Of a stretch of DNA of 64,000 bases, positions 1 through 64,000 are shown piece by piece. The stretch lies in assembly GCF_000196855.1 (NCBI RefSeq), contig NC_014319.1, positions 1,488,001-1,552,000 on the forward strand, read 5' to 3'. Within the stretch, counting starts at the first letter, position 1, and each line of letters starts with the position of its first letter. The translations under genes were made by a program, and so were the position numbers. This DNA is from Leuconostoc gasicomitatum LMG 18811 (GTDB taxonomy: Bacteria; Bacillota; Bacilli; Lactobacillales; Lactobacillaceae). The notes below the pieces were generated by a model, which saw only the letters and a list, made by a program, of their open reading frames with translations, did no database searches and was not told where the DNA came from.

Positions 1-141
1 GTATTGTGTTATTTGACGACGAAAATATCGCGCTGAACTACCGTTGCCATGTAATAAAAATAACGTTTGATGATTTAATTGACCATATTCATCATACACA
101 ATTTTAGTGTTATCATCCATAATTACTGATTTTGTTATCAT
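1..141 (-). CDS. alpha/beta hydrolase, N-terminal end only (cut by window edge)
   Basis: The first 47 codons of a gene that runs off the left edge. The reading frame opens at ATG 141, preceded by a weak GGATGG ribosome site; a second in-frame ATG lies at 120. The protein contains LFLLHGNGSSARYF, the strand followed by an HG-x-G oxyanion-hole motif that is typical of alpha/beta hydrolases near their N-terminus. The catalytic Ser, Asp and His would lie outside the window, so substrate cannot be inferred. It is co-directional with yajC but separated from it by a terminator, so it is probably transcribed on its own. Confidence 0.65.
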   Translation of the reverse strand, partial: MITKSVIMDDNTKIVYDEYGQLNHQTLFLLHGNGSSARYFRRQITQY

Positions 142-156
142 TTTTATATTACCATC

Positions 157-183
157 CAAAAAAAAGAGAGCATTCTGCTCTCT
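157..183 (-). terminator. Rho-independent terminator of tgt-yajC
   Basis: An 8-bp perfect stem (AGAGAGCA / TGCTCTCT) with a 3-base loop is followed on the minus strand by a run of eight or more T. It lies directly after the yajC stop codon. Confidence 0.8.
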
Positions 184-195
184 TAATTATACTGC

Positions 196-552
196 TTATT
201 TTTCTGAAGGCTTATCAGAATCAACCGTAATTTTTTCAGCAGAATCTTCAGAGGGCTTCAAATCTTCAACAGCTATCTTTGGTTCAGGCGCTTCAACTTT
301 TGGCTTAATTGTTCGAATAGCGGCCATATCGAATGTTAAAATCACACCCTCAGCATCTAAATCAACTGTTTTGTTAGCAGTATCTACGCTACTAACAACC
401 GCATGCAAACCACCAATTGTTACAATTTCTGATCCTTTTTCTAAGCTATTTTGACGTGCTTCTTGTGTCGCACGTTGCTTCTTTTGCTGACGGTTCATAA
501 ACCAAAACATACCAACAATTAGAATAACTGGGAAAATCAAACTCAAGTTCAT
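196..552 (-). CDS. yajC: preprotein translocase subunit YajC
   Basis: A 118-residue protein with one N-terminal membrane segment (residues about 4-19), the conserved MNRQQKKQ positive stretch just after it, and the KGSEIVTIGGLHAVV motif that marks the YajC family. The C-terminal 40 residues are acidic and low in complexity, a common extension in lactic acid bacteria. YajC associates with SecDF at the Sec translocon in the membrane; its own role is accessory. It lies 84 bp downstream of tgt on the same strand, the tgt-yajC pairing that is widespread in bacteria, and is followed by a terminator. Confidence 0.93.
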   Translation of the reverse strand: MNLSLIFPVILIVGMFWFMNRQQKKQRATQEARQNSLEKGSEIVTIGGLHAVVSSVDTANKTVDLDAEGVILTFDMAAIRTIKPKVEAPEPKIAVEDLKPSEDSAEKITVDSDKPSEK

Positions 553-636
553 ATTAGTATTTCCTACTTTCTTAACTGTGTGAACTATTTACTAATCACA
601 CTATACATTAATTATATCAAACTCTGCGACTTTTTT

Positions 637-1854
637 TTAAAATAAACGCGCATTTGGCTTATTATAACCATATTCTTCCATTACAGTCGCTCTAAACGCT
701 AATAATTCGTCATGTTCAATCGCTGTTCGCATATCTTCCATAAACTGTAATAAATAGCGTAAATTATGTTGTGATGCTAACTGTGCGCCTAAAATTTCGT
801 TTGCGTTAAATAAATGATGTAAGTAAGAGCGTGTTAAATTTTGAAATGGATTGTAATTTGGATTATCAAACTGTCTTTGATTGCCAAATTGATTTGTTCG
901 AATTGGATTGGCTGAATAATAACTCAAATCCGGATCTAACGGTGTAAAATCATTTTTATACTTTGAATTTTTAATAACCACACGTCCACGACGTGTCATT
1001 AATGTCCCTTTACGGGCAATACGTGTTGGCAACACCGAGTCAAACATATCTACCCCTCGTATGACCCCGTCTATCAAAGAATCCGGTGCAGCCACACCCA
1101 TTAGGTACCGTGGCTTGTCTTCAGGCAATAATGGCATAGTAAAATCCAATACGCGATTCATTTCTAACTTTGATTCACCAACCGAAAGGCCACCAACTGC
1201 ATATCCAGGCAAATCCATTCCCACTAAGCCATTCGCTGATTCTGTGCGTAATGCTTTAAATCCTGCCCCTTGAACAATACCAAATAGTCCTTGAGAATCT
1301 GTTTTTTTATGAGCTACTTGTGCACGTTCTGCCCAGCGAAGAGAACGTTGCATTGACTCCTTAATATAATCATAACTTTCAAAATAAGGAATTGCCTCGT
1401 CAAGTTGCATCATGACATCCGAACCTAAATTGTTTTGTATTCGCATAGCCACTTCAGGTGACAAAAACATTTTGTCACCATTCACATGATTTTGAAAAGT
1501 TACACCTTCTTCTTGTAACTTACGAGCATCTGACAATGAAAAAACTTGAAAGCCACCCGAATCTGTCAAAATAGCTTGATCCCAACCCATATACTGATGT
1601 AATCCGCCAGCTTGTGCTATCAATTCATCTCCTGGGCGTACCCATAAATGATAAGTATTACTTAAAATGAATTGTGATCCCATATCTTTTAGTTCACGTG
1701 TGCCTACACCTTTTACTGCTCCTTGTGTGCCAACAGGCATAAACATTGGTGTTTCAAAGGTACCATGTGGCGTATGAATACGACCGCGCCGTGCGCCTGT
1801 ATGTTTTTCAGTATGAAGATGCTCATACCATACTGCTGGTTTCTTATTTGTCAT
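637..1854 (-). CDS. tgt: queuine tRNA-ribosyltransferase (tRNA-guanine transglycosylase), cysteine-free variant
   Basis: A 405-residue protein of the Tgt family, which swaps guanine 34 of GUN-anticodon tRNAs for a 7-deazaguanine base. Visible motifs are [12 protein letters not shown] (first active-site Asp), [22 protein letters not shown], and [11 protein letters not shown] with the nucleophilic Asp. The start at 1854 has a GAGGAT ribosome site. What is odd: the C-terminal zinc site normally reads CxCxxC plus His. Here the three Cys are absent, replaced by an Asn/Gln-rich stretch (about residues 305-335), although the LHHLF His is kept. The substrate-pocket Cys after the Asp (DEC in other members) is Ala. 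The whole protein contains no Cys. The enzyme fold still looks intact, but zinc-free function is an inference. Confidence 0.92.
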
Positions 1855-1962
1855 TTTATCCTCGTTTATTACGCAATTTCAATCCATTCTATTCTACCAG
1901 TTTTATCGACACAAAAAAAGATTTTACCAAAAATAATAGCAAAACCCTTTGACACACAAGTT

Positions 1963-2574
1963 TTATACAATAATTTTCAATTGCGCATTTTCCGACATAC
2001 TCCAATAACTATCACGCGTCACGATAAATGAATCTAACATTGGTACTGTCATTTGTTCCCCAAGCAACTTTAATCTTTGACTAAATTGCACATCAGCATC
2101 TGATGGTTTCAGATTACCACTAGGATGATTATGAACAATCATAAATCCAAGCGCATTAGCATGCAAAGCACGTTGAAAAATCTCACGCGGTGAGGCCTGC
2201 ACATGCGTTAAACTACCAACAAAAATGGTCTCCCATCCAATAACACTCAACTGTGCATCAAGCAAAGCAACACACAATTGTTCTTGAGGTAGATGACCAA
2301 TTTGTCGTTGTGCGTAATACCCAATTTCTTCTGAAAATTTAGCGCTCAAAAGTTTGGGACGTGTTGCCATTGCGATATGTTTCCCAATTTCTACGCCAAT
2401 CAGTAATGCTTTATTTTGTGTTGGATTTTGAGCAATAAAATCCTCTGCAGCATCATGTGTCATTTCATTCAAATTATAATCATTTGGAAAGTGACGTCGT
2501 AATTCTTTTAATGCATCCTTTCCATTCTGACCAAGTACTGTATAAAATTTTTTTATTTGTTCATTTAAAGCCAT
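1963..2574 (-). CDS. radC: RadC family JAB-domain protein
   Basis: A 203-residue RadC-like protein. The JAB/MPN metalloprotease-like motif HNHPSGNLKPSDAD is present near residues 147-160, with the preceding FVGSLTHVQASPREIFQRAL segment also typical. The start at 2574 has a GAGGTGAAC ribosome site. The biochemical function of chromosomal RadC proteins is unsettled; the old DNA-repair label is not well supported. It stands alone between tgt and the MFS gene, in the same direction as both. Confidence 0.9.
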   Translation of the reverse strand: MALNEQIKKFYTVLGQNGKDALKELRRHFPNDYNLNEMTHDAAEDFIAQNPTQNKALLIGVEIGKHIAMATRPKLLSAKFSEEIGYYAQRQIGHLPQEQLCVALLDAQLSVIGWETIFVGSLTHVQASPREIFQRALHANALGFMIVHNHPSGNLKPSDADVQFSQRLKLLGEQMTVPMLDSFIVTRDSYWSMSENAQLKIIV

Positions 2575-2601
2575 TGTTCACCTCTAAGAGATGATACGTA
2601 A

Positions 2602-4002
2602 CTAACCTTTTTTGTTCACACTTGTCAAAACACGAACAGAAAAAATTGCTGCCAACACAATTAAAAAAACATCTATTCTAAATAACCAAGTTGCCCCCAA
2701 GTGAGTCGCTGTAATGAGTCGGTCGGCCGAATCCGCATGTTTTTGGAAAATTGAAATAATGCCTGCAGCTAAAGCAATCCCAACTGCTGCTGAATAATTA
2801 TTTGTGGCTGTGAAGATCGAATTTCCTGCACTTTGATAATTAGTTGGTACATGACTGATTGCATTGGTCATATTATTACCAAACCAGAAACCAGAGCCGA
2901 GTTGAATAACCAAAAAACTAAATAGCATGCCATATAAACTAATTGGCAACACTGCCATCATAATTGTACCAATAAGAATCAGGACTAATCCGATCATTAT
3001 TGGTAATCTTGCACCATAGCGGTCATAAAGTCGACCTGATATAATCGCCATTAAAGCATAACCTAGGGCTCCTGGTAGCAGGGTCAAACCTGCAACCTGT
3101 GAATTTTGAAATAATACCATTTGTATTGTCATTGGTAATGCATAATTAAATGTTAAATTAACAACTTGCGTTATAAATGAAGCCGTAATACTTAACGAAA
3201 ATATTTTGAATTTGAAAATAGCTGGATTCAACAGCGGATTAACAACATGTGGCGCGTAAAGTAAATAACCGCCAATGCCGCCAAACATCATCAAAAGTAA
3301 CGCCACACTCGTAATATTTGTCACACCATGCGAACTAATACGCTCAATGACAAAAATACCAGCGACAAAGAATGCACTAAGCAATACCCAACCAATCAAG
3401 TCTAATTTTTCTTTTGTTAAACGAGATACTTGTTTAATAGTAAACCAGCCAATAACCAGCGACCCTATTTGAACTGGTAAAACAACCCAAAAGACTGTAC
3501 GCCAACCAAAATTCTGCGTTAAATAACCACCAAAAGCTGGCCCAATTGCTGGTGCAAATGAAATAATTAGCGACCCGATACCAACCATTGTACCGCGTTT
3601 GTTTTCCGGTACTTGTTCAAAAATGACGTTATACATAAGGGGCATGCCTACACCACCGCCGATACCTTGTAATAGTCTACCAAACAGTGTCAATCCAAAA
3701 TTACTACTCACAGCATCAATTAACACACCAACAATCGAAATCACTGTTGCCACCATAAATTGGCTTCTATTTGTAAAGCGTTGCTTCAACCATGGCGATA
3801 AAATAACTACCATACTCGTCAGCAAAATAACGCCAGATGTTAGCCACTGTACTGTACTAGATGTCACATCAAATTCTGTCATCAACAGTGGAAAACTGAC
3901 ATTCAACGCTGTTTCCAGCATGATATCAGAGAATCCCAATAACCCTATCGACACGACACTAAGTATTAATCGTGTTGATAATTCCCCCTCTAATTTTGGC
4001 AT
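2602..4002 (-). CDS. MFS transporter, DHA2 (EmrB/QacA-like) drug exporter family
   Basis: A 466-residue membrane protein with 12-14 hydrophobic segments. The GRLLQGIGGGVGMPLM stretch and FAPAIGPAFGGYL (motif C of drug:proton antiporters) around residues 108-165 place it in the DHA2 exporter group. It likely exports small toxic compounds by proton antiport at the cell membrane; the substrate is unknown. Its start overlaps the folC stop by 13 bp, so the two genes are probably translated from one mRNA. No specific regulator lies beside it. Confidence 0.85.
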   Translation of the reverse strand: MPKLEGELSTRLILSVVSIGLLGFSDIMLETALNVSFPLLMTEFDVTSSTVQWLTSGVILLTSMVVILSPWLKQRFTNRSQFMVATVISIVGVLIDAVSSNFGLTLFGRLLQGIGGGVGMPLMYNVIFEQVPENKRGTMVGIGSLIISFAPAIGPAFGGYLTQNFGWRTVFWVVLPVQIGSLVIGWFTIKQVSRLTKEKLDLIGWVLLSAFFVAGIFVIERISSHGVTNITSVALLLMMFGGIGGYLLYAPHVVNPLLNPAIFKFKIFSLSITASFITQVVNLTFNYALPMTIQMVLFQNSQVAGLTLLPGALGYALMAIISGRLYDRYGARLPIMIGLVLILIGTIMMAVLPISLYGMLFSFLVIQLGSGFWFGNNMTNAISHVPTNYQSAGNSIFTATNNYSAAVGIALAAGIISIFQKHADSADRLITATHLGATWLFRIDVFLIVLAAIFSVRVLTSVNKKG

Positions 4003-5180
4003 ATCTCTCCTCGTACCTCACTAACAAAATATAAAGAACCAGTAAAAATGATCATATCTGTATGACATTGATGATATGCTTCATGCCAATTTTCAGCTAC
4101 TTTAACACCATACTTTTGTGCCACTGTTTTAATATCTAAACTGTGTCGACCATTTGGACCAACAAAAGGGACCAACATAATTTGAAAACGCTTGTTTTTT
4201 AAAATATCATCAAAAGCCGATACGACGTTTTTATCCATTAAGCTACCAATAATTAACGTCATAGTCATTGTTTGATATAAAGGCGTATTGAGTGCTTGAT
4301 AAAGTTCTTTTAAACCTTGAGCATTGTGAGCGCCATCAATCATCACATTTGGCTTAATTAATTCAAAACGTGCAGCGAAATGGCTCTCTCTTAATCCCTG
4401 TTTAATATCAATGCTTTTAATATTCCTATCAAAAGCCGCGACAGCGGCGACTGCAGTTGCAGTGTTTTGAATTTGATATTTGCCCGGCAACCCTTGTTCA
4501 AAATCATTAAGTGATCCTTGAAGCAAAGATACATTTGCGCGATCAGCAATCACGCGACGCGCGTTTTCAGGTAGATTGCCAATGACAACCGACATATTAT
4601 TATGAATAATGCCGGCTTTTTGCCATGCAATTTCTTCAATTGTATGACCCAACAATACTTGATGATCTAAACCAATGCTTGTAATTACAGCTACCTTAGC
4701 ATTTGGCATGACATTAGTTGAGTCTAACTGCCCACCAATACCGACTTCAATAACTAATGCGTCTAATTTTTGCTGTGCAAAATAAGTAAACATCACTGCT
4801 GTCAATACTTCAAACTCTGTTGGTATATCAGGTGCCAATTGCACATCTACTTTTTTTAAAGTTTCAGCAACTTTTTTTGTAATAGCTACTAAATGTGCTT
4901 CCGAAATTAATTCATTATTAATTTGAATGCGTTCACGAAAATCAATAATATACGGAGAAATAAACAAACCGGTTTTGTAACCAGACACACGTAAAATATT
5001 ACTTGTCATAGTAGCTACGGAACCTTTCCCATTTGTTCCTGTCACATGTATTGCAGGTGGTAGCTGGTCTTGTGGATTTCCTAATGATTTAAGTAACGCA
5101 TACATGCGGTCCATTGATTCTTTGCGACCACCTTTTGGCCGCCCATGTATAAAGGTAATGGCCTCTGCAGTTGTTTTCAT
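3990..5180 (-). CDS. folC: bifunctional folylpolyglutamate / dihydrofolate synthase
   Basis: A 396-residue Mur-ligase-family enzyme that adds glutamate to folates. The P-loop HVTGTNGKGSVATM lies near residues 44-57, the second ATP-site segment VIEVGIGGQLDSTNV near 140-155, and MIDGAHNAQGL near 281. The length suits FolC. It acts in the cytoplasm in one-carbon metabolism. It lies upstream of the MFS gene with overlapping ends, and a terminator separates it from the helicase gene upstream. Confidence 0.93.
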   Translation of the reverse strand: MKTTAEAITFIHGRPKGGRKESMDRMYALLKSLGNPQDQLPPAIHVTGTNGKGSVATMTSNILRVSGYKTGLFISPYIIDFRERIQINNELISEAHLVAITKKVAETLKKVDVQLAPDIPTEFEVLTAVMFTYFAQQKLDALVIEVGIGGQLDSTNVMPNAKVAVITSIGLDHQVLLGHTIEEIAWQKAGIIHNNMSVVIGNLPENARRVIADRANVSLLQGSLNDFEQGLPGKYQIQNTATAVAAVAAFDRNIKSIDIKQGLRESHFAARFELIKPNVMIDGAHNAQGLKELYQALNTPLYQTMTMTLIIGSLMDKNVVSAFDDILKNKRFQIMLVPFVGPNGRHSLDIKTVAQKYGVKVAENWHEAYHQCHTDMIIFTGSLYFVSEVRGEICQN

Positions 5181-5206
5181 TTTGAGTCTCCATGTTTAAA
5201 CAATGA

Positions 5207-5237
5207 AAAACCATCCAAATATTGTTTGGACGGTTTC
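5207..5237 (-). terminator. Rho-independent terminator after the DEAD-box helicase gene
   Basis: A 12-bp stem (AAACCGTCCAAA / TTTGGATGGTTT, one G-T wobble on the minus strand) with a 5-base loop and a short T run, between the helicase stop and folC. Confidence 0.7.
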
Positions 5238-5325
5238 ATCGTGTGTATTTAAACTATCATAATTTGTGAACAAAATATCATTGTTGCGTTTTTCTAATAG
5301 GCATCAGATTATACGCTTTTACTGA

Positions 5326-6942
5326 TTAATCTTTTTCACGTACTGTAAATTCGCGACGTTGACGTGGTGCCCCGCCGCCATTGTTTGAACGACGTTCTGT
5401 TGAGCGACCATCACGACGCTTGTAATCGCCGAAACGACGTTCACCGTTTGATCCTGAACCACCGTCACGTGATGATTCACGACGTTGTCCTGCACCATTA
5501 CTAGAGCGTGAATCGCCATTTCCACTTCGGTTGCCACGATAACCACCACCGCTATTACCACGACGACGATCACCACCACGGCTACCACCATTACGTGAAC
5601 CGCCACCATTACCACGACGTCTTGGTAGTGGTCGTTCACGAGTAATTTCAACTGGTGTATTTTGCTTCTCTAGATCGGCAACTGATGATAACAATGCAGC
5701 AGCTAATTGTTCAGATGAATACTGTGCTGTTAACTTATCAACTTCTGATTGAATTTCTTTGGCATTAGCTGCATCAACAATTTTACTAACTTCACCAGCA
5801 GCATTTTTAATTTTTCCAACGCGTGCGTCTTGTAATGAAGCAGGTTCCAATGCTGTCATACGTTTCTTTGTTAGATCTTCAACCGCACGCAAGTAATCCA
5901 TTTCGTTGGGTGAAACGAACGTTACAGATACACCCTTAGCACCAGCACGACCAGTACGGCCAATACGGTGTACATAAGATTCTGGATCTTGTGGAATATC
6001 AAAATTATAAACATGAGACACATCTTTAACATCCAAACCACGGGCAGCTACATCTGTCGCAACTAAAATATTAATTTCATGTGACTTAAATTGCGCCAAA
6101 ACACGCGAACGCATTTGTTGTGTCAAATCGCCATGCAAACCAGAAGCATGATAACCACGTGCTTCTAGGCCACGTGCTAATTCTTCAACACGACGCTTTG
6201 TGCGGCCAAACACAATCGCCAACTTTGGTGCTTGCACATCAAATATACGCGTCATTGTGTCAAACTTTTCATTTTCACGCATGCGAACAAAATATTGGTC
6301 AACCAAGTCTGTTGTTAATTCCTTGGCTTCAATTTGAATATGTTCTGGATTCGTCATAAACTTGACACCAATACGCTTAATTGCTGGTGGCATGGTTGCT
6401 GAGAACAATAACGTCTGACGTTCAGCAGGTGTATTTTTAATGATTGATTCAATATCTTCTAAGAATCCCATGTTCAACATTTCATCAGCTTCATCCAAAA
6501 CCAATGTTTTAACATGTTCAATCTTCACAGTCTTACGGTTAATATGATCAAGTAAACGACCAGGTGTGCCAACTAAAATTTGTGGATGTGACTTCAAATT
6601 TTGAATTTGACGACGAATATCTGCGCCACCAAAAACAACTTGAACATCGACATGTTTATCACGGCCTAACTTTTTTAATTCTTCAGCTGTTTGAATAGCC
6701 AGTTCACGTGTTGGTGATACAATCAATGCTTGAATATTTTTATTATCTAAATCAATATGTTCTAATATTGGCAAACCAAAAGCAGCTGTTTTACCAGTCC
6801 CCGTTTGTGCTTGACCGATAACATCTTTACCAGCAAGTGTTAACGGAATTGTCTTTTCTTGTATTGGTGTTGCTTCTACATAACCATGTGTTGTAATTGC
6901 ATCTAAAATATCTTGTGATAAACCTAATTCACTAAACTTCAA
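5326..6942 (-). CDS. cshA: DEAD-box ATP-dependent RNA helicase, CshA type
   Basis: A 538-residue DEAD-box helicase. Motifs in order: Q motif ATPIQEKTIP, Walker A AQTGTGKTA, PTRELAIQ, GTPGRLLDH, DEAD (VLDEADEML), SAT (LFSATMP), and HRIGRTGRAG. The last 90 residues are rich in Arg and Gly (RGG-like) and basic, as in cold-shock/ribosome-assembly helicases that also join the RNA degradosome. I chose the TTG at 6942, giving MKFSELGL, because a GAGGAG ribosome site sits 7-8 bases upstream and the family begins with FxELGL; a longer ATG form from 6978 would have no such site. It is likely monocistronic. Confidence 0.92.
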   Translation of the reverse strand: MKFSELGLSQDILDAITTHGYVEATPIQEKTIPLTLAGKDVIGQAQTGTGKTAAFGLPILEHIDLDNKNIQALIVSPTRELAIQTAEELKKLGRDKHVDVQVVFGGADIRRQIQNLKSHPQILVGTPGRLLDHINRKTVKIEHVKTLVLDEADEMLNMGFLEDIESIIKNTPAERQTLLFSATMPPAIKRIGVKFMTNPEHIQIEAKELTTDLVDQYFVRMRENEKFDTMTRIFDVQAPKLAIVFGRTKRRVEELARGLEARGYHASGLHGDLTQQMRSRVLAQFKSHEINILVATDVAARGLDVKDVSHVYNFDIPQDPESYVHRIGRTGRAGAKGVSVTFVSPNEMDYLRAVEDLTKKRMTALEPASLQDARVGKIKNAAGEVSKIVDAANAKEIQSEVDKLTAQYSSEQLAAALLSSVADLEKQNTPVEITRERPLPRRRGNGGGSRNGGSRGGDRRRGNSGGGYRGNRSGNGDSRSSNGAGQRRESSRDGGSGSNGERRFGDYKRRDGRSTERRSNNGGGAPRQRREFTVREKD

Positions 6943-6984
6943 AATTTTTCTCCTCTGCGCTCTTTGGCGCGTAAGCAATCAAAA

Positions 6985-8154
6985 TCATTTTATAATTTTG
7001 ATTGCTGTCATTTGTGCAAACAAGTGCTTAGCCAGTGGTTTCCAGCTTTTATCTCTTGCATTTTCGTTACTCATCAAGATCACAGCATCTTGACCATTTT
7101 TTGTCAGTATGACCGTTGGTTCAAACCCTAATTTAAAGCCATGTCCAATACTAGACTCATCATAATGGTACATACCACCTGCATAGTTACTAGTAACCGG
7201 ATGCTGCCACATCATGTTCAATAATTCTTCATTTAATATCACATGATCAGTTAATAAACGATAAAAAGTATACAAATTTCCGGCAGACATAGCCATATTT
7301 CCAGTACCAGTTTCAAACGCATAAGATAATGGTTTTTCTGATGCTAATTGGCTATAATCGGCATTCTTATAACCAATTGTACGATGCGGATCTACCACAA
7401 AATCTTTATAATCTAACACATTCAAATGATACTTTTTGTTGAAGGTTTCATTGAACAAATCTGAATAACTTTTATGTGTAATTTTCATCAGAATACCAGA
7501 CAATAAGCGATAATTAATTGCCTGATATGACCAATTAGATGAATTTAAAACTGTTGTATGTTCAGCATCAAATGCAACATTTTCAGCTTCCGTAGTGAAT
7601 ACATTAGCATCCATTTTTTCTGTTAACCCACTGGTCATTGTAAGCATTTCTTTGATTGTCACTTTATCAGCATCAGGAATGTTTGGATAATATTGACTCA
7701 ATAGCGTATTAAGCTGTAATTTCCCTGCATGAATCTGTTTCATAATTAAAGTTGCAGTAAAGCCTTTTTGAATGGACGCAATTTGGTACAGCGATTGTGC
7801 ATCATTCAATCGATTTTCTTTTTTATCAGCATAACCAAAACCTTGTTGTAAAATTACATGATTATGCTGAACAATCAAAGCCGTACCAATAAAACCCGAA
7901 TCTTTTAATTGTGTATTAAAACTATCCGCCAAATTATTGTTTTTCAAAAGAACATTTTGGTTTAAATTTTTTATAATACCTTCAGATGCCGGTTTGGTCG
8001 TATGCTTCACGGCTTTTGGCTCGGAATTCAAAGTCATTGGCTTATATTGTATCACATATAGACTGCAAACACACAAAACAATGACAACCAATATGGCTAC
8101 AAAAGCACGCCGCCATAGTTGATTTTTCATGCGATAATGCTGTGTACGTTTCAT
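6985..8154 (-). CDS. serine hydrolase, beta-lactamase / PBP-like fold
   Basis: A 389-residue protein with an N-terminal membrane anchor (residues about 17-36) and an extracellular serine-hydrolase domain. The SxxK motif is SIQK, followed by the expected helix; SYQAINYRLLSG resembles the YxN box; HGFKLGF sits where the KTG box belongs. There is no lipobox. Family members include class C-like esterases, D-amino-acid peptidases and cell-wall modifiers such as FmtA, so the substrate is not settled. The ATG at 8154 is preferred because a GGGGGAT site lies 6 bases upstream. It follows murF, which fits a cell-wall role. Confidence 0.8.
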   Translation of the reverse strand: MKRTQHYRMKNQLWRRAFVAILVVIVLCVCSLYVIQYKPMTLNSEPKAVKHTTKPASEGIIKNLNQNVLLKNNNLADSFNTQLKDSGFIGTALIVQHNHVILQQGFGYADKKENRLNDAQSLYQIASIQKGFTATLIMKQIHAGKLQLNTLLSQYYPNIPDADKVTIKEMLTMTSGLTEKMDANVFTTEAENVAFDAEHTTVLNSSNWSYQAINYRLLSGILMKITHKSYSDLFNETFNKKYHLNVLDYKDFVVDPHRTIGYKNADYSQLASEKPLSYAFETGTGNMAMSAGNLYTFYRLLTDHVILNEELLNMMWQHPVTSNYAGGMYHYDESSIGHGFKLGFEPTVILTKNGQDAVILMSNENARDKSWKPLAKHLFAQMTAIKIIK

Positions 8155-8182
8155 TATTGCATCCCCCAATCCAATAAAAAAC

Positions 8183-9508
8183 TCATTTCATTAATGCGTT
8201 AACAACGGTTTCTAAGTGTATGCCATGACTTGCCTTTAACAAAATCACATCACCTTTTTCGCCTAGAGTTTGTAAATCTAAACGTAATTGGTCTAACTGA
8301 TCTGTTGCATATTGATGAAAATCTACTGAATCAATATGTGCTTGTATAATTGGCGCCATGTTTTTGTTCAATAATGGACCAACCAAATAAACACCGTCAA
8401 CACCCGAATCCAATACCTTTTGTCCTAAATTAGCATGCAATTTATTTGCTTGATCACCTAATTCTAACATATCACCCAGCACCACATATTTGTGTGGCGC
8501 TGGTATTGCTTTCAATGTCGCCAAAACTGCTGCCACTGCCGTTGGATTTGAATTGTACACATCACTAATCAAAACGACACCGCGAGCTGTGACAAGCCTT
8601 TCTGTGCGATTTTTAGTCAAATCAAATGTTTGGAGCGCTTTTGCGACTTTTTTTAAGTCAATATGTAATAAGATACCCGCTGAAATTGCTGCGAGCGCAT
8701 TCATAATATTATACCCACCAATTAAAGGAATTGCAAACTGAGTATTTTGATAAACAAACATTGTATGATCTGAAAACGCTTCTATGTTGTTTACGCCCTG
8801 TCCAAATAGGATGACTTGACGTTGTACGATTGCCTCGGTCAATAACGGCTCATCAAACGGGATAAATAACACGCCATCACTTTTCAAACCACTAACAATT
8901 TCTAACTTTGCACGTGCAATATTGGCACGTGTTTTAAAAAATTCAATATGTGCTTCGCCAATCATGGTAATCATAGCAACATCTGGTCTAACTAAGCGAG
9001 ACAAAACAGTTAACTGCCCTGGTCTATCCATTCCTAACTCAACCACTAACACCTCGGTATTTTCTGGCATCATGAGTAGTGTCATTGGCACACCAATTTC
9101 ATTATTGAAATTTTCTGGTGTCTTAAATGTTCGGTATGTGGTCGCCATAATTGAAAACAGCATATCTTTTGTTGTGGTTTTACCATTAGAACCAGTAATG
9201 GCAATGATTGTCGGGTTAATTTGATTACGCTGATATTTTCCCAACTGTTGTAATGCGATTAGTGTGTCGTCAACTATGATTGCTGGTATTTTCGTATTTA
9301 TGACATGTTTATTGTCAACTAATACTGCAGCAGCACCATTGTCTAATGCATTTTGAATATAATTATGCCCGTCATTATCCATAACCAACGCAACAAACAA
9401 GTCGCCTGTCGTTACCTGTTGCGAGTTAAATGCTACACCTGTTATTAACCCATTTCCCTGCGTTGGTGCATTTAATATGTTACCAACTTCTGTAATTTGA
9501 TAGTTCAT
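8183..9508 (-). CDS. murF: UDP-N-acetylmuramoyl-tripeptide--D-alanyl-D-alanine (or D-lactate) ligase
   Basis: A 441-residue Mur ligase. The ATP site AITGSNGKTTTKDM lies near residue 92; ELGMDRPGQL and DVYNSNPTAV are family landmarks. It adds the terminal dipeptide or depsipeptide to the cytoplasmic UDP-MurNAc-tripeptide. Leuconostoc cells are known to use D-Ala-D-lactate termini and to be naturally vancomycin resistant, so the depsipeptide is the likely natural substrate; that is knowledge of the genus, not visible here. The ATG at 9508 has a GGAGAAC ribosome site, so an upstream extension to 9562 is rejected. Confidence 0.92.
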   Translation of the reverse strand: MNYQITEVGNILNAPTQGNGLITGVAFNSQQVTTGDLFVALVMDNDGHNYIQNALDNGAAAVLVDNKHVINTKIPAIIVDDTLIALQQLGKYQRNQINPTIIAITGSNGKTTTKDMLFSIMATTYRTFKTPENFNNEIGVPMTLLMMPENTEVLVVELGMDRPGQLTVLSRLVRPDVAMITMIGEAHIEFFKTRANIARAKLEIVSGLKSDGVLFIPFDEPLLTEAIVQRQVILFGQGVNNIEAFSDHTMFVYQNTQFAIPLIGGYNIMNALAAISAGILLHIDLKKVAKALQTFDLTKNRTERLVTARGVVLISDVYNSNPTAVAAVLATLKAIPAPHKYVVLGDMLELGDQANKLHANLGQKVLDSGVDGVYLVGPLLNKNMAPIIQAHIDSVDFHQYATDQLDQLRLDLQTLGEKGDVILLKASHGIHLETVVNALMK

Positions 9509-9618
9509 TTGTTCTCCAAAATAAAAGCATCTTGTGGACCGAATTAACGATACATAACTCATTGATCGTTAGTCGTCTACCTGCTAACAAATAATATTTT
9601 TACTTTATAGTCATGACT

Positions 9619-10995
9619 TCAAGAATTTTTCTTGAATATTGTAATGCTCTCAATATGAGATGTTTGCGGAAATTGATCAACTGGGACAATAGGACCATCA
9701 ATGTGGTACCCATTTCGAATAATCTCAACAGCATCACGCACTAACGTTACCGGATTACAACTAATATAGACAAATTTATCCGGTCCCATTTCGGTTGTTG
9801 CTTGAATTAACTCACGAGTTAATCCTCGCCGTGGTGGATCGACAAACACAACGTTTGGTCGCAAACGTTCCGACTGCCATTTTGCAAATTGTTTTGGTGC
9901 ATCAGCAAGAATATAGTCAGCATTATTGATGTTGTTTGCACGCACATTAATCTGAGCATCTGCTACTGCGCCAGGAATTACTTCAACGCCAATTACCTGA
10001 CGAACTTGATTAGCAATTGTTATGCCAATCGTACCAATTCCTGAATAGGCATCAATGACAAGGTCCGTTGGTTTAAGAGCAGCTTTTTTTGCAGCTAAAT
10101 CATAAAGCACTTCCGTTGTCTGTGGGTTAACTTGATAAAACGAATTCGGTCCAATAATAAAATCGTAACCTAGTAAGATATCATGAATAGCATCCTCTCC
10201 CCAAAGTGTTCTGTTATTTGGGCTTAATAGAACAAAATCTTTCTTTGGACTAAAATTAAATAACAAACTTTTAATTTCCGGTAACTGTGCCACAATATCC
10301 TTAACAATTTCTTTTTCGAAATTAAGCGCACTCTCGTTTGATACGAGCACGACCATTAATTCATGAGAATAGTAGCCACGCCTAATCATAATATACCTGA
10401 TAGTTCCTTTTTCAAAATCAGGATCAAATGCAGTAATGTTATAATTTTCCAAAACCTGACGCACTTTGATAATGGCTTGGTCAATGGCTTGATCATTCAC
10501 AAAATAATCTGTCATAGGCACTAATTCATGGCTGCCACGGCGGTAAAATCCACTTGTCAAATGGCCTTCCTGCCACTTAACTGGCACAATCGTCTTATTA
10601 CGGTAATAAGTCGGGTTCTCCATGCCAATCGTGGGTTCAACTGCCACTGCTATATTTTTCTCTTGGAATAGTTTTTTAATTTGAGATTGTTTCAACTCAA
10701 GTTGTGCATCATATTTCAAATTGACAAGTGGTGCAGTACCAGCAGCAATTAAATACTGACGATGACTGTTTTGACGTTTATTTGATGCCACAATAATTTC
10801 AATAATCTTAGCATAACCAGAAAATTTGTCTACTTGAATCACTTCTAACAATACTTTTTCACCTGGAATGGCATCAGCAATATATAGTGGATATGTCGGT
10901 GTTATATAGACAATGCCCATACCATCAATACGTATGTCATCAATTATTACTGTTATTTTTTCATGCAATGTCACTGGGAGACTTGTTCGAGCCAT
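9619..10995 (-). CDS. 23S rRNA (uracil-5-)-methyltransferase, RumA/RlmCD type without Fe-S ligands
   Basis: A 458-residue SAM-dependent RNA methyltransferase. An N-terminal TRAM-like domain (about 10-70) precedes the catalytic domain with DAYSGIGTIGITIA (SAM loop), FVDPPRRGL, and YISCNPVTLVRD carrying the catalytic Cys. The family usually binds a 4Fe-4S cluster through CxxxxxCxxC and a later Cys. Here the segment reads IAAGTAPLVNLKYDAQLELK, with Ala in the CGGC positions, and the later HC position is also changed (DYFVND), so all four ligands are missing. No clear ribosome site precedes the ATG at 10995. Whether it modifies one or two uridines cannot be told from sequence. Confidence 0.88.
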   Translation of the reverse strand: MARTSLPVTLHEKITVIIDDIRIDGMGIVYITPTYPLYIADAIPGEKVLLEVIQVDKFSGYAKIIEIIVASNKRQNSHRQYLIAAGTAPLVNLKYDAQLELKQSQIKKLFQEKNIAVAVEPTIGMENPTYYRNKTIVPVKWQEGHLTSGFYRRGSHELVPMTDYFVNDQAIDQAIIKVRQVLENYNITAFDPDFEKGTIRYIMIRRGYYSHELMVVLVSNESALNFEKEIVKDIVAQLPEIKSLLFNFSPKKDFVLLSPNNRTLWGEDAIHDILLGYDFIIGPNSFYQVNPQTTEVLYDLAAKKAALKPTDLVIDAYSGIGTIGITIANQVRQVIGVEVIPGAVADAQINVRANNINNADYILADAPKQFAKWQSERLRPNVVFVDPPRRGLTRELIQATTEMGPDKFVYISCNPVTLVRDAVEIIRNGYHIDGPIVPVDQFPQTSHIESITIFKKNS

Positions 10996-11106
10996 AATAT
11001 CAATATATCGTGATTAATTTTTTTACGATAACACCATGTACTTCACATAGCCGTTAACTTAATTATCACCAAATATTTTCCCTTCTTAAATTATAATTCA
11101 AAAAAT

Positions 11107-11134
11107 AAAAGCGTTCACTTTAGTGAACGCTTTT
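11107..11134. terminator. bidirectional terminator after rpmE2
   Basis: A perfect 12-bp stem (AAAAGCGTTCAC / GTGAACGCTTTT) with a 4-base loop and T runs on both strands, 16 bases after the rpmE2 stop. Confidence 0.85.
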
Positions 11135-11149
11135 ATTAAGAACACTGAC

Positions 11150-11416
11150 TTACTTTTCTTCGTTGTTCTTGAAGCCAAATCCAGCAAACTTCTTGTTGAA
11201 CTTGTCGACTGCACCATCCGCTTGTGTAAACTTCTGCTTACCTGTGTAAAATGGATGTGAATCTGATGTGATATCCATACGGATAACTGGGTATTCTGTA
11301 CCTTCAAAATCAGTTGTATCATTTGATGTCACAGTAGAAGCTGATAAAAACTTCTTACCTGTTGTTGCATCAAGAAAAACAACTGGTTGGTACTTGGGAT
11401 GGATTTCTGCTTGCAT
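11150..11416 (-). CDS. rpmE2: 50S ribosomal protein L31, type B
   Basis: An 88-residue ribosomal protein of the zinc-free L31 type: it starts [16 protein letters not shown], has the [11 protein letters not shown] motif, and lacks the CxxC pair of type A. The ribosome site before ATG 11416 is AAGGAG. It sits between murA and the rRNA methyltransferase gene and has its own terminator. Type B L31 often replaces the zinc form when zinc is scarce; here only one copy is seen in this window. Confidence 0.95.
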
Positions 11417-11552
11417 GGTAATTTCTCCTTAGCGCCCTGATACTTCTGTACCAGAGTCAGTCTATAACTAGTATATTTTAGCATGTTAATAATTAAATTG
11501 CAACAAACTGCTGTACTAATTATCATCATTATTAACGTTATTTATCTTGACA

Positions 11553-12839
11553 TTAAGGCATGAGATTAATTAAATCAATACCTTCAATTGAAATTTCAGC
11601 ACCTAAGTGTGTTAGCTTATCTTGAATACGATCATAGCCACGTAAAATATGGTCGGCATCATTAATGACTGTTTCACCCTCAGCCATGATAGCTGCAATG
11701 ATCAATGCAGCACCTGCTCGAATCTCAGCTGCTTGAACATCTGTTCCAACGAGACGTGGCGAGTAATTAATTTTAATTTCACCCGGTTTTTCAGAATCAA
11801 CATCTCCACCCATACGTCGCAGCTCGGCAATATGCTTGACACGCTTTGGATAAATTGTATCTTGAATTGTACTTTCACCATTCGCCATCAGTAATAGTGG
11901 TGTTATTGGTTGTTGTAAATCCGTTGCAAAACCAGGATAGGGCATTGTCTTAATAGCCACTGGTTTTAAATCATCTGATTTATAAACATGAATCATGTCT
12001 TCGCCAATATCCAGGTTAACACCCATTTCTATTAACTTTGACGTATAAGATTCCAAATGTTCTGGAATTACATTTTTAATTGTTACACCATCACCAAAAG
12101 CTGCAGCCATACTCATATAAGTACCAGCCTCAATTCGATCTGGAATAACTGTATGTGTGTTCTTTGCCTTTAAACTGGGAACACCTGCAATACGAATTGT
12201 ATCTGTTCCAGCACCACGAACGTTAGCACCCATATTATTTAAAAAAGTTGCAATATCAATAATTTCCGGTTCGCGTGCCGCATTTTCAATCACAGTTTGG
12301 CCTTTAGCGCGTACTGCAGCTAAAATAATATTAATTGTGGCACCAACTGATACAGTATCTAACGCAATTCGAGCACCAATCAAGCCATGAGCAGTCGCAT
12401 CAATGTGAATAATATCATTACTTTCAGTAACCGTTGCTCCAAGTGCCTCAAATCCTTTGATATGTTGATCTATTGGCCGTCTACCTAAATTATCTCCACC
12501 AGGAAATGTAACTGTCGCCCGATTAAAACGTCCAAGCAAAGCACCCATAAAATAATATGACGCGCGAAGCGACTTAATCGCACCACTTGGTAACTCACTT
12601 TCTCGAATTTGCGTCGGATCAATATCCAAATTACCATTCGCAAAAACGGAATGAACATTCATCGCATTCAAAATCAATTGTAAATTTTTGACATCGAGAA
12701 TTTGCGGTACCGTATCAAATTTGACAGGTGTGTCAGCCAAAATAGCAGCTGGAATGAGTGCAACTGTTGAATTTTTTGCGCCACCGATTGTGACCTCACC
12801 ATGGAGGCGTTTGCCACCGTGTACAATTATTTTAGCCAT
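11553..12839 (-). CDS. murA: UDP-N-acetylglucosamine 1-carboxyvinyltransferase with Asp at the fosfomycin site
   Basis: A 428-residue enolpyruvyl transferase that makes the first committed peptidoglycan precursor in the cytoplasm. [11 protein letters not shown] carries the Lys22-Asn23 substrate pair, and [15 protein letters not shown] follows the mobile loop. The loop normally reads GGCxxGxRPID with a Cys attacked by fosfomycin; here it is [12 protein letters not shown], with Asp at residue 116. The start at 12839 has an AAGGAA site. A second murA paralogue (as is common in Firmicutes) may exist elsewhere. Confidence 0.93.
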
Positions 12840-12920
12840 GAATTTTCCTTGTAAAAGTTATAGTCCAAATTCAATTATACCGTGAAATTAGACTAAACTC
12901 AAATTAAATTAGAAAACAAC

Positions 12921-15380
12921 TCAACGTACTTCCACATTAAGTTGCTTTACTAAGGCATCTGTTACGCGCTCAAAGTCTGAGTTAACCTCTGCTTCAACTA
13001 ATGTCTCATCATTATCTTGATAAGTTAAACTATATGCCAATGATCGTTTACCATGCGGTAAATTGTCGCCTGTATAAACATCAAACAACGTGATATCAAC
13101 TAGTTTACTGCCCGCAGCACCACGAATAACTGTCTCAATCACTGCATGTTGAACTGATTCGTCCACCAACAAAGCTGCATCACGACTCATTTGAGGAAAA
13201 CGTGAAATTTTGTTATATTGCACGTCACTTTTAGCCGCAGCCATCACAGCAAATAAGTTCAACTCAAAGCCGAAGACTGCCGCCATTTTTTGTGATTTAG
13301 TGAGCAGCGGATGAATTTGACCAACAAAGCCAAGATATACATCTGCCGCATAAATATCCGCTGTTTGACCAGGATGCATGTTGCTATGTCGATCTGTTGC
13401 AACATAGCGAACATTTTCAACACCGATTTGATCCAAATAAGCTGACACAATACCTTTAATATCATAGAAATCAACAGCACGTGCCTTTTTTAAATGCTGC
13501 CAAGATGATGTTTCATAATTACCAGTCAAAACACCGGCAATATGTTCAATTTCAATCGGTAATTCATCACTATTATCCTTAGCAATAAATACACGTCCTT
13601 GCTCATAAAGTGCAATATCATGCACAGAATGATTAATATTGTAAGCAACATCTTCTAGCAAACCTGCTAATAAATTTTGGCGTGCAGTTGTTCGATCAGA
13701 ACTCATCGGGTAATCTAAAGACACAACTTTTGCTGTACGATCTTCAGCAAATTGTTGCGCTTTCAAAGGTGTTGTCAAAGCATAAGAGATGGCTTGATTT
13801 AAACCTAAACTTTCCATAATGTGGCGACTTGCTCTTATTTGTCGTTGTTGCAGTGTCAGTTTCCCAGGTGTTGTAGGACCATAAGGCAGTGTCACCGGCA
13901 AATTATCATATCCATACAGTCGTGCAATTTCTTCAATCAGATCTGCTTCTATACTCATATCTGCTCGTCGTGCTGGTAACGTTACATGAAGACTGGCACC
14001 ATCATTTGTATAATCAAATGCTAATTGTTTGAAAAATAGCGCAATATTCTCTAGCGTTAACTGCGTCCCTAATATTTGATTAACACGTTTAGCGGTTAAG
14101 GATAGCACAATGTTATCACGCTTAGTATCAACAGCAGTCACACGTCCACGAGCAACCTGCCCGCCAGCAAGATCATCCACTAAACTGGCCGCATGGTCTA
14201 ACGCAGTAAATGTGGCATCCCAATTCACGCCACGTTCAAAACGTGCCGATGCTTCCGAATGCAAATTATGTCTACGTGCTGTGGCACGTACCAAACTCGG
14301 ATTAAAAATAGCCCCCTCTAACACAATATTTTCTGTATTTTCATCAACTTCTGAATTTAACCCGCCCATAACACCAGCTAACATCAAAGCCTCTTCATCC
14401 GTTGCAATGACAATGTCTTCACCAGAACGCAAATCACGTTTTTGACCATCTAACGTCACTAATTCTTCGTTTTTTTCGGCGCGACGAATATACAATTTTT
14501 GACCATTTAGTTTATCTAAATCAAACGCATGTAACGGTTGTCCATACATCAGCATCATATAGTTAGTAATATCAACTATATTATTGATTGGGCGCATACC
14601 AGCATTCCATAATCTTTTTTGCAACCAAAGTGGCGAATCACCAATTTTGACGTGATTAACAACACGTACGGCATATTTAGATGCTAAGCTATCATCGCGA
14701 ATCATAACAGATACTTGATCGCTTGCTGGCGTTTCATATTCTACCAAATCAAAATCTGGTATCGTCACTGACTGTTTAAGCATGGCTCCAAACTCATAAG
14801 CTGTTCCAATCATTGACAACATATCAGCACGATTTGGCGTTAAATCAGTGTCCAAAACAGGCTCTGTCATACCTAAAATGCTTAGCGCATCATCACCAGG
14901 ATTAAGATGCTCACTATTATTAAATACATATATACCGGTTTCAAAATCTTTTGGGGCAATCTTACTGTCAAATCCTATTTCCTGCAAAGCCACCAACATA
15001 CCATTAGAATCTTCACCACGCAGCTTGACAGGCTTTAATACGTTTAATTCACCTGTTTCATGATTAATAATGTGTGCCCCAACTTTTGCTAACACTACTA
15101 GTTGCCCTTCAGCAACATTTGGCGCCCCAGTAACGACCTTAGTTAATGTTGATTCTCCGATATCTACTTGTGTTATGACCATATGATCTGAATCTGGATG
15201 TGGTAAAACGGACACAACTCTTGCAACGACCAGTCCGTCTTGTTGTCTAGCTAAAGTCGTTGTCTCAGAAATTTCAACACTTGTTCGTTCAACACGTTCT
15301 GCTAAATCTGCAACCGCATCTGCATTCAAATCAATGCTATTATTTAAATATTCATTTAACCATTTCAAACTCGTTTTCAT
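12921..15380 (-). CDS. pheT: phenylalanine--tRNA ligase beta subunit
   Basis: An 819-residue beta subunit with the full domain order: N-terminal region, tRNA-binding OB domain (VVARVVSVLPHPDSDHMVI, about 50-165), B3/B4 editing domain, B5 domain (LTAKRVNQILGTQL), the catalytic-like core, and the FDX anticodon-binding domain at the C-terminus (SRFPQMSRDAALLVDE). It forms an alpha2-beta2 enzyme with PheS. Its ribosome site AAGGG lies inside the last codons of pheS, 2 bp upstream, so the two are translationally linked under the T-box at 16,495-16,715. Confidence 0.95.
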   Translation of the reverse strand: MKTSLKWLNEYLNNSIDLNADAVADLAERVERTSVEISETTTLARQQDGLVVARVVSVLPHPDSDHMVITQVDIGESTLTKVVTGAPNVAEGQLVVLAKVGAHIINHETGELNVLKPVKLRGEDSNGMLVALQEIGFDSKIAPKDFETGIYVFNNSEHLNPGDDALSILGMTEPVLDTDLTPNRADMLSMIGTAYEFGAMLKQSVTIPDFDLVEYETPASDQVSVMIRDDSLASKYAVRVVNHVKIGDSPLWLQKRLWNAGMRPINNIVDITNYMMLMYGQPLHAFDLDKLNGQKLYIRRAEKNEELVTLDGQKRDLRSGEDIVIATDEEALMLAGVMGGLNSEVDENTENIVLEGAIFNPSLVRATARRHNLHSEASARFERGVNWDATFTALDHAASLVDDLAGGQVARGRVTAVDTKRDNIVLSLTAKRVNQILGTQLTLENIALFFKQLAFDYTNDGASLHVTLPARRADMSIEADLIEEIARLYGYDNLPVTLPYGPTTPGKLTLQQRQIRASRHIMESLGLNQAISYALTTPLKAQQFAEDRTAKVVSLDYPMSSDRTTARQNLLAGLLEDVAYNINHSVHDIALYEQGRVFIAKDNSDELPIEIEHIAGVLTGNYETSSWQHLKKARAVDFYDIKGIVSAYLDQIGVENVRYVATDRHSNMHPGQTADIYAADVYLGFVGQIHPLLTKSQKMAAVFGFELNLFAVMAAAKSDVQYNKISRFPQMSRDAALLVDESVQHAVIETVIRGAAGSKLVDITLFDVYTGDNLPHGKRSLAYSLTYQDNDETLVEAEVNSDFERVTDALVKQLNVEVR

Positions 15381-15382
15381 AC

Positions 15383-16432
15383 TTAATTACCCTTTCGATT
15401 GAATTGTGACAAAAACCGGACATCATTTAAGTAGAATTGACGAATATCATCAACACCATATTTCAGCATGGCAAAACGATCTGGTCCTAACCCAAACGCA
15501 AACGCTGAGTATTTTTCTGGATCAATGCCGTCCATTCGTAACACATTCGGATGCGTCATGCCAGCTCCTAGTACTTCAATCCATTCAATATCTTCTGGCT
15601 TCGTATCGGGTGTGACTTCATTCCATGATACATCCACCTCAACAGAAGGTTCTGTAAACGGAAAATAAGAGGGCCGCATACGAATTTGATGTTTTTCGCC
15701 AAATAACGCCTGCATGATAGATAATAAAGTACCCTTTAGATCAGCCATCGTAATATTCTCGCCAACAACCATCCCCTCCACCTGATGAAACTGATGTGAA
15801 TGTGTCGCATCGTCTGTGTCTCGACGGTAGACTTTTCCTGGTGCAATCATTTTTAAAGGTCCCTTTGAAAAATCATGTTTTTCTAGAGAACGTGACTGCA
15901 CAGGCGACGTTTGCGTGCGAAGCAATATTTCAGGTGTAATATAAAATGTATCTTGCATATCACGCGCTGGATGATCTTTTGGCAAGTTTTCTCGTTCAAA
16001 ATTATACTCATCTGTTTCAACTTCTGGTGAATCAACCGTATCGTCAATAATTTCAAAACCCAAGCCTAAAAAATGTTGCTCAATTTCATCAATAATTTGT
16101 TGTAACACATGTGGTTGACCAACTTTATGGACACTGCCAGGCAAAGTGACATCTACTGTTTCTGAGGTTAATTGCGCGGCTAATTGCGCGGCTTCTTCGG
16201 TCGCTTTCTTTTGAGCTAACATAGCCGTAATTGTTTGACGGACATCATTACCAATTTCACCAACTATTTTACGTTCTGCCGGTAACACGTCTTTCATACC
16301 CTTTAATAAAGCAGTTAGTTGACCCTTTTTGCCTAACAAATTGACTCGCAATGATTCAATGTCTGCTCCTGTGGCATTAATGCGTTCAACAGCTTCTGTT
16401 TTTAGTGCTGTTAGATCTTCAATCAAACTCAT
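15383..16432 (-). CDS. pheS: phenylalanine--tRNA ligase alpha subunit
   Basis: A 349-residue class II aminoacyl-tRNA synthetase subunit with an N-terminal coiled-coil (about 1-95) and the catalytic core. Motif 2 is visible as [22 protein letters not shown], and motif 3 as [20 protein letters not shown]. It charges tRNA-Phe in the cytoplasm. It is the first gene of the pheST operon and its leader carries a T-box riboswitch with a Phe (TTC) specifier. Confidence 0.96.
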
Positions 16433-16494
16433 AAATATGTCCTTTCAATTCTAGATTTAATTCTATTTGCTTTTGAACAAATAAACATTAATAT

Positions 16495-16715
16495 CCAGCT
16501 AATAAAAACGTCCCATGCTGTCTAAAAGACAACATGGGACGTTAACTACCGTGGTACCACCCAAATTTCTGATTTGCACCAGCTTTAATGACTGTAACAT
16601 GGCCAAACGTTGACGATTAAGTCAAACACTCCTGACTGAAATTCGTTAGATTCTCAACTATGATACTTTCACCGAAAATATATCACTCGCTTGTGTTAAG
16701 AATACAACTACTAGG
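16495..16715 (-). promoter_or_regulatory. T-box riboswitch (Phe) of the pheST operon
   Basis: On the minus strand the leader carries the conserved T-box core GGGTGGTACCACGG at about 16,546-16,560, followed by a terminator hairpin, with the competing antiterminator overlapping it. Upstream, a GAATTTCAGTCAGG segment provides a TTC specifier at 16,638-16,640, matching tRNA-Phe. Uncharged tRNA-Phe is expected to stabilise the antiterminator and let transcription enter pheST. Confidence 0.9.
16503..16543 (-). terminator. T-box terminator hairpin
   Basis: A long stem (AACGTCCCATG-TTGTC / GACAGCATGGGACGTT, one wobble position) followed by a T run on the minus strand, in the regulated position of the T-box leader. 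Confidence 0.88.
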
Positions 16716-16820
16716 TCATTCATCGTGCATTTAATTAAAAAATTAATTATTTCTATTGATAACGAGTTATCATTGCGTTATGTCCAGTTGCAACATAGCA
16801 AACTGTACACCATTAGTATA

Positions 16821-17189
16821 TCATGCAATACTATCCGTGTCGTTATTTTTTGTTTGCTTCACATTATTATATTTATCAGACCATTCGTGTACAGCTGCCA
16901 TCATTGGTCTCATTGCTTCACCAGCCGGTGTTAGTTTGTACTCAATTAAACTAGAATCTTCATAAGTTACCCGATTTATCAAGTGTTCCGATTCTAATTC
17001 TTTTAATCGCTCAACTAATACGCGGTCAGAACAAACTGGAATAGCGCGTGAAATCTCGAGAAAACGTTTGGGACCGCTAATTAACAATGTCTCAATAATT
17101 AAACCATTCCACTTACGCCCGAGAATTTGAAAAGTACTAGTGAAATTCTGACAGAGTAAATCTTCTGTATGTTCTGCTAATTTTGTCAT
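16821..17189 (-). CDS. HxlR family winged-helix transcriptional regulator
   Basis: A 122-residue HxlR-type regulator: CQNFTSTFQILGRKWNGLIIETLL matches the family's N-terminal signature with its Cys, and LVERLKELESEHLINRVTYEDS is the wing region. Such proteins often sense electrophiles or redox state through the N-terminal Cys. The ribosome site before 17,189 is CGAGGAT. No obvious target gene is divergent from it; the nearest neighbour is scrK, upstream and in the same direction. Target unknown. Confidence 0.85.
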   Translation of the reverse strand: MTKLAEHTEDLLCQNFTSTFQILGRKWNGLIIETLLISGPKRFLEISRAIPVCSDRVLVERLKELESEHLINRVTYEDSSLIEYKLTPAGEAMRPMMAAVHEWSDKYNNVKQTKNNDTDSIA

Positions 17190-17258
17190 TTTTTATCCTC
17201 GAAATTATTATGTGTTAATAATAACATAGAATACTGTCATTAACAAAAAGTAAGCAAA

Positions 17259-18125
17259 TTAAACTAATGTTTTAGCTAAATAGAAGCAACCTAAGATACC
17301 AGCGTTGTCCCCATTTGCTACTGGGACAATATAATCATCTAAATCAGGCACTTCAAGATAATCACTCATCTGTTCAGAGAAACTTTCACGAATCAATGGG
17401 AACAAAATATCTCGATGTGGTACACCGCCACCCAAAATAATTTTCTCAGGACGTAAAATCATTGTATAGTCCAACGCTGCTTGCGCAATATAATATGCTT
17501 CAATTTTCCAAGCAATATCTTCGTCAGGAATTTCTTTAGCACTGATTCCCCAACGTTCTTCAATTGCTGGTCCAGCAGCCAATCCTTCCAGACAGTTATC
17601 ACCATGGAATGGGCAATGTCCTGCATACTTATCTTCCGGATGTTTTTGTAAGAAAATATGTCCAGCTTCTGGATGGCCATAACCACTTAGAAGATGCCCA
17701 TTTGAAACAATACCAGCACCAATACCTGTACCAACAGTCAAGTAAACCATATTTTGGACATCTTTTGCTGCACCTGTTTCAAATTCGGCCCAACCAGCAC
17801 CATTAACATCAGTCGTCCAAAAGAAAGGAATATCACGCCATGCTTTCATACGACCAAGAAAATCATAACCTGACCAGCCACGTTTTGGTGTGTCTAACAC
17901 ATAACCATATGTTTGTGATCCTTTAACAATATCAATAGGTCCAAATGCTGCAATCCCAATGGCATCAATGTTTTCAAATTTATCAAAAAACGCAATCACT
18001 TGATCTAATGTTTTCTCACCATCTAGCGTTGGAAACGCAGTACGTTCAACAACGTTATAATTCTCATCCGCAACAGCAACAACAAATTTTGTGCCACCTG
18101 CTTCAATTGCTCCTAATAATCCCAT
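17259..18125 (-). CDS. scrK: fructokinase, ROK family
   Basis: A 288-residue ROK kinase. GAIEAGGTKFVVAVAD is the phosphate-binding start; YLTVGTGIGAGIV and GHPEAGHIFLQKHPEDKYAGHCPFHGDNC form the ROK signature with the His/Cys zinc cluster. It phosphorylates fructose to fructose-6-phosphate in the cytoplasm. The upstream region has a TTGACA-(18)-TAAACT promoter and two LacI-type operators. One matches a site before the mannitol dehydrogenase gene, so fructose kinase, permease and reductase are probably co-regulated by the LacI protein at 20,892. The start has a GAGGAAAAG site. Confidence 0.92.
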   Translation of the reverse strand: MGLLGAIEAGGTKFVVAVADENYNVVERTAFPTLDGEKTLDQVIAFFDKFENIDAIGIAAFGPIDIVKGSQTYGYVLDTPKRGWSGYDFLGRMKAWRDIPFFWTTDVNGAGWAEFETGAAKDVQNMVYLTVGTGIGAGIVSNGHLLSGYGHPEAGHIFLQKHPEDKYAGHCPFHGDNCLEGLAAGPAIEERWGISAKEIPDEDIAWKIEAYYIAQAALDYTMILRPEKIILGGGVPHRDILFPLIRESFSEQMSDYLEVPDLDDYIVPVANGDNAGILGCFYLAKTLV

Positions 18126-18287
18126 GATTTTTCTCTTTTCCTCTGCACTTTTCCAAATTCACATGGCATTTAACTATCGTCGCCACTTATTGGACTAAAG
18201 TTAAAACACCGCTAATTAAATGACGATGTGAACTTATATCGCTTTATTTTGAATGAACATGCCTAATGCTCATTTTTAAACATATAT

Positions 18288-18343
18288 AAAGCGCTTACAT
18301 ATCTAGTTTAATCGATTTGAACACTGTATGTCAAGCGCTAAAC
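18288..18343 (-). promoter_or_regulatory. scrK promoter with two LacI-family operators
   Basis: On the minus strand TTGACA (18,329-18,334) and TAAACT (18,305-18,310) are 18 bases apart. An operator-like TCAAGCGCTAAAC (plus-strand reading, 18,331-18,343) overlaps the -35, and a second AAAGCGCTT palindrome (18,288-18,296) lies just downstream of the expected start site. This placement suits repression by a LacI protein. The 18,126-18,497 gap otherwise holds only this promoter and the terminator at 18,440. Confidence 0.7.
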
Positions 18344-18432
18344 AGCATTTTTTATGAACTTTATGCTAACCCTTTAATTACAGTTGATCATCTTGACTAT
18401 AAGCTGTTAAAACAAAATCATAGTAATTAAAA

Positions 18433-18475
18433 AAACTCCTTAGATAACACACCACAACGCAATGTGTTATCTAAA
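18433..18475 (-). terminator. terminator of the glyoxalase-like gene
   Basis: A 12-bp perfect stem (TTAGATAACACA / TGTGTTATCTAA) with an 11-base loop; a run of seven T follows four bases later on the minus strand, downstream of the stop at 18,497. Confidence 0.75.
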
Positions 18476-18496
18476 AGAGGTTCTTTTCACAATCTA

Positions 18497-18880
18497 TTAC
18501 TTAACAATCTCACAAAATTCAACAATAACAGCATCTGGGCCTTCTATATTAAAGAATTTAATCCCTTTTTCCCAAAAAGCTAAGTGTTGTACTTCAGAAT
18601 CAATCAACTTAAAGCCTTCTGCTTTTGCTGCAACAAATGCTTTATCAGCGTTTGTTGTATCCATAGAAATGTGGTTAATAGCGCCTGGCTTATCAGCAAC
18701 TTCATCTTGTTGCCATGTTTCAATCACTAGATTGTCACGTTGCATAAAGATGACATTACCTACCGGAAAATCACCAGTCTTTTTAAAACCTAATTTTGTC
18801 CAAAAACTCTCAGCAATTTCTAAGTTTTTTGTTGGGATACCAATATGTTGTACGCCTGAATAATAATCTGAAAATGACAT
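18497..18880 (-). CDS. glyoxalase/bleomycin-resistance (VOC) family protein
   Basis: A 127-residue VOC-fold protein: VQHIGIPTKNLEIAESFWTKLGF is the first beta-alpha-beta unit with a metal-position His, and AINHISMDTTN starts the second. The ending IEGPDAVIVEFCEIV holds the usual final Glu. VOC proteins include lactoylglutathione lyases, dioxygenases and drug-binding proteins, so the substrate is unknown. The ribosome site AGGAGGAG before 18,880 is strong. It lies between fupL and scrK in the sugar locus, but a terminator separates it from scrK. Confidence 0.85.
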   Translation of the reverse strand: MSFSDYYSGVQHIGIPTKNLEIAESFWTKLGFKKTGDFPVGNVIFMQRDNLVIETWQQDEVADKPGAINHISMDTTNADKAFVAAKAEGFKLIDSEVQHLAFWEKGIKFFNIEGPDAVIVEFCEIVK

Positions 18881-18942
18881 GTGACACTCCTCCTATAATT
18901 TAAGTTCATGGCGGCTAAGTAATGTTAGTCTCCGCTCTGTAA

Positions 18943-19677
18943 TCAAATACCTTGATGCTTTAGCCTAGGAAATACAAATTTGTCTCCCCAACCTGTTATA
19001 CCACCCTGAAATAGGAAGGCAAATATTGTTCCTAACCCATAATTTGAAAAATCAGGTAGCATAAAAATAGCAATAATACCAATGATTGTTGGCGGAATAT
19101 AAGATGCCCACATAGCTTTTGCTGCAGAGCCCTTGAAATATTTAAATCGTAGAATCTGCATCAAATCATCTGCTGGATGCAATATCAAATTGACACGTTG
19201 ATAAATTGATATTGCCAATGCAATCATAATGACACCAATAAAATTCAAAGCAGTGTAACCTATCGTCATAGAAATACCATGTGCATCTGGTAGTACTTCT
19301 GAAAACATATTAGCAAAAAAACTAATCAATAGTGAAAAAGGTACCATGAAAGCAACATTTCCAACAAATTTGCGCCAATTAAAGTGGCCCTGTAAAAAAA
19401 CATTTAAAATAGCTGTCAATACACCTACAACAAAGAATATCCAACCCAAACTGGCACTATTCCCACCAAAGGCTGCTTTATTGAACCCTGCCTGTGCAGC
19501 AGTCCAATACGCTGACCCTAAGAAAGTTGGATGAATTTTTTGACTGGTAACAACCGTTAGAACATTACCAGCCGCGTTGATTATCAAAGAGAAGACAAAA
19601 TATGATAAGGAAGCGCCAATCGTAAGCGTACGACCTGAATTACTGGTCGCTTTAATTGTTACGTTTTTAGCGGTCAT
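18943..19677 (-). CDS. fupL: FupL-like fructose permease / small integral membrane protein
   Basis: A 244-residue membrane protein with about five to six hydrophobic segments and no similarity I can see to PTS or MFS sugar carriers. I identify it by position and type: in Leuconostoc pseudomesenteroides a fructose permease named FupL has been described in connection with mannitol dehydrogenase. Here the gene starts 4 bp after the dehydrogenase stop, using a GGAGAAGAGG site inside the dehydrogenase end; the ATG at 19,677 is preferred over upstream in-frame codons for that reason. The pair would bring fructose in and reduce it to mannitol. It also resembles YczE/YitT-type membrane proteins, so the function is an inference. 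Confidence 0.65.
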   Translation of the reverse strand: MTAKNVTIKATSNSGRTLTIGASLSYFVFSLIINAAGNVLTVVTSQKIHPTFLGSAYWTAAQAGFNKAAFGGNSASLGWIFFVVGVLTAILNVFLQGHFNWRKFVGNVAFMVPFSLLISFFANMFSEVLPDAHGISMTIGYTALNFIGVIMIALAISIYQRVNLILHPADDLMQILRFKYFKGSAAKAMWASYIPPTIIGIIAIFMLPDFSNYGLGTIFAFLFQGGITGWGDKFVFPRLKHQGI

Positions 19678-19681
19678 ATTT

Positions 19682-20698
19682 TTATGCCTCTTCTCCGCCA
19701 ACCTTCACAACAGCTTTTGAAACAACGCCAAGCTTACCATTCACGAAGTCATCAACAGTCTTGTAATCTAATTCATGAGACATAAGAGATTCTACATCCA
19801 ATTTTCCAGATGATAGCAAAGCTAATGAATCTTCAAACGCATTTGGATTGATAAATGATCCTTGAATTGTCAATTGCTTTTGGAAAATTTCATAAGTATT
19901 CATTTCAAATTTAGCATCAGGTCCACCAACACCAAACATCAAAACTTGTCCACCACGAGCGGCTGCTTCAATAGCGGCTTCCTGTGTTTGTGGCATACCA
20001 ACAGCTTCAATGACAACATCATATTCTGCGTCAGGAATCTTGTCACCCTTCATTGTGTTATATATGTTTTTAGCCCCGAACTTTTCTTTGTTCATCGCAA
20101 GCTTTTCATCAACAATACCAGCCAAATCAACTTGGTGAATACCGTATGCTTGCAAAAGTTGAACAAATAATTCGCCCATGAAACCGTCACCAATAACCAA
20201 AGCTTTTTGGTAAGGTGTTACTTTGAGCAATTGAATACCGTGAACAGCACATGAGATAGGTTCAACAACAGCTGCTGACTTTAATGATACATTATCAGGA
20301 ATTGGATAAACAACTGAGGCTGGTGCTGTAAAGTATTCTTCAAAACCACCATCACGTGTCACACCAACAGCTGATAAGTTTTCACACAATTCTGGACGTC
20401 CTGTACGGCAGAATTTGCATTGTCCACAATAAATGTTAGGGTCTACTGTGACGCGATCACCAACTTTAACATTTGTAACTGCTGATCCGATTTCAGCAAC
20501 AACACCTGAATTTTCGTGTCCCAAAACAATAGGGGGTACAGCAGGTGCTGAACCAGGCAAACCAGCATACAAAGCATGATCTGTGCCACAGATACCTGCA
20601 AACGCTGTATGGATTTTAACCTCGTTTGGTTTTACTTCTGGTTGTTGTAGATCTTGTAACTCTAATGATTTGATGCCTGTTAGTACCAATGCTTCCAT
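19682..20698 (-). CDS. mtlK: mannitol 2-dehydrogenase (zinc-dependent medium-chain dehydrogenase)
   Basis: A 338-residue medium-chain dehydrogenase. The catalytic zinc site shows GICGTDHALY and GHENSGVVAEIG; the structural zinc loop is CGQCKFCRTGRPELC; the nucleotide site is VIGDGFMGELFVQLL. Length and sequence match my recollection of Leuconostoc mannitol dehydrogenase, which reduces fructose to mannitol and regenerates NAD(P)+ in heterofermentative growth. It is the first gene of the mtlK-fupL operon, has a TTGACA-(17)-TATTAT promoter, and is divergent from the LacI-family gene. Published symbols vary (mdh, mtlK). Confidence 0.9.
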   Translation of the reverse strand: MEALVLTGIKSLELQDLQQPEVKPNEVKIHTAFAGICGTDHALYAGLPGSAPAVPPIVLGHENSGVVAEIGSAVTNVKVGDRVTVDPNIYCGQCKFCRTGRPELCENLSAVGVTRDGGFEEYFTAPASVVYPIPDNVSLKSAAVVEPISCAVHGIQLLKVTPYQKALVIGDGFMGELFVQLLQAYGIHQVDLAGIVDEKLAMNKEKFGAKNIYNTMKGDKIPDAEYDVVIEAVGMPQTQEAAIEAAARGGQVLMFGVGGPDAKFEMNTYEIFQKQLTIQGSFINPNAFEDSLALLSSGKLDVESLMSHELDYKTVDDFVNGKLGVVSKAVVKVGGEEA

Positions 20699-20745
20699 GA
20701 TAATTCTCCTTTTTCTATTTGTGATTACTGTAACTTACATGGACA

Positions 20746-20783
20746 ATAATAAACCTTACATTTTTATTTGTCAAGCGTTAACC
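20746..20783 (-). promoter_or_regulatory. mannitol dehydrogenase promoter with LacI-family operator
   Basis: On the minus strand, -35 TTGACA (20,769-20,774) and -10 TATTAT (20,746-20,751) are 17 bases apart. The plus-strand sequence TCAAGCGTTAACC (20,771-20,783) overlaps the -35 and matches the scrK operator TCAAGCGCTAAAC at 11 of 13 positions. Confidence 0.72.
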
Positions 20784-20891
20784 GATTTAAAATATACTAA
20801 AAAATACGTTGAAAAACAGTGTATAATAGGCTATATAAACTCAAAAATGAAAATGAAGAGAATACTCTCTTTGCCCTTGGAGGCCTATAAA

Positions 20892-21860
20892 ATGGTTGCA
20901 AAATTAAATGACGTCGCTGAACTAGCTGGCGTTTCTGTTACAACAGTATCTCGTGTTATTAATAATTATGGTTCTCTTAGCAAAAAAACAATTGATAAAG
21001 TTCATGCTGCAATGCGCGAATTGCGCTATCAACCGAATGCGATGGCACGTTCACTTCAAGGAAAGTCATCACAATTTATCGGATTAATTTTTCCAAATAT
21101 TCAAAACCCCTTTTTTACAGCTTTAACTAATGAAATCGAGCAACTGCTGTTTGAAAAAGGCTACAAAGTTATTATTGCCACTAGTGCTAATAATATTGAA
21201 AAAGAGCAACAATATCTCCAAATGTTAGCTGCAAACCAAGTTGAAGGCATTATCACATCCTCACATAATCTAGACATTGCAACCTATAAGGATACTTTCT
21301 TACCAATTGTGTCATATGATCGTTATTTATCAGACAATATTCCAATCGTATCTGAAGATAATTACCGTGGTGGCTATCTACTTGGTGAGTACCTTGTATC
21401 AAAAGGTGCTAAAAAATTACTCATGTTGTCTGATGACGATCACTCTAACTCACCAACAACCAAACGCTATCAAGGCTTTTCAGATGCCGTAAGTGAACAT
21501 AGTCATTTAACAACTCAAAATCGTAGTTCCAACATTATTTCAACAAAAGATGATATTGAAATGATTGTCAATTATGTCGTTGCTGAAGATATTGATGGTA
21601 TATTCGCCTATAATGATATTATGGCTATTCAATTGCAAAATGCGCTAAGAGATGCAAACATTCGTGTGCCAGAAGATGTTATTGTCGTTGGTTACGATGG
21701 TTCGCCAATTGTGCAATTACTCCACCCAGACTTACCTACAATTATTCAACCAATCCAACAAGCAGCTCAACGTCTAATTGATACCTTATTTCATGAAATT
21801 GATAACCAAGTATCTACCGAGTTTAGTATGTTACCAGTGACATTATATGTACCAAAATAA
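20892..21860 (+). CDS. LacI family transcriptional regulator of the fructose/mannitol locus
   Basis: A 322-residue regulator: N-terminal helix-turn-helix (LNDVAELAGVSVTTVSRVINN) with the hinge helix NAMARSLQGK, then a periplasmic-binding-protein-like sensor domain (FIGLIFPNIQNPFFTALTNEIE onward). The ATG at 20,892 has a TTGGAGG ribosome site; a longer open frame extends upstream across the promoter region but is not credible. It is divergent from mannitol dehydrogenase, and near-identical operators lie before that gene and before scrK. It is therefore the likely repressor of fructose uptake and reduction; the effector sugar is not known. Confidence 0.88.
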   Translation: MVAKLNDVAELAGVSVTTVSRVINNYGSLSKKTIDKVHAAMRELRYQPNAMARSLQGKSSQFIGLIFPNIQNPFFTALTNEIEQLLFEKGYKVIIATSANNIEKEQQYLQMLAANQVEGIITSSHNLDIATYKDTFLPIVSYDRYLSDNIPIVSEDNYRGGYLLGEYLVSKGAKKLLMLSDDDHSNSPTTKRYQGFSDAVSEHSHLTTQNRSSNIISTKDDIEMIVNYVVAEDIDGIFAYNDIMAIQLQNALRDANIRVPEDVIVVGYDGSPIVQLLHPDLPTIIQPIQQAAQRLIDTLFHEIDNQVSTEFSMLPVTLYVPK

Positions 21861-21877
21861 AAGCATTTCCTAAGATA

Positions 21878-21921
21878 AAGCGGCAGGTTGAGATCATATT
21901 AATCTCAGCCTGCCGCTTTTT
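21878..21921 (+). terminator. terminator of the LacI-family gene
   Basis: An 18-bp stem (AAAGCGGCAGG-TTGAGAT / ATCTCAGCCTGCCGCTTT) with a short AT loop, followed by TTTTTTA on the plus strand. It lies between two converging genes and may stop both. Confidence 0.88.
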
Positions 21922-21929
21922 TATCTTTT

Positions 21930-22847
21930 TTAATTCACTTGATAACGTGGTGCTTGACCATTTAGTACACGCACAACTTCTTCTGCTGCAGTTAATCCAA
22001 CTGTATCAAAAGCCTCACGTGACTTTGCTGCAACATGTGGTGTAACAAAAACATTAGGCAAGGACAGTAGTTCATTATCCTCACTAATTGGTTCAACAGC
22101 TACAACATCTAAACCAGCACCAGCAATTTCTCCAGACTTCAGCGCATTAATCAGCGCTAGTTCATCAATAACTGTTCCTCTACCAATATTGACTAATACC
22201 GCATTTGATTTCATTTTCTTGAAAACGGCCATATCAATCATATTGTTGGTTTCAGATGTTGCGGGTAGTGCCAATACTACAAAATCAGACTGCGTATAAA
22301 TTTCTTCAAGTGACGCCATACGGCCATTTTTAACCACTTTATTATGCCGAGCATATGCCAATACTTTAACGTTAAAACCTGTCAACAATTGATCAATTTT
22401 TTGACCTATTGCACCAAATCCAATTATTCCAACAGTTTTATTCGTGACTTCTTGGCCTATCTGTATGTTGTTAACATCTTCAGTAATACTCAGGCGTTGT
22501 TGATAAAATGAACGTCCAGCCATTAGCATATGCATAATAGCAGTTTCAGCTACAGCCGTTGCGTTTGCTCCCGGCGTGTTTGTCACAATAATATTATGTG
22601 CATTGGCATCATCTAAGTTTACATTATCATAGCCAACACCATAACGTGCAATCACCTTCAAATTTGGCATTTGAGACATTATTTTTTCTGACACAGGATG
22701 CATCATCAAGATCATACCATCAGCATCTGAGTGTGCAATCAAGTCATTATCATCGTTTTGTTTATTTGAAATAACTTCAATACCATTTGCTTTTAGGTAA
22801 GTAATAGCTGTCTCTGCAATTTCATCAAATACTAATACTTTTTTCAT
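21930..22847 (-). CDS. D-2-hydroxyacid dehydrogenase, NAD-dependent (SerA/PdxB-like)
   Basis: A 305-residue D-isomer-specific 2-hydroxyacid dehydrogenase. The nucleotide site is GIIGFGAIGQKIDQLL, the catalytic Arg is in LVNIGRGTVIDE, and the Glu/His pair is in GLDVVAVEPISE and VFVTPHVAAKSREA. Members act on phosphoglycerate, hydroxypyruvate or other 2-oxo acids; there is no C-terminal ACT domain as in many phosphoglycerate dehydrogenases. The ATG at 22,847 with a GGGAGATAGC site is preferred to an upstream in-frame start. It lies 45 bp after cdd, likely in one operon. Confidence 0.85.
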   Translation of the reverse strand: MKKVLVFDEIAETAITYLKANGIEVISNKQNDDNDLIAHSDADGMILMMHPVSEKIMSQMPNLKVIARYGVGYDNVNLDDANAHNIIVTNTPGANATAVAETAIMHMLMAGRSFYQQRLSITEDVNNIQIGQEVTNKTVGIIGFGAIGQKIDQLLTGFNVKVLAYARHNKVVKNGRMASLEEIYTQSDFVVLALPATSETNNMIDMAVFKKMKSNAVLVNIGRGTVIDELALINALKSGEIAGAGLDVVAVEPISEDNELLSLPNVFVTPHVAAKSREAFDTVGLTAAEEVVRVLNGQAPRYQVN

Positions 22848-22892
22848 TGCTATCTCCCTTAATATTCTAAATAATTTCTCACATGTTGCCAA

Positions 22893-23315
22893 CTATTTTA
22901 AAGCATTGAAAGATCCCGGCATTAATGCCGCAATAGTGGTCTTAATTTCTTTACCCGCATCATTAATTAACCAAATTGGCATATCAGGTTCAAAAAATTC
23001 TACCATTACTTGCCGGCAAGCGCCACAAGGTGCAATTGGTTCATCAGTACGCCCAGCAATAACCAATCCTTTAAATCGTTTGTATCCTGCAGCAATCGCA
23101 CTAAAAATAGCCGTTCTTTCTGCACAATTTGTTAAGCCAAACGATACATTTTCAATATTAACACCTTTAAATATTGTATCATTGTCTGTTAATAACGCTG
23201 CACCCACCGGAAAATGTGAATAAGGTGTATACGTTTGATTAAGTGCCTCAAGTGCCACTTTAACTAACTGTTGTGGCGCCGTTGTCATTTTTATTTCTAC
23301 TTGCTCATTATTCAT
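22893..23315 (-). CDS. cdd: cytidine deaminase
   Basis: A 140-residue homotetrameric-type cytidine deaminase. YTPYSHFPVGAALL is the N-terminal signature, NCAERTA holds the catalytic Glu with a zinc Cys, and PCGACRQVMVEF holds the other two zinc Cys ligands. It converts cytidine and deoxycytidine to uridines in pyrimidine salvage. ATG 23,315 is 9-10 bases after an AGGATGG site; a GTG two codons upstream is possible. Confidence 0.94.
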   Translation of the reverse strand: MNNEQVEIKMTTAPQQLVKVALEALNQTYTPYSHFPVGAALLTDNDTIFKGVNIENVSFGLTNCAERTAIFSAIAAGYKRFKGLVIAGRTDEPIAPCGACRQVMVEFFEPDMPIWLINDAGKEIKTTIAALMPGSFNALK

Positions 23316-23401
23316 GATCACGCCATCCTATTCATCAGATCTTTTGACTCAGTAGTATACACTATTTATTACTTATTATAAAACAATAATAACCGTATTA
23401 C

Positions 23402-25189
23402 TTACTTGATTAATAATGATTCCAATTGATTCAATCGTGTCTCAAACACATCGAATGCCTGCTTTAAATAATCTGCTTGACTCATATCCACGCCAGCTTT
23501 CAAAATCACATTCAACGGATAGTCCGATGAACCAGCTTTTAAGTATGCCTTATAATCTTCTGCGCCATCATTTTTAATGATACGTTCTGCTAATGTGGTT
23601 GCTGCCGCTTCACCTGTTGCGTATTGGTAAACATAGTAATTATAATAAAAATGTGGTATTCGTGTCCATTCATATGCAATTTCTTCATCTGGAAACAAAT
23701 CTGGTCCATAATATTTTTGGTTAAGTTCACTATAATATGTGCTCATTTGGTCAGCAGTCAAAGCGACACCCGCTGCACTTTGCTCATGAATCCAATTTTC
23801 AAATTCCGCAAACTGCGTCTGACGAAAGACAGTCCCTTTAAAACCATCAAGATATTGATTCAAAACATACGCTTGGAATTTAGGATCACTATTTGTTTTT
23901 AGTAAATAATTTGTTAGTAAACTTTCATTAGTTGTCGAAGCAATTTCTGCTAAGAAAATTGGATAGTCACCATAATGATAGTCCTGATTATGTCGTGTTA
24001 AATAAGAATGAACAGAATGACCCATTTCATGAGCCAATGTATAAACATTGTTCAAATTATTTTGCCAGTTTAACAAAATAAAAGGATTTGTATCATAAGT
24101 ACCACTCGAATATGCTCCTGAACGTTTCCCTTTGTTTTCAACAACATCAATCCAGCGTTCGTCAAATGCTTTTTTGACAATTTCAAGATAATCTTGACCT
24201 AATGGTGCTAACGCAGCTAACACAATTTCTTGTGCCTTTTCATATGTAACATCAAAATCAACTTCATCCACCAATGGCACATACAAATCATAACTATGCA
24301 CATCTGTTACGCCTAAAATTCTTTTACGCAATGATACAAAGCGATGTAACAATGGTAAATTAGCCGTTACCGTCTGACTTAGCGTATCAAAAACAGTCGT
24401 TGGGACGTTGTGTGGCAAGATAGCTGCTTCGCGCGCTGAATTATAATGTCGCACTTTAGCTAAAAAGTTATGTCCTTTAATGTGAGATGATAAAGTTGAA
24501 GCAAATGTGTTTTGCAAACCGATGTAACTGTCATATAATGTTTCAAATGCTTCACGGCGTAAATCTCGTGACTTTGATTCCAGTAACAAACTAAATAGCC
24601 CATTGGTCAAGGCTACAGTCTCACCAGATTCCGTATGTACATCCCCAAAAGTTATATCTGAATTATCAAGCGCACCAAATGTGTTCTCTGATGCATTAAA
24701 AATATCACCTACACCAGCTAATAATTTTTCTTGTTCCGCATCTAACGTGTGTGGCTTTAAAGCACGCAATGTTTCAAATAAATGTGCATACTGTTGTAAA
24801 CCATCAGTCATTAAGTAAGCTGTCAATTTATCATCTGGTATGTTTAAAACTTCTGGTTGAAAATAGGCTGTTGCTTGACTTACTTCAGCCCAAAGTGCTT
24901 GTACGCGTGAATTGAAAGCCGCATACGACTGATTTGTTGTGTCTTGATCATAAATTTGATGTGCATATACATACACTTTTTCCAATTCCCGTTCTATTTT
25001 CAAATCTGCCTCTAAAGCAGACTGTAACAATGCAGCTGAATCGCCAACATGTCCAACAAAACGACTCAACATTTCCGCTTCCTGTTTAACAGCAGCAAAA
25101 GCGAGTTCCCAATCATTATCAGAATCAAAAATTGTAGACAGATCCCACGTAAGATCTTCAGGTACTTCATTGCGTAATAGTTGTGCCAT
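23402..25189 (-). CDS. pepF: oligoendopeptidase F
   Basis: A 595-residue M3 metallopeptidase with the zinc motif HEMGH (in LAHEMGHSVHSYLT) around residue 387 and the downstream ligand Glu in EIASTTNESLL. It degrades oligopeptides in the cytoplasm. It follows coiA, the same order seen in streptococci. No strong ribosome site is visible before 25,189. Confidence 0.94.
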   Translation of the reverse strand: MAQLLRNEVPEDLTWDLSTIFDSDNDWELAFAAVKQEAEMLSRFVGHVGDSAALLQSALEADLKIERELEKVYVYAHQIYDQDTTNQSYAAFNSRVQALWAEVSQATAYFQPEVLNIPDDKLTAYLMTDGLQQYAHLFETLRALKPHTLDAEQEKLLAGVGDIFNASENTFGALDNSDITFGDVHTESGETVALTNGLFSLLLESKSRDLRREAFETLYDSYIGLQNTFASTLSSHIKGHNFLAKVRHYNSAREAAILPHNVPTTVFDTLSQTVTANLPLLHRFVSLRKRILGVTDVHSYDLYVPLVDEVDFDVTYEKAQEIVLAALAPLGQDYLEIVKKAFDERWIDVVENKGKRSGAYSSGTYDTNPFILLNWQNNLNNVYTLAHEMGHSVHSYLTRHNQDYHYGDYPIFLAEIASTTNESLLTNYLLKTNSDPKFQAYVLNQYLDGFKGTVFRQTQFAEFENWIHEQSAAGVALTADQMSTYYSELNQKYYGPDLFPDEEIAYEWTRIPHFYYNYYVYQYATGEAAATTLAERIIKNDGAEDYKAYLKAGSSDYPLNVILKAGVDMSQADYLKQAFDVFETRLNQLESLLIK

Positions 25190-25285
25190 AATATTAACGT
25201 TCAGTTATCGTTTTTAAATAATCCTCACCTTTGCAAACGATAACTGATACTTCTCCTCTACATGATATAATATCTTATTTTATCA

Positions 25286-26314
25286 CTAATTTCTCACTTT
25301 ACCTAGTTTTTCTTGTATCGATTCATACCATACGGGAACTTGTATCACTAGTATGTATTGCTCTTTTTGGACAATATATTTTTGTTGTACAAGTTCCTTT
25401 AAAAGACTCATTGATTGCTGCTTTTTAAAGTCTCTATCACCTAAAACATAATTATTTAATTTAGCTAAAAAAACATCTTGACGCACAACGTTTCCTAAGC
25501 CTATGTACTCAATAAGTAATAAAGATAGCATGCGCCAATGCCAATTAGGAATAGATAGACCAAAATGCCAACCTTGATGAATCCAAAGTGGTGCATTAAG
25601 CAGTAATCGTTGACGTTGATAAAGATAACACACTATTTTTTCATCTATACGTTTTTGAATCAGCAAGCTTTGTAACTTATAAATTTGCTTTTTAATATTA
25701 ACATGTGACCTACCATCGCTTGTAACTGTTTCAAATAAATGATGACTATATTTTTCTGTGTAACTGACACGTTCAAAATCGTATTTTTTGAAATTTGTAC
25801 GATGAATAAACTTTTTAATGTTTGGTAAATAAAACGTTAAATTCCCCTGCACTAAAAATTTTAAAATTGTTGTTTGAATCATATTTTTAACATAGTAGTC
25901 GTTGCCTAAAATCCAAATAACATGAATATTTTGACTTTTATACCCTGCATTACGCTGATCAAGTTTATGTTGCGAAATTGGACTGCATTGATATTCAATT
26001 GCTATTTGTTGATGCCCACGTTGCATTAAAAGATCAGGTCGTTGGTGAATTTTTGGTATCACTGCTTCAATTTTAATATCACCGAAATGTTGTAAGTATA
26101 TCGCCAATTGTAATTTCCCTGCTAAATGCTGTGTTGTTTCATTTTCTGAAAATGTTGCACAAGTAGCTTTTGCATAATGAGCGAAATGTTTTTGTTTGAT
26201 GTCACCACTTTTGAGTACAACCCTTTCTTTGCAACCAGGGCATACAAATTGTTGATTTTTAATCGCATCAGCTGCCTTGACATATTTTTGATTATCATTA
26301 AGTGCTATGATCAT
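25286..26314 (-). CDS. coiA: competence protein CoiA-like
   Basis: A 342-residue CoiA family protein. The N-terminus has a zinc-finger-like CPGCKERVVLKSGDIKQKHFAH, and the central part contains a PD-(D/E)XK nuclease-like motif (RPDLLMQRGHQQIAIEYQCSPIS). In streptococci CoiA helps process incoming DNA during transformation. Start 26,314 follows GGAGG by 8 bases. That ribosome site lies in the 3' arm of the terminator hairpin of the upstream ABC gene, so read-through mRNA should translate it poorly. Upstream of pepF, as in other Firmicutes. Confidence 0.85.
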   Translation of the reverse strand: MIIALNDNQKYVKAADAIKNQQFVCPGCKERVVLKSGDIKQKHFAHYAKATCATFSENETTQHLAGKLQLAIYLQHFGDIKIEAVIPKIHQRPDLLMQRGHQQIAIEYQCSPISQHKLDQRNAGYKSQNIHVIWILGNDYYVKNMIQTTILKFLVQGNLTFYLPNIKKFIHRTNFKKYDFERVSYTEKYSHHLFETVTSDGRSHVNIKKQIYKLQSLLIQKRIDEKIVCYLYQRQRLLLNAPLWIHQGWHFGLSIPNWHWRMLSLLLIEYIGLGNVVRQDVFLAKLNNYVLGDRDFKKQQSMSLLKELVQQKYIVQKEQYILVIQVPVWYESIQEKLGKVRN

Positions 26315-26355
26315 AAAAAGCGCCTCCAATTCATCATACGAATCGGTGACGCTTT
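26315..26355 (-). terminator. terminator of the amino-acid ABC operon overlapping the coiA ribosome site
   Basis: A 15-16 pair stem (AAAGCGTCACCGATTC / GAATTGGAGGCGCTTT, one mismatch, two wobbles) with a 7-base loop, followed by TTTTT and directly by the coiA ATG. The GGAGG of coiA is inside the 3' arm. Confidence 0.75.
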
Positions 26356-26363
26356 GTTCACAA

Positions 26364-27797
26364 TTACTTCAATTTCTTTTCTACCCAATTACTTAACCAA
26401 GTTAATAGTGTGATGACGATTAAATAGATCACAGCAATAATTGCCCACACTCTGAATCCTTGAGAATTGCGAGCAACGATCAATGTGCCAGTTTGAGTCA
26501 ACTCTAGTAAACCAATGGCTGATAAAATTGACGTATCTTTTAACGTGATAATAAATTGATTGATAAAACTTGGTACCATAATACGTAGTCCTTGTGGCAT
26601 GATAACGCGACGCATAGCACTACCGTATGGTAAACCAAGTGAACGCGCAGCCTCCATTTGACCCCGATTAACTGCTTCAAATCCACCACGTACAAAAGCA
26701 CCAGTATAGGCACCCTCGTTTAAAATTAAAGTAATAATTCCTGCTGTAAATGCTGGAATTTTAACACCGGTCACACCTGGCAAACCAATATAAATAAAGA
26801 ATGCCAACACCATTAACGGTAACCCACGGAAAATATAAATAATGGTTGTAGAGATAGTACGAACCCATCTGTATTCACTGACACCTAAAATTCCTAATAA
26901 CACACCCCAAACTGAGGCTAAAATGATGGCTATGACCGTGAGTTCAAGGGTTTGCCATAAGCCTTTTAATAAAGCAGCCCGATTTGATGTCATAATGCCC
27001 CATATAGAGCTATTATCTTTCTTGTTACCAGAGAAAGTTGCTTGGCTAGCACCGAGGTATTTCGCTACAATTTTATCATATGTGCCATCTTTTTTGATAG
27101 CAGCAAAACCACGGTTAAATGAAGCCAATAATATTTTATTTTTGCCTTTTTCAACGGCAAATCCATATGAACCGGCGTTGCCTGGCTTATTAGCATTCAT
27201 CACCTTTAAAGCCATGCCATTTTTGATAGCATACTGAATCACTGGCATATCCTCAAATGTTGCCGCCGAGTTGCCAACGACAACATCGTTGTACATGGTA
27301 TCTGTATCATTAAAGTATTTCACTTTAAAACCATACTCTGTCTGCAGAGACTTGCCATACTCTGAAGCGGCTGTCCCAGTTTTCAAAGCAACTGTTTGAC
27401 CCTTTAAATCACTTAATGATTTAATTTTACTGTTTTTTCCAACAATCCATGCAACGCCAGTTTTGTAATAAGGTGTTGAAAAATCATAAACTTCTTTACG
27501 TTCGGGCGTGATTGACATACCCGCGATAATACCATCAGCTTGCCCGTTAGAAACAAGTTGGGCCGCAGAATTATAGCTCATGGGCCGCATAGTATACGTA
27601 AAGTTTTCTCTCTTGGCAATAACTTTCATAGTATCTTGCTCTATGCCAACATAGTTACTATTTTTGTCTTGAAAAGTAAACGGCGCATAAGTTGCATCAG
27701 TCGTAATTGTATAATGCGGCTCAGCTGCATTAACTGTTGATACAAATGCAAACGATGAAACAAGTGTTGCCAACCCTAGTAAACATTTTTTAAACAT
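26364..27797 (-). CDS. amino-acid ABC transporter, fused substrate-binding and permease protein (copy 2)
   Basis: A 477-residue fusion: signal peptide (1-27), one family-3 solute-binding domain (about 30-260, FTFQDKNSNYVGIEQDTMKVI, DGIIAGMSITPERKEVYDFSTPYY), then a HisM/GlnP-type permease domain with the EAA loop (EGAYTGAFVRGGFEAVNRGQMEAARSLGL). It would bind a polar amino acid, such as glutamine or glutamate, outside the membrane and pass it inward with the ATPase at 27,875. It is a close paralogue of the gene at 28,627-30,075. ATG 27,797 has a GGGAGG site. Confidence 0.88.
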   Translation of the reverse strand: MFKKCLLGLATLVSSFAFVSTVNAAEPHYTITTDATYAPFTFQDKNSNYVGIEQDTMKVIAKRENFTYTMRPMSYNSAAQLVSNGQADGIIAGMSITPERKEVYDFSTPYYKTGVAWIVGKNSKIKSLSDLKGQTVALKTGTAASEYGKSLQTEYGFKVKYFNDTDTMYNDVVVGNSAATFEDMPVIQYAIKNGMALKVMNANKPGNAGSYGFAVEKGKNKILLASFNRGFAAIKKDGTYDKIVAKYLGASQATFSGNKKDNSSIWGIMTSNRAALLKGLWQTLELTVIAIILASVWGVLLGILGVSEYRWVRTISTTIIYIFRGLPLMVLAFFIYIGLPGVTGVKIPAFTAGIITLILNEGAYTGAFVRGGFEAVNRGQMEAARSLGLPYGSAMRRVIMPQGLRIMVPSFINQFIITLKDTSILSAIGLLELTQTGTLIVARNSQGFRVWAIIAVIYLIVITLLTWLSNWVEKKLK

Positions 27798-27822
27798 TTT
27801 ATGATATCCTCCCATATCTCAC

Positions 27823-27852
27823 AAAAAAGTCGACCATATGGTCGGCTTTTTT
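27823..27852 (-). terminator. internal terminator between the ABC ATPase and second SBP-permease gene
   Basis: A stem AAAAAGCCGACC / GGTCGACTTTTT around an ATAT loop with T runs on both strands. It lies inside what otherwise looks like a three-gene operon, so the second fusion gene is probably expressed at a lower level or from its own start. Confidence 0.75.
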
Positions 27853-27874
27853 ATCTATCTTAACACCATTTCAT

Positions 27875-28630
27875 TTATGCATGCATGACTTTACTTAAGA
27901 ACTCTTGTAATCGTTCATTTTTTGGTGCATTAAAGATTTGTTCAGGCACGCCAGATTCTTGAATTTTACCTGCTTCGAAGAACACAACGCGGTCTGCTAC
28001 TTGCTTAGCAAATCCCATTTCATGTGTAACGATAATCATTGTCATACCAGACTCAGCCAAATTCTTCATCACCTCCAACACATCACCCACCATTTCGGGA
28101 TCCAATGCTGAAGTAGGTTCGTCAAAGAGCATCACATCTGGTTCCATTGCCAAAGCACGAGCAATGGCAATGCGTTGCTTTTGACCACCAGATAGTGAAC
28201 TCACTGATACATCAGCTTTATCAACCAAATCCACTGTTTTAAGGAGTTCACGTGCTTTTTTCTCTGCAGCAACTTTATCCAATTTGCCAAGTTCCACAGG
28301 TGCTAACATAATGTTTTCCAGCACAGTATAATTATTAAACAAATTAAAATTCTGAAATACCATACCTATATTTTCACGCACTTTATTGATATCAGTGGCT
28401 TTTTCAGAAATATCAAAACCATCAACTACAATTGTGCCATTATCTGGTGTTTCTAATTGATTTAACATACGTAGAAACGTTGATTTTCCAGATCCTGAAG
28501 GACCAATCATAACTACCACTTCATTTTCAGCGATGTCTAACGAAATATCACGTAGCACATGGTTTTCACCATATGACTTATTGACTTTTTCAACATGTAC
28601 TTTTACTTTTTTTTGTGTTTCGCTCATCAT
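27875..28630 (-). CDS. polar amino-acid ABC transporter ATP-binding protein
   Basis: A 251-residue ABC ATPase. Walker A is [14 protein letters not shown], the signature is [16 protein letters not shown], Walker B is [12 protein letters not shown], and the switch His is in [10 protein letters not shown]. It closely fits the GlnQ/HisP family. The start ATG overlaps the stop of the upstream SBP-permease gene (ATGA), so the two are coupled. It is the only ATPase in the cluster and may power both permease fusions. Confidence 0.92.
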
Positions 28631-30075
28631 GCACGTGTCCTCTTTTCTACCCAATTACTCAACCATGTCAGCAAAGTAATCACAATTAAGTATATCACAG
28701 CCACAATTGCCCACACTCTAAATCCTTGTGAGTTACGAGAAACAATCAAAGAACCCGTTTGTGTTAACTCTAAAATACCAATCGCTGATAAAATAGAAGT
28801 GTCTTTCAACGTGATAATAAACTGATTAATAAAACTTGGTATCATGATTTTTAAGCCTTGTGGCACAACTACCTTACGCATAGACTTAGCATAAGACAAT
28901 CCGAGAGATCTTGATGCCTCCATTTGTCCACGATCCACCGCCGCAAATCCACCTCGAACAAAAGCAGCAGTATAAGCACCTTCGTTTAAGACCAATGTTA
29001 ACAATCCAGCAGTAAACGCTGGAATTTTCATGCCAATCACACTAGGTAAACCAATATAGATAAAGAATGCTAATACCATTAAAGGTAAGCCACGGAAAAT
29101 ATATATGATCGTTGTTGATAGACTCCGTAAAATTGAATTTTGACTGACACCCATGATGCCAAGTAAAATTCCCCAAACAGACGCCAAGATAATTGCTAAA
29201 ACAGTCAGAAGCATAGTCTGCCACAAACCTTTTAAGAAAGCACCATCATTAGCTTTTAGTATACCAAGCACAGAACTATTGTCTTGTTTGCTGCCAGTAA
29301 ATGTTGTCGCACTAGCACCTAAATATTTTGCAACAATTTTATCATACGTACCATCTTTTTTTATCTCTGCAAAACCGCGATTAAAATCCGCTAGTAACTG
29401 CGTATTTTTACCTTTTTGAACACCAAAACCATACCACCCAGCTTGAATTGGTGATTTTGAATTCATAACCTTCAATTGTGTGCCATTTTTTACAGCGTAT
29501 TGAATAACGGGCAAATCACCAAAAGTTGCTTGTGCGTTCCCATTAATCACATCATTGTACAATGTATCAGAATCATTAAAATAAGTGACTTTGAAACCAT
29601 ATTTTTTTTGTACTGACAGCGCATAGTCGGCCCCTGAGGTACCTGTTTTCAAAGCAACAGTCTGTCCTTTTAAATCACTTAATGACTTAATATTTGATTC
29701 TTTTTTGACAGCCCAGCCAATACCTGATCGATAATATGGTGTGCCAAAATCAAATACCGCTTTACGTTCATCTGTAATCGACATTCCAGCAATGACACCA
29801 TCAGCCTGTCCAGAAGATACTGACTGTGTCGCAGCATTAAAGCTCATAGGCTTTAACGTATAAGTAAACCCTTGCCGTTTAGCAATGGTTTTCAAAATTT
29901 CTTGATCAATACCTGTATATTGATTATTTTTATCTTGAAAATCAAATGGTGGATACGTCGCATCTGTTGTAATAATGTAATTTGGCGTTTGAGCCGCATT
30001 GATATTATTACTCGTAACAAGAAACGTCATTAATGCTAGCAGACCAACAATTAAACTTTTTACTATTTTTTTCAT
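28627..30075 (-). CDS. amino-acid ABC transporter, fused substrate-binding and permease protein (copy 1)
   Basis: A 482-residue fusion with the same plan as the copy at 26,364-27,797: signal peptide (about 1-28), one solute-binding domain, and a permease domain with [29 protein letters not shown]. The two copies differ mainly in the binding domain, which suggests different ligands served by one ATPase. First gene of the operon; the region upstream (30,076-30,190) should hold the promoter. Confidence 0.88.
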
Positions 30076-30189
30076 AATAACTCCATTTTACCAAAAAATA
30101 TGTGATGACAAGTAATCTTATGTTAGGTTTTTTAACACACTTATTATTTTACTAATGACCCATTATAACAATGTGACCACCTTCTAATA

Positions 30190-30239
30190 TAAAAAACACT
30201 TCGCAGATTAACCGTTAGCACTGGTTAATCTGCGAAGTG
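30190..30239 (-). terminator. strong terminator downstream of the Bmp gene
   Basis: A perfect 17-bp stem (CACTTCGCAGATTAACC / GGTTAATCTGCGAAGTG) with a 9-base loop and a TTTTTT tail on the minus strand. It ends transcription of the gene at 30,287-31,351. Confidence 0.9.
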
Positions 30240-30286
30240 TGCCAATATCTCATTGCCTTTTATACTAAGCTTACTTTAATTATTAT

Positions 30287-31351
30287 TTATGGATGTACTG
30301 GTACTTTAATGTCACCTGCAATAATTTTCTTTTGTGCCGATTGCACTGCTGACCATACGTTGTCTGAAGCTGAATCCTTAGCCAAAGCCACGCCCTTCTC
30401 TTTTAGACCGTATGTGATTGTTTTGCCACCTGGGAAATTACCCTTACGGCCATCATTTGAAAGTGATTCAACTGCATGATCCACACGTTTAACCGCTGAA
30501 ACAAGTGTAAAGTTTGACTTTTCGTTGTTTTTAGCCGTATAAGCCCCGTCCTGCTTTTGATCCATATCAACACCAATCACCCAAATCTTATGGTCGGAAT
30601 CAGCTGTCAACTTTTGATTATTAGCTTTTGCCTCAGAGAAAACACCTGACCCTGTGCCACCAGCTGCTTGGAAAATAACATCCGCACCACCAGCTACCAT
30701 TGATGCAGCGATTGTTTTTCCTTTAGCAGCATCAGTAAATGAATCAGCATACTGTGATACGATTTTAATATTTGGGTCTGTTGCTGCAACACCAGCTTTA
30801 AATCCTGCTTCAAAGGTATCGATGATATCGCCATGAATACCACCAATAAAACCAACTGTTTTTGATTTTGTTTGTTTAGCCGCTGCAACACCAGCTAAAT
30901 ATGATGACTGTTCAGACTTGAACATTAACGAAGCCACATTCTTGTCAGGAATCACTGAGTCTATGATCGCAAAATTTGTCTTTGGGTTAGCTTTGGCAAC
31001 CGTATTCATTGCCGGTGCCGCTGCAAAACCAACACCGTATACTAATTTATAGCCACCTTTGACTGCTGTTTGTAAATTTGTTTTAATATCTGATGTATCA
31101 GTACTTTGAAAATAATTAAATCCTTTTGTGCCTTGTTTGAGATTGTTATCTTTACCATACGCCTTTAAACCAGACCATGCTGATTGGTTAAAAGAGCGGT
31201 CATCTACACCACCACCATCAGTCACTAAGGCAACTGTGTAGTTGTTCTTACCCATTGACTGTGAACCACTACCTCGTGTCGCAGCGTAAATACCACCACC
31301 AACAACTGCGACTGCAATAATACCAATACCAATTTGTGCTGAACGTTGCAT
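30287..31351 (-). CDS. Bmp/PnrA-type nucleoside-binding protein, membrane anchored
   Basis: A 354-residue basic-membrane-protein family member: ALVTDGGGVDDRSFNQSAWSGLKAYG is the purine-nucleoside ligand motif, and DVIFQAAGGTGSGVFSEA and IGVDMDQKQDG follow in order. Relatives deliver nucleosides to an ABC transporter. The N-terminus has a hydrophobic segment (about 7-26) without the lipobox Cys that family members use for lipid anchoring, so it is probably held by an uncleaved helix. No ATPase or permease genes follow. The divergent upstream region contains PurBox-like CGAAC elements. Confidence 0.85.
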   Translation of the reverse strand: MQRSAQIGIGIIAVAVVGGGIYAATRGSGSQSMGKNNYTVALVTDGGGVDDRSFNQSAWSGLKAYGKDNNLKQGTKGFNYFQSTDTSDIKTNLQTAVKGGYKLVYGVGFAAAPAMNTVAKANPKTNFAIIDSVIPDKNVASLMFKSEQSSYLAGVAAAKQTKSKTVGFIGGIHGDIIDTFEAGFKAGVAATDPNIKIVSQYADSFTDAAKGKTIAASMVAGGADVIFQAAGGTGSGVFSEAKANNQKLTADSDHKIWVIGVDMDQKQDGAYTAKNNEKSNFTLVSAVKRVDHAVESLSNDGRKGNFPGGKTITYGLKEKGVALAKDSASDNVWSAVQSAQKKIIAGDIKVPVHP

Positions 31352-31470
31352 AATTAAAAATGTGTGTAAGTACCCAAAATCGACTTACACCTCTCCTCTC
31401 AAAAAGTTATATACTCATTATGCGTCATTTTCTCTTTGAAACCATGATAAAATGATTAAAATTTAGCAAA

Positions 31471-31544
31471 AAAGGCGAACTTTATATTTTTATTTAATTT
31501 TTCGTTCGTATTTTAAAACTTTTTATTAAATATGGTTCGGATTT
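31471..31544. promoter_or_regulatory. three PurBox-like elements between bmp and gtf3
   Basis: Three 13-base elements resemble the lactococcal/Bacillus PurR box AWWWCCGAACWWT: AAAGGCGAACTTT (31,471-31,483, plus), AAATACGAACGAA (31,501-31,513, minus) and AAATCCGAACCAT (31,532-31,544, minus). Each has one or two mismatches and keeps CGAAC. They lie between the Bmp gene and the divergent glycosyltransferase gene. The assignment is by eye. Confidence 0.45.
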
Positions 31545-31559
31545 TGGTAAAATAATCAT

Positions 31560-32570
31560 ATGACATATCACATCACACATACAATTGAACCATGGATGCC
31601 AGCAGGCGCCTTAAAAGCAAAATCGGATTATGCGACAATTGCGGTCGCTTTAGGTTGGCATAAATTACCCTTAATGCGCTATAACGATGCACGTTTCTCT
31701 AATGAGACGCGCTTACAAAAAATTTCCGAATGGTTAACAGATGTTAAACCAAAAGATCTTGTTCTTCATCAATTTCCAACTTATATGAGCGCTGAATTTG
31801 AACGTCAATTTGTCCATACGTTAAAACACCTCAATGTTTGTCGTGCTATTGTAATTCATGACATTGAACCCTTGAGATTGGTTAAGCAAGATGCTTGGGA
31901 ATATCAGATTTTAAACCAATATGATTTTATTATTGTCCATTCCAAAGACATGAAAAATCAGTTACAAGCCAATGGTGTAAAAGCCGCCTTTATTGTGCAA
32001 CCGTTATTTGACTATCTCAGTCAGCCACGCCCAACTGCTTTATTTAGCCGTAATATAAACTTTGCTGGCACTTTTCAAAAATCTCCTTGGTTACAGAGTT
32101 ACACTGGTCCAAACTTAACTCTCTTTGGTTCAAAACCAAAAAAATGGCAAAACATTGATTTTTCAACACATATCAATTATCAAGGTAATTTTGATCCCGA
32201 AGAAATTGTTAACCACCTGACTGATGGTTATGGTCTCATCTGGGATAGTGATTTCGATGATAAAACTTATCAAACCTACACACGTTATAATACACCTCAC
32301 AAGGCTAGCTTATACCTACGCGCAGGCTTGCCATTAATTGCTTGGTCTCAAAGTGCTATCGGACAATTTATTGTCAATCACAAACTAGGTTTTGTCATTA
32401 ATAATTTAACTGATCTCAATCTAAAATTACATGCGATAAATGAGGCACAATATCAATTATGGCAGACTAATATACAAATAATTGCTGATCATGTGGGTCG
32501 CGGTGACTACACGAAAAATACATTGCTTCGACTCAGTGCATACCAAAAAGATCATTACTTATCTAAGTAA
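31560..32570 (+). CDS. Gtf3-like sugar transferase
   Basis: A 336-residue glycosyltransferase resembling Gtf3/Nss and WefC-type enzymes: a Rossmann-like N-terminal half (LVLHQFPTYMSAEFERQFVHTLK, IVIHDIEPLRL, DFIIVHSKDMKNQL) and a nucleotide-sugar half (INFAGTFQKSPWL, GYGLIWDSD, YNTPHKASLYLRAGLPLIAWSQSAIG). It likely transfers glucose or galactofuranose to a glycan or glycoprotein in the cytoplasm. It stands alone; its terminator hairpin uses the last codons of the gene. Confidence 0.8.
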   Translation: MTYHITHTIEPWMPAGALKAKSDYATIAVALGWHKLPLMRYNDARFSNETRLQKISEWLTDVKPKDLVLHQFPTYMSAEFERQFVHTLKHLNVCRAIVIHDIEPLRLVKQDAWEYQILNQYDFIIVHSKDMKNQLQANGVKAAFIVQPLFDYLSQPRPTALFSRNINFAGTFQKSPWLQSYTGPNLTLFGSKPKKWQNIDFSTHINYQGNFDPEEIVNHLTDGYGLIWDSDFDDKTYQTYTRYNTPHKASLYLRAGLPLIAWSQSAIGQFIVNHKLGFVINNLTDLNLKLHAINEAQYQLWQTNIQIIADHVGRGDYTKNTLLRLSAYQKDHYLSK

Positions 32571-32580
32571 TGATCTTTTT
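32545..32580 (+). terminator. terminator overlapping the end of the glycosyltransferase gene
   Basis: A 17-bp perfect stem (AAAAAGATCATTACTTA / TAAGTAATGATCTTTTT) with a 2-base loop. The last codons and the TAA stop (32,568-32,570) lie inside the hairpin. Confidence 0.85.
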
Positions 32581-32586
32581 ATTTAG

Positions 32587-32657
32587 AGGTAATAACCGGA
32601 GTCGAACCGGCGATGACGGTTTTGCAGACCGTTGCCTTACCACTTGGCTATATTACC
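32587..32657 (-). tRNA. tRNA-Cys (GCA)
   Basis: A 71-base cloverleaf: acceptor GGTAATA / TATTACC, anticodon stem ACGGT / ACCGT around loop CTGCAAA with anticodon GCA, T arm CCGG-TTCGACT-CCGG, discriminator T. No encoded CCA. Confidence 0.95.
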
Positions 32658-32789
32658 ATTATTAAAAACTATTGTAACAATAATGAACTTACAAACAGCG
32701 AATAACATTAAATAAATCATCTGTTATTTTTTTCATTACAACAACATTTACAATTATATGTGAAAATGATTCAAATTACAAATACTTTG

Positions 32790-33185
32790 TTACTTTGAAT
32801 CATTTTCCATGACATCGCCAGCGACAATTTCAATATTTGGCGTCACTGTACCATCTGATAACCAAACAGGTGTATGTGTTTTCGGATCCCACCACCCCTT
32901 AACATTCACACGTTTATCAAGCATCAAATCAGTACCATATGGTAAATCTAGCACATTAATTAGACTAGGTTCAATAGCTAGGGCCGTTTCAATTACCAGT
33001 GGCATGAAATTTTCAGAATTTTCGTTCCATTGCGCCGTGTCGTTATCAGCAAATAGCAGCCATCCTGAATCTTGTGATGTTGTGGGCGCCAATTCTCGGT
33101 ATATCCAACGTAAATTACCAGTGCCATCTATCAAATGCTTTGAAGCCAATACAACAGCTTCAGGCTGATTAAATACTGAGCGCAT
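32790..33185 (-). CDS. DUF2185 (immunity-protein-like) domain protein
   Basis: A 131-residue protein that looks like the DUF2185/Imm33 group: VLASKHLIDGTGNLRWIYRELAPTT, then DSGWLLFADNDTAQW, the diagnostic DSGW block. Family members often sit in polymorphic-toxin immunity loci, but many are single genes in lactic acid bacteria and their role is unknown. No toxin gene is next to it. Alone between tRNA-Cys and the YibE/F operon. Confidence 0.6.
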   Translation of the reverse strand: MRSVFNQPEAVVLASKHLIDGTGNLRWIYRELAPTTSQDSGWLLFADNDTAQWNENSENFMPLVIETALAIEPSLINVLDLPYGTDLMLDKRVNVKGWWDPKTHTPVWLSDGTVTPNIEIVAGDVMENDSK

Positions 33186-33281
33186 AAGTCATCTCCCTAG
33201 CATGTTCAAAAACATGTTTTCTTTCAACAAGAACTACTCTAATTATATCTCATAACTTATTGATTACAAAATAACAAATTT

Positions 33282-33584
33282 TTAACCTAATTTATTTTCC
33301 AATAAAATTTGTGTCATATTCGTATCCATTTCAGGGGTGCGACGCCATTCTTCCCAGCCATCATACTCTAATGGTAATAATTGGTAATGGTCATTGATAT
33401 AGTTTTCCAATTTTTCAACAGATGACGAACGTGCAATATTCATTTTTAAAATACGAACACGTTTGATGTACCCATGCTCAGCAGCATACTCTGAGCGACC
33501 ATTATGTGTAATATTTCCGAGTTCAAAGTAAATCGAATCATCATTGCGTGTGATTTCTTCTATGAGATTAAATGTCTCTTTCAT
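33282..33584 (-). CDS. hypothetical protein (100 aa)
   Basis: I do not recognise this protein. It is a soluble, charged 100-residue chain with no membrane segment; its start overlaps the end of the YibE/F gene upstream by 17 bp, so it belongs to the same operon. The overlap and codon use like its neighbours argue that it is a real gene. Confidence 0.7.
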   Translation of the reverse strand: MKETFNLIEEITRNDDSIYFELGNITHNGRSEYAAEHGYIKRVRILKMNIARSSSVEKLENYINDHYQLLPLEYDGWEEWRRTPEMDTNMTQILLENKLG

Positions 33585-34350
33585 GTTTGATTCTCACTTT
33601 CTGCTGCTTAACGTTGGTACGTACAATGAACCAACTGGCAATCCAAATACTCAATAAAATCCCAAGCATACCAAGTAACATTGTTACAATTTCTGTCATC
33701 AATAATTTGGCATTTACAAACATTGCAATTGGATAGCGTAGGCGAACAAACCAAATAAGTAGCGGTATGTTGGCACCCAACACCCCAAAAAACAGAGTAT
33801 TAATCGCGGTTCCTAAAATCTGGCCACCGATAATACGTGAATGCGCATACAAACTAGTACTGGTCATATCAGGTGATCGTTCAATTACTTCATTTAGATC
33901 TGCCGAAATTGCCATGGCTGCTTCTGCAACAGCACCTAACACTGAAATCACCATCACAACCATGGCGATGTTGTTAAATGATAATCCCACAGTCAAAGAT
34001 AATCCTTCTAGTTCTTCTGAATTTTCCGTTGTAAACCCTTGAAATTGGCCAAAATATTGTAATATAATTGATAAGGCCATTAAAATAGCCACAACAATAA
34101 TACTCGTTTTAAAAGCTGTATTGGTTACTTCAATATTATCTGAACCTAGGTAAATAGCAACTGCCAAAATAATAACACTGATAATAGCTGTTACAATATA
34201 AGCATTAAATTGCCAATTAATCAAAATAATTAAAATAAAGATAGCAAAAAAATTGCATACTAGTCCCAAAAAAGCTTTGACGCCCTGAATGTGACCGACA
34301 ATAATCATTAATACAAACAATATAATAACAAGAATTCCGATTGCATTCAT
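33568..34350 (-). CDS. YibE/F family membrane protein (second of a pair)
   Basis: A 260-residue integral membrane protein with about seven hydrophobic segments; GAVAEAAMAISADLNEV and SRIIGGQILGTAINTLFFGVLGANIPLLIWF are YibE/F family blocks. The function of the family is not established. ATG 34,350 overlaps the stop of the partner gene (ATGA), showing translational coupling. The two proteins probably act as one membrane complex. Confidence 0.82.
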   Translation of the reverse strand: MNAIGILVIILFVLMIIVGHIQGVKAFLGLVCNFFAIFILIILINWQFNAYIVTAIISVIILAVAIYLGSDNIEVTNTAFKTSIIVVAILMALSIILQYFGQFQGFTTENSEELEGLSLTVGLSFNNIAMVVMVISVLGAVAEAAMAISADLNEVIERSPDMTSTSLYAHSRIIGGQILGTAINTLFFGVLGANIPLLIWFVRLRYPIAMFVNAKLLMTEIVTMLLGMLGILLSIWIASWFIVRTNVKQQKVRIKHERDI

Positions 34351-35435
34351 AGTTTGGTCACCTTTCTTGCCATGATCCAACCAACTAAAGCGCTCGTAAC
34401 TGGCACTGCCAAAACAATACCAATACCCGAAATCACTGTTTGTAATATCCCTAAATTCATAGTTTGGTCCATAATATAAGTCCAGTTATTACCGTTACGC
34501 AACATTAAAAACACCATTGGCATCGTTTCCGCAATAAATATCATAAACAACACATTAATCAGTGTCCCCATAATTTCACGACCTACAGACATACCAGCAT
34601 GCCAGTAATCGCTAAAATGACGTGTTATTCCTTCCCGGCGCATACCAAATTGCATCGCCACAATATCTGCCGCTTCATCCATCACAGCTCCCAGTACGCC
34701 GATAATCGTTTGAGCCATAAACAGTGTCACTGGCACCTGTGTGACATAAGACATTGTTTCAAAATGGACACCGGCATTATTAGTTAAACGTAAAACACAA
34801 AGCAACAAGCCGATGGTTAACGTTGTTGTCAACAACGTTGTCAGTAACGTAATGCCCATTTGCAACGTTTTACCTAATACCAAAGCCAAACTAGCCGTTG
34901 CAAACAATATCGCTAGTACGCTAAATAGCAGTAAAACATTTGCATCTTTACTGTGCACATTAATAAAAAGCGCGAACCCAAATAATAAGATATTAATCAC
35001 TAAACTAAACATTAGCCAGCTTGTTGCTCGCCATTTACTATAAATGAGCAATAAACCAACTAATAAAGTGGCAACCGCACCAACTACTGCATCGCGTTTT
35101 AATGATAAAATATGCTTAGTGGCACCAATATTTTCTAATAATAATTGGTCTCCAACACGATATTTATTGGAAATAACCTGTGATTGTGCATAGCTGTTAC
35201 TCACGTAGATAGTTTTTTTAGCATGATTTAACAATTTAACGGTTAGTTTTTGTGTCATAATAAAGTCTGAATTTTGATGTTCATCCGTTATTTTTTGCGT
35301 TTCTTTCTCACTAACTCTTGTGACTTGACCAACTGGATTAGTGTACAAAAACGCATCATGTCGCAAAAATAACCAAGCCATCGCAACTATCATGAGTACC
35401 AACCAATATTTTTTTGTTTTCTTAATAAACGTCAA
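34347..35435 (-). CDS. YibE/F family membrane protein (first of a pair)
   Basis: A 362-residue membrane protein: a first helix (12-30), an extracytoplasmic domain of about 90 residues, then seven or more helices with GVLGAVMDEAADIVAMQFGM and AGMSVGREIMGTLINVLFMIF, blocks shared with its partner. It starts 4 bp inside the end of dnaI, so transcription probably continues from the dnaB-dnaI genes. Role unknown. Confidence 0.82.
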   Translation of the reverse strand: MTFIKKTKKYWLVLMIVAMAWLFLRHDAFLYTNPVGQVTRVSEKETQKITDEHQNSDFIMTQKLTVKLLNHAKKTIYVSNSYAQSQVISNKYRVGDQLLLENIGATKHILSLKRDAVVGAVATLLVGLLLIYSKWRATSWLMFSLVINILLFGFALFINVHSKDANVLLLFSVLAILFATASLALVLGKTLQMGITLLTTLLTTTLTIGLLLCVLRLTNNAGVHFETMSYVTQVPVTLFMAQTIIGVLGAVMDEAADIVAMQFGMRREGITRHFSDYWHAGMSVGREIMGTLINVLFMIFIAETMPMVFLMLRNGNNWTYIMDQTMNLGILQTVISGIGIVLAVPVTSALVGWIMARKVTKL

Positions 35436-36358
35436 TTTTCCAACCGTCGATTTTTGCCATTAACCTCTATTAATCGTGCCAAAAATTTAATACGCTGCAT
35501 CAAACGTGCAGCCTTCCCTGTATCACGATCGTCACGTGTTTCGGATAAATAGGTGGTCATTTCATTCATATCAAAGTTAGATGTCATAAATGTCGTTAGT
35601 TCATTTTGCATGCGATATTCCAAAATAACCCCCAAAATATCATCACGAATCCACATACTTAAATTTTCAGCACCTAAATCATCCAAAATTAATACAGTCG
35701 TTGTTTTAGTTTGCATAATGAGTTTTTCTCTCACATCGCTGTTTTTACCAATTGTATTCTTTAAATCAACCGCAAAAGAAGGAAAATGAACAAGCATGAC
35801 ATCAATATTATTAGCCGCTAACGCATTTGCTAAAGCGCCCATTAAATAGGTTTTTCCTACGCCAAATTCACCATATACATATAATCCTTGCACATACGCA
35901 TCATCTTTTTTAAGCAATTGTGTCAAAATATCTACAATTGCCGTCACCACATTTGCACGACCAGAATCAACTACAATTGTCTGCAAATCAGCATCACGAA
36001 TAGCCTTTGGCATCTTGTAAGATGTCAATTTTTCAGCCTGCATTAACTGTTTTTGTGTACTTTCATCAGCAACGTAACGAACATGCGGGTACCCCTTTTC
36101 AATCGCTAATTGTGGATAATACCCAGGATATAGTGACTTTTCCCCACGTGAAATACGTTCTTTTTGCTGCACAAATTCATGTAGGTCCATCATCTTTAAT
36201 TGGAAAGCGTCTTGGCGTAATTTTGTTTGATTTTCGGCCCAAAAATGGCGAACATCTTCGTCATTAGCAATTTGTTTCACGACTTCAGCCAGTGAGGTTT
36301 CTTCAATTTTAGAATATTTTTGTTGCAATTGTTTTAGTATTTCTGATAAGTTTTGCAT
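35432..36358 (-). CDS. dnaI: primosomal protein DnaI (helicase loader)
   Basis: A 308-residue AAA+ helicase loader. The N-terminal DnaI domain contains the QKERISRGEKSLYPGYYPQL stretch; the ATPase part has Walker A YGEFGVGKTYLMGALA and Walker B VLILDDLGAENLS. It loads the replicative helicase with DnaB (the Gram-positive initiator). It begins right after the dnaB stop, as in other Firmicutes. Confidence 0.93.
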   Translation of the reverse strand: MQNLSEILKQLQQKYSKIEETSLAEVVKQIANDEDVRHFWAENQTKLRQDAFQLKMMDLHEFVQQKERISRGEKSLYPGYYPQLAIEKGYPHVRYVADESTQKQLMQAEKLTSYKMPKAIRDADLQTIVVDSGRANVVTAIVDILTQLLKKDDAYVQGLYVYGEFGVGKTYLMGALANALAANNIDVMLVHFPSFAVDLKNTIGKNSDVREKLIMQTKTTTVLILDDLGAENLSMWIRDDILGVILEYRMQNELTTFMTSNFDMNEMTTYLSETRDDRDTGKAARLMQRIKFLARLIEVNGKNRRLEN

Positions 36359-36359
36359 A

Positions 36360-37697
36360 TTAGTTTTTCGTCTTTATATTTTTCAACTTTGCCAAAGCAG
36401 CAGCAGCTTCGTCATTATTAGCATTCGTCTCTACTTTGGCTTTAGTTTGCGGTGGGTTCGCATTTGCTTTAACAAATTTTGGTGTCGTCTTTTCCGACTT
36501 TTGACTACGACTAAATCGTTTTTCTTGTCTCGCTTGATTGGCTTTCTGCCGTTGCTGAATTTGTATTAATGCTTTTTCTGGTGAATCAACACGATTTTGA
36601 GTCCAAGAATCAGCAATCGTCGTGACTAATGCGGCTTTTAAACTATCGTTTTGTAAGCCAATCAAAACATAATGCACTAAAATATTGACAACTGACATAG
36701 ATAATGTACTCTGTGAAATGAGATAATCGACTAAGTCACGTTCATTTTTTAACACAAGCCCATTTTTTAAGGTTGTCTTTACATAACCCAAAAAATCTTG
36801 TGCATTCGTTGTACTGGCAATTTCAATTAACGCCCGTGCCTCAGTGTTTTTTATTTCTGGTACAGTTACCTTGGGTTCAGACTGTTTGTCAACAGTTTCT
36901 ATCGCCACTTTTCGTGTTATTTGCTTCCGCAAGAGACGCTGAATTTCTTGTTCATTAATCTCATGTGTATCTAGTGTAACACTTTGATTCACAAAACCTG
37001 CTAATGTGACTTCATCAACGCCATATGTCATATGCATCGCTACCAGAAAGTTGCGATGTTTGTTTACTTCTGTTAGATTTGTGCCACGAATCATAGCCGA
37101 AAAATCATCAAATTTAAAATCGCTTTCATCGATTTGTAATGTCGCTTCTTGATAAACTAATGGTGTGGTTGGTATGCTTAAATCATTTTGATGTTGAAAA
37201 ACCTGTAGAAAGCGTGCCGAAATATCAGTTCCTATTAATTTTTCCTGCCCTTGTATATCATAACGATTTTCAAGTATTAAATATCGTTCCTCACCAACAA
37301 ATTTATATAGCAAACCAGACAATAATTGTTCTTTAAAAAATTTATCTGCTGACAAGGGCGTTAAAATCCGATAGCCATAAACTTCACCTCTTGCATCCTG
37401 CTCATAAACTGTTCGAATTAAGCCTGCTGCCTCTAAACGTCGACGACATTTAACAAAATTTGGCAAACTAATATTTAAACTATCTATTATAAAATTATGA
37501 TCTTGTCGCTTAAGATGCTCTTTAGTAAAAGGTAATTCATTCACCAATAAATGATACAGTGCATAACTCGTTGCACCAATAAAAGGTAAGTATAAATTAA
37601 ATACCCGATCTAAATCATCAACAGTGATTAAATGATCGCTTCTAAAAAAAGCGCCAGCTGTCGCATGGAATTCAATTGTTTCATTATTTTGTGCCAT
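36360..37697 (-). CDS. dnaB: replication initiation and membrane attachment protein DnaB
   Basis: A 445-residue DnaB/DnaD-type primosome protein (Gram-positive DnaB, not the helicase): an N-terminal winged-helix region (VDDLDRVFNLYLPFIGATSYALYHLL) and a C-terminal DnaD-like domain (SMSVVNILVHYVLI), ending in a basic tail. ATG 37,697 lies inside the last codons of coaE; a TTG four codons earlier is too close to the AAGGAA site. Forms the loading pathway with DnaI and DnaD. Confidence 0.9.
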   Translation of the reverse strand: MAQNNETIEFHATAGAFFRSDHLITVDDLDRVFNLYLPFIGATSYALYHLLVNELPFTKEHLKRQDHNFIIDSLNISLPNFVKCRRRLEAAGLIRTVYEQDARGEVYGYRILTPLSADKFFKEQLLSGLLYKFVGEERYLILENRYDIQGQEKLIGTDISARFLQVFQHQNDLSIPTTPLVYQEATLQIDESDFKFDDFSAMIRGTNLTEVNKHRNFLVAMHMTYGVDEVTLAGFVNQSVTLDTHEINEQEIQRLLRKQITRKVAIETVDKQSEPKVTVPEIKNTEARALIEIASTTNAQDFLGYVKTTLKNGLVLKNERDLVDYLISQSTLSMSVVNILVHYVLIGLQNDSLKAALVTTIADSWTQNRVDSPEKALIQIQQRQKANQARQEKRFSRSQKSEKTTPKFVKANANPPQTKAKVETNANNDEAAAALAKLKNIKTKN

Positions 37698-38304
37698 ATT
37701 TGGGAGCAATTTCCTTGAGTTCTGTCATCAAGTTTTTGATTTGTTTTTCTAAAAATGCCTGATCGCCATTATTATCTAATACGTAATCTGCGCGTGCGAT
37801 TTTATCTGCGAGCGGCATCTGTGAATTAATACGATTTTTAGCCTTGGCATCATCTAAATTATCTCTTGCTTTAACACGGTTTATTTGTGTTTGTGAATCG
37901 GTGGTTACAACTACAACTTTATCGATGTAATCGTTATTTTTATAGCCACGCTCAAATAAGAGCGGGACATCAATTATCAGCACAGGTACTTTTTGTGAAC
38001 GCCAAAAAGCAATTTTATCTGCCATTGCTGAATTAATTACTGGCTGCATGATAGCGTTCAATCGCGTTAATTCAGCTTTGTTACTAAATACAATATCACC
38101 TAATTTATGTCGGTCCAGCATCCCATTTTTAATAATATCTGGTCCAAAAGTTAATTTTATATTTTCTAACGTGTGCGTTCCTGGTTCCACGACTTCTCTA
38201 GCTACCACATCAGCATCTACAATCGGAAACCCTGCATCGCGCAGTATTTTACTAACAGTCGATTTGCCGGTACCAATACCACCTGTTAAACCAATGATTA
38301 ACAT
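37684..38304 (-). CDS. coaE: dephospho-CoA kinase
   Basis: A 206-residue P-loop kinase for the last step of coenzyme A synthesis. IIGLTGGIGTGKSTVSK is Walker A, GFPIVDADVVAREVVEPG the substrate motif, and DVPLLFERGYKN the lid. It overlaps dnaB downstream and by one base the membrane-protein gene upstream; coaE between mutM and dnaB is the standard order. Confidence 0.95.
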   Translation of the reverse strand: MLIIGLTGGIGTGKSTVSKILRDAGFPIVDADVVAREVVEPGTHTLENIKLTFGPDIIKNGMLDRHKLGDIVFSNKAELTRLNAIMQPVINSAMADKIAFWRSQKVPVLIIDVPLLFERGYKNNDYIDKVVVVTTDSQTQINRVKARDNLDDAKAKNRINSQMPLADKIARADYVLDNNGDQAFLEKQIKNLMTELKEIAPKYGTK

Positions 38305-39053
38305 TATACAGCCACGCTTTCCGACATAGCCAGCGTGAATAGATGACGGGAATAAGAAACACGAGTGGCGTTAAGATAGGGAACAATATAGATATAAGCC
38401 AGTCCACCAGTCAAAATCCCTATTATGTGCCAACCTATAAAACTTAATTCTAATAAAAATAATTCCCATTTACGACCAGCCATTACTCGCCGACTAACCT
38501 TAATATAATCTGTTAATTGTCCTTGTCGTGTGCCATTTTCAATATCAATTTTATATGCAAAATAAGTTTGTGAATACGAAAATAATTTAACAATTCCAGG
38601 AACAATAAATAACAGCGTCCATAAGAATATCAACATACTCTGAACAATTGTTAACAACAAAGTATGTAAAAAATTGCCACGATTAAAAATTTGAAGAGCA
38701 TCTTTAAACGTTGGTAGTTCTTTTGGATTCTCATACCATTCAATCAATGTCCAACTAGCAGTCCAAATAAATATCAGTTGAATTGCATCACTTAAAACAC
38801 TCTCGACAATGGAAAAAACTTGTTGTAAAGCACTATCATTATCATTGGTCACAGCCGTACTACTTGGCATTTGTGATAAACCTCTGAAACTCATGATAAT
38901 CGCATACATCATCATGAGTAGTGTTATGACGTTTAAAATGGTGAAGATAATTGGTGCAATATTAATTTTAATGGCAGTTTTAAAATGACCATGATATAAA
39001 TGACGTGCCTCACGTTTCACTTCGCGGATACTAATTGGTTCTGTTGATTTCAT
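38304..39053 (-). CDS. DUF975 family membrane protein
   Basis: A 249-residue protein with about five hydrophobic segments after a cytoplasmic start (ISIREVKREARHLYHGHFKTAI), and the FSYSQTYFAYKID block, both typical of the DUF975 family. The function is unknown. ATG 39,053 has an AGGAGAAT site within the end of mutM, and the gene overlaps coaE by one base, so it is inside a mutM-coaE-dnaB-dnaI operon. Confidence 0.75.
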   Translation of the reverse strand: MKSTEPISIREVKREARHLYHGHFKTAIKINIAPIIFTILNVITLLMMMYAIIMSFRGLSQMPSSTAVTNDNDSALQQVFSIVESVLSDAIQLIFIWTASWTLIEWYENPKELPTFKDALQIFNRGNFLHTLLLTIVQSMLIFLWTLLFIVPGIVKLFSYSQTYFAYKIDIENGTRQGQLTDYIKVSRRVMAGRKWELFLLELSFIGWHIIGILTGGLAYIYIVPYLNATRVSYSRHLFTLAMSESVAV

Positions 39054-39894
39054 CGATTCTCCTATCATGAGTCATTTGACAAGCAGGGCAAAAGGTTGTG
39101 CCCCGTTGGCCAACCTTTATTTTTACCATTGTCGTGCCACAACGTAAACACGGCTGTCCCACACGACCATAGGCCTGTAATTCATTTTGAAACTGGCCAA
39201 CTTCCCCAAACACATTGCTAAAACTATGCACTGTTGTGCCATGATGCGCAATAGCACGTTTCATTTCTGCGATAATATTTTCTCGAAGTAGCGACAGTTC
39301 ACGCACTGTTAACGTTTTTGTCGGTGTTTCTGGATGAATTTTACTTTGCCATAACACTTCGTCAGCATAAATATTGCCAATGCCTGCAATCTGATTTTGA
39401 TCTAACAAAAAACTCTTGACCGGTTTTTTAGATCGCGAAAAAATGTCTACCATGTAGTCTAAAGCCAAATCTTTTTCTGTTGGTTCTGGTCCAAGTTTAG
39501 CAAGAGATGGGACATCATTTATCTCAAAATGCGTATTTGTGAGCGTCATTCGACCAAAACGACGCGTGTCATTATAAAATACGCGACGCTGATCTAATAA
39601 TTCAAAGATGATTTCCGTATGTTTATACGGCCTCGTCTCAATTGATTCAACAGAATATTGTCCCTCCATCCGTAAATGTGACACAATAGTATGGCCGTTG
39701 GACAAGCGTAATAACAAATACTTGCCACGGCGATCAATTGCTGTAAATGAAGCATTTGTTACGCCCGTTATAAATGCTTGTGAATCGCCGTTGATCAACT
39801 TAGGATATAGTAAGTGAACCTGCGTAATTTGACCACCAACAATTAATTTTTCTAAACCGCGACGAACCGTTTCAACCTCAGGTAATTCTGGCAT
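39031..39894 (-). CDS. mutM: formamidopyrimidine-DNA glycosylase
   Basis: A 287-residue Fpg enzyme: catalytic N-terminal PELPEVETVRRGLEK (Pro2 nucleophile), the H2TH region QNQIAGIGNIYADEVLW, and an intact C-terminal zinc finger (CLRCG - CPAC). It removes oxidised purines from DNA. The zinc-finger Cys are kept, in contrast to the Tgt and RumA proteins of this window. First gene of the mutM-DUF975-coaE-dnaB-dnaI run. Confidence 0.95.
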   Translation of the reverse strand: MPELPEVETVRRGLEKLIVGGQITQVHLLYPKLINGDSQAFITGVTNASFTAIDRRGKYLLLRLSNGHTIVSHLRMEGQYSVESIETRPYKHTEIIFELLDQRRVFYNDTRRFGRMTLTNTHFEINDVPSLAKLGPEPTEKDLALDYMVDIFSRSKKPVKSFLLDQNQIAGIGNIYADEVLWQSKIHPETPTKTLTVRELSLLRENIIAEMKRAIAHHGTTVHSFSNVFGEVGQFQNELQAYGRVGQPCLRCGTTMVKIKVGQRGTTFCPACQMTHDRRIDEINRTN

Positions 39895-40035
39895 AATACT
39901 CCCTAAATACTTTTAACTAAGTGTTTTGAATTAACAAAGCTAACTTTTGGGCTAACTTTACTTCATGAAAATAACATGAAAATGTATAGTACTAATTTTA
40001 CCACACTCCCGCTGTACCATTTTCGATAACCGTAT

Positions 40036-40079
40036 AAAAAAGAAGCATATATTGTTCAAACAATATATGCTTCTTTTTT
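40036..40079. terminator. bidirectional terminator downstream of mutS2
   Basis: A perfect 20-bp stem (AAAAAAGAAGCATATATTGT / its complement) with a 4-base loop and T runs both ways. Confidence 0.9.
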
Positions 40080-40093
40080 GATATAAGCAAATA

Positions 40094-42499
40094 TTATGCT
40101 AACTCAGCGATGGTGGCCCCATCACCACCAGCATTAGCACTAGCAAAATGAAATGATTTCACCCGACGGTCTGAACGAAGAAACTCGCTTACACCTTTTC
40201 GAAGCGCACCTGTTCCTTTACCATGGATAATTTCTACCGTACCAAGATTAGCTAAAACAGCTGTATCTAAATAACGATCAAGTTCTGCTAATGCCGCTTC
40301 ATAACGTACACCGCGCAAGTTTAAGCTAGCACTGGCATTGCCACGTGCAGCACTAGTCATCGTACTTGTTTTAACAAATTTTTTCCTTTTCTGCTTAGTT
40401 TTAACTTGCTGCGCCTTGGCAGTTGCTTCAGTTTTGACAATGTCATCTTCGTCCACAAGCATTTTTAAAATACCCATTTCGACTTCCCATTGCCCGTTAC
40501 TATGCTGTTTAACTAATATTCCTTGTTGATTATATGATTTAACTACTATTTCATCGCCCGTTGCCAATGCTTTAGCAAGTTTAGCTTTTTGTAAGACTTT
40601 ATTTTTTTCTAAACTGTCATTTTGACGTAGTTTATCAAACTGCCCCTTCTTAACCTGCAAATCTTGTTCACTTAAACTGCCAGCCTGCTGACCCACATTC
40701 AGACGTTCCTTACGAATTTCAGATATCAGTTGTTCAGCTTGCTTCTTAGTGGATGCTACAATATGATTTGCTTCGTTTTTCGCTTCTAAAACAATTTGGG
40801 CACGTTCTTTATCCAACTTACGTTGTTGTTCTGCCAATGATTCTGACCGCTCTGCAGTTGTTTTTAACCGTAACTCTAGTTCAGCGTTATTTTTTTTAAC
40901 AGCGTCGCGTTGCGTGACTAAATCAATAATCATATCATTTAAGTCTTGATCAGATTCATCAGTTAATGCAGTAGCTGCACCAATAACATCCTCACCAAGA
41001 CCTAGGCGCTTAGCAATGGCTAATGCATTTGATTGTCCTGGTACGCCCATCAAAAATTGATAAGTTGGTTTTAATGTTTCGACATCAAAAACCATAGAAG
41101 CATTCAATGTTTCTGGCCTGTTATAGCCATATAGTTTCAACTCAGGATAGTGAGTTGTTGCAATGACATAACCACCCAAACTAGCTACTTTATCTAAAAT
41201 AGCAATCGCTAACGCGGCGCCTTCTGCTGGATCTGTGCCTGCACCCAATTCATCAAAAATAACTAGACTATTACCATCAATATCATCAATCATTGATATA
41301 ATATTAGCCATGTGCGAACTAAATGTGGATAAACTCTGTTCGATAGACTGTTCATCCCCAATATCAGCAAAAATTTCATGAAAAACGCCAACTGTTGATG
41401 GTCGTTTGGTTGTGATAAACAACCCAGACTGTGCCATGAGTTGTAACAGGCCAAGGGTTTTAATTGTAATCGTTTTACCACCCGTATTGGGACCAGTAAT
41501 AATAATTGATTTGTACTGATCGCCTAAGGTAATATCATTAGCCACAGCTATCTTTTTGTCCAAAAGTGGATGCCATGCTTGTTGTAAATCAACATGATTC
41601 TCTATATTAACAACTGGTTGCATCGCATCTAATTGTGCAGCCAATCGTGCTTTAGCATTGACAAAATCAAAATGCCCCAAAATATTAACATTTTGTGCAA
41701 TTTCATTTGTGTATGGTTCAAGCGCTGATGATAGTATTTGAAGAACGTGTTGCTCCTCAGCTTGTTCCTTAACACGCAATTCACTTAATTTATTATTGAG
41801 CTCAACGACTGCTTGCGGCTCAATGTACAATGTTTGGCCTGTTTGGCTCTGATCATGAACCACTCCACCAAATTGATTACGATATTCTGCTTTAACCGGC
41901 AATACATAGCGCTCTGCACGAATTGTTATAATAGGATCGCTTAAATATTGAGCAGATTTTCCACGCGTGTAACTTTGCATTTTACTTTTAACAGCATGTT
42001 CGTTACCAGTAATTTTGCCACGAATTGATTTTAAATCAAAAGATGCCTCATCATTGATACGGCCCGTCGCATCAATAGCAATCTCTATTTGCCGTGTCAC
42101 ATCTGAAAGGATTGCCAATTTTTCTGCTTGTTCTGGTAATACTTTAAGAGACTCGCCAATAATCTCATCAGCCATCTGCTTAAAGAAATTAGCAATGGCA
42201 GTCGTATTACGTAATACTGTACCAATTTCTGATAATTCTGTCGCACTTAAACTTGCACTAATATTGAGACGTTTTAAATGTGGTGTGATATCGGCTAATT
42301 TGGCCAAAGGAATGCCACCTTTTAAACGGTCAATTAAAACACCATCAGCCGTCTCAAGCAACCAATAATTGATAATGTTCACATCAGTTTCTGGATGTAA
42401 TTTATCTGCTTCTAGTCGACCAACCGGTGTAGACAAAAAGCCACGCAATTGTGACTTGATCTTATCATATTCTAACGTTTGTAATACTTTTTTGTTCAT
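40094..42499 (-). CDS. mutS2: endonuclease MutS2
   Basis: An 801-residue MutS2: ATPase Walker A IITGPNTGGKTITIKT, Walker B LVIFDELGAGTDP, a long coiled coil (about 510-620), and a C-terminal Smr nuclease domain (LNLRGVRYEAALAELDRYLD, IIHGKGTGALRKGV). In Firmicutes it suppresses recombination and splits stalled, collided ribosomes. The ATG at 42,499 gives the usual MNKKVLQTLEYDKI start; a GTG 5 codons upstream is possible. It follows cvpA and zapA. Confidence 0.94.
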   Translation of the reverse strand: MNKKVLQTLEYDKIKSQLRGFLSTPVGRLEADKLHPETDVNIINYWLLETADGVLIDRLKGGIPLAKLADITPHLKRLNISASLSATELSEIGTVLRNTTAIANFFKQMADEIIGESLKVLPEQAEKLAILSDVTRQIEIAIDATGRINDEASFDLKSIRGKITGNEHAVKSKMQSYTRGKSAQYLSDPIITIRAERYVLPVKAEYRNQFGGVVHDQSQTGQTLYIEPQAVVELNNKLSELRVKEQAEEQHVLQILSSALEPYTNEIAQNVNILGHFDFVNAKARLAAQLDAMQPVVNIENHVDLQQAWHPLLDKKIAVANDITLGDQYKSIIITGPNTGGKTITIKTLGLLQLMAQSGLFITTKRPSTVGVFHEIFADIGDEQSIEQSLSTFSSHMANIISMIDDIDGNSLVIFDELGAGTDPAEGAALAIAILDKVASLGGYVIATTHYPELKLYGYNRPETLNASMVFDVETLKPTYQFLMGVPGQSNALAIAKRLGLGEDVIGAATALTDESDQDLNDMIIDLVTQRDAVKKNNAELELRLKTTAERSESLAEQQRKLDKERAQIVLEAKNEANHIVASTKKQAEQLISEIRKERLNVGQQAGSLSEQDLQVKKGQFDKLRQNDSLEKNKVLQKAKLAKALATGDEIVVKSYNQQGILVKQHSNGQWEVEMGILKMLVDEDDIVKTEATAKAQQVKTKQKRKKFVKTSTMTSAARGNASASLNLRGVRYEAALAELDRYLDTAVLANLGTVEIIHGKGTGALRKGVSEFLRSDRRVKSFHFASANAGGDGATIAELA

Positions 42500-42563
42500 G
42501 CTTTTTATGCGCACCCGCGCTCATTTCTTTCATATTTTAAAATAATCAAGACCAATTAACACG

Positions 42564-43085
42564 TCACAGCCACCAATTATAAATTTGTTCCGCAAAAAAC
42601 GGAGCATTATCTAATAACTCATTCAACTGATGTGTATTTAAAAACTGATCCTGTACCCAAACATTTGGTATAACTGACAGTACTTGTAAACTAAAAAACG
42701 CAATAACTATACCAATAACACCATATAGTAAAGCACCAAGTACACCATCAACCCAGCCTAATAACGGTATATGACGAATAACTTTTAAAGACCGCAGCAC
42801 ATAATGGCTAATGGCACCACCCAGCATCAATAAAATACAAAAACTAATGCCTGAAGCTAAAAATTGTGAGCCATGACTAACCAGATCTTGTGGTACACTC
42901 GTCCGAATAAACTGCCCGTCGACAAAATTTGATATAACTGTACCAAATGGCTTAGAAAATTTAATCGCAATATACCAAACCACAAGCCATAACGCTAACC
43001 GCAGCAAGCCATTTACAAACCCGTGACGGTATCCAGACAGCAACCATGCCAGCACAAAAAGTATCGCAATTCCTAATAATATCAT
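42564..43085 (-). CDS. cvpA: CvpA family membrane protein
   Basis: A 173-residue membrane protein with four to five helices and the family start ILLGIAILFVLAWLLSGYRHGFVNGLLRL and GWVDGVLGALLYGVIG block. Starts in an ATGA overlap with zapA. CvpA proteins are linked to envelope integrity and colicin V production in E. coli; the role here is not known. Order zapA-cvpA-mutS2 is as in Bacillus. Confidence 0.85.
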   Translation of the reverse strand: MILLGIAILFVLAWLLSGYRHGFVNGLLRLALWLVVWYIAIKFSKPFGTVISNFVDGQFIRTSVPQDLVSHGSQFLASGISFCILLMLGGAISHYVLRSLKVIRHIPLLGWVDGVLGALLYGVIGIVIAFFSLQVLSVIPNVWVQDQFLNTHQLNELLDNAPFFAEQIYNWWL

Positions 43086-43480
43086 AAGTTTGTTGTTCCT
43101 TGATTAAATAGCTTATCTGTTATGCGTGCTTGACTATCATGTTTGGCATCATCAATAATTGAGCCAATAGCGTTTTTAGGCTCACGCCTCTTTTTTAGCT
43201 TTTGCATGTTTTTTAATTCGGATTCTAATCTGGCAATTTTCGCCTGTAATTCATCAATTTCAGCTTGTTTGTGAAGCTGATCAGAAAGTGCATTAAATGT
43301 TAATAATACTGTTTGATCACCTTGAGATAAATTTGGTGCAACCGTTTTTATTTGAATCAATTGTTTATTGAATAAAGTTTCAGTGGCTTTAAAATGTGGC
43401 AAACTAGCATTGCCCGAAATTGTATAATTTTTGCCAGCCAAATTAGCCTTGTAATGCTTTTTCTCGTTTTGAGTAACCAT
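43082..43480 (-). CDS. zapA: cell division protein ZapA
   Basis: A 132-residue ZapA-like protein: globular head (YKANLAGKNYTISGNASLPHFKATETLFNKQL) and a coiled coil (about 65-95). It cross-links FtsZ filaments. AAGGG ribosome site. It is divergent from rnhC in the ancestral arrangement; a satellite now separates the two. Confidence 0.8.
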   Translation of the reverse strand: MVTQNEKKHYKANLAGKNYTISGNASLPHFKATETLFNKQLIQIKTVAPNLSQGDQTVLLTFNALSDQLHKQAEIDELQAKIARLESELKNMQKLKKRREPKNAIGSIIDDAKHDSQARITDKLFNQGTTNL

Positions 43481-43532
43481 TGTTTTTTCCCTTGTTATGT
43501 CTAGTCAATTATACACTATATTTCCTTTAACC

Positions 43533-43590
43533 AAAACTGATATACTTAATAGTATGCAAACAGTCATACAAGTTACACCATCACAATTAC
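43533..43590 (+). repeat. attL: 58-bp direct repeat of the rnhC 5' end
   Basis: Identical to 52,379-52,436 (reading AAAACTGATATACTTAATAG onward). It contains a TATACT -10-like hexamer, the ATG of rnhC and the first 12 codons. To its right the frame goes on for only a few codons ([17 protein letters not shown], stop at 43,607), so this is the displaced stub of rnhC at the left border of the satellite. Confidence 0.92.
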
Positions 43591-43650
43591 TGCTATATCA
43601 ACGTTAATAACACATTATAAAACATAATAAAAAAGAGATGGAACCAAAAG

Positions 43651-43671
43651 CTTTCCAAATCCTTTCCAAAA
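43651..43671 (+). repeat. integrase arm-type direct repeats, left end
   Basis: Two tandem copies of CTTTCCAAA spaced 11 bases, 60 bp inside attL. The same motif pair occurs inside attR at 52,298-52,317. Symmetric placement suggests arm-type binding sites of the tyrosine integrase. Confidence 0.55.
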
Positions 43672-43755
43672 TACTATAAAAACGCTGTAGAGGCACACAT
43701 CAGATGAAATCCGTGGATAACGTTTTTCATCTTTTTTAGTCATAATTTCAATTTT

Positions 43756-44655
43756 TTATCTGGTGTATTTAGATACTTTATCTAGCCAACTATCATTATG
43801 ATAAATTCTTTCGACCGCTAAGTCTCCTTGAATTACTTCCTTTTTTGATTTTTTTGAAAGTTCTTTCCAATTTTTTGAAAAGACATAAGTAGCATTTGCA
43901 TAAATTAAAGATTCCATCACAACGTAATGTTCATACACAAATACTTGATAACCCGCTAGTCCCTCCACTCCCTCATATATAGCTTTGGGATTTTGAGCAT
44001 TCAAAAAATCCAGTTTTCTCTTCGTATGGCTTATCCTAGATGGCTTGTAACCTAAATCATGATGTAAATAATTTTCAACCATATCCCAACTATCAGCAGG
44101 AAGTATCCGCCACTTTAGTTTCGGAACTTTTGGTTTTAACACCTGAAAATCTTCTTTAAATATATTTGCACCTTTAAATATACTCATAACCAAGTTTACA
44201 GCACGCTTAATTTTATCATAATCAGCAGCAGTATTTTTAAATGACTCTGTAATGATAACCATATCTTTTTTATCGTGCCTTATTAATGATAAATTATATT
44301 CATCGCCAAGGATATATTCTTTAACTTTAACTTCTCTTGTTCTGGATACTTCATGATAGCCATTATGATTATAGTTAGGAACGTCCCAAGAGTACGTTCT
44401 AAACTCTTTTCGCTCTGGCTTAACAATGCGCTCAAATCCAAATCTATTTTCATACGCCTTTTTATTTTTTGTAACAGGCAAGAAAGGGTTAACCAATGGT
44501 TCATTACCACCATATTCAATCAGTATTTTTTTAAGAGCCCCTAAACCTCCACTAAGGTCTTCAGATGTTATTCCCACAAATATTTTTTCATTCTCCTTGA
44601 AATCAGCCAAGTATTTCTTAGGACCAATTATGTAGTTATTTTTTGTAGTAATCAT
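43756..44655 (-). CDS. satellite cargo protein, unknown function (299 aa)
   Basis: I do not recognise this 299-residue protein. It is soluble, Lys- and Tyr-rich, with no membrane segment or signal peptide and no nucleotide-binding motif. Recurrent features are the aromatic pattern in its middle part (YSWDVPNYNHNGYHE) and a basic SHTKRKL patch. It is the last gene before attL, has its own GAGGAA ribosome site, and is separated from the head operon by a terminator at 44,743. That is the position where satellites keep cargo such as defence or virulence genes. It is undamaged while most neighbours are broken. A defence role is only an inference. Confidence 0.75.
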   Translation of the reverse strand: MITTKNNYIIGPKKYLADFKENEKIFVGITSEDLSGGLGALKKILIEYGGNEPLVNPFLPVTKNKKAYENRFGFERIVKPERKEFRTYSWDVPNYNHNGYHEVSRTREVKVKEYILGDEYNLSLIRHDKKDMVIITESFKNTAADYDKIKRAVNLVMSIFKGANIFKEDFQVLKPKVPKLKWRILPADSWDMVENYLHHDLGYKPSRISHTKRKLDFLNAQNPKAIYEGVEGLAGYQVFVYEHYVVMESLIYANATYVFSKNWKELSKKSKKEVIQGDLAVERIYHNDSWLDKVSKYTR

Positions 44656-44742
44656 TTTTTATATTCCTCATTGTTATATTAGTTTTATCCTAATACTTTT
44701 CACTTTAAATTACAATAAAAAATACGTAAATTTTTTATAAAC

Positions 44743-44780
44743 AAAAAAGCACCCAAACACAAATTAATGTGTCTGAGTGT
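44743..44780 (-). terminator. terminator at the end of the head-gene operon
   Basis: A 12-pair stem (CACTCAGACACA / TGTGTTTGGGTG with G-T pairs on the minus strand), 6-base loop, TTTTTT tail, 25 bases after the head-closure stop. Confidence 0.8.
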
Positions 44781-44806
44781 ATAGTCATTTTTTAAATTAT
44801 TATGTT

Positions 44807-45181
44807 TTAATCCGTATGATTTGTGAGTGTCAAAATGTGATAATCATTGGGCTCTGTCGCTCTTTGAATGTTATACTTTGTATTTTTATCATCATCAACA
44901 TGCAATACAATGCTAGTATCAAAATTAAAGGATTCAAAAGAGTCATTAGTTATTTTTCTCACTGCTAATTGAAAATCATATTTAGCGTCATAGCCCTCTA
45001 TACCTGCTGTACTAGTCATGTTTGTTAAATATACTGCTGCTGGTCTGCTCCACGTTTCTACTTGAACTGTTCCGCTCATTCCGTTTGGATAATCTACCCT
45101 TTTAGATTCTATGGCTGTTATCTTATGTGTAAACCGATAGGGGCTGTTTAATAATTTAGCTGACTTACTTTGATACGCCAT
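44807..45181 (-). CDS. phage head-closure / head-tail adaptor protein
   Basis: A 124-residue beta-rich protein, with the layout (RFTHKITAIESKRVDYPNGMSG, then a mid-protein Asn-Met-Thr-Ser segment) of small head-closure proteins. It overlaps the connector gene by one base and is the last gene of the head operon. Assignment is mostly by position after a gp6-like connector; intact. Confidence 0.6.
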   Translation of the reverse strand: MAYQSKSAKLLNSPYRFTHKITAIESKRVDYPNGMSGTVQVETWSRPAAVYLTNMTSTAGIEGYDAKYDFQLAVRKITNDSFESFNFDTSIVLHVDDDKNTKYNIQRATEPNDYHILTLTNHTD

Positions 45182-45471
45182 TATTCTCCCCCTTGATACA
45201 TATTTCTGATTGAATTAAGTAGTACCATGCTCTGAATCCCAAAGCCTGACTGTTCCACGTTACCAAAATATAAACTTGAGACAATACTTCTAACTGCTTG
45301 ATTAAAGATATTTTCATCAGTTCCTGATACAACGTCCGCCACCGTTTCACCTTTAACGGTTGTTGATACAATGTAGTCCTGTGCAAAATTGATTAGTGAT
45401 TGAATTTGTGCTGTTTCTGATATGTTTAAATGTAGCTCATTAATAATTGTGTCCGCTGTTACGATTGCCAT
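45181..45471 (-). CDS. head-tail connector protein (gp6-like)
   Basis: A 96-residue helical protein resembling HK97 gp6-like connectors: TADTIINELHLNISETAQIQSLINFAQDYI and the hydrophobic C-terminal helix SMVLLNSIRNMY. AAGGGGTG ribosome site before 45,471. It forms the ring under the portal in phages. Intact, downstream of the capsid gene. Confidence 0.75.
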   Translation of the reverse strand: MAIVTADTIINELHLNISETAQIQSLINFAQDYIVSTTVKGETVADVVSGTDENIFNQAVRSIVSSLYFGNVEQSGFGIQSMVLLNSIRNMYQGGE

Positions 45472-45561
45472 ATTTTCACCCCTTTTAATATAAATAAAAT
45501 CCTTCTTTTATTGCTCATATTTTGAGCTATGTACGCCCTAGATACGGCTAGGACTTTTTAA

Positions 45562-46988
45562 TTACTTACCTGAATCACCAAATGTAATAAATACACCAGC
45601 GTCTGAATCAGCTACCTTAGTGTCAAAGAAAACACCACCAACTGCTACGGTTGATAAGTTACGATTCTCTTGATAAGTGAAAATCATATTTTCATTGATA
45701 GCTTCAACAATGAACGCCTTAGCGTCACCAAAGAATGCTACTTTACCAGCTCCCAATACATCACTTGAAACTACTTCAACTGGATAACCACCGATTGACT
45801 TCTTTGTAGCGTCCGTAGCCAATGGTTGCAAAATGTATGCACCTGTTGAATCCTTAGCCTTATCAAGTTCACCAAACAATTCTGCTGTCATAATAAATGA
45901 CTTGTTAGTGTCTAGATAGTTCACAAATGAATCAACATTGTAAACGTCCTTAATGTCATCAATTGACTTTACTGCTTTAGGTGTGGCTGTCTTCAACAAT
46001 GCCCCCACCTTTTGCAAACGTGTCAAATCACGCATAGCTGTAATGTGTTGCAAAATAACACGTTGTGCTGACTTTGAGCTGTGAGCTAATTGATATGACA
46101 TTGGCAAGGCACCGCTATATAGCTTCAAATCAAAGTTCACTTCTTGAATTGCTGGGGCGTCTACTGAGACCGTGTCTGCGTTTTCTGCTGATACTTCTGT
46201 GAACCCTGCTGTTGCGTGCTTAACAACTGGAAGTGTGACGTTGTTGCTATCAACTGATACCGTATTAATCAATGACAATACACCAGTTGAGGCTTGTGGT
46301 TGGGGTATTGCTCGCTCAATAGCTCTTGTGGGATAATTGGCGCACCGTTTACCGTTGTAAGGTCACGCTTTTCAATTTTTCCCTCTAAATAAGCATTAAA
46401 GTTGCGTACTTCTTGTGATTCTGTGTCTTGTGCTTTGTTAAATGTTTGCATGTTTCTCTTTTCCCCTTGTTGAATGTTTGAATTTTCTTCTTGTGTCTCT
46501 TCTGTTTTTTCTGACATATCTAATTCTCTCTTAGCTACAATGTCCGTACCCTCATACGCTGGTACTACTGGTACCAATGAAATTTCTTGCAATGACTTTA
46601 ATTTTTTAATTGTTCTGTGTGTCTCATCTTGCCAATCGTCATCTTGAACAATGAAACCAAAACTCATTTTGTTTATGATTCCGTCTTGCACCAATTCAAA
46701 AATATGATCATCTGAGGGCAATAATTCCAAACTAAAAGACAAGCCTTTTTCATCAACATTTAGTGATAAATTTTTACCTGTCTTCCCTAGAACGTTATTA
46801 AAATCATGATTGTATAAAGCAAATACATTGGTTAAATCAACATCATCAAGTGCATGAACGTCAACCGTTTCAATGAATCCCATATTTTCACTAGGACTAT
46901 TAAATACAATTGCCTACCCACTCAATAAGTGTCTTTTTTCATCTGTCTTTGCTCTTATTTCAACTGTTTGTGTCAATGTGTCACTCAT
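45562..46988 (-). pseudogene. prohead protease / major capsid fusion gene, broken by an amber codon and a frameshift
   Basis: Translation starts at ATG 46,988 (8-bp overlap with the portal stop) and gives an HK97-type protease: GFIETVDVHALDDVDLTNVFALYNHDFNNVLG holds the catalytic His, and SMSFGFI-type sequence (KMSFGFIVQDDDW) the Ser. A TAG at 46,914-46,916 interrupts it at codon 25, where relatives have an aromatic residue (LLSG*AIVF). The frame then runs to 46,269, but the capsid sequence is in another frame (45,562-46,278); the shift is between about 46,281 and 46,320. The capsid part (SLINTVSVDSNNVTLPVVK to FITFGDSGK) is HK97-like. Protease and capsid were probably one polypeptide. Confidence 0.8.
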
Positions 46989-48041
46989 TTAAAACGCCTT
47001 TCTTAACTAAAATTGTATGTGCCTCATCTGCTGGCACAATACCAGTACCCACTAAATCAATAACTTGCTGAATCAGCTTGCTATTATCAAAATCAGTCAA
47101 TAGTCTGAGTTCTAACTCAATTGAATCACTAATCTTTGCATGTAATTCATTTAAAATGATTGATAGATAGTTATGAATCAGTGAATCTAAATATTGCTTT
47201 TCAATCATATCTACTGAACTTTGAGCGTCATCTTGTGAGGTTACCCCAACCTTTGAGCTTGGTATGTTAAAAGCTGTGGCAACACTATTTACTGAATCAC
47301 TGAGTGTCTTTGATAGATTAATCAGATTATCATTACTTGAATCATTGGTAAATAACTTTGATACCTTGACTTGTGAATCTGAAATAATCACGCTGTCATT
47401 TTCGTTAACATTCATAAACGCTTGTTTAATCTTTGCTTTTTTTCGTCTGTGGCGTCTGCCATTATCTCTAAATGTAGCTTAGGTGAGATAGATTCTTTTA
47501 GCACTGATTCAATCTGTTTGTTAGCTAGTTGTGACTGTTTTAACACTGTTTTAAGGCTCTCAATAGGTGAGTGACCGATATATCTTTCAATGCCGTATAT
47601 GCCCCGACTCATAACAAAAGCTAACACTTGAGAATCGTCATAAATTCCTGAATTGTAAGGCTCATCTCCACTAGTGTTATTAATTGTGTACGTGACTTTA
47701 CCTTTTTCATAATTGATAGTGACATCTGAATTATTAATCGCTGTAAGCCCTGTAACAACGCCATTAGCACCCTTTTGAATCAACATGTAAGCATTGCCGT
47801 CAATCAACAACGCGCGGTAAACATCTGTAAAATCTGTCTTGCTTAACATTTTTGATTGTCCGCCCGTGAATCGTACCGCATTCATATCATTACTAATTGT
47901 TGATACTGCCGATTGTAGCGCTGGCGTTACATTCTCTGCTTGCTCACCACTTGTAACTAATGTAAAGCCATTTTGTGGTACAAAAATAACGGGTTTCGTT
48001 GGTGAAATTCTTGAACGCTCTTCTTTTTTGAATAGTCCCAT
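46981..48041 (-). pseudogene. phage portal protein gene with frameshift
   Basis: A HK97-type portal in two frames: 47,412-48,041 (SRISPTKPVIFVPQNGFTL, DGNAYMLIQKGANGVVTGLTAI, HSPIESLKTVLKQSQLANKQIE) and 46,981-47,415 (VSKLFTNDSSNDNLINLSKTL, VATAFNIPSSKVGV). The frame changes at an A7 run (minus strand; T run at 47,437-47,443): adding one A gives a continuous DEKKAKIKQAF reading. Either a real one-base loss or a sequencing error in a homopolymer. Confidence 0.82.
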
Positions 48042-48052
48042 GACTCTCCTTT

Positions 48053-49877
48053 TTAAAATTTATATTGTTTGTAATACTCATCTATTTGTTGCTGATTCAT
48101 ACCACTGAAAAAATTGTTATCTGTATTATTTGTGTAGTCTTTCAAGGCATATTGTGACTCAAACATTGCTATCAGTAATGAATATAAGTTGTCTATCTTG
48201 TTGCTGTATGTATCTTTAACCACCTTGATACCATAATCATTTTTAGTTGTTCTGGCATTCAATAAAGCTGATTCCAGAACATTATCATCAGCAACAAAAT
48301 GTAACTTGTTTTCAACTAATAACTGTTGTGTAAATAGGCTTGGTGGCGACATAAAAGGCGTTGTCTGTTTCACTGGTAACATGATTAAATCTGGTAACGC
48401 TTTATCAATTGAATCAGCTATGTAATCAACTCCCTATGAATCATATAAAAATATTACGGTGTATTTTTCTTGTAGTTTTTGAATATGATTCACTAACCAA
48501 CTGATAACCTCATCTTCATCAATAATGCCGTTACCTGTTGCAATTGTGGCACGTCCTAATTTTTCGGCTTGTAAGTAGTCTATATCGTCATGTTCTGATT
48601 TCTTTAAAATGTCATGCTCTTGCTGATAGGTGGGTACAAACGTAGATGAATCAACATAATAATGACCGTCTGGCTGAACATATAACGTTGATATTGCTGT
48701 ATTATCACCAGTCTTTGAGAGGTCTAAGCCAACATAAACAGATTCAATCACGTTAGGAGGCAACTCATTAACTTTAGCTTGTTCAATTAATTGAGCCGTT
48801 GTAAAGCTCTCATCTGTGGCGCTATTAAGCACGAATCTGTTCATAGATTTGACCACGAACTCACTTGAACCACTATTTATATTTTTTTGTCGTTCAATCT
48901 TTAAGCCTGATATACGTGATTGTTTAATAGATTCAAGTTCTAGTAAGGGATTACTCTTGACCCACAAATCAAAATCATCTGTTAGTATTTCATCATCTGA
49001 ATCTTGTTCCCAAACTAGAACTAAATCACGTTCATAGTTATCAAAATCATTTAATTCAATAGCTTTTGAGTATTCTTGATAACATTCAAAAAAAAATACG
49101 GCTTTGAGGATTGCTCTGAGCCGTTGTGATTGCAATAAATTGTGAATTAGGTAGCCCCGTTTGTCCTGAGGTAACTGAATCTAGCCAATATTTATCTTTT
49201 ATAGTCAAAAGCATAGCCTCATCAAGTACAAAAGTTGTAAAATGTCGGCTGTCTATGGGTGTGCTTTTAGCTGAAAATTTATTCAATACTGAACTCGTTG
49301 CTGTTACTCTCATCTCTTGCTTATTAAACTCAACTCCCAACTCTTTAAATAAGCTATTAAATATCCCTTTTTCAAGTAGTTCAAAGTTGTATGACATATA
49401 ACGATACAAAACTTTTGTGTGTTCGCTGTCTAAGCTACCTAAGCCAATGTCTTTGCTGACACCTTTGGCAAAAAGTAATTGAAACATGAGATAAACAGAC
49501 AACACTTGTGACTTGCCTTGTGACCGTCCCATACTTATGTATGAATATTTGTATTTAACAGTACCGTCAACATGCCACCAGCCCACTACCTGACTTAAAA
49601 TAAATTTTTGAAATGATACAAGTTTAAAATTCTCACCAGTTGAGACATCTTTGAGTAGTGAGCTAAACTTGAGTATTTTAGTGACTAATTTAAGCTTATA
49701 AACATATTGAAATGTATCACTTTGTATAGTCTTCTGTAAGTCATTCATGTGGCGCTTAACTGCAAATTTTATTTTTTCACCTACAATAATCTCACCACTC
49801 AAAACTTTTAAACAATACTCAATGCTAGGCTCATTAGCATCGTATTTTTGAATGACATCACTATAATCATTCATCAT
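48053..49877 (-). pseudogene. terminase large subunit gene, frameshift plus amber codon
   Basis: The large terminase packages DNA into the head. The N-terminal part (to 49,086) has a P-loop-like SYISMGRSQGKSQVLS and Walker B FTTFVLDEAML. The frame breaks at a T9 run on the minus strand (A run at 49,088-49,096): removing one T continues ...SRIFFECYQEYSKAIEL. The second part (49,135-48,434) includes the nuclease motif VYVGLDLSKTGDNTAIS and stops at TAG 48,434-48,436, after which the same frame runs on to 48,053 (GVDYIADSIDKAL...). One indel and one nonsense change together disable it. Confidence 0.85.
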
Positions 49878-50343
49878 CTGAGAACATCTCCATTAGCTTT
49901 TGAGCTGAGTCTTCTGAATCAACTTGTGCTAAATTAATTAATGAGGCTCTTGAGGCTGGACTGAATCCCAAAGCACTAGAGGCGCTTAATATTTCCGTTG
50001 TTGTATTTGTGATAATATCAACGGCTGGATTCTTTTTGATATATCCTTTTGTCTCATACACTGAGTCAACTTCATCTAGGCTCTTGTAGCTATCTTTTAG
50101 TGCTTGTATATTAATCACTAAAGTTAAAAGAATGCTTGAATCCGTGTTATTTATGTAGCCTGACTTGTTTAACTGTTTAGCTAGATATTCATACGAGATA
50201 CGTGTGCTTTCATCTGTGATAAACTCTGGCGCTTGAGTACCTAATTCATCAAATGAGCCGTTTAAATCTTTAACTTTCTCAGTTCGTTCACGTTGGTATT
50301 TTCTAGCGCCCTTTGAATCATCTAACTTAATATTTTGTGTCAT
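49867..50343 (-). CDS. terminase small subunit, P27 family
   Basis: A 158-residue protein with the P27-type small terminase pattern: helical middle, ending in SALGFSPASRASLINLAQVD, and starting from an AAGGGGGAG ribosome site. It recognises pac/cos DNA for packaging. In satellites the small terminase is what redirects packaging to satellite DNA. Intact, overlapping the large subunit by 11 bp. Confidence 0.82.
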   Translation of the reverse strand: MTQNIKLDDSKGARKYQRERTEKVKDLNGSFDELGTQAPEFITDESTRISYEYLAKQLNKSGYINNTDSSILLTLVINIQALKDSYKSLDEVDSVYETKGYIKKNPAVDIITNTTTEILSASSALGFSPASRASLINLAQVDSEDSAQKLMEMFSDDE

Positions 50344-50416
50344 TATTCTCCCCCTTTGTTTGTTTTTTCGTGATTATATGTTATAATTTATTTATAATAA
50401 AAGTAATTAGATAGCC

Positions 50417-50451
50417 CGTCCACAAAGGATAGGGCTATTTTTGTGTGACCA
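50417..50451 (+). terminator. hairpin upstream of terS
   Basis: ATAGCCC / GGGCTAT stem with a 14-base loop and TTTTT on the plus strand. Orientation is opposite to the head genes, so it may stop plus-strand transcription entering them. Confidence 0.5.
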
Positions 50452-50871
50452 TTTTTTTATAGTTGAGTGAACACTAGCTATCAGAAAAAACATTAATATA
50501 ACGCCCCCACTATAAATTTTATGTACGCTGAGAGGAAATCTAGAAGGAAACCCCCTCAACATTGTTTAACCGTGTAAAAAACCAACATGCCATCGCACAA
50601 AAGCGCGACATATCAGAAAACTTTAGAAAATAAAAAGATAGAATAAAGAAAATAAGTCTTTTGCTGTATTCAACAAGTTACATGAATCATGTTGACCCAT
50701 TAAATTACACTTCGTTCAATCAATATATTTCATCAAGTCATTTCGATCAATTCATCTCAATTAACTCATACGTTTGCGCACTACGTATTCACATCAATCA
50801 ACTCATCTCAATCAAATCGTGTCATCAATATACTTACTAACTGTTAGTAAATAATGCTCATAAGTCAATAA
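50452..50871. other. non-coding stretch with degenerate TCAATCAA/TCATCTCAAT repeats
   Basis: No gene is seen. At 50,712-50,832 a short AT-rich unit recurs in degenerate form, the clearest copies being ATCAATTCATCTCAATTAAC and ATCAACTCATCTCAATCAAA. In an intact satellite this part lies between terS and the replication genes. It could be an origin or recognition site, or plain low-complexity sequence. Confidence 0.4.
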
Positions 50872-50903
50872 TTCAGACTATTTTTTATCTAGGGCTGAAT
50901 TGA

Positions 50904-51671
50904 TTAGGCTACTTTTGTTTTTCGATTAGCAACACTGATTCTTTCGTCGTTGAACCAATGAATATACTTGGACACATCTAAAATTAGATGAGCAATCGAT
51001 GGAAACCGGAATTGATAAATCATTTCACGCTTTAATAGTGAGTGGAAACTTTCAATTTTTGCATGATCGTATGGATGCCCTAGCGTTGAATACGAATGAT
51101 CAATTTTGTGTCGATTTAACAAATTTTCAAAGCCAAAACTAGTGAACTGACTGCCCATATCAGTGTGTCAATAATTTGGTTTTTTATGGGTTGACAGCGC
51201 TCTTTGTAGTGTTGTAACTACTAATTTGGTATCCATCGTGGCACTGATTTGATGGGCTAATATCTGATGCGTTCGTAAATCTAAAGTCGACGCTAAATAA
51301 ACCCACTGACCATTACTCAACTTTAAATAAGTGATGTCCATGCTCCAGGCATTGGCTTCTGGTAAATGCCTGATTAAGTTGAGACGTTGACAATAATCAA
51401 CGGTTGTCGTTGGTTTGTTAAACCGACGACTCATAACAGAGTATATGCCAGCTTCTCGCATTAAACGACGAACTCGGTTGGTCCCATGATGAAAATTCAG
51501 ATCAGCTAATGCTAGTCGCAGACGTGGCTCCCCATAAGCGCGGTGGTTATTTTGCCAAATATCATGCAATAAAGCTTTTAACATCGTATCTTCGCGGTAC
51601 CCCTTGGGCTCGACATAGTGAACCCAATCTAAGTAAGTACTTTTAGGTATTTTGAGCAGTCGAAGCACCAT
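50904..51671 (-). pseudogene. IS3-family transposase orfB with in-frame stop
   Basis: The DDE integrase domain is recognisable: WSMDITYLKLSNGQWVYL (first Asp), HTDMGSQFTS (second Asp), and AKIESFHSLLKREM (Glu). A TGA at 51,168-51,170 stands in frame three codons before the second Asp motif. The part preceding the stop begins near 51,671 and shows the HTH_21-like MLKALLHDIWQNNHRAYGEPRL. Usual expression needs a -1 frameshift from orfA. Confidence 0.85.
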
Positions 51672-51776
51672 ACATAATGAGTTTAAAATGCTGTTTTAGC
51701 AATGACTGGGCAATAGGAAAATGGGTCTTACGTGTTACTTGCGATGTTCGCCTAGTAAAACGGCCGCAATTGCTTG

Positions 51777-52028
51777 TCAGGCTAAGCGTGATAAAATTTC
51801 ATTTTCTTCTTTGAGACGTGCAACTTCTTTCTGCATCGCATTAAATTCAGCACGAGTCACTGGTTGACCCTTAACATCAGTGCCAACGATTTGGGATTTT
51901 TTGACCCAACTCGTGGCGGTTTGCACAGCCAAGTGGTATTCATTGGCTAGAGAATTAGCAGAACGTCCCTCGTTATACAAGGCAACAATCGATGATTTAA
52001 ATTCTGTTGCGTATCGCGTAGCATTCAT
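51777..52028 (-). CDS. IS3-family transposase orfA (helix-turn-helix)
   Basis: An 83-residue protein: RYATEFKSSIVALYNEGRSANSLANEYHLAVQTATSWVKK is the helix-turn-helix, followed by a leucine-zipper-like EFNAMQKEVARLKEENEILSRL. Normal orfA size is about 90-100. It reads into orfB by frameshifting in related elements. Confidence 0.85.
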   Translation of the reverse strand: MNATRYATEFKSSIVALYNEGRSANSLANEYHLAVQTATSWVKKSQIVGTDVKGQPVTRAEFNAMQKEVARLKEENEILSRLA

Positions 52029-52097
52029 AATATAAAAAACTCCTATACTTGATTATCTCGGATTATGCCCTAGAAATAAAGCAGTCCGAATTTTCAG

Positions 52098-52280
52098 TAT
52101 ACGAGCAAAGTGTTTGCACACATGATGAGGCATCACTTTGCTACCATTGCAATTGATAAAGGAGCCAACATACGTGATGTGGCTAACTATTTAGGACATG
52201 AAAATATAGACATGACCATATTATACAATCTTGGTACATCAGAGGGAATGAAAAAACTTTCAAATACCATAAATGTATAG
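52098..52280 (+). pseudogene. C-terminal remnant of a tyrosine integrase
   Basis: Sixty codons in frame to TAG 52,278: HMMRHHFATIAIDKGAN holds the second Arg and the His-box, [10 protein letters not shown] the later His, and TILYNLGT the active-site Tyr. The N-terminal and central parts are missing and the sequence begins at the IS end. Orientation is toward attR, as expected for the integrase of the satellite. Confidence 0.85.
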
Positions 52281-52297
52281 CAGTAAAATCCGAACAT

Positions 52298-52317
52298 CCT
52301 TTCCAAAACCTTTCCAC
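52298..52317 (+). repeat. integrase arm-type direct repeats, right end
   Basis: Two tandem copies of CCTTTCCA(A/C)AA, matching the pair near attL, between the integrase stop and attR. Confidence 0.55.
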
Positions 52318-52378
52318 AAAACCTAACTTTTTAGAAATTAGGAGGCTTGAAACCCCTTTGTTATCCACCTCAACCATG

Positions 52379-52436
52379 AAAACTGATATACTTAATAGTA
52401 TGCAAACAGTCATACAAGTTACACCATCACAATTAC
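52379..52436 (+). repeat. attR: 58-bp direct repeat at the start of rnhC
   Basis: Identical to attL (43,533-43,590). It recreates the -10-like TATACT, ATG and first 12 codons of rnhC, so the coding sequence of the target is preserved. Confidence 0.92.
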
Positions 52437-53329
52437 AAAAAATGGTAACATTTTACAAACAAGCTAGCACACCGCGCTTACCTAATGGTGCTATTTTTGC
52501 AGCAAAAAACAACAATGCATCAATTATTGGCTATAAATCTGGCAAAGTATTATTTCAAGGGTTGGGATTTGCTCAAGAAGCGGCACTTTGGCAAACTAGC
52601 ACTGTTTCGACTGCCGCCAAAGCGATTGGCAAAAAATCAACAACTCCTGGCGTTAATATACCAAATGATTTCTCAAATTGGTCAGTTCTTGGTTCCGACG
52701 AGGTCGGTGCAGGCGCCTATTTTGGACCATTAACAACTGCTGCCGTTTTTGTTGCCAAAGAAAATATCAGTTGGGTGCGTCAACTCGGAATTGCAGATTC
52801 AAAAACGCTAACTGACGCTAAGATGCGTCAAATTGCCCCTGACATCATAGCAAAACTACCACACCACGTTGTTAATTTAATGCCTGAAAAATATAATATC
52901 TTGCAAAAAAACAACAATGTGAATCAAATGAAAGCCATCTCTCACAATTTCGCTCTTGGAAAAGTATTAGAAAAAATTGCTCCCACCGTTCCTACTGGTA
53001 TATTAATTGATCAATTTGCACAAGAAAGTACTTATTTTAAATATTTAAATAACGCTAACCAATCAAACATTGTACAACAAAATGTCTATTTCACAACTAA
53101 AGGTGAGCAATATCATCTTAGTGTTGCTGCAGCCTCAATTTTAGCACGTGTTGTTGAGTTAGACTCGCTTGACAAGCTAAGTGATGAAGCAGGCATGCGT
53201 TTGCCCATTGGCGCAGGTAAAGCAGTTGATATGGTAGCTGCTCAATTGCTACAACAGGGCGCTGATTTAAATCACTATGCTAAGTTGCACTTTGCTAATA
53301 CATTGAAAGCTGAAAAATTAAAGCGTTGA
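52400..53329 (+). CDS. rnhC: ribonuclease HIII
   Basis: A 309-residue RNase HIII: an N-terminal TBP-like domain ([20 protein letters not shown], 1-90) and the catalytic domain with [14 protein letters not shown] (Asp-Glu) and [12 protein letters not shown]. It cuts RNA in RNA-DNA hybrids. I take ATG 52,400 because the displaced copy at attL begins there in the same context. The satellite supplies in-frame starts upstream (TTG 52,358, 12 bases after AGGAGG, and ATG 52,376), so an extended form is possible. Originally divergent from zapA. Confidence 0.93.
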
Positions 53330-53387
53330 TGCAATAATTGTCATTTTATAACTCACCTGAAAATTCATGAAGACGGAGGTCTATCAC

Positions 53388-53675
53388 ATGTTAACCCTAC
53401 TTTTAATACCAGTCCTTATTTTATTTTTGATTATTTATTTCTTTGCTTCATTATTTACGAGTACATTTGGTGTTATACCAAGATTGATTCTAGCAATTGT
53501 TTTGGTTCTTTTAGTATCTTTCATTATTAAAAACTTTTTTGCAGTGGTTGGTGTCATCATCTTAATCTCACTCGCTTTCTGGATTAGAGTGCAACTTATC
53601 AAAAGACAAACACGGCACCACCAAAATGACAATACTTTTGATGGCCATTTTGAAGAAGTTGATAAAGATAAATAG
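53388..53675 (+). CDS. small membrane protein (95 aa)
   Basis: A protein with three hydrophobic segments in the first 65 residues and a charged tail (DGHFEEVDKDK). GGAGG ribosome site 8 bases before ATG 53,388. I do not recognise the family. Probably co-transcribed with rnhC. Confidence 0.75.
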   Translation: MLTLLLIPVLILFLIIYFFASLFTSTFGVIPRLILAIVLVLLVSFIIKNFFAVVGVIILISLAFWIRVQLIKRQTRHHQNDNTFDGHFEEVDKDK

Positions 53676-53752
53676 TACGTCATTATGGTACAACATTGGT
53701 TGTCTCGTCGTACCAGTAACAATGTGTAATCAACAATAATAAAGGAGCAAAC

Positions 53753-54391
53753 TTGGAAACTGTTATCAAGCAAAAAATAGTTATTGTTGGTGGTACAGGA
53801 TTTATTGGCCAAGGACTCGTCAAAAATTTGTCCCCAGCGTTATTTGAAATTCATAGTTTATCTCGTCATGCATTTATGCCTAGTAAAAATGACATCACAA
53901 TTTACCATGCTGTTGATCTTGATAAACCTGAGCAATGGCAGGCAATTATAGCTGATGCTGATTGGGTTATTGATGCCGTTGGTATTCTGTTTCCAAACCC
54001 TTTGAAACATCAAACATATCAAAAAAACAGTGTGAAGCCTGCTAAACAATTGATCGCTATTTTGAAACAAGAAACACAGCCAAAATTTCTTTTTGTTTCA
54101 GCAAATACTGGTCCTTTTTTCATGAAGCCTTACCTAAAAGCGAAATTAACCGTCGAAACATTAGCCAAAACACAATTAGGCAGCCGTGCTTTTATTGTAT
54201 ATCCAGGTATTGTTTTTGACAAAGACAGACGATCATCCTATTTTATAGGTATTCTCATCAAAAAATTCAGGCGCGTACCCTATTTTGACCACTTACGTTC
54301 AATTAGTAGACTTGAATTTGCAACAGAAATAGCACAAATTTTACTTGGATTTCCCAGTCATTTATTGAAACGAACTGTTACCATCAAATGA
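53753..54391 (+). CDS. NAD(P)-binding atypical SDR / NDUFA9-like protein
   Basis: A 212-residue Rossmann protein: IVIVGGTGFIGQGLVKNL is the dinucleotide motif, DWVIDAVGILFPN the following strand. Shorter than typical epimerases and without the YxxxK pair, so atypical SDR (NDUFA9-like). It starts at TTG 53,753 after AAAGGAG. Function unknown. Confidence 0.78.
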   Translation: METVIKQKIVIVGGTGFIGQGLVKNLSPALFEIHSLSRHAFMPSKNDITIYHAVDLDKPEQWQAIIADADWVIDAVGILFPNPLKHQTYQKNSVKPAKQLIAILKQETQPKFLFVSANTGPFFMKPYLKAKLTVETLAKTQLGSRAFIVYPGIVFDKDRRSSYFIGILIKKFRRVPYFDHLRSISRLEFATEIAQILLGFPSHLLKRTVTIK

Positions 54392-54449
54392 AAAACACCA
54401 TCAACAATGAATTGTTTTTACACACAGTAGCAACAGAAAAGAAGAAAAT

Positions 54450-54977
54450 ATGAAAAAAACGCATGCCATTGCAAATCAATTATTACATCATCCAAGTACC
54501 ATAGTTATTACTTTACTCAGTACTATGGTAGCCATCATGTTAAGCTATAACATTATTATGCGTTACGGTATTTCATGGCACGTATTTTCAACCATTTTGA
54601 TATTGTACCCCTTTGTGGTGGTGTTTATATACAGTTTACGCAGGTATGTGACGTTACCTTTAGTCACATACTTACATCAATACTTTCCAAAAATATTTAA
54701 AACATGGATATCTGCCCATGTTAGTGTGCCATTTTTCGTTATTGCAGCTAACGTGACTGTTATGATGTCGATATTTACAGAAACACACCGTCATATGTAT
54801 CCCGTCTTTTTTACCGGATTTCTATCAAATTGGGCAAAAACTTTTTTTGTTGCTATTCCAGTCTTTTTCTTCATTGCTCGCCCTACCGTTGTATATATTT
54901 TCAAGCGATTACAAATTAAATATCCTTTGCCAACTGTATTAGCGCCTGAAATTACCGTCATAAACACAAAAAAGTAA
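54450..54977 (+). CDS. DUF2798-like membrane protein
   Basis: A 175-residue protein with four hydrophobic helices (about 20-40, 45-63, 88-108, 124-145) in the arrangement of two DUF2798-like hairpins. AAAAGAAGAAA site before the ATG. Function unknown; follows the SDR gene on the same strand. Confidence 0.65.
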   Translation: MKKTHAIANQLLHHPSTIVITLLSTMVAIMLSYNIIMRYGISWHVFSTILILYPFVVVFIYSLRRYVTLPLVTYLHQYFPKIFKTWISAHVSVPFFVIAANVTVMMSIFTETHRHMYPVFFTGFLSNWAKTFFVAIPVFFFIARPTVVYIFKRLQIKYPLPTVLAPEITVINTKK

Positions 54978-55006
54978 TTCACTTTATATCAATTTTTTTA
55001 CCAAAT

Positions 55007-55050
55007 AAAACAGCAGTAACATCTAATCAATCAGATGTTACTGCTGTTTT
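55007..55050. terminator. bidirectional terminator between converging genes
   Basis: A perfect 18-bp stem (AAAACAGCAGTAACATCT and its complement), 8-base loop, T runs on both sides; serves the plus-strand DUF2798-like gene and the minus-strand GNAT gene. Confidence 0.88.
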
Positions 55051-55078
55051 AACATACCAATTACTAAAAATATAACCC

Positions 55079-55531
55079 TCAGTGAACAGCACAAACTAAC
55101 GTTAACCCACGCGTATTAGTTTCTGATAAAAAACCATGTTTAAGATAAAAATATTCTGCTGGTGTCTCTTTATTTGTCTCCAAAATGATATTTCCAACAC
55201 CGATTTTGTGCATATCAGCTTTAATTGCTTTCAAAAACTCAGAACCATAACCTTTTTTCTGAAAGGCTGGCGACACAAAAAAATTGTCAAGCTGATATTC
55301 AATGCCTTGATGCCATGGTTTAACAAAACCTAATGCAGCACCAATTATTTGATCATCTTGTTTATACAAATAGCAATGATTTGTATTCATTTTATTCAAA
55401 CGTTCAATATAGCGTCTGATATCATCATACTTATTATTTTCATTCCAGGGCTGTTGCGCAAATACGTCGATATATAATTGTGTTACAACGTCTATATCGT
55501 TACACTCCAGTTGACTAATCTTAATACTCAT
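55079..55531 (-). CDS. GNAT family N-acetyltransferase
   Basis: A 150-residue acetyltransferase. The acetyl-CoA loop is FFVSPAFQKKGYGSEFLKAI (motif A, near 87-106); NIILETNKETPAEYFYLKHGF is motif B. Substrate unknown. AAGGGG ribosome site. Alone, facing the preceding plus-strand genes. Confidence 0.88.
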   Translation of the reverse strand: MSIKISQLECNDIDVVTQLYIDVFAQQPWNENNKYDDIRRYIERLNKMNTNHCYLYKQDDQIIGAALGFVKPWHQGIEYQLDNFFVSPAFQKKGYGSEFLKAIKADMHKIGVGNIILETNKETPAEYFYLKHGFLSETNTRGLTLVCAVH

Positions 55532-55835
55532 TTTTATTACCCCTTACTTTTTGATGATAAATGCCTTCGTAAACAGGTATTTAAATTAATGATATAATAT
55601 ATGTGTATTATATCAACTTGCCATTTTAATATATTACTCTAAATAAGGTGTTCATACAATTGCCGATCTTACACGCTAGCCAAGCCTTCCAAAAAACACA
55701 AAGAAAACAAATCGGTCAGTTCAGATATTGCTTTTGTAACGCTTGCTAAATTATCACCTTTGTTCATAGTTTTTGCTAATGACATACCACATGCACGTGT
55801 ATTGAATCACGTTAAAAGCATAAAGGAGAACTATT
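55532..55835 (+). other. intergenic region with a degraded coding fragment
   Basis: No intact gene. A plus-strand frame without a start codon (about 55,705-55,843) reads ...SDIAFVTLAKLSPLFIVFAN then DIPHARVLNHVKSIKENYYG and stops inside the next gene. Its end, NHVKSI, is repeated in another startless frame at 57,676-57,715. This looks like the tail of an eroded gene. Confidence 0.35.
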
Positions 55836-56177
55836 ATGGATGAGAATGGCATCAATGTACCAGCAGAGGTTAAAGGTTGGAACTGGGGCGCCTTTATGTT
55901 TAACATTTTTTGGGGTATTGGCAATAAAACCTACCTGCCCCTACTTTGCTTGATCCCAATTTTTAATCTTGTTTGGTTCTTTGTTTGTGGCTTTAAGGGA
56001 AACGAATGGGCTTGGCAAAAAGGCGACTATCAAGATATTGCAACTTTTAAAGCCGTACAAGCAACATGGAATCGCGCAGGATTAGTACAATTCATCATCA
56101 CCATGGCTGTTATGGTTCTATACTTCTTGTTTATAGGCACAATTATCACCTCTATTTTGAATAGCACTCATGGCTAA
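55836..56177 (+). CDS. small membrane protein with DUF2628-like features (113 aa)
   Basis: KGWNWGAFMFNIFWGIGNKTYLPLL is followed by a second hydrophobic stretch, GFKGNEWAWQ, and a final helix (about 82-105). The WNWGAF...W pattern is common in small membrane proteins annotated only as hypothetical. AAAGGAG site 8 bases before the ATG. Confidence 0.75.
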   Translation: MDENGINVPAEVKGWNWGAFMFNIFWGIGNKTYLPLLCLIPIFNLVWFFVCGFKGNEWAWQKGDYQDIATFKAVQATWNRAGLVQFIITMAVMVLYFLFIGTIITSILNSTHG

Positions 56178-56312
56178 ATTAATGTACTCACGTTAAAAAT
56201 TAGCTATCAATTCAGACCTGTTTGAAGGAATCACTATTTTAGACAGATTTAGTATGCCAGTGTTACTCAAGAACGATGCTTTTTAAATATTCGAAAGGAC
56301 TCTATACCTACA

Positions 56313-56831
56313 ATGCAATCATATTCGAGTAAAGAAGCGCTCATTCAAGCAATTGAAATCAATTATAAAAAATATATAGACGAATTTATAAATATCCCCA
56401 ATGAATTAAAAAATACACGAGTAGATAAAGTTGATCGTACACCTGGCGAAAATCTTTCATATCAATTAGGCTGGATTACTGCCTTACTAAATTGGGAAAA
56501 AGATGAAATTGCAGGTGAAAAAGTACATGTTCCAGCAGAAGGCTATAAGTGGAATAATTTAGGGGGGCTGTATCAATCCTTTTATGCAACATACGACACA
56601 TACACACTCTCTAAGCAAGTAAATTTACTGAATCAAAAAGTGGCTGAGCTTTGCGAATGGCTATCCACGCTACCTGACGACATTTTATTTGAACCAAACA
56701 AACGTCAATGGGCAACAACAAATGCACAATGGCCGGTATGGAAATGGGTACATATCAATTCGGTCGCCCCTTTCAAAACATTTAGAACGAAAATACGTCA
56801 GTGGAAAAAATTATTACCAGCCTGTCAGTAG
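56313..56831 (+). CDS. ClbS/DfsB family four-helix protein (DUF1706)
   Basis: A 172-residue protein: SSKEALIQAIEINYKKYIDEFINIP, RTPGENLSYQLGWITALLNWEKDE and KWVHINSVAPFKTFRTKIRQWKK are the family blocks. ClbS relatives protect cells from colibactin, and others belong to the DinB-like fold; the role of the chromosomal copies is not known. GAAAGGA site. Confidence 0.82.
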   Translation: MQSYSSKEALIQAIEINYKKYIDEFINIPNELKNTRVDKVDRTPGENLSYQLGWITALLNWEKDEIAGEKVHVPAEGYKWNNLGGLYQSFYATYDTYTLSKQVNLLNQKVAELCEWLSTLPDDILFEPNKRQWATTNAQWPVWKWVHINSVAPFKTFRTKIRQWKKLLPACQ

Positions 56832-57067
56832 CAGTTTAAAAATCCAATTAATGTAGAGACAATATCAAAATTTTGTATGCGTATAAACAGTTATCCGCGT
56901 AAAGGGCATTGCATATGATTGCAATGAGAAATAATTAAGTCCCTTTACTTCATTAATTTGACAGACTGAATTAAAAAGCCTCCGATGATTATGATGTGTA
57001 CCTTAAATATAAAGTAAAATAGTTTGCTCATTAAACCAGGAACTGTTATTGTGAATCATGATGTCAA

Positions 57068-57400
57068 TTAGGGTTTAATATAACTATATCCCTGCTGTTG
57101 TTTAAGTGCTAACTCTACAACACCAACTGGCACTATTGAAGTTACTTCTTGTAAATCATCATTTGATATGTGACGTTGTGTCAGTGAATTGTTACAAACA
57201 ACCATATTCACATTAGGCGCATGTATGTCATTCAAATTAATATTTGCTGTTTTGACAGTTTGCTTTACTGCCTCGCCATTTATTAATAGTTCTATATCAC
57301 CCTGTATGCCGGTTTTTTGATACCAATCAACCATGTGTTTAATATTCGATAAAACTGTCGGCCATTTATCAGTCTCGTCAATATGAAAGATTACATTCAT
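57068..57400 (-). CDS. DsrE/DsrF-like family protein
   Basis: A 110-residue protein with the DsrE-like fold pattern: VIFHIDETDKWPTVLSNIKHMVDWYQ, IELLINGEAVKQ, and VVCNNSLTQRHI, where a Cys follows the strand as in the family. Such proteins carry sulfur or bind small molecules. AAGGAG site before the ATG. The 56,832-57,067 gap after its stop holds nothing I can identify. Confidence 0.78.
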   Translation of the reverse strand: MNVIFHIDETDKWPTVLSNIKHMVDWYQKTGIQGDIELLINGEAVKQTVKTANINLNDIHAPNVNMVVCNNSLTQRHISNDDLQEVTSIVPVGVVELALKQQQGYSYIKP

Positions 57401-57430
57401 GTGCTTTCTCCTTATGAATAGATTATATAC

Positions 57431-57549
57431 CAGTTATTGATACTTGTCGGCTTAGTGGTCGGTTATTTTACAAAAGCAATACTTGAATTAACACCTATTG
57501 GCTTTTTAGCAGGGTTTGCATTTTATGAATGGTCTGAAAATCGCAAATA
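57431..57549 (+). pseudogene. fragment of a small membrane protein
   Basis: A startless frame encodes LLILVGLVVGYFTKAILE followed by LTPIGFLAGFAFYEWSENRK and a TAA. The hydrophobic pattern is protein-like, but no start codon with a ribosome site exists, so I regard it as a remnant. Confidence 0.4.
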
Positions 57550-57565
57550 AAAAGTTGAGACTCAA

Positions 57566-57661
57566 ATGACATTCTTAATAAACTTAATATTAGTATTTTC
57601 GACTAGTAGTGTGTGGTTGATTGTCATGTTGGTTTGGTATTTGACACACCAAAAGAAATAA
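57566..57661 (+). CDS. possible small membrane peptide (31 aa)
   Basis: ATG 57,566 opens a short frame (MTFLINLILVFSTSSVWLIV, then MLVWYLTHQKK) with one membrane helix and a basic tail. The ribosome site is weak. It may be a real peptide or a remnant. Confidence 0.35.
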   Translation: MTFLINLILVFSTSSVWLIVMLVWYLTHQKK

Positions 57662-57721
57662 GCACTCACAAAGTGGCATACGTGCAGAACCACGTTAAAA
57701 GCATTACAGGGGATGACACAT

Positions 57722-57970
57722 ATGAAACACAAAATCATTAATATATTAATAGTAGTAATTAGTTTGTCTATAACCATGACTTTAATGATAGTTTCTATTG
57801 CGACAGGTACCCATTTATATTCAAAAATAGGCTCATCATTTATTGGTATTGTCATGTGTTTGGTCGCTGTTATAGAAATAAAAAAAGACGGCAAAATTAT
57901 TTGGTCAAACGTTGCTCCCTATTTACCGGGTGTTTGGTTCCTATTAAATCCTTGGATTCAGTACCTTTAA
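57722..57970 (+). CDS. small membrane protein (82 aa)
   Basis: Two hydrophobic helices (about 5-28 and 38-52) and a hydrophobic C-terminus. GGGGATG ribosome site before ATG 57,722. Unrecognised. The CACGTTAAAAGCAT element that precedes it also precedes the gene at 55,836. Confidence 0.6.
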   Translation: MKHKIINILIVVISLSITMTLMIVSIATGTHLYSKIGSSFIGIVMCLVAVIEIKKDGKIIWSNVAPYLPGVWFLLNPWIQYL

Positions 57971-58261
57971 TAATTTTTCCTTTTTCTTATGAAAGTTATC
58001 AAGATAAAAAATGGTTGCCTTTTACAGGTCACTCTTCAGTGATTGTGTTATCTATATTGCTAACAATACAAAATATTTACCGTTTTTATATCATATCTCA
58101 TTCATTGAAAAATATGATCTCTTTTTGAAGTTCTCCGAAGCTTTTTTATTTTCTAATATTCTCCTTACCTATCTTTAAATAGTTATGCTTGTCTGATATG
58201 ATGTGTGTATATTAATCAGTTACAAACTATTTGGATATTAAATAAACATTCAATATCCAAA
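57971..58261. other. non-coding region beside the satellite remnant
   Basis: No gene seen. A perfect 10-bp inverted repeat (TTTGGATATT / AATATCCAAA, 58,228-58,259) lies directly next to the point where the VapE-like gene is cut off. It has no T run and may mark a recombination or replication structure. Confidence 0.4.
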
Positions 58262-58819
58262 CTATAAACAATGATTAGTTACTAAATAATACGGTTTAAA
58301 ATTTTTTAACTGACTTTCTGGGTTATATGCTTTTGCTACTGTTCCAGTTAGGAATAATTTTGTAGTGATGGTTGTCACTTTATTCTTTGGCGCGCCTAAA
58401 AATTCCGGTAAAAATGTGTCAACTCTTTTCACACTGTCCCACTCACTTTTGGCCTCATCAAAATAACCAGTGGCAGGATTATAAGGGTTCAAACGACATA
58501 CCATACTGAAAGCTCGATATACTAGTTCTGGTCTTACTGTGAAATCGTATTTACGTTGTATATACTCAACAATAAAATCGTCTGCTACATCTTCAATAAT
58601 TCCTGCTTTTATAGTTCCACCTGCTATGATCATCTTGTCAATTATCTCATTGTCTCGTGTGAACTCATTAAAATGAAACTTACTGACAAACAATGGGTCA
58701 TTATTAAATATTAGCGTGACATTATTTAAAACATTTTCTTTGATGCTACCTGATTTAGTTCTAACAAATTTTTTCTGCCAAGATGGGCTATGTTCTATTT
58801 TTTCAAATGTCTCTGTCAT
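58262..58819 (-). pseudogene. VapE/D5-like satellite helicase, N-terminal part only
   Basis: A 185-residue remnant that resembles the front of virulence-associated E proteins: NDPLFVSKFHFNEFTRDNEI, VRPELVYRAFSMVCRLNPYNPATGYFDEAKSEWDSVKRVDTFLPEFLGA, then KLFLTGTVAKAYNP. In complete proteins a P-loop (GxQGxGKS) follows within about 20 residues. Here the frame ends at YYLVTNHCL, so the ATPase domain is missing. Start overlaps the primase-polymerase stop by 4 bases. Confidence 0.72.
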
Positions 58820-59710
58820 GCAATCCCCCTTTTAGCCCGCTGTCGTTCTTTGTTATAAACTGATCTAAATAAAGCATTAATTTCTTTATCTGGCAATAGC
58901 ATATCACTTTCACTGTTTATTTTTTGTATGATTTGATAAGCAATATTTGGATCAACTTCAATACGTAATAAGTAACCAGACAATGACACAGCTTGCATAT
59001 TCCTTTGTCCCTCAGTGAAGCCGTTAATCATCATTTCCCAACGTTCCTGAACTGTGTACCGTGCTTGCCTATACTGCTTTCCATGCCCATTAGTAGATAT
59101 GCTCGTTGCTAGATCAATTAACCATTGTGCCATGATATTTGCATCAGAGAAATTGCTACCGAAATGCTGATAACCGATTGAGCCACCATCTAAACTTTTA
59201 ACACTTGGCGTAACAGTGATTTTATCTGTAATTAGCTCCACACCGTCCATTAGATCATGTTTGAATGTCTTAATGTCAACCGTCAGGCACGCGGTAAAAT
59301 ACACGTATTCCTTGTCTTGGCGTTGTTTCAAACATCTCACTATCAAAGTTGGCATTGATGCCCGCTTGCTTTAATGAACGCAACCCATTCTTATGAGGTG
59401 TGTGCCTGTCAATATCCAAGACAACTAAATTTGTATCTTTCAGTGAGATGCCTATGTTGCTATTAGCACCATATTTCAAGAACATATCAGTAAAAAGTAA
59501 AAGTACCTTAACATCAGAAGTGGCATCTAAATGCCCGTTACTGCCTTTATACGGAGCATTTGTTCCCTGTGCCAGCAGATATACTTTAAACCCCTGCTCT
59601 ATCAAATCATGACTTTTTATGATACAATCAGACTTGATAAATTCTTTATTCGCCTCTTGAACATTTGCCGTCAAACTCGTGTTCATGGGCTTTTTTTGTG
59701 TCTCATTCAT
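58816..59710 (-). pseudogene. satellite primase-polymerase (Prim-Pol), frameshifted
   Basis: The first frame (59,276-59,710) has Prim-Pol motifs: GTNAPYKGSNGHLDATS, NIGISLKDTNLVVLDIDRH with the metal-binding DxD, and TPRQGIRVFYRVPDG. The second frame (58,816-59,355) continues DIKTFKHDLMDGVELITDKI and ends in a helical region. The break is at 59,276-59,285, where one extra base would join PDG to VDIKTF. It replicates satellite DNA from its origin in intact elements. Confidence 0.78.
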
Positions 59711-59820
59711 TTAAATGTCCTCTTTCTTTTTTCATCGTCTTGCCCAAAGGCAACACCAACACTGAACGCCATAAAAATTATCGCTAATAATATAAATACT
59801 TCCGACAGCCACATAATCAT
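59707..59820 (-). CDS. small membrane protein of the satellite (37 aa)
   Basis: A 37-residue peptide, MIMWLSEVFILLAIIFMAFS followed by VGVAFGQDDEKRKRTFK, with one helix and a charged C-terminus. It has an AGGAGG ribosome site and overlaps the Cro-like gene (ATGA) before it and the Prim-Pol start after it, which argues that it is a real gene. Function unknown. Confidence 0.7.
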   Translation of the reverse strand: MIMWLSEVFILLAIIFMAFSVGVAFGQDDEKRKRTFK

Positions 59821-60017
59821 TTCTCTTCCTCCTTTAGCAACCAATCATTCAACTTGTCAAACGTGCGCTCCTGTACAATGACCGTTTTTCCTTTAATGAT
59901 GTCAGACAATGTAGAACGATTCACACCCGTAATAACAGCTAGCTGTTTTATTGTTATTCGCTTTTTAGCTTTGCTGACAAGTAGGTCTTCCGTAAATTTC
60001 TGATTAATATACTTCAT
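59817..60017 (-). CDS. Cro-like helix-turn-helix regulator
   Basis: A 66-residue DNA-binding protein: KRITIKQLAVITGVNRSTLSDIIKGKT is the helix-turn-helix. ATG 60,017 has an AAAGGAG site; the longer frame upstream runs through the operators and is not credible. It is the first gene of the leftward operon and is divergent from the CI-like gene. Probably the early regulator of the satellite switch. Confidence 0.82.
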   Translation of the reverse strand: MKYINQKFTEDLLVSKAKKRITIKQLAVITGVNRSTLSDIIKGKTVIVQERTFDKLNDWLLKEEEK

Positions 60018-60031
60018 GTTTTCTCCTTTTT

Positions 60032-60125
60032 GACAATTAGTAATTGTCTTTATGTCACTAATTATAGACAATTGCTAATTGTCTGTCAACTATTAATTGT
60101 CTTATTGTCTCAAAAATTGTATAAT
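60032..60125. promoter_or_regulatory. divergent switch region with three 17-bp palindromic operators
   Basis: Operators: O1 GACAATTAGTAATTGTC (60,032-60,048), O2 GACAATTGCTAATTGTC (60,067-60,083), O3 GTCAACTATTAATTGTC (60,085-60,101). The leftward promoter is TTGACA (60,084-60,089) and TATAAT (60,061-60,066), with O2 exactly filling the 17-base spacer. The rightward promoter has TTGTCT (60,097-60,102) and TATAAT (60,120-60,125), 17 apart, with O3 over its -35. Binding at O2 should block the lytic-type promoter; O3 would adjust the repressor promoter. Confidence 0.85.
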
Positions 60126-60159
60126 ACATATATAAATCAAGTCTAAAAGGTAGTAAATC

Positions 60160-60690
60160 ATGAATGAAATATGGGCATCTCGCTTGAAGTCTGAGCGATT
60201 GAAAAAGAAAAAAACTCAAAAAGATATTGCTGACTTTTTAGGAATGACCAAACAAGCTGTCCAACGCTATGAATCTAGTCTAAGCATTCCAAAATTAGCA
60301 ACTTGGGAAAAACTAGCTGATTATTTTGATGTTCCTGTCTCATATTTGATGGGAATTGATGAAATGCGTAAGAGAAGCAAAGATAGTATCCAACGTATGA
60401 AACGCGATCATGGAATAGTTCTACAAACACAACTTGACAGGTTACAGAACACAGACCTAAACCCTATGCAACCGCTGACAGTAGCCAAGGCGATAGAGCT
60501 AGTAATGGATCTATACGATAAATATGACTTCAATTCAGAAGAAACTACAGAAATATCAACCATTTTGAATGCGCTAACTTTTATGATTAACAATTCCATT
60601 GATGACGATGATGACTATCAAAACACAATTGACGGCTTCACAAAACTAGTTAATAATTTAAAAGAGCAAAATAAAAAAGCCTCCGACTAA
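60160..60690 (+). CDS. CI-like repressor without a LexA-type protease domain
   Basis: A 176-residue XRE-family regulator: KKTQKDIADFLGMTKQAVQRYESSLSIPKLATWEKLADYF is the helix-turn-helix (about 17-56), followed by DVPVSYLMGIDE and an acidic helical C-terminal region. There is no S24 peptidase domain, so SOS-triggered self-cleavage is unlikely. In PICIs the master repressor is instead removed by a helper-phage protein; the same is expected here. AAAAGGTAG site before ATG 60,160. Confidence 0.85.
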   Translation: MNEIWASRLKSERLKKKKTQKDIADFLGMTKQAVQRYESSLSIPKLATWEKLADYFDVPVSYLMGIDEMRKRSKDSIQRMKRDHGIVLQTQLDRLQNTDLNPMQPLTVAKAIELVMDLYDKYDFNSEETTEISTILNALTFMINNSIDDDDDYQNTIDGFTKLVNNLKEQNKKASD

Positions 60691-60702
60691 ACGGGGGCTT
60701 TT
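60675..60702 (+). terminator. terminator of the CI-like repressor gene
   Basis: AAAAGCCTCC / GGGGGCTTTT stem with an 8-base loop that contains the stop codon, and a TTTTCTT tail on the plus strand. Confidence 0.78.
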
Positions 60703-60718
60703 CTTGTGCATATTTAAA

Positions 60719-60892
60719 TTAAACTTTGGAAAGCATAAATAAGGCTTGCTTTACCTTCTTATCTTTAAAAATCTGTTCGTTAATATTTTCATAAAAGTGA
60801 TCACTTTTTAATTCAATCTCTTTTTCATTTAGGTCTACTGTTTTAGAAAAGTTAATTTTTGAGCTTTTCGGTTGGTTATTTAGTGTAAACAT
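60719..60892 (-). CDS. small protein (57 aa), possible partner of the Fic/Doc-like gene
   Basis: MFTLNNQPKSSKINFSKTVD begins a 57-residue charged helical protein ending in VKQALFMLSKV, with a strong AGGAGG site before ATG 60,892. It lies 84 bp after the Fic/Doc-like gene on the same strand. Size and position would suit an antitoxin, but I do not recognise the family. Confidence 0.55.
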   Translation of the reverse strand: MFTLNNQPKSSKINFSKTVDLNEKEIELKSDHFYENINEQIFKDKKVKQALFMLSKV

Positions 60893-60976
60893 ATATTTGC
60901 CTCCTAATGTTTAATAAGTCTATATTATTATAACATACACATATATAATACACATATATAATACAAATTTATTTTT

Positions 60977-61633
60977 TCAAAGGTCTATCCATTCAAATAT
61001 TTCGTATATTTCATTGAACTTTTTCATGTTTTCTAAATGAAGAGAGGAATTATTAAGTATAAACTGTTTCAATTCTGATTCACTCATTCTTTTTTCTGCG
61101 ATTTTCACAGTTATATCATACAGTTCTTTAGAAGTATGGATATTAAGACTGATGAAATTTATAGCAAGAAATTGTAATCCAGTTAACATGGCTGTTCTTT
61201 TATTTCCGTTATGAAATAATTGTTTGGTAGCTATTGTATACCACAAATACGTTGCTTTATCAATTATCGTTGGATGATACTCTCTTCCAAAAGTGTATTG
61301 ATCACTCAAGGCTAAAATTTGTTCCAAGCCACCCCTATCTTTTAATCCATAGTTACTGTCTTCTTTAAATAATTTTTCTGCTTGAGCATTGATGTCAACC
61401 ATGTGATCTACAGATATATTATTGGTTTTCACAGTTATTAGTGCATAATAATATTTTTTTGTTTTAGTATTTACTGTTAACCGCCTATACCCCGCTCGTT
61501 GAACTGTGTGTAGGCTAATGATCGCGCTATCAAATACTTTACTTTGCACTAACAGTTTTTTAAACTCAAAAAGTTGTTTTCTATTATCATGAGAATATAT
61601 ATATGCACCATTAACAATCAGATCTTTTGACAA
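60977..61633 (-). CDS. Fic/Doc-like protein with an altered catalytic motif
   Basis: A 218-residue protein with an unusual N-terminal region of about 75 residues and a Doc-like domain: NYGLKDRGGLEQILALSDQY and QLFHNGNKRTAMLTGLQFLAINF. The Fic motif is normally HxFxDGNKRxxR; here the His is Gln and the Asp/Glu is Asn, so transfer activity is doubtful or different. It uses TTG 61,633 after an AAAGGA site. It lies between the CI-like gene and ssrA, so it may be satellite cargo. Confidence 0.72.
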   Translation of the reverse strand: MSKDLIVNGAYIYSHDNRKQLFEFKKLLVQSKVFDSAIISLHTVQRAGYRRLTVNTKTKKYYYALITVKTNNISVDHMVDINAQAEKLFKEDSNYGLKDRGGLEQILALSDQYTFGREYHPTIIDKATYLWYTIATKQLFHNGNKRTAMLTGLQFLAINFISLNIHTSKELYDITVKIAEKRMSESELKQFILNNSSLHLENMKKFNEIYEIFEWIDL

Positions 61634-62131
61634 AGTGATTTATCCTTTCGGGTCATTATATATTTATCATACAATTAAATTATTTTCTGTGCAAGCACGC
61701 CCCAATTCAGGGCACTCTATCTGACGCACTGATTTGGTGCATCAGCATACAACACCTGAAAGTACACTTGTAGAGCTATGTACCAGAAGTACACCCCTAA
61801 ATCTCTCTTTCGCAGATAGTTGCGAACTGCTTTCCGCACATGTGAGGAATATTCGACATATCTGTCGAAACTTGTTTTCCACACTGGAGAACTATGTATA
61901 TATACATCATTAAGTGTATATTATTGAAATATGTACCACATTTTTATTTATGTGTTATTTGCTCAAACAAAAAACGGCTTGAATGCCGTCCTGTCGCTCA
62001 ATCATCATTATTTTTTTGTGTTATTTTTGTGTTATTTCGCTTGAAATACCGTGCAATGTAATGAAATACTTTTTATAATAAAAGGCGCTACATCAAGGTT
62101 TTTGCAACCTTATGCAACGCCATGAAATGCT
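61634..62131. other. non-coding satellite border with inverted repeats
   Basis: About 500 bases without a gene. Structures seen: CTGACGCAC / GTGCATCAG hairpin (61,721-61,746), the near palindrome TTCGACATATCTGTCGAA around 61,855, ATGTATATATACAT around 61,894, a terminator at 61,971, and two copies of a GCAAxxxxATGAAAT motif near 62,055 and 62,113. These suit an origin and integrase-binding region, but none is proven. Confidence 0.5.
61968..61991 (-). terminator. terminator downstream of ssrA
   Basis: ACGGC / GCCGT stem with a 6-base loop and TTTTTTG on the minus strand, 145 bases after the tmRNA 3' end. Confidence 0.6.
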
Positions 62132-62134
62132 TAG

Positions 62135-62490
62135 TGGAGCCGAGGGGAGTCGAACCCCTGTCCAAACCACCCGGTACATAAACTTCTACGCTTATAGTAT
62201 TGTCATTTAAATTTCATGATATGTTACGCCACAACACAAGGCCACTACACACCACTAACCTGATTATTTTGACAAACATGTTCCAGATGTAAGCATATTT
62301 GCGATCTGACCTTTTATGACCTAATCTCAGATGTCAGCAACCAAGACTAAGTTACGCTTCACTGTTTTTTAAGCAGCGATTGCGAAAGAGTTTTCGTTTT
62401 TTGCAGTTAAAATGTCTGCCCGTTTTAACGCCCGGATGGCGAAACGCAGTCCATGCCCTAAGCAACCTGTCGAATTCCAAAAACGACCCC
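62135..62490 (-). ncRNA. ssrA: transfer-messenger RNA (tmRNA)
   Basis: The 5' end GGGGTCGTTTTTGGAATTCG and the 3' end with GGGGTTCGACTCCCC then TCGGCTCCA form the tRNA-like domain; acceptor pairs include G-U wobbles. The tag frame (62,369-62,404) reads GCA AAA AAC ... TAA and encodes AKNENSFAIAA, a tag that I associate with Leuconostoc. It rescues stalled ribosomes with SmpB. The three bases after the discriminator A read CTA, not CCA, at the border to the satellite remnant. Confidence 0.96.
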
Positions 62491-62580
62491 AAAATGTGAA
62501 TCTTATCGTACAACCACTTTTTTATTAAGTCATTTAAATAAAAAAGTTACCGACAAATGTCAATAACTTATTATAACATA

Positions 62581-63378
62581 TTAAAATGCTCTGAAACGTG
62601 CACGCCTTTGTTTAACCAAATCTTGAGGTGATAAAGCATTCAACTGCTTAAATTCATCATCTAACCGTTTGCGCATTAAATTAAATACACGGGTATGGCT
62701 GCGTGACTCCGGAATGACATATTCAATGACTTTTTTTGCTAATAAATCCTTTGGTGTCAATCCCATAACAGCTGCCGCCTCATCAGCGCGTTTACTATCT
62801 TTCCATAAAATGGAAGCAAACCCTTCTGGAGACAAAATTGAATAGGTGGCATTTTGAAACATCCATACTTGATCACTTGTTGCTAAGGCTAAAGCTCCCC
62901 CTGAACCACCTTCACCATATATAATAGCAATCATTGGTACAGTAAGCTTCATAGATTCTAAAATAGATGTGGCAATGGCTTCACCTTGTCCTTGTGCTTC
63001 TGCCGTCTTGCCTGGAAAAGCACCCGGTGTATTAATAAACGTGATAATTGGCCGATGAAACTTATTCGCCTGTTGCATTAAACGTTGTGCTTTTCGATAA
63101 CCCCATGGTTCTGGTGAACCATTACGTTTACTTAATTTATCATGAATATCAATGCCCTTATCAATTGCAATCACCGTCACGGGTGTGCCATTCAATGCTG
63201 CAATGCCACCTATTACGGACATATCATCGCCGCTTAAACGATCACCATGTAATTCCACGAAATCTGTAAATATGCCATCAATTATTTCGCGTGCTAAGAA
63301 GCGATCTTCTCGAGATTTTTTAACGACTTCTGCAGGCGTTAATTCATGTTTAAAGAGATTCAATCCAATATTTACCAT
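62581..63378 (-). CDS. accA: acetyl-CoA carboxylase carboxyltransferase subunit alpha
   Basis: A 265-residue carboxyltransferase alpha subunit: FHRPIITFINTPGAFPGKTAEAQGQGEAIA and YGEGGSGGALALATSDQVWM form the acyl-CoA and carboxybiotin site. It makes malonyl-CoA with AccD for fatty-acid synthesis. GGAGG before ATG 63,378. The ATG is directly after the accD stop. Last gene before ssrA; no clear terminator is visible between 62,491 and 62,580. Confidence 0.95.
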   Translation of the reverse strand: MVNIGLNLFKHELTPAEVVKKSREDRFLAREIIDGIFTDFVELHGDRLSGDDMSVIGGIAALNGTPVTVIAIDKGIDIHDKLSKRNGSPEPWGYRKAQRLMQQANKFHRPIITFINTPGAFPGKTAEAQGQGEAIATSILESMKLTVPMIAIIYGEGGSGGALALATSDQVWMFQNATYSILSPEGFASILWKDSKRADEAAAVMGLTPKDLLAKKVIEYVIPESRSHTRVFNLMRKRLDDEFKQLNALSPQDLVKQRRARFRAF

Positions 63379-63379
63379 G

Positions 63380-64000
63380 TTAAACCTCCGTCACATGATG
63401 CAATTTCACTATTTTTGCAATTACTTGGTTCAGTTCTGAACGCGGCACAATCTGATCTACAAAACCATTTGTCATCAACGTTTCTGCACGTTGAAAATCT
63501 TTAGGCAATTTTTCATGAATAGTTGATTCAATTACACGAGCACCAGCAAAACCAATTAATGCATGCGGCTCAGCTAAAGTAATGTCGCCTTGCATGGCAA
63601 AGCTTGCTGTGACACCACCTGTCGTGGGATCAGTTAGGACAACAAGATATAACAACCCAGCCTCTTGATGTGCTGCAACAACTGCAGAAACTTTGGCCAT
63701 TTGCATAAGTGAGTTGATACCTTCTTGCATGCGTGCACCACCAGATGCGGTGAATAATACAACAGGCAAAAAATTTTCAGTAGCATATTCAAAAAGACGT
63801 GTAATTTTTTCCCCAGTCATTGAACCAAGCGATCCCATCATAAAGTATGAATCCATAATACCAAGGGCTACTTTTTCACCTTCAATTTTTGCAACGCCTG
63901 TTAGGACTGATTCACCTAACTCGGTTTGAGATTTAGCTCGTGCAAGTTTGTCGGCATAGCCAGGAAAATCAGGATTCATCATTTCAATTTCTGAATCCAT
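63380..64000 (-). CDS. accD: acetyl-CoA carboxylase carboxyltransferase subunit beta, C-terminal part (cut by window edge)
   Basis: The last 206 residues of Acc[50 protein letters not shown], and [19 protein letters not shown] are the core carboxyltransferase motifs. The N-terminal zinc ribbon lies beyond the right edge. Overlapping order accD-accA is as usual in lactic acid bacteria. Confidence 0.94.

Follow-up and report, generated by a model that had tools for sequence, protein, structure and literature searches.

A probable remnant of a capsid-forming phage satellite at the 5' end of rnhC in Leuconostoc gasicomitatum

An 8.8-kb insert bracketed by an exact 58-bp direct repeat sits between zapA and rnhC in the genome of Leuconostoc gasicomitatum LMG 18811. 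What kind of element came to rest there, and what becomes of a gene whose start is part of the repeat? The locus was analysed within a window of 64,000 nt (NC_014319.1, positions 1,488,001 to 1,552,000), to which the coordinates below refer. In all likelihood a capsid-forming phage satellite once inserted here and left this remnant. A sequence-only reading had proposed such a satellite; the head-only type that it named was supported, but this copy is a wreck, not a working element.

The insert and its distribution

The two repeat copies (attL core, 43533-43590; attR core, 52379-52436; both plus strand) were 100% identical, with a start-to-start spacing of 8,846 bp, and their comparison bore out an 8,846-bp insertion with ends made of the rnhC start, as previously read. 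The right copy covers the start of rnhC (RNase HIII; 52400-53329, plus strand; PF01351, E = 4.4e-41, and PF11858). The left copy, a duplicate of the rnhC promoter and first codons, starts 53 bp from the start of the left neighbour, an open reading frame (ORF) at 43082-43480 (minus strand) that we take to be a zapA-like cell-division gene; in 15 of the 17 other genus genomes a homologue was no more than 1.5 kb away from rnhC. Just inside the cores are two putative arm-type integrase sites, CTTTCCAAANCCTTTCCA, at 43651-43668 and 52299-52316 (both plus strand). These were paired, about 60 bp inside each core, and were the only two matches in the 64 kb when up to two mismatches were permitted (0.05 expected).

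Empty rnhC-zapA junctions, which the sequence-only reading had advised seeking, were present: the junction was bare in 11 of the 17 other genus genomes, with the 58-bp unit occurring once at bare sister-species junctions. No element at rnhC was recognised in these 17 genomes, whether an intact satellite or the full prophage at the same repeats that would have spoken for another origin; one of them, G003, was left undecided, its zapA being on a separate contig from rnhC. A nearly identical genome, G004, contained both sides of the same rnhC arrangement at 99.94% identity, both contigs ending inside the insertion sequence (IS) described below. The L098 record had the same gene breaks as the window (6,538 nt, 99.985%, no gap), and the frameshifts of G004 differed from the window's. 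Both could be almost clonal with the window strain, and they count as weak independent evidence.

Some match to the integrase fragment of the insert was found in 369 of 397 family genomes, and rnhC was in the 1.5-kb flanks of the best 30 loci only in the window and G004. Among viral contigs, the rnhC core searched as an exact degenerate pattern had no match, and the integrase fragment and a 299-aa ORF of the insert yielded 7 and 10 candidate stretches, none of them confirmed. The available text of one study describes a genome labelled L. inhae without the two prophages of LMG 18811T (PMC4895993). Because G004 carries the rnhC element, the element would not be among those two prophages if the window is from LMG 18811T. 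The same study also lists a prophage of 17 locus tags, LEKG_1560-1576, in KG16-1; by our estimate its relative map position is roughly that of the rnhC insert. One tailed prophage was located in the same genome as the window, at about 1,608.6-1,647.0 kb (Dit by Pfam; the rest by eye).

A broken head operon

The insert contains a head-only operon on the minus strand, in the order terS, terL, portal, protease-capsid, connector and head closure, followed by a terminator. PHROGs and Pfam recognised terS, terL, portal, S78 protease, HK97-type capsid and connector, in agreement with the gene set first read from the sequence. The P27-family terS is open (49867-50343; PF05119, E = 1.7e-13; TIGR01558, E = 2.8e-15). 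Frameshifts or stops split each of the next three genes. There are three pieces of terL: 49086-49877 (ATPase; PF03354, E = 1.1e-11; phrog_4914, E = 7.4e-34), 48434-49135 (phrog_9, E = 2.1e-27) and 48053-48382 (phrog_9, E = 9.5e-10). The portal gene forms an N-terminal piece (47412-48041; PF04860, E = 2.7e-13) and a C-terminal piece (46981-47415; phrog_5929, phrog_12), and the protease-capsid gene a protease part (46269-46883; PF04586, E = 1.7e-26) and a major capsid part (45562-46278; PF05065, E = 4.6e-13). Each of the three is a single ORF in a related circular element, L099 (607, 351 and 521 aa, respectively).

The last two genes are open: a head-tail connector, Ad1 (45181-45471; phrog_40, E = 0.0016; TIGR01560, E = 0.012, below its cut-off), and the gene in the head-closure position (44807-45181), which had no PHROGs or NCBIfam match and was named by its position and by an L099 homologue in the same place (75% amino acid identity). 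The terminator closing the operon (44743-44792, minus strand; hairpin z = -5.73, then a T run) is conserved in L099 and falls within the window-L099 alignment, which ends at L099 position 9819. No tail or lysis genes were recognised by PHROGs or Pfam among the ORFs between the repeats, again as first read. Nor did the insert match any of four tail proteins taken from the prophage resident in this genome; these queries represent one prophage only, and remote tail genes could escape them.

At the other end of the insert, the integrase remnant noted earlier was confirmed as the C-terminal 56 aa of a tyrosine integrase (52110-52280, plus strand; PF00589, Phage_integrase, E = 5.7e-10, profile positions 129-166 of 172). 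The larger part of the integrase is absent, as is any early region, and these missing parts border a 1,253-bp IS (50855-52107, minus strand; HTH_Tnp_1, HTH_21, rve; second transposase frame split), which we assigned to the IS3 family. Aligning it with its further copies elsewhere in the genome placed its ends to about 2 bp, and the flanking triplets differ by eye, i.e., there is no target duplication. The sequence-only reading, right about the repeats and head set, had overlooked both this IS and the gene breaks. With three head genes broken and these parts missing, the insert is dead.

The stretch separating the left repeat from the head operon holds the 299-aa ORF (43756-44655, minus strand), which had no Pfam, NCBIfam or PADLOC match. 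In three of the seven contexts opened, homologues had either type III R-M genes or a gene for a large helicase as neighbours, and defence-associated cargo is our guess for it; its identification as a known defence gene was rejected, there being no PADLOC model.

When intact, the element would have encoded a tyrosine integrase as well as head and packaging proteins of its own; the analogy with its relatives suggests that it also had an early region for regulation and replication. Tails and lysis would have been borrowed from a helper phage. Its integrase would have recombined the 58-bp core, which holds the promoter and start codon of rnhC. The IS3-family element would have entered later, and the absence of target duplication, together with the missing parts, suggests that the N-terminal part of the integrase and the early region disappeared next to it. 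The breaks in terL, portal and protease-capsid arose separately. With its integrase and head genes gone, the element has presumably lost the capacity both for excision and for packaging of its own. As this copy lacks the early region, an HNH gene and most of the integrase, its life cycle is read from its relatives.

Relatives and origin

The closest relatives of the capsid operon, at 83-86% DNA identity, were on circular 14-kb elements from IMG/VR (L099 and L101), and the DNA similarity was confined to the head operon with its leader (44743-50854 of the window). An HNH gene is directly upstream of the head genes in both, i.e., in the part lost from the rnhC insert. A third element, L107 (IMG/VR 2928638597_000002), encodes a capsid protein 74-75% identical to that of L099. 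All three are circular with a putative plasmid Rep, and L099, L101 and the examined part of L107 had no match to four tail or six integrase queries. L099 and L101 also carry a non-coding block of Leuconostoc plasmids (192 nt of it in L107), within which is a covarying RNA of about 530 nt that had no Rfam match. Further viral-contig loci, L100 (4.0 kb, partial, 84%) and L108 and L109 (33%), were set aside. When genome contigs were scanned with the L099 capsid, 1 of 14 stretches was confirmed, in the L. inhae KCTC 3774 record.

Integrative head-only satellites were found at tRNA 3' ends in two other genus species: G008 (tRNA-Ser; repeats 13,894 bp apart) and G009 (tRNA-Glu; 14,558 bp). Head genes run straight into the integrase in these two and in G185, and PLSDB holds two annotated circles, of 14,130 and 14,316 bp, that share this layout. 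Placement of the G008 and G009 repeats at tmRNA, suggested by similarity to the window's tmRNA end, was rejected on the ARAGORN calls. The existence of these 13.9- and 14.6-kb satellites supports well the reading of the rnhC insert as a remnant of the same type.

A full temperate prophage stripped of tail, lysis and early genes by deletion is an improbable origin. The rnhC copy has clearly lost DNA, and relatives of its terL and capsid are numerous among phages (618 and 507 records, respectively, with identity always below 60%) and are found in prophages; among 10 family loci opened for more distant terL relatives, six had a tape-measure match, one was plainly head-only and three were undecided. 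However, no tail gene was found in the closest relatives, and the head operon stops at the terminator in L099 too, exactly where a deletion of tail and lysis genes would have to end. Early and tail regions should moreover flank opposite sides, so two deletions would be needed. Marginally less probable still is that an unrelated rnhC-targeting integrative island took the head module from a plasmid-type satellite, as a mosaic that never worked as a satellite: similarity to L099 and L101 is indeed confined to the head operon and leader, and the left end with the 299-aa ORF had no DNA match in the plasmid collection, but the similarity stops on the right at the edge of the IS, beyond which it could once have extended, and the integrative satellites of the genus, G008 and G009, likewise pair an integrase with a head module.

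Capsid-forming satellites are already known. The available text of two studies lists capsid, protease, portal, connectors, terS, terL and HNH as features of cf-PICIs (PMC10690885) and gives their average size as 14 kb (PMC10803314). Like cf-PICIs, among them Lacticaseibacillus rhamnosus pAF20 (NZ_CP094953.1), the insert has its own terS, terL, portal, protease-capsid and connectors, all of the set but HNH, and combines an integrase, here truncated, with att repeats and no tail genes. In contrast to cf-PICIs and to its 13.9-14.6-kb relatives, it measures 8.8 kb including the 1.25-kb IS, is broken, and lacks HNH, primase and regulators such as a repressor. We take a regulation and replication module (repressor, primase), present in the annotated PLSDB circles, to be defining for cf-PICIs; because it is absent here, the insert was filed as a cf-PICI-like remnant and not as a cf-PICI.

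The remnant places head-only satellites in Leuconostoc and, through a shared capsid operon, connects an integrative satellite with elements that resemble plasmids (circular and with no integrase found). Tentatively, and as a joint proposal that we put somewhat short of an even chance, this satellite lineage may live mostly as circular, integrase-less 14-kb plasmids with a plasmid-type replicon, a large structured RNA (in two of the three seen) and their own capsids, for which a helper would supply no more than tails and lysis; the rnhC element would have branched off from it as an integrative form, and the swap of one module would turn plasmid life into chromosomal life or back. Should the plasmid-like elements prove to be real satellites, how a capsid-making plasmid gets packaged, and by which helper, can be asked directly. 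As described in the available text of PMC10690885, the Streptomyces satellite Flayer likewise encodes heads without an integration module, but differs from L099, L101 and L107 in that it encodes a tail-fibre adsorption module and uses a virulent phage as its helper.

The rnhC promoter as attachment site

The 58-bp core contains both the start codon of rnhC and an extended -10 promoter element, TGATATACT (52384-52392, plus strand), called by its agreement with the consensus. Either TGNTATACT or TGNTATAAT was found 6-7 nt before the rnhC ATG in 19 of 19 genus genomes (scored by script, L018 by eye), and the promoter-start spacing is thus kept. Any -35 element is exchanged on insertion, and the insert supplies an extra in-frame ATG at 52376. 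Judged from the sequence, an insertion would leave rnhC with its promoter and initial codons, because both core copies carry the same extended -10 element and start codon, and would swap nothing but the DNA that precedes the core. It probably survives insertion because the core holds these elements, and its expression would be expected to continue.

The literature search returned no description of a satellite at the 5' end of rnhC or of its plasmid-like relatives, and the site differs from the tRNA genes used by G008 and G009. The earlier view of the rnhC start as an unusual target was supported. Targeting of a 5' end also has a precedent. According to the portions available of PMC4689407, PMC4129442 and PMC3430984, SpyCI islands of Streptococcus pyogenes occupy the 5' end of mutL, also a conserved DNA-metabolism gene; such insertion separates mutL from its promoter and makes it switch according to growth phase, and SpyCIM1 blocks mutL transcription. 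The extended -10 element and ATG inside the repeat argue against a similar separation here, and rnhC, unlike mutL, should stay on. The rnhC promoter and start codon would thus form a named attachment site that spares the host gene, the element carrying a copy of the promoter.

A stretch of 26 bp running into the right core (52360-52385) agreed at 25 of 26 positions with the G003 sequence upstream of rnhC; it was partly matched in G016 and absent from the nearest species, G005 and G007. The element may here retain a relic of a former host, or else the matching genome may bear the scar of an element since lost.

The rnhC attachment site

The 58-bp direct repeats bounding the insert (43533-43590 and 52379-52436) were exact and spaced 8,846 bp apart within a genome consisting of a single 1,954,080-bp contig, in agreement with the identical ends described in the sequence-only reading. 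Of the 17 other genus genomes, 15 had zapA inside the 1.5-kb region flanking rnhC; the zapA-rnhC gap was 51-70 bp in 11 of these and approximately 0.6-0.7 kb in four (L017, L019, L020, and L021). Empty junctions, which that reading had proposed looking for, were found in the two nearest species (G005 and G007), where the left flank of the window was joined directly to the core and rnhC. In another Leuconostoc genome, G016, zapA was 6.3 kb from rnhC, with no phage-type gene recognised between the two by eye or with head, integrase, and tail queries.

In G003, zapA was on a different contig from rnhC, and a tRNA-Glu adjoined rnhC. Past this tRNA-Glu, a gene closely like the one that opens the satellite in G008 (L046:981-1304; by eye) suggests a separate element in that tRNA gene. 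The right end of the element (52360-52385) was identical at 25 of 26 bp to L046:1883-1908, upstream of rnhC in G003; this match was missing from the nearest species.

The core contained an extended -10 element (TGATATACT) followed 7 nt on by the rnhC start codon. Either TGNTATACT or TGNTATAAT was positioned 6-7 nt before the rnhC start in 19 of 19 genus genomes, counting the window and the near-identical genome G004 (L018 scored by eye, the others by script), a spacing that suggests a leaderless rnhC mRNA. As predicted from this arrangement, insertion at the core swaps only the DNA upstream of the core; an extra in-frame ATG at 52376 was contributed by the insert. Two copies of CTTTCCAAANCCTTTCCA occurred in the 64-kb window (0.05 expected), each about 60 bp inside a core, and are probably arm-type sites of the integrase. 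Islands at gene 5' ends have been described (PMC4689407, PMC4129442, PMC3430984). Searches of the open-licence PMC literature found no report of rnhC as an integrase attachment site, while the kind of satellite is itself known: features of capsid-forming PICIs (PMC10690885, PMC10803314, PMC11389934) and an example from lactic acid bacteria (PMC13335696) have been described.

State of the inserted copy

Head genes were identified by PHROGs and Pfam, and terS additionally by NCBIfam. In the window, terL was broken into three ORFs, the portal gene into two, and the protease-capsid gene into at least two; the counterparts in L099, an IMG/VR element with a related head operon, were single unbroken ORFs of 607, 351, and 521 aa, respectively. 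The same breaks recurred in L098, a near-identical IMG/VR contig (99.985% identity over 6,538 nt with no gap), and are therefore probably real in this strain group. An IS3-family element occupied 50855-52107 (bounds from other copies in the genome, last base by eye), and the integrase fragment began just past it. Because the triplets flanking the IS on its two sides differed, a deletion probably accompanied the IS insertion or a later event. The insert is a dead remnant of a capsid-forming satellite of known kind; the sequence-only reading was right about the kind, but this copy is not a working element.

A capsid query also retrieved AEMJ01000057.1 (Leuconostoc inhae KCTC 3774). G004, read as the genome with this label, carried this insert (99.94% identity) split between two contigs, both ending inside the IS, with seven small gaps against the window on each contig. 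The L. inhae genome is reported to be really L. gelidum subsp. gasicomitatum, very near LMG 18811T, with numerous frameshifts that are most probably sequencing errors (PMC4895993), and the small gaps are consistent with such errors. Two prophages of 11.5 and 45.1 kb were predicted in LMG 18811 (PMC4009412). The present element may correspond to the smaller one; it would in that case already have been counted as a prophage, though apparently not described as a satellite. This identity is opposed by the statement that the L. inhae-labelled genome is without two prophages of LMG 18811T (PMC4895993), since G004 carries the element.

The 299-aa ORF at 43756-44655 (ORF299) matched five other genomes of 251 searched (two partially) and eight plasmid records. 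Seven contexts were opened (L049, L050, L051, L052, L053, L141, and L142), and in three the homologue was beside a type III R-M or large helicase gene: directly after type III R-M genes in L049 (Pfam and PADLOC), after a 96%-identical copy of that Res gene in L050, and after a 4.7-kb gene annotated as a DEAD/DEAH helicase in L141. L051, L053, and L142 (gene table incomplete) had no match to those Res and helicase genes. Our guess is that ORF299 is defence-associated cargo.

Satellites and prophages with related head genes

An unlikely alternative is that the insert is a decayed prophage. Relatives of terL at 1e-30 were found in 151 of 397 family genomes. Ten further terL-related family loci were opened: six had a tape-measure match, one (wider-family genome G185) was head-only with an integrase, and three fell neither way. 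Given the six, the head module is common to ordinary prophages at greater distance, which counts against the satellite reading. The insert itself had no match to tail queries, all drawn from one prophage, and L099, L101, and L107 (12,654 of 14,158 bp for L107) had no tape-measure, Dit, Tal, or tail-tube match to queries from that prophage and no match to six integrase queries. A strong terminator closed the head operon in the window (z -5.73) and at the same place in L099 (z -8.09), which, with the lack of tail matches, favours a satellite over a decayed prophage.

The head-only satellites of G008 and G009 had unbroken head genes, with an integrase gene next in order, and lay between direct repeats 13,894 bp apart at tRNA-Ser and 14,558 bp apart at tRNA-Glu, respectively. 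Pfam, run on G008 only, identified a repressor, a primase-polymerase, a VapE-type helicase, and the integrase. PLSDB circles of 14,130 and 14,316 bp from other lactic acid bacteria had the same layout; in a 14,527-bp record with an incomplete gene table no integrase was annotated.

Elsewhere in the window's genome, a tailed prophage with a serine recombinase lay between comG-type genes (G000:C1:1608600-1647000; L065-L067; Dit by Pfam, the rest by eye) and is a possible tail donor. L106 (NZ_CP049098.1, Weissella confusa p1, 31.6 kb) contained a head operon, a holin, a lysozyme, a Dam-type methyltransferase, and a FokI-like restriction gene, with no tail genes annotated in an incomplete PLSDB table; it is perhaps a larger tail-less, lysis-positive element. 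The 5,285-bp IMG/VR record L102 had the same connector gene at both ends and otherwise only portions of terL, portal, protease-capsid, and connectors, and is either a circular fragment or an assembly artefact.

Circular relatives and a structured RNA

The window head operon was 83-86% identical to those of L099 (14,267 bp) and L101 (13,887 bp), which are separate metagenome records. Each read across the other's end-to-start seam, strong evidence for circular or circularly permuted DNA; L107 (12,654 of 14,158 bp examined) seems permuted, with terL across the seam. Other main ORFs of the three encoded, by Pfam or PHROGs, HNH, ribbon-helix-helix, exonuclease, and, in L107, a Lipoprotein_Ltp-type surface lipoprotein; these scans found no integrase. 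A 313-aa protein of L101 had relatives in L099 (92%) and L107 (30%) and a distant one in a 34.5-kb L. plantarum phage-plasmid (30% over about half, E=7e-7). In the phage-plasmid, the gene of this relative follows an AAA ATPase gene and a DUF5388 gene as the next larger one, and the L101 protein is a putative replication initiator (plasmid Rep).

An ORF-poor 1.26-kb stretch of L099 matched 84 plasmid records, 81 from Leuconostoc, at a coverage of 40% in the best records and 80% in none. It was present in L101 at 91%, and L107 shared just 192 nt with it, in a part that does not overlap the structured RNA. Together with the putative initiator and the circularity, this stretch makes the closest capsid operons look like residents of Leuconostoc plasmids; against this, PLSDB contained no plasmid with this head type above 60% identity. 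Leuconostoc as the host of L099 and L101 is inferred solely from the plasmid block, and their packaging is conjectural. These relatives and their RNA merit more attention than the dead insert.

An alignment of approximately 530 nt comprised seven sequences: the circular satellites L099 (11740-12270) and L101 (12200-12735) and five plasmids (L154:1490-2030, L155:115-655, L156:1490-2030, L158:790-1330, and L159:790-1330). The five came from six plasmid stretches retrieved among the 84 records; the sixth, L157, matched only 21% of the query and was omitted. The block was unmatched in the window and scored below threshold for all Rfam families. One member folded 3.2 sd better than its shuffles. 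The RNAalifold consensus contained 114 pairs, of which 39 were changed on both sides. The corresponding figure was 20.9 for shuffles, none of 500 of which reached 39, and 5-7 for the structure slid along the same alignment, a control biased towards the structure, which was derived from these very sequences. Further pair types were no better than shuffles (77 vs. 77.0). The strong covariation points to a structured RNA in the plasmid block.
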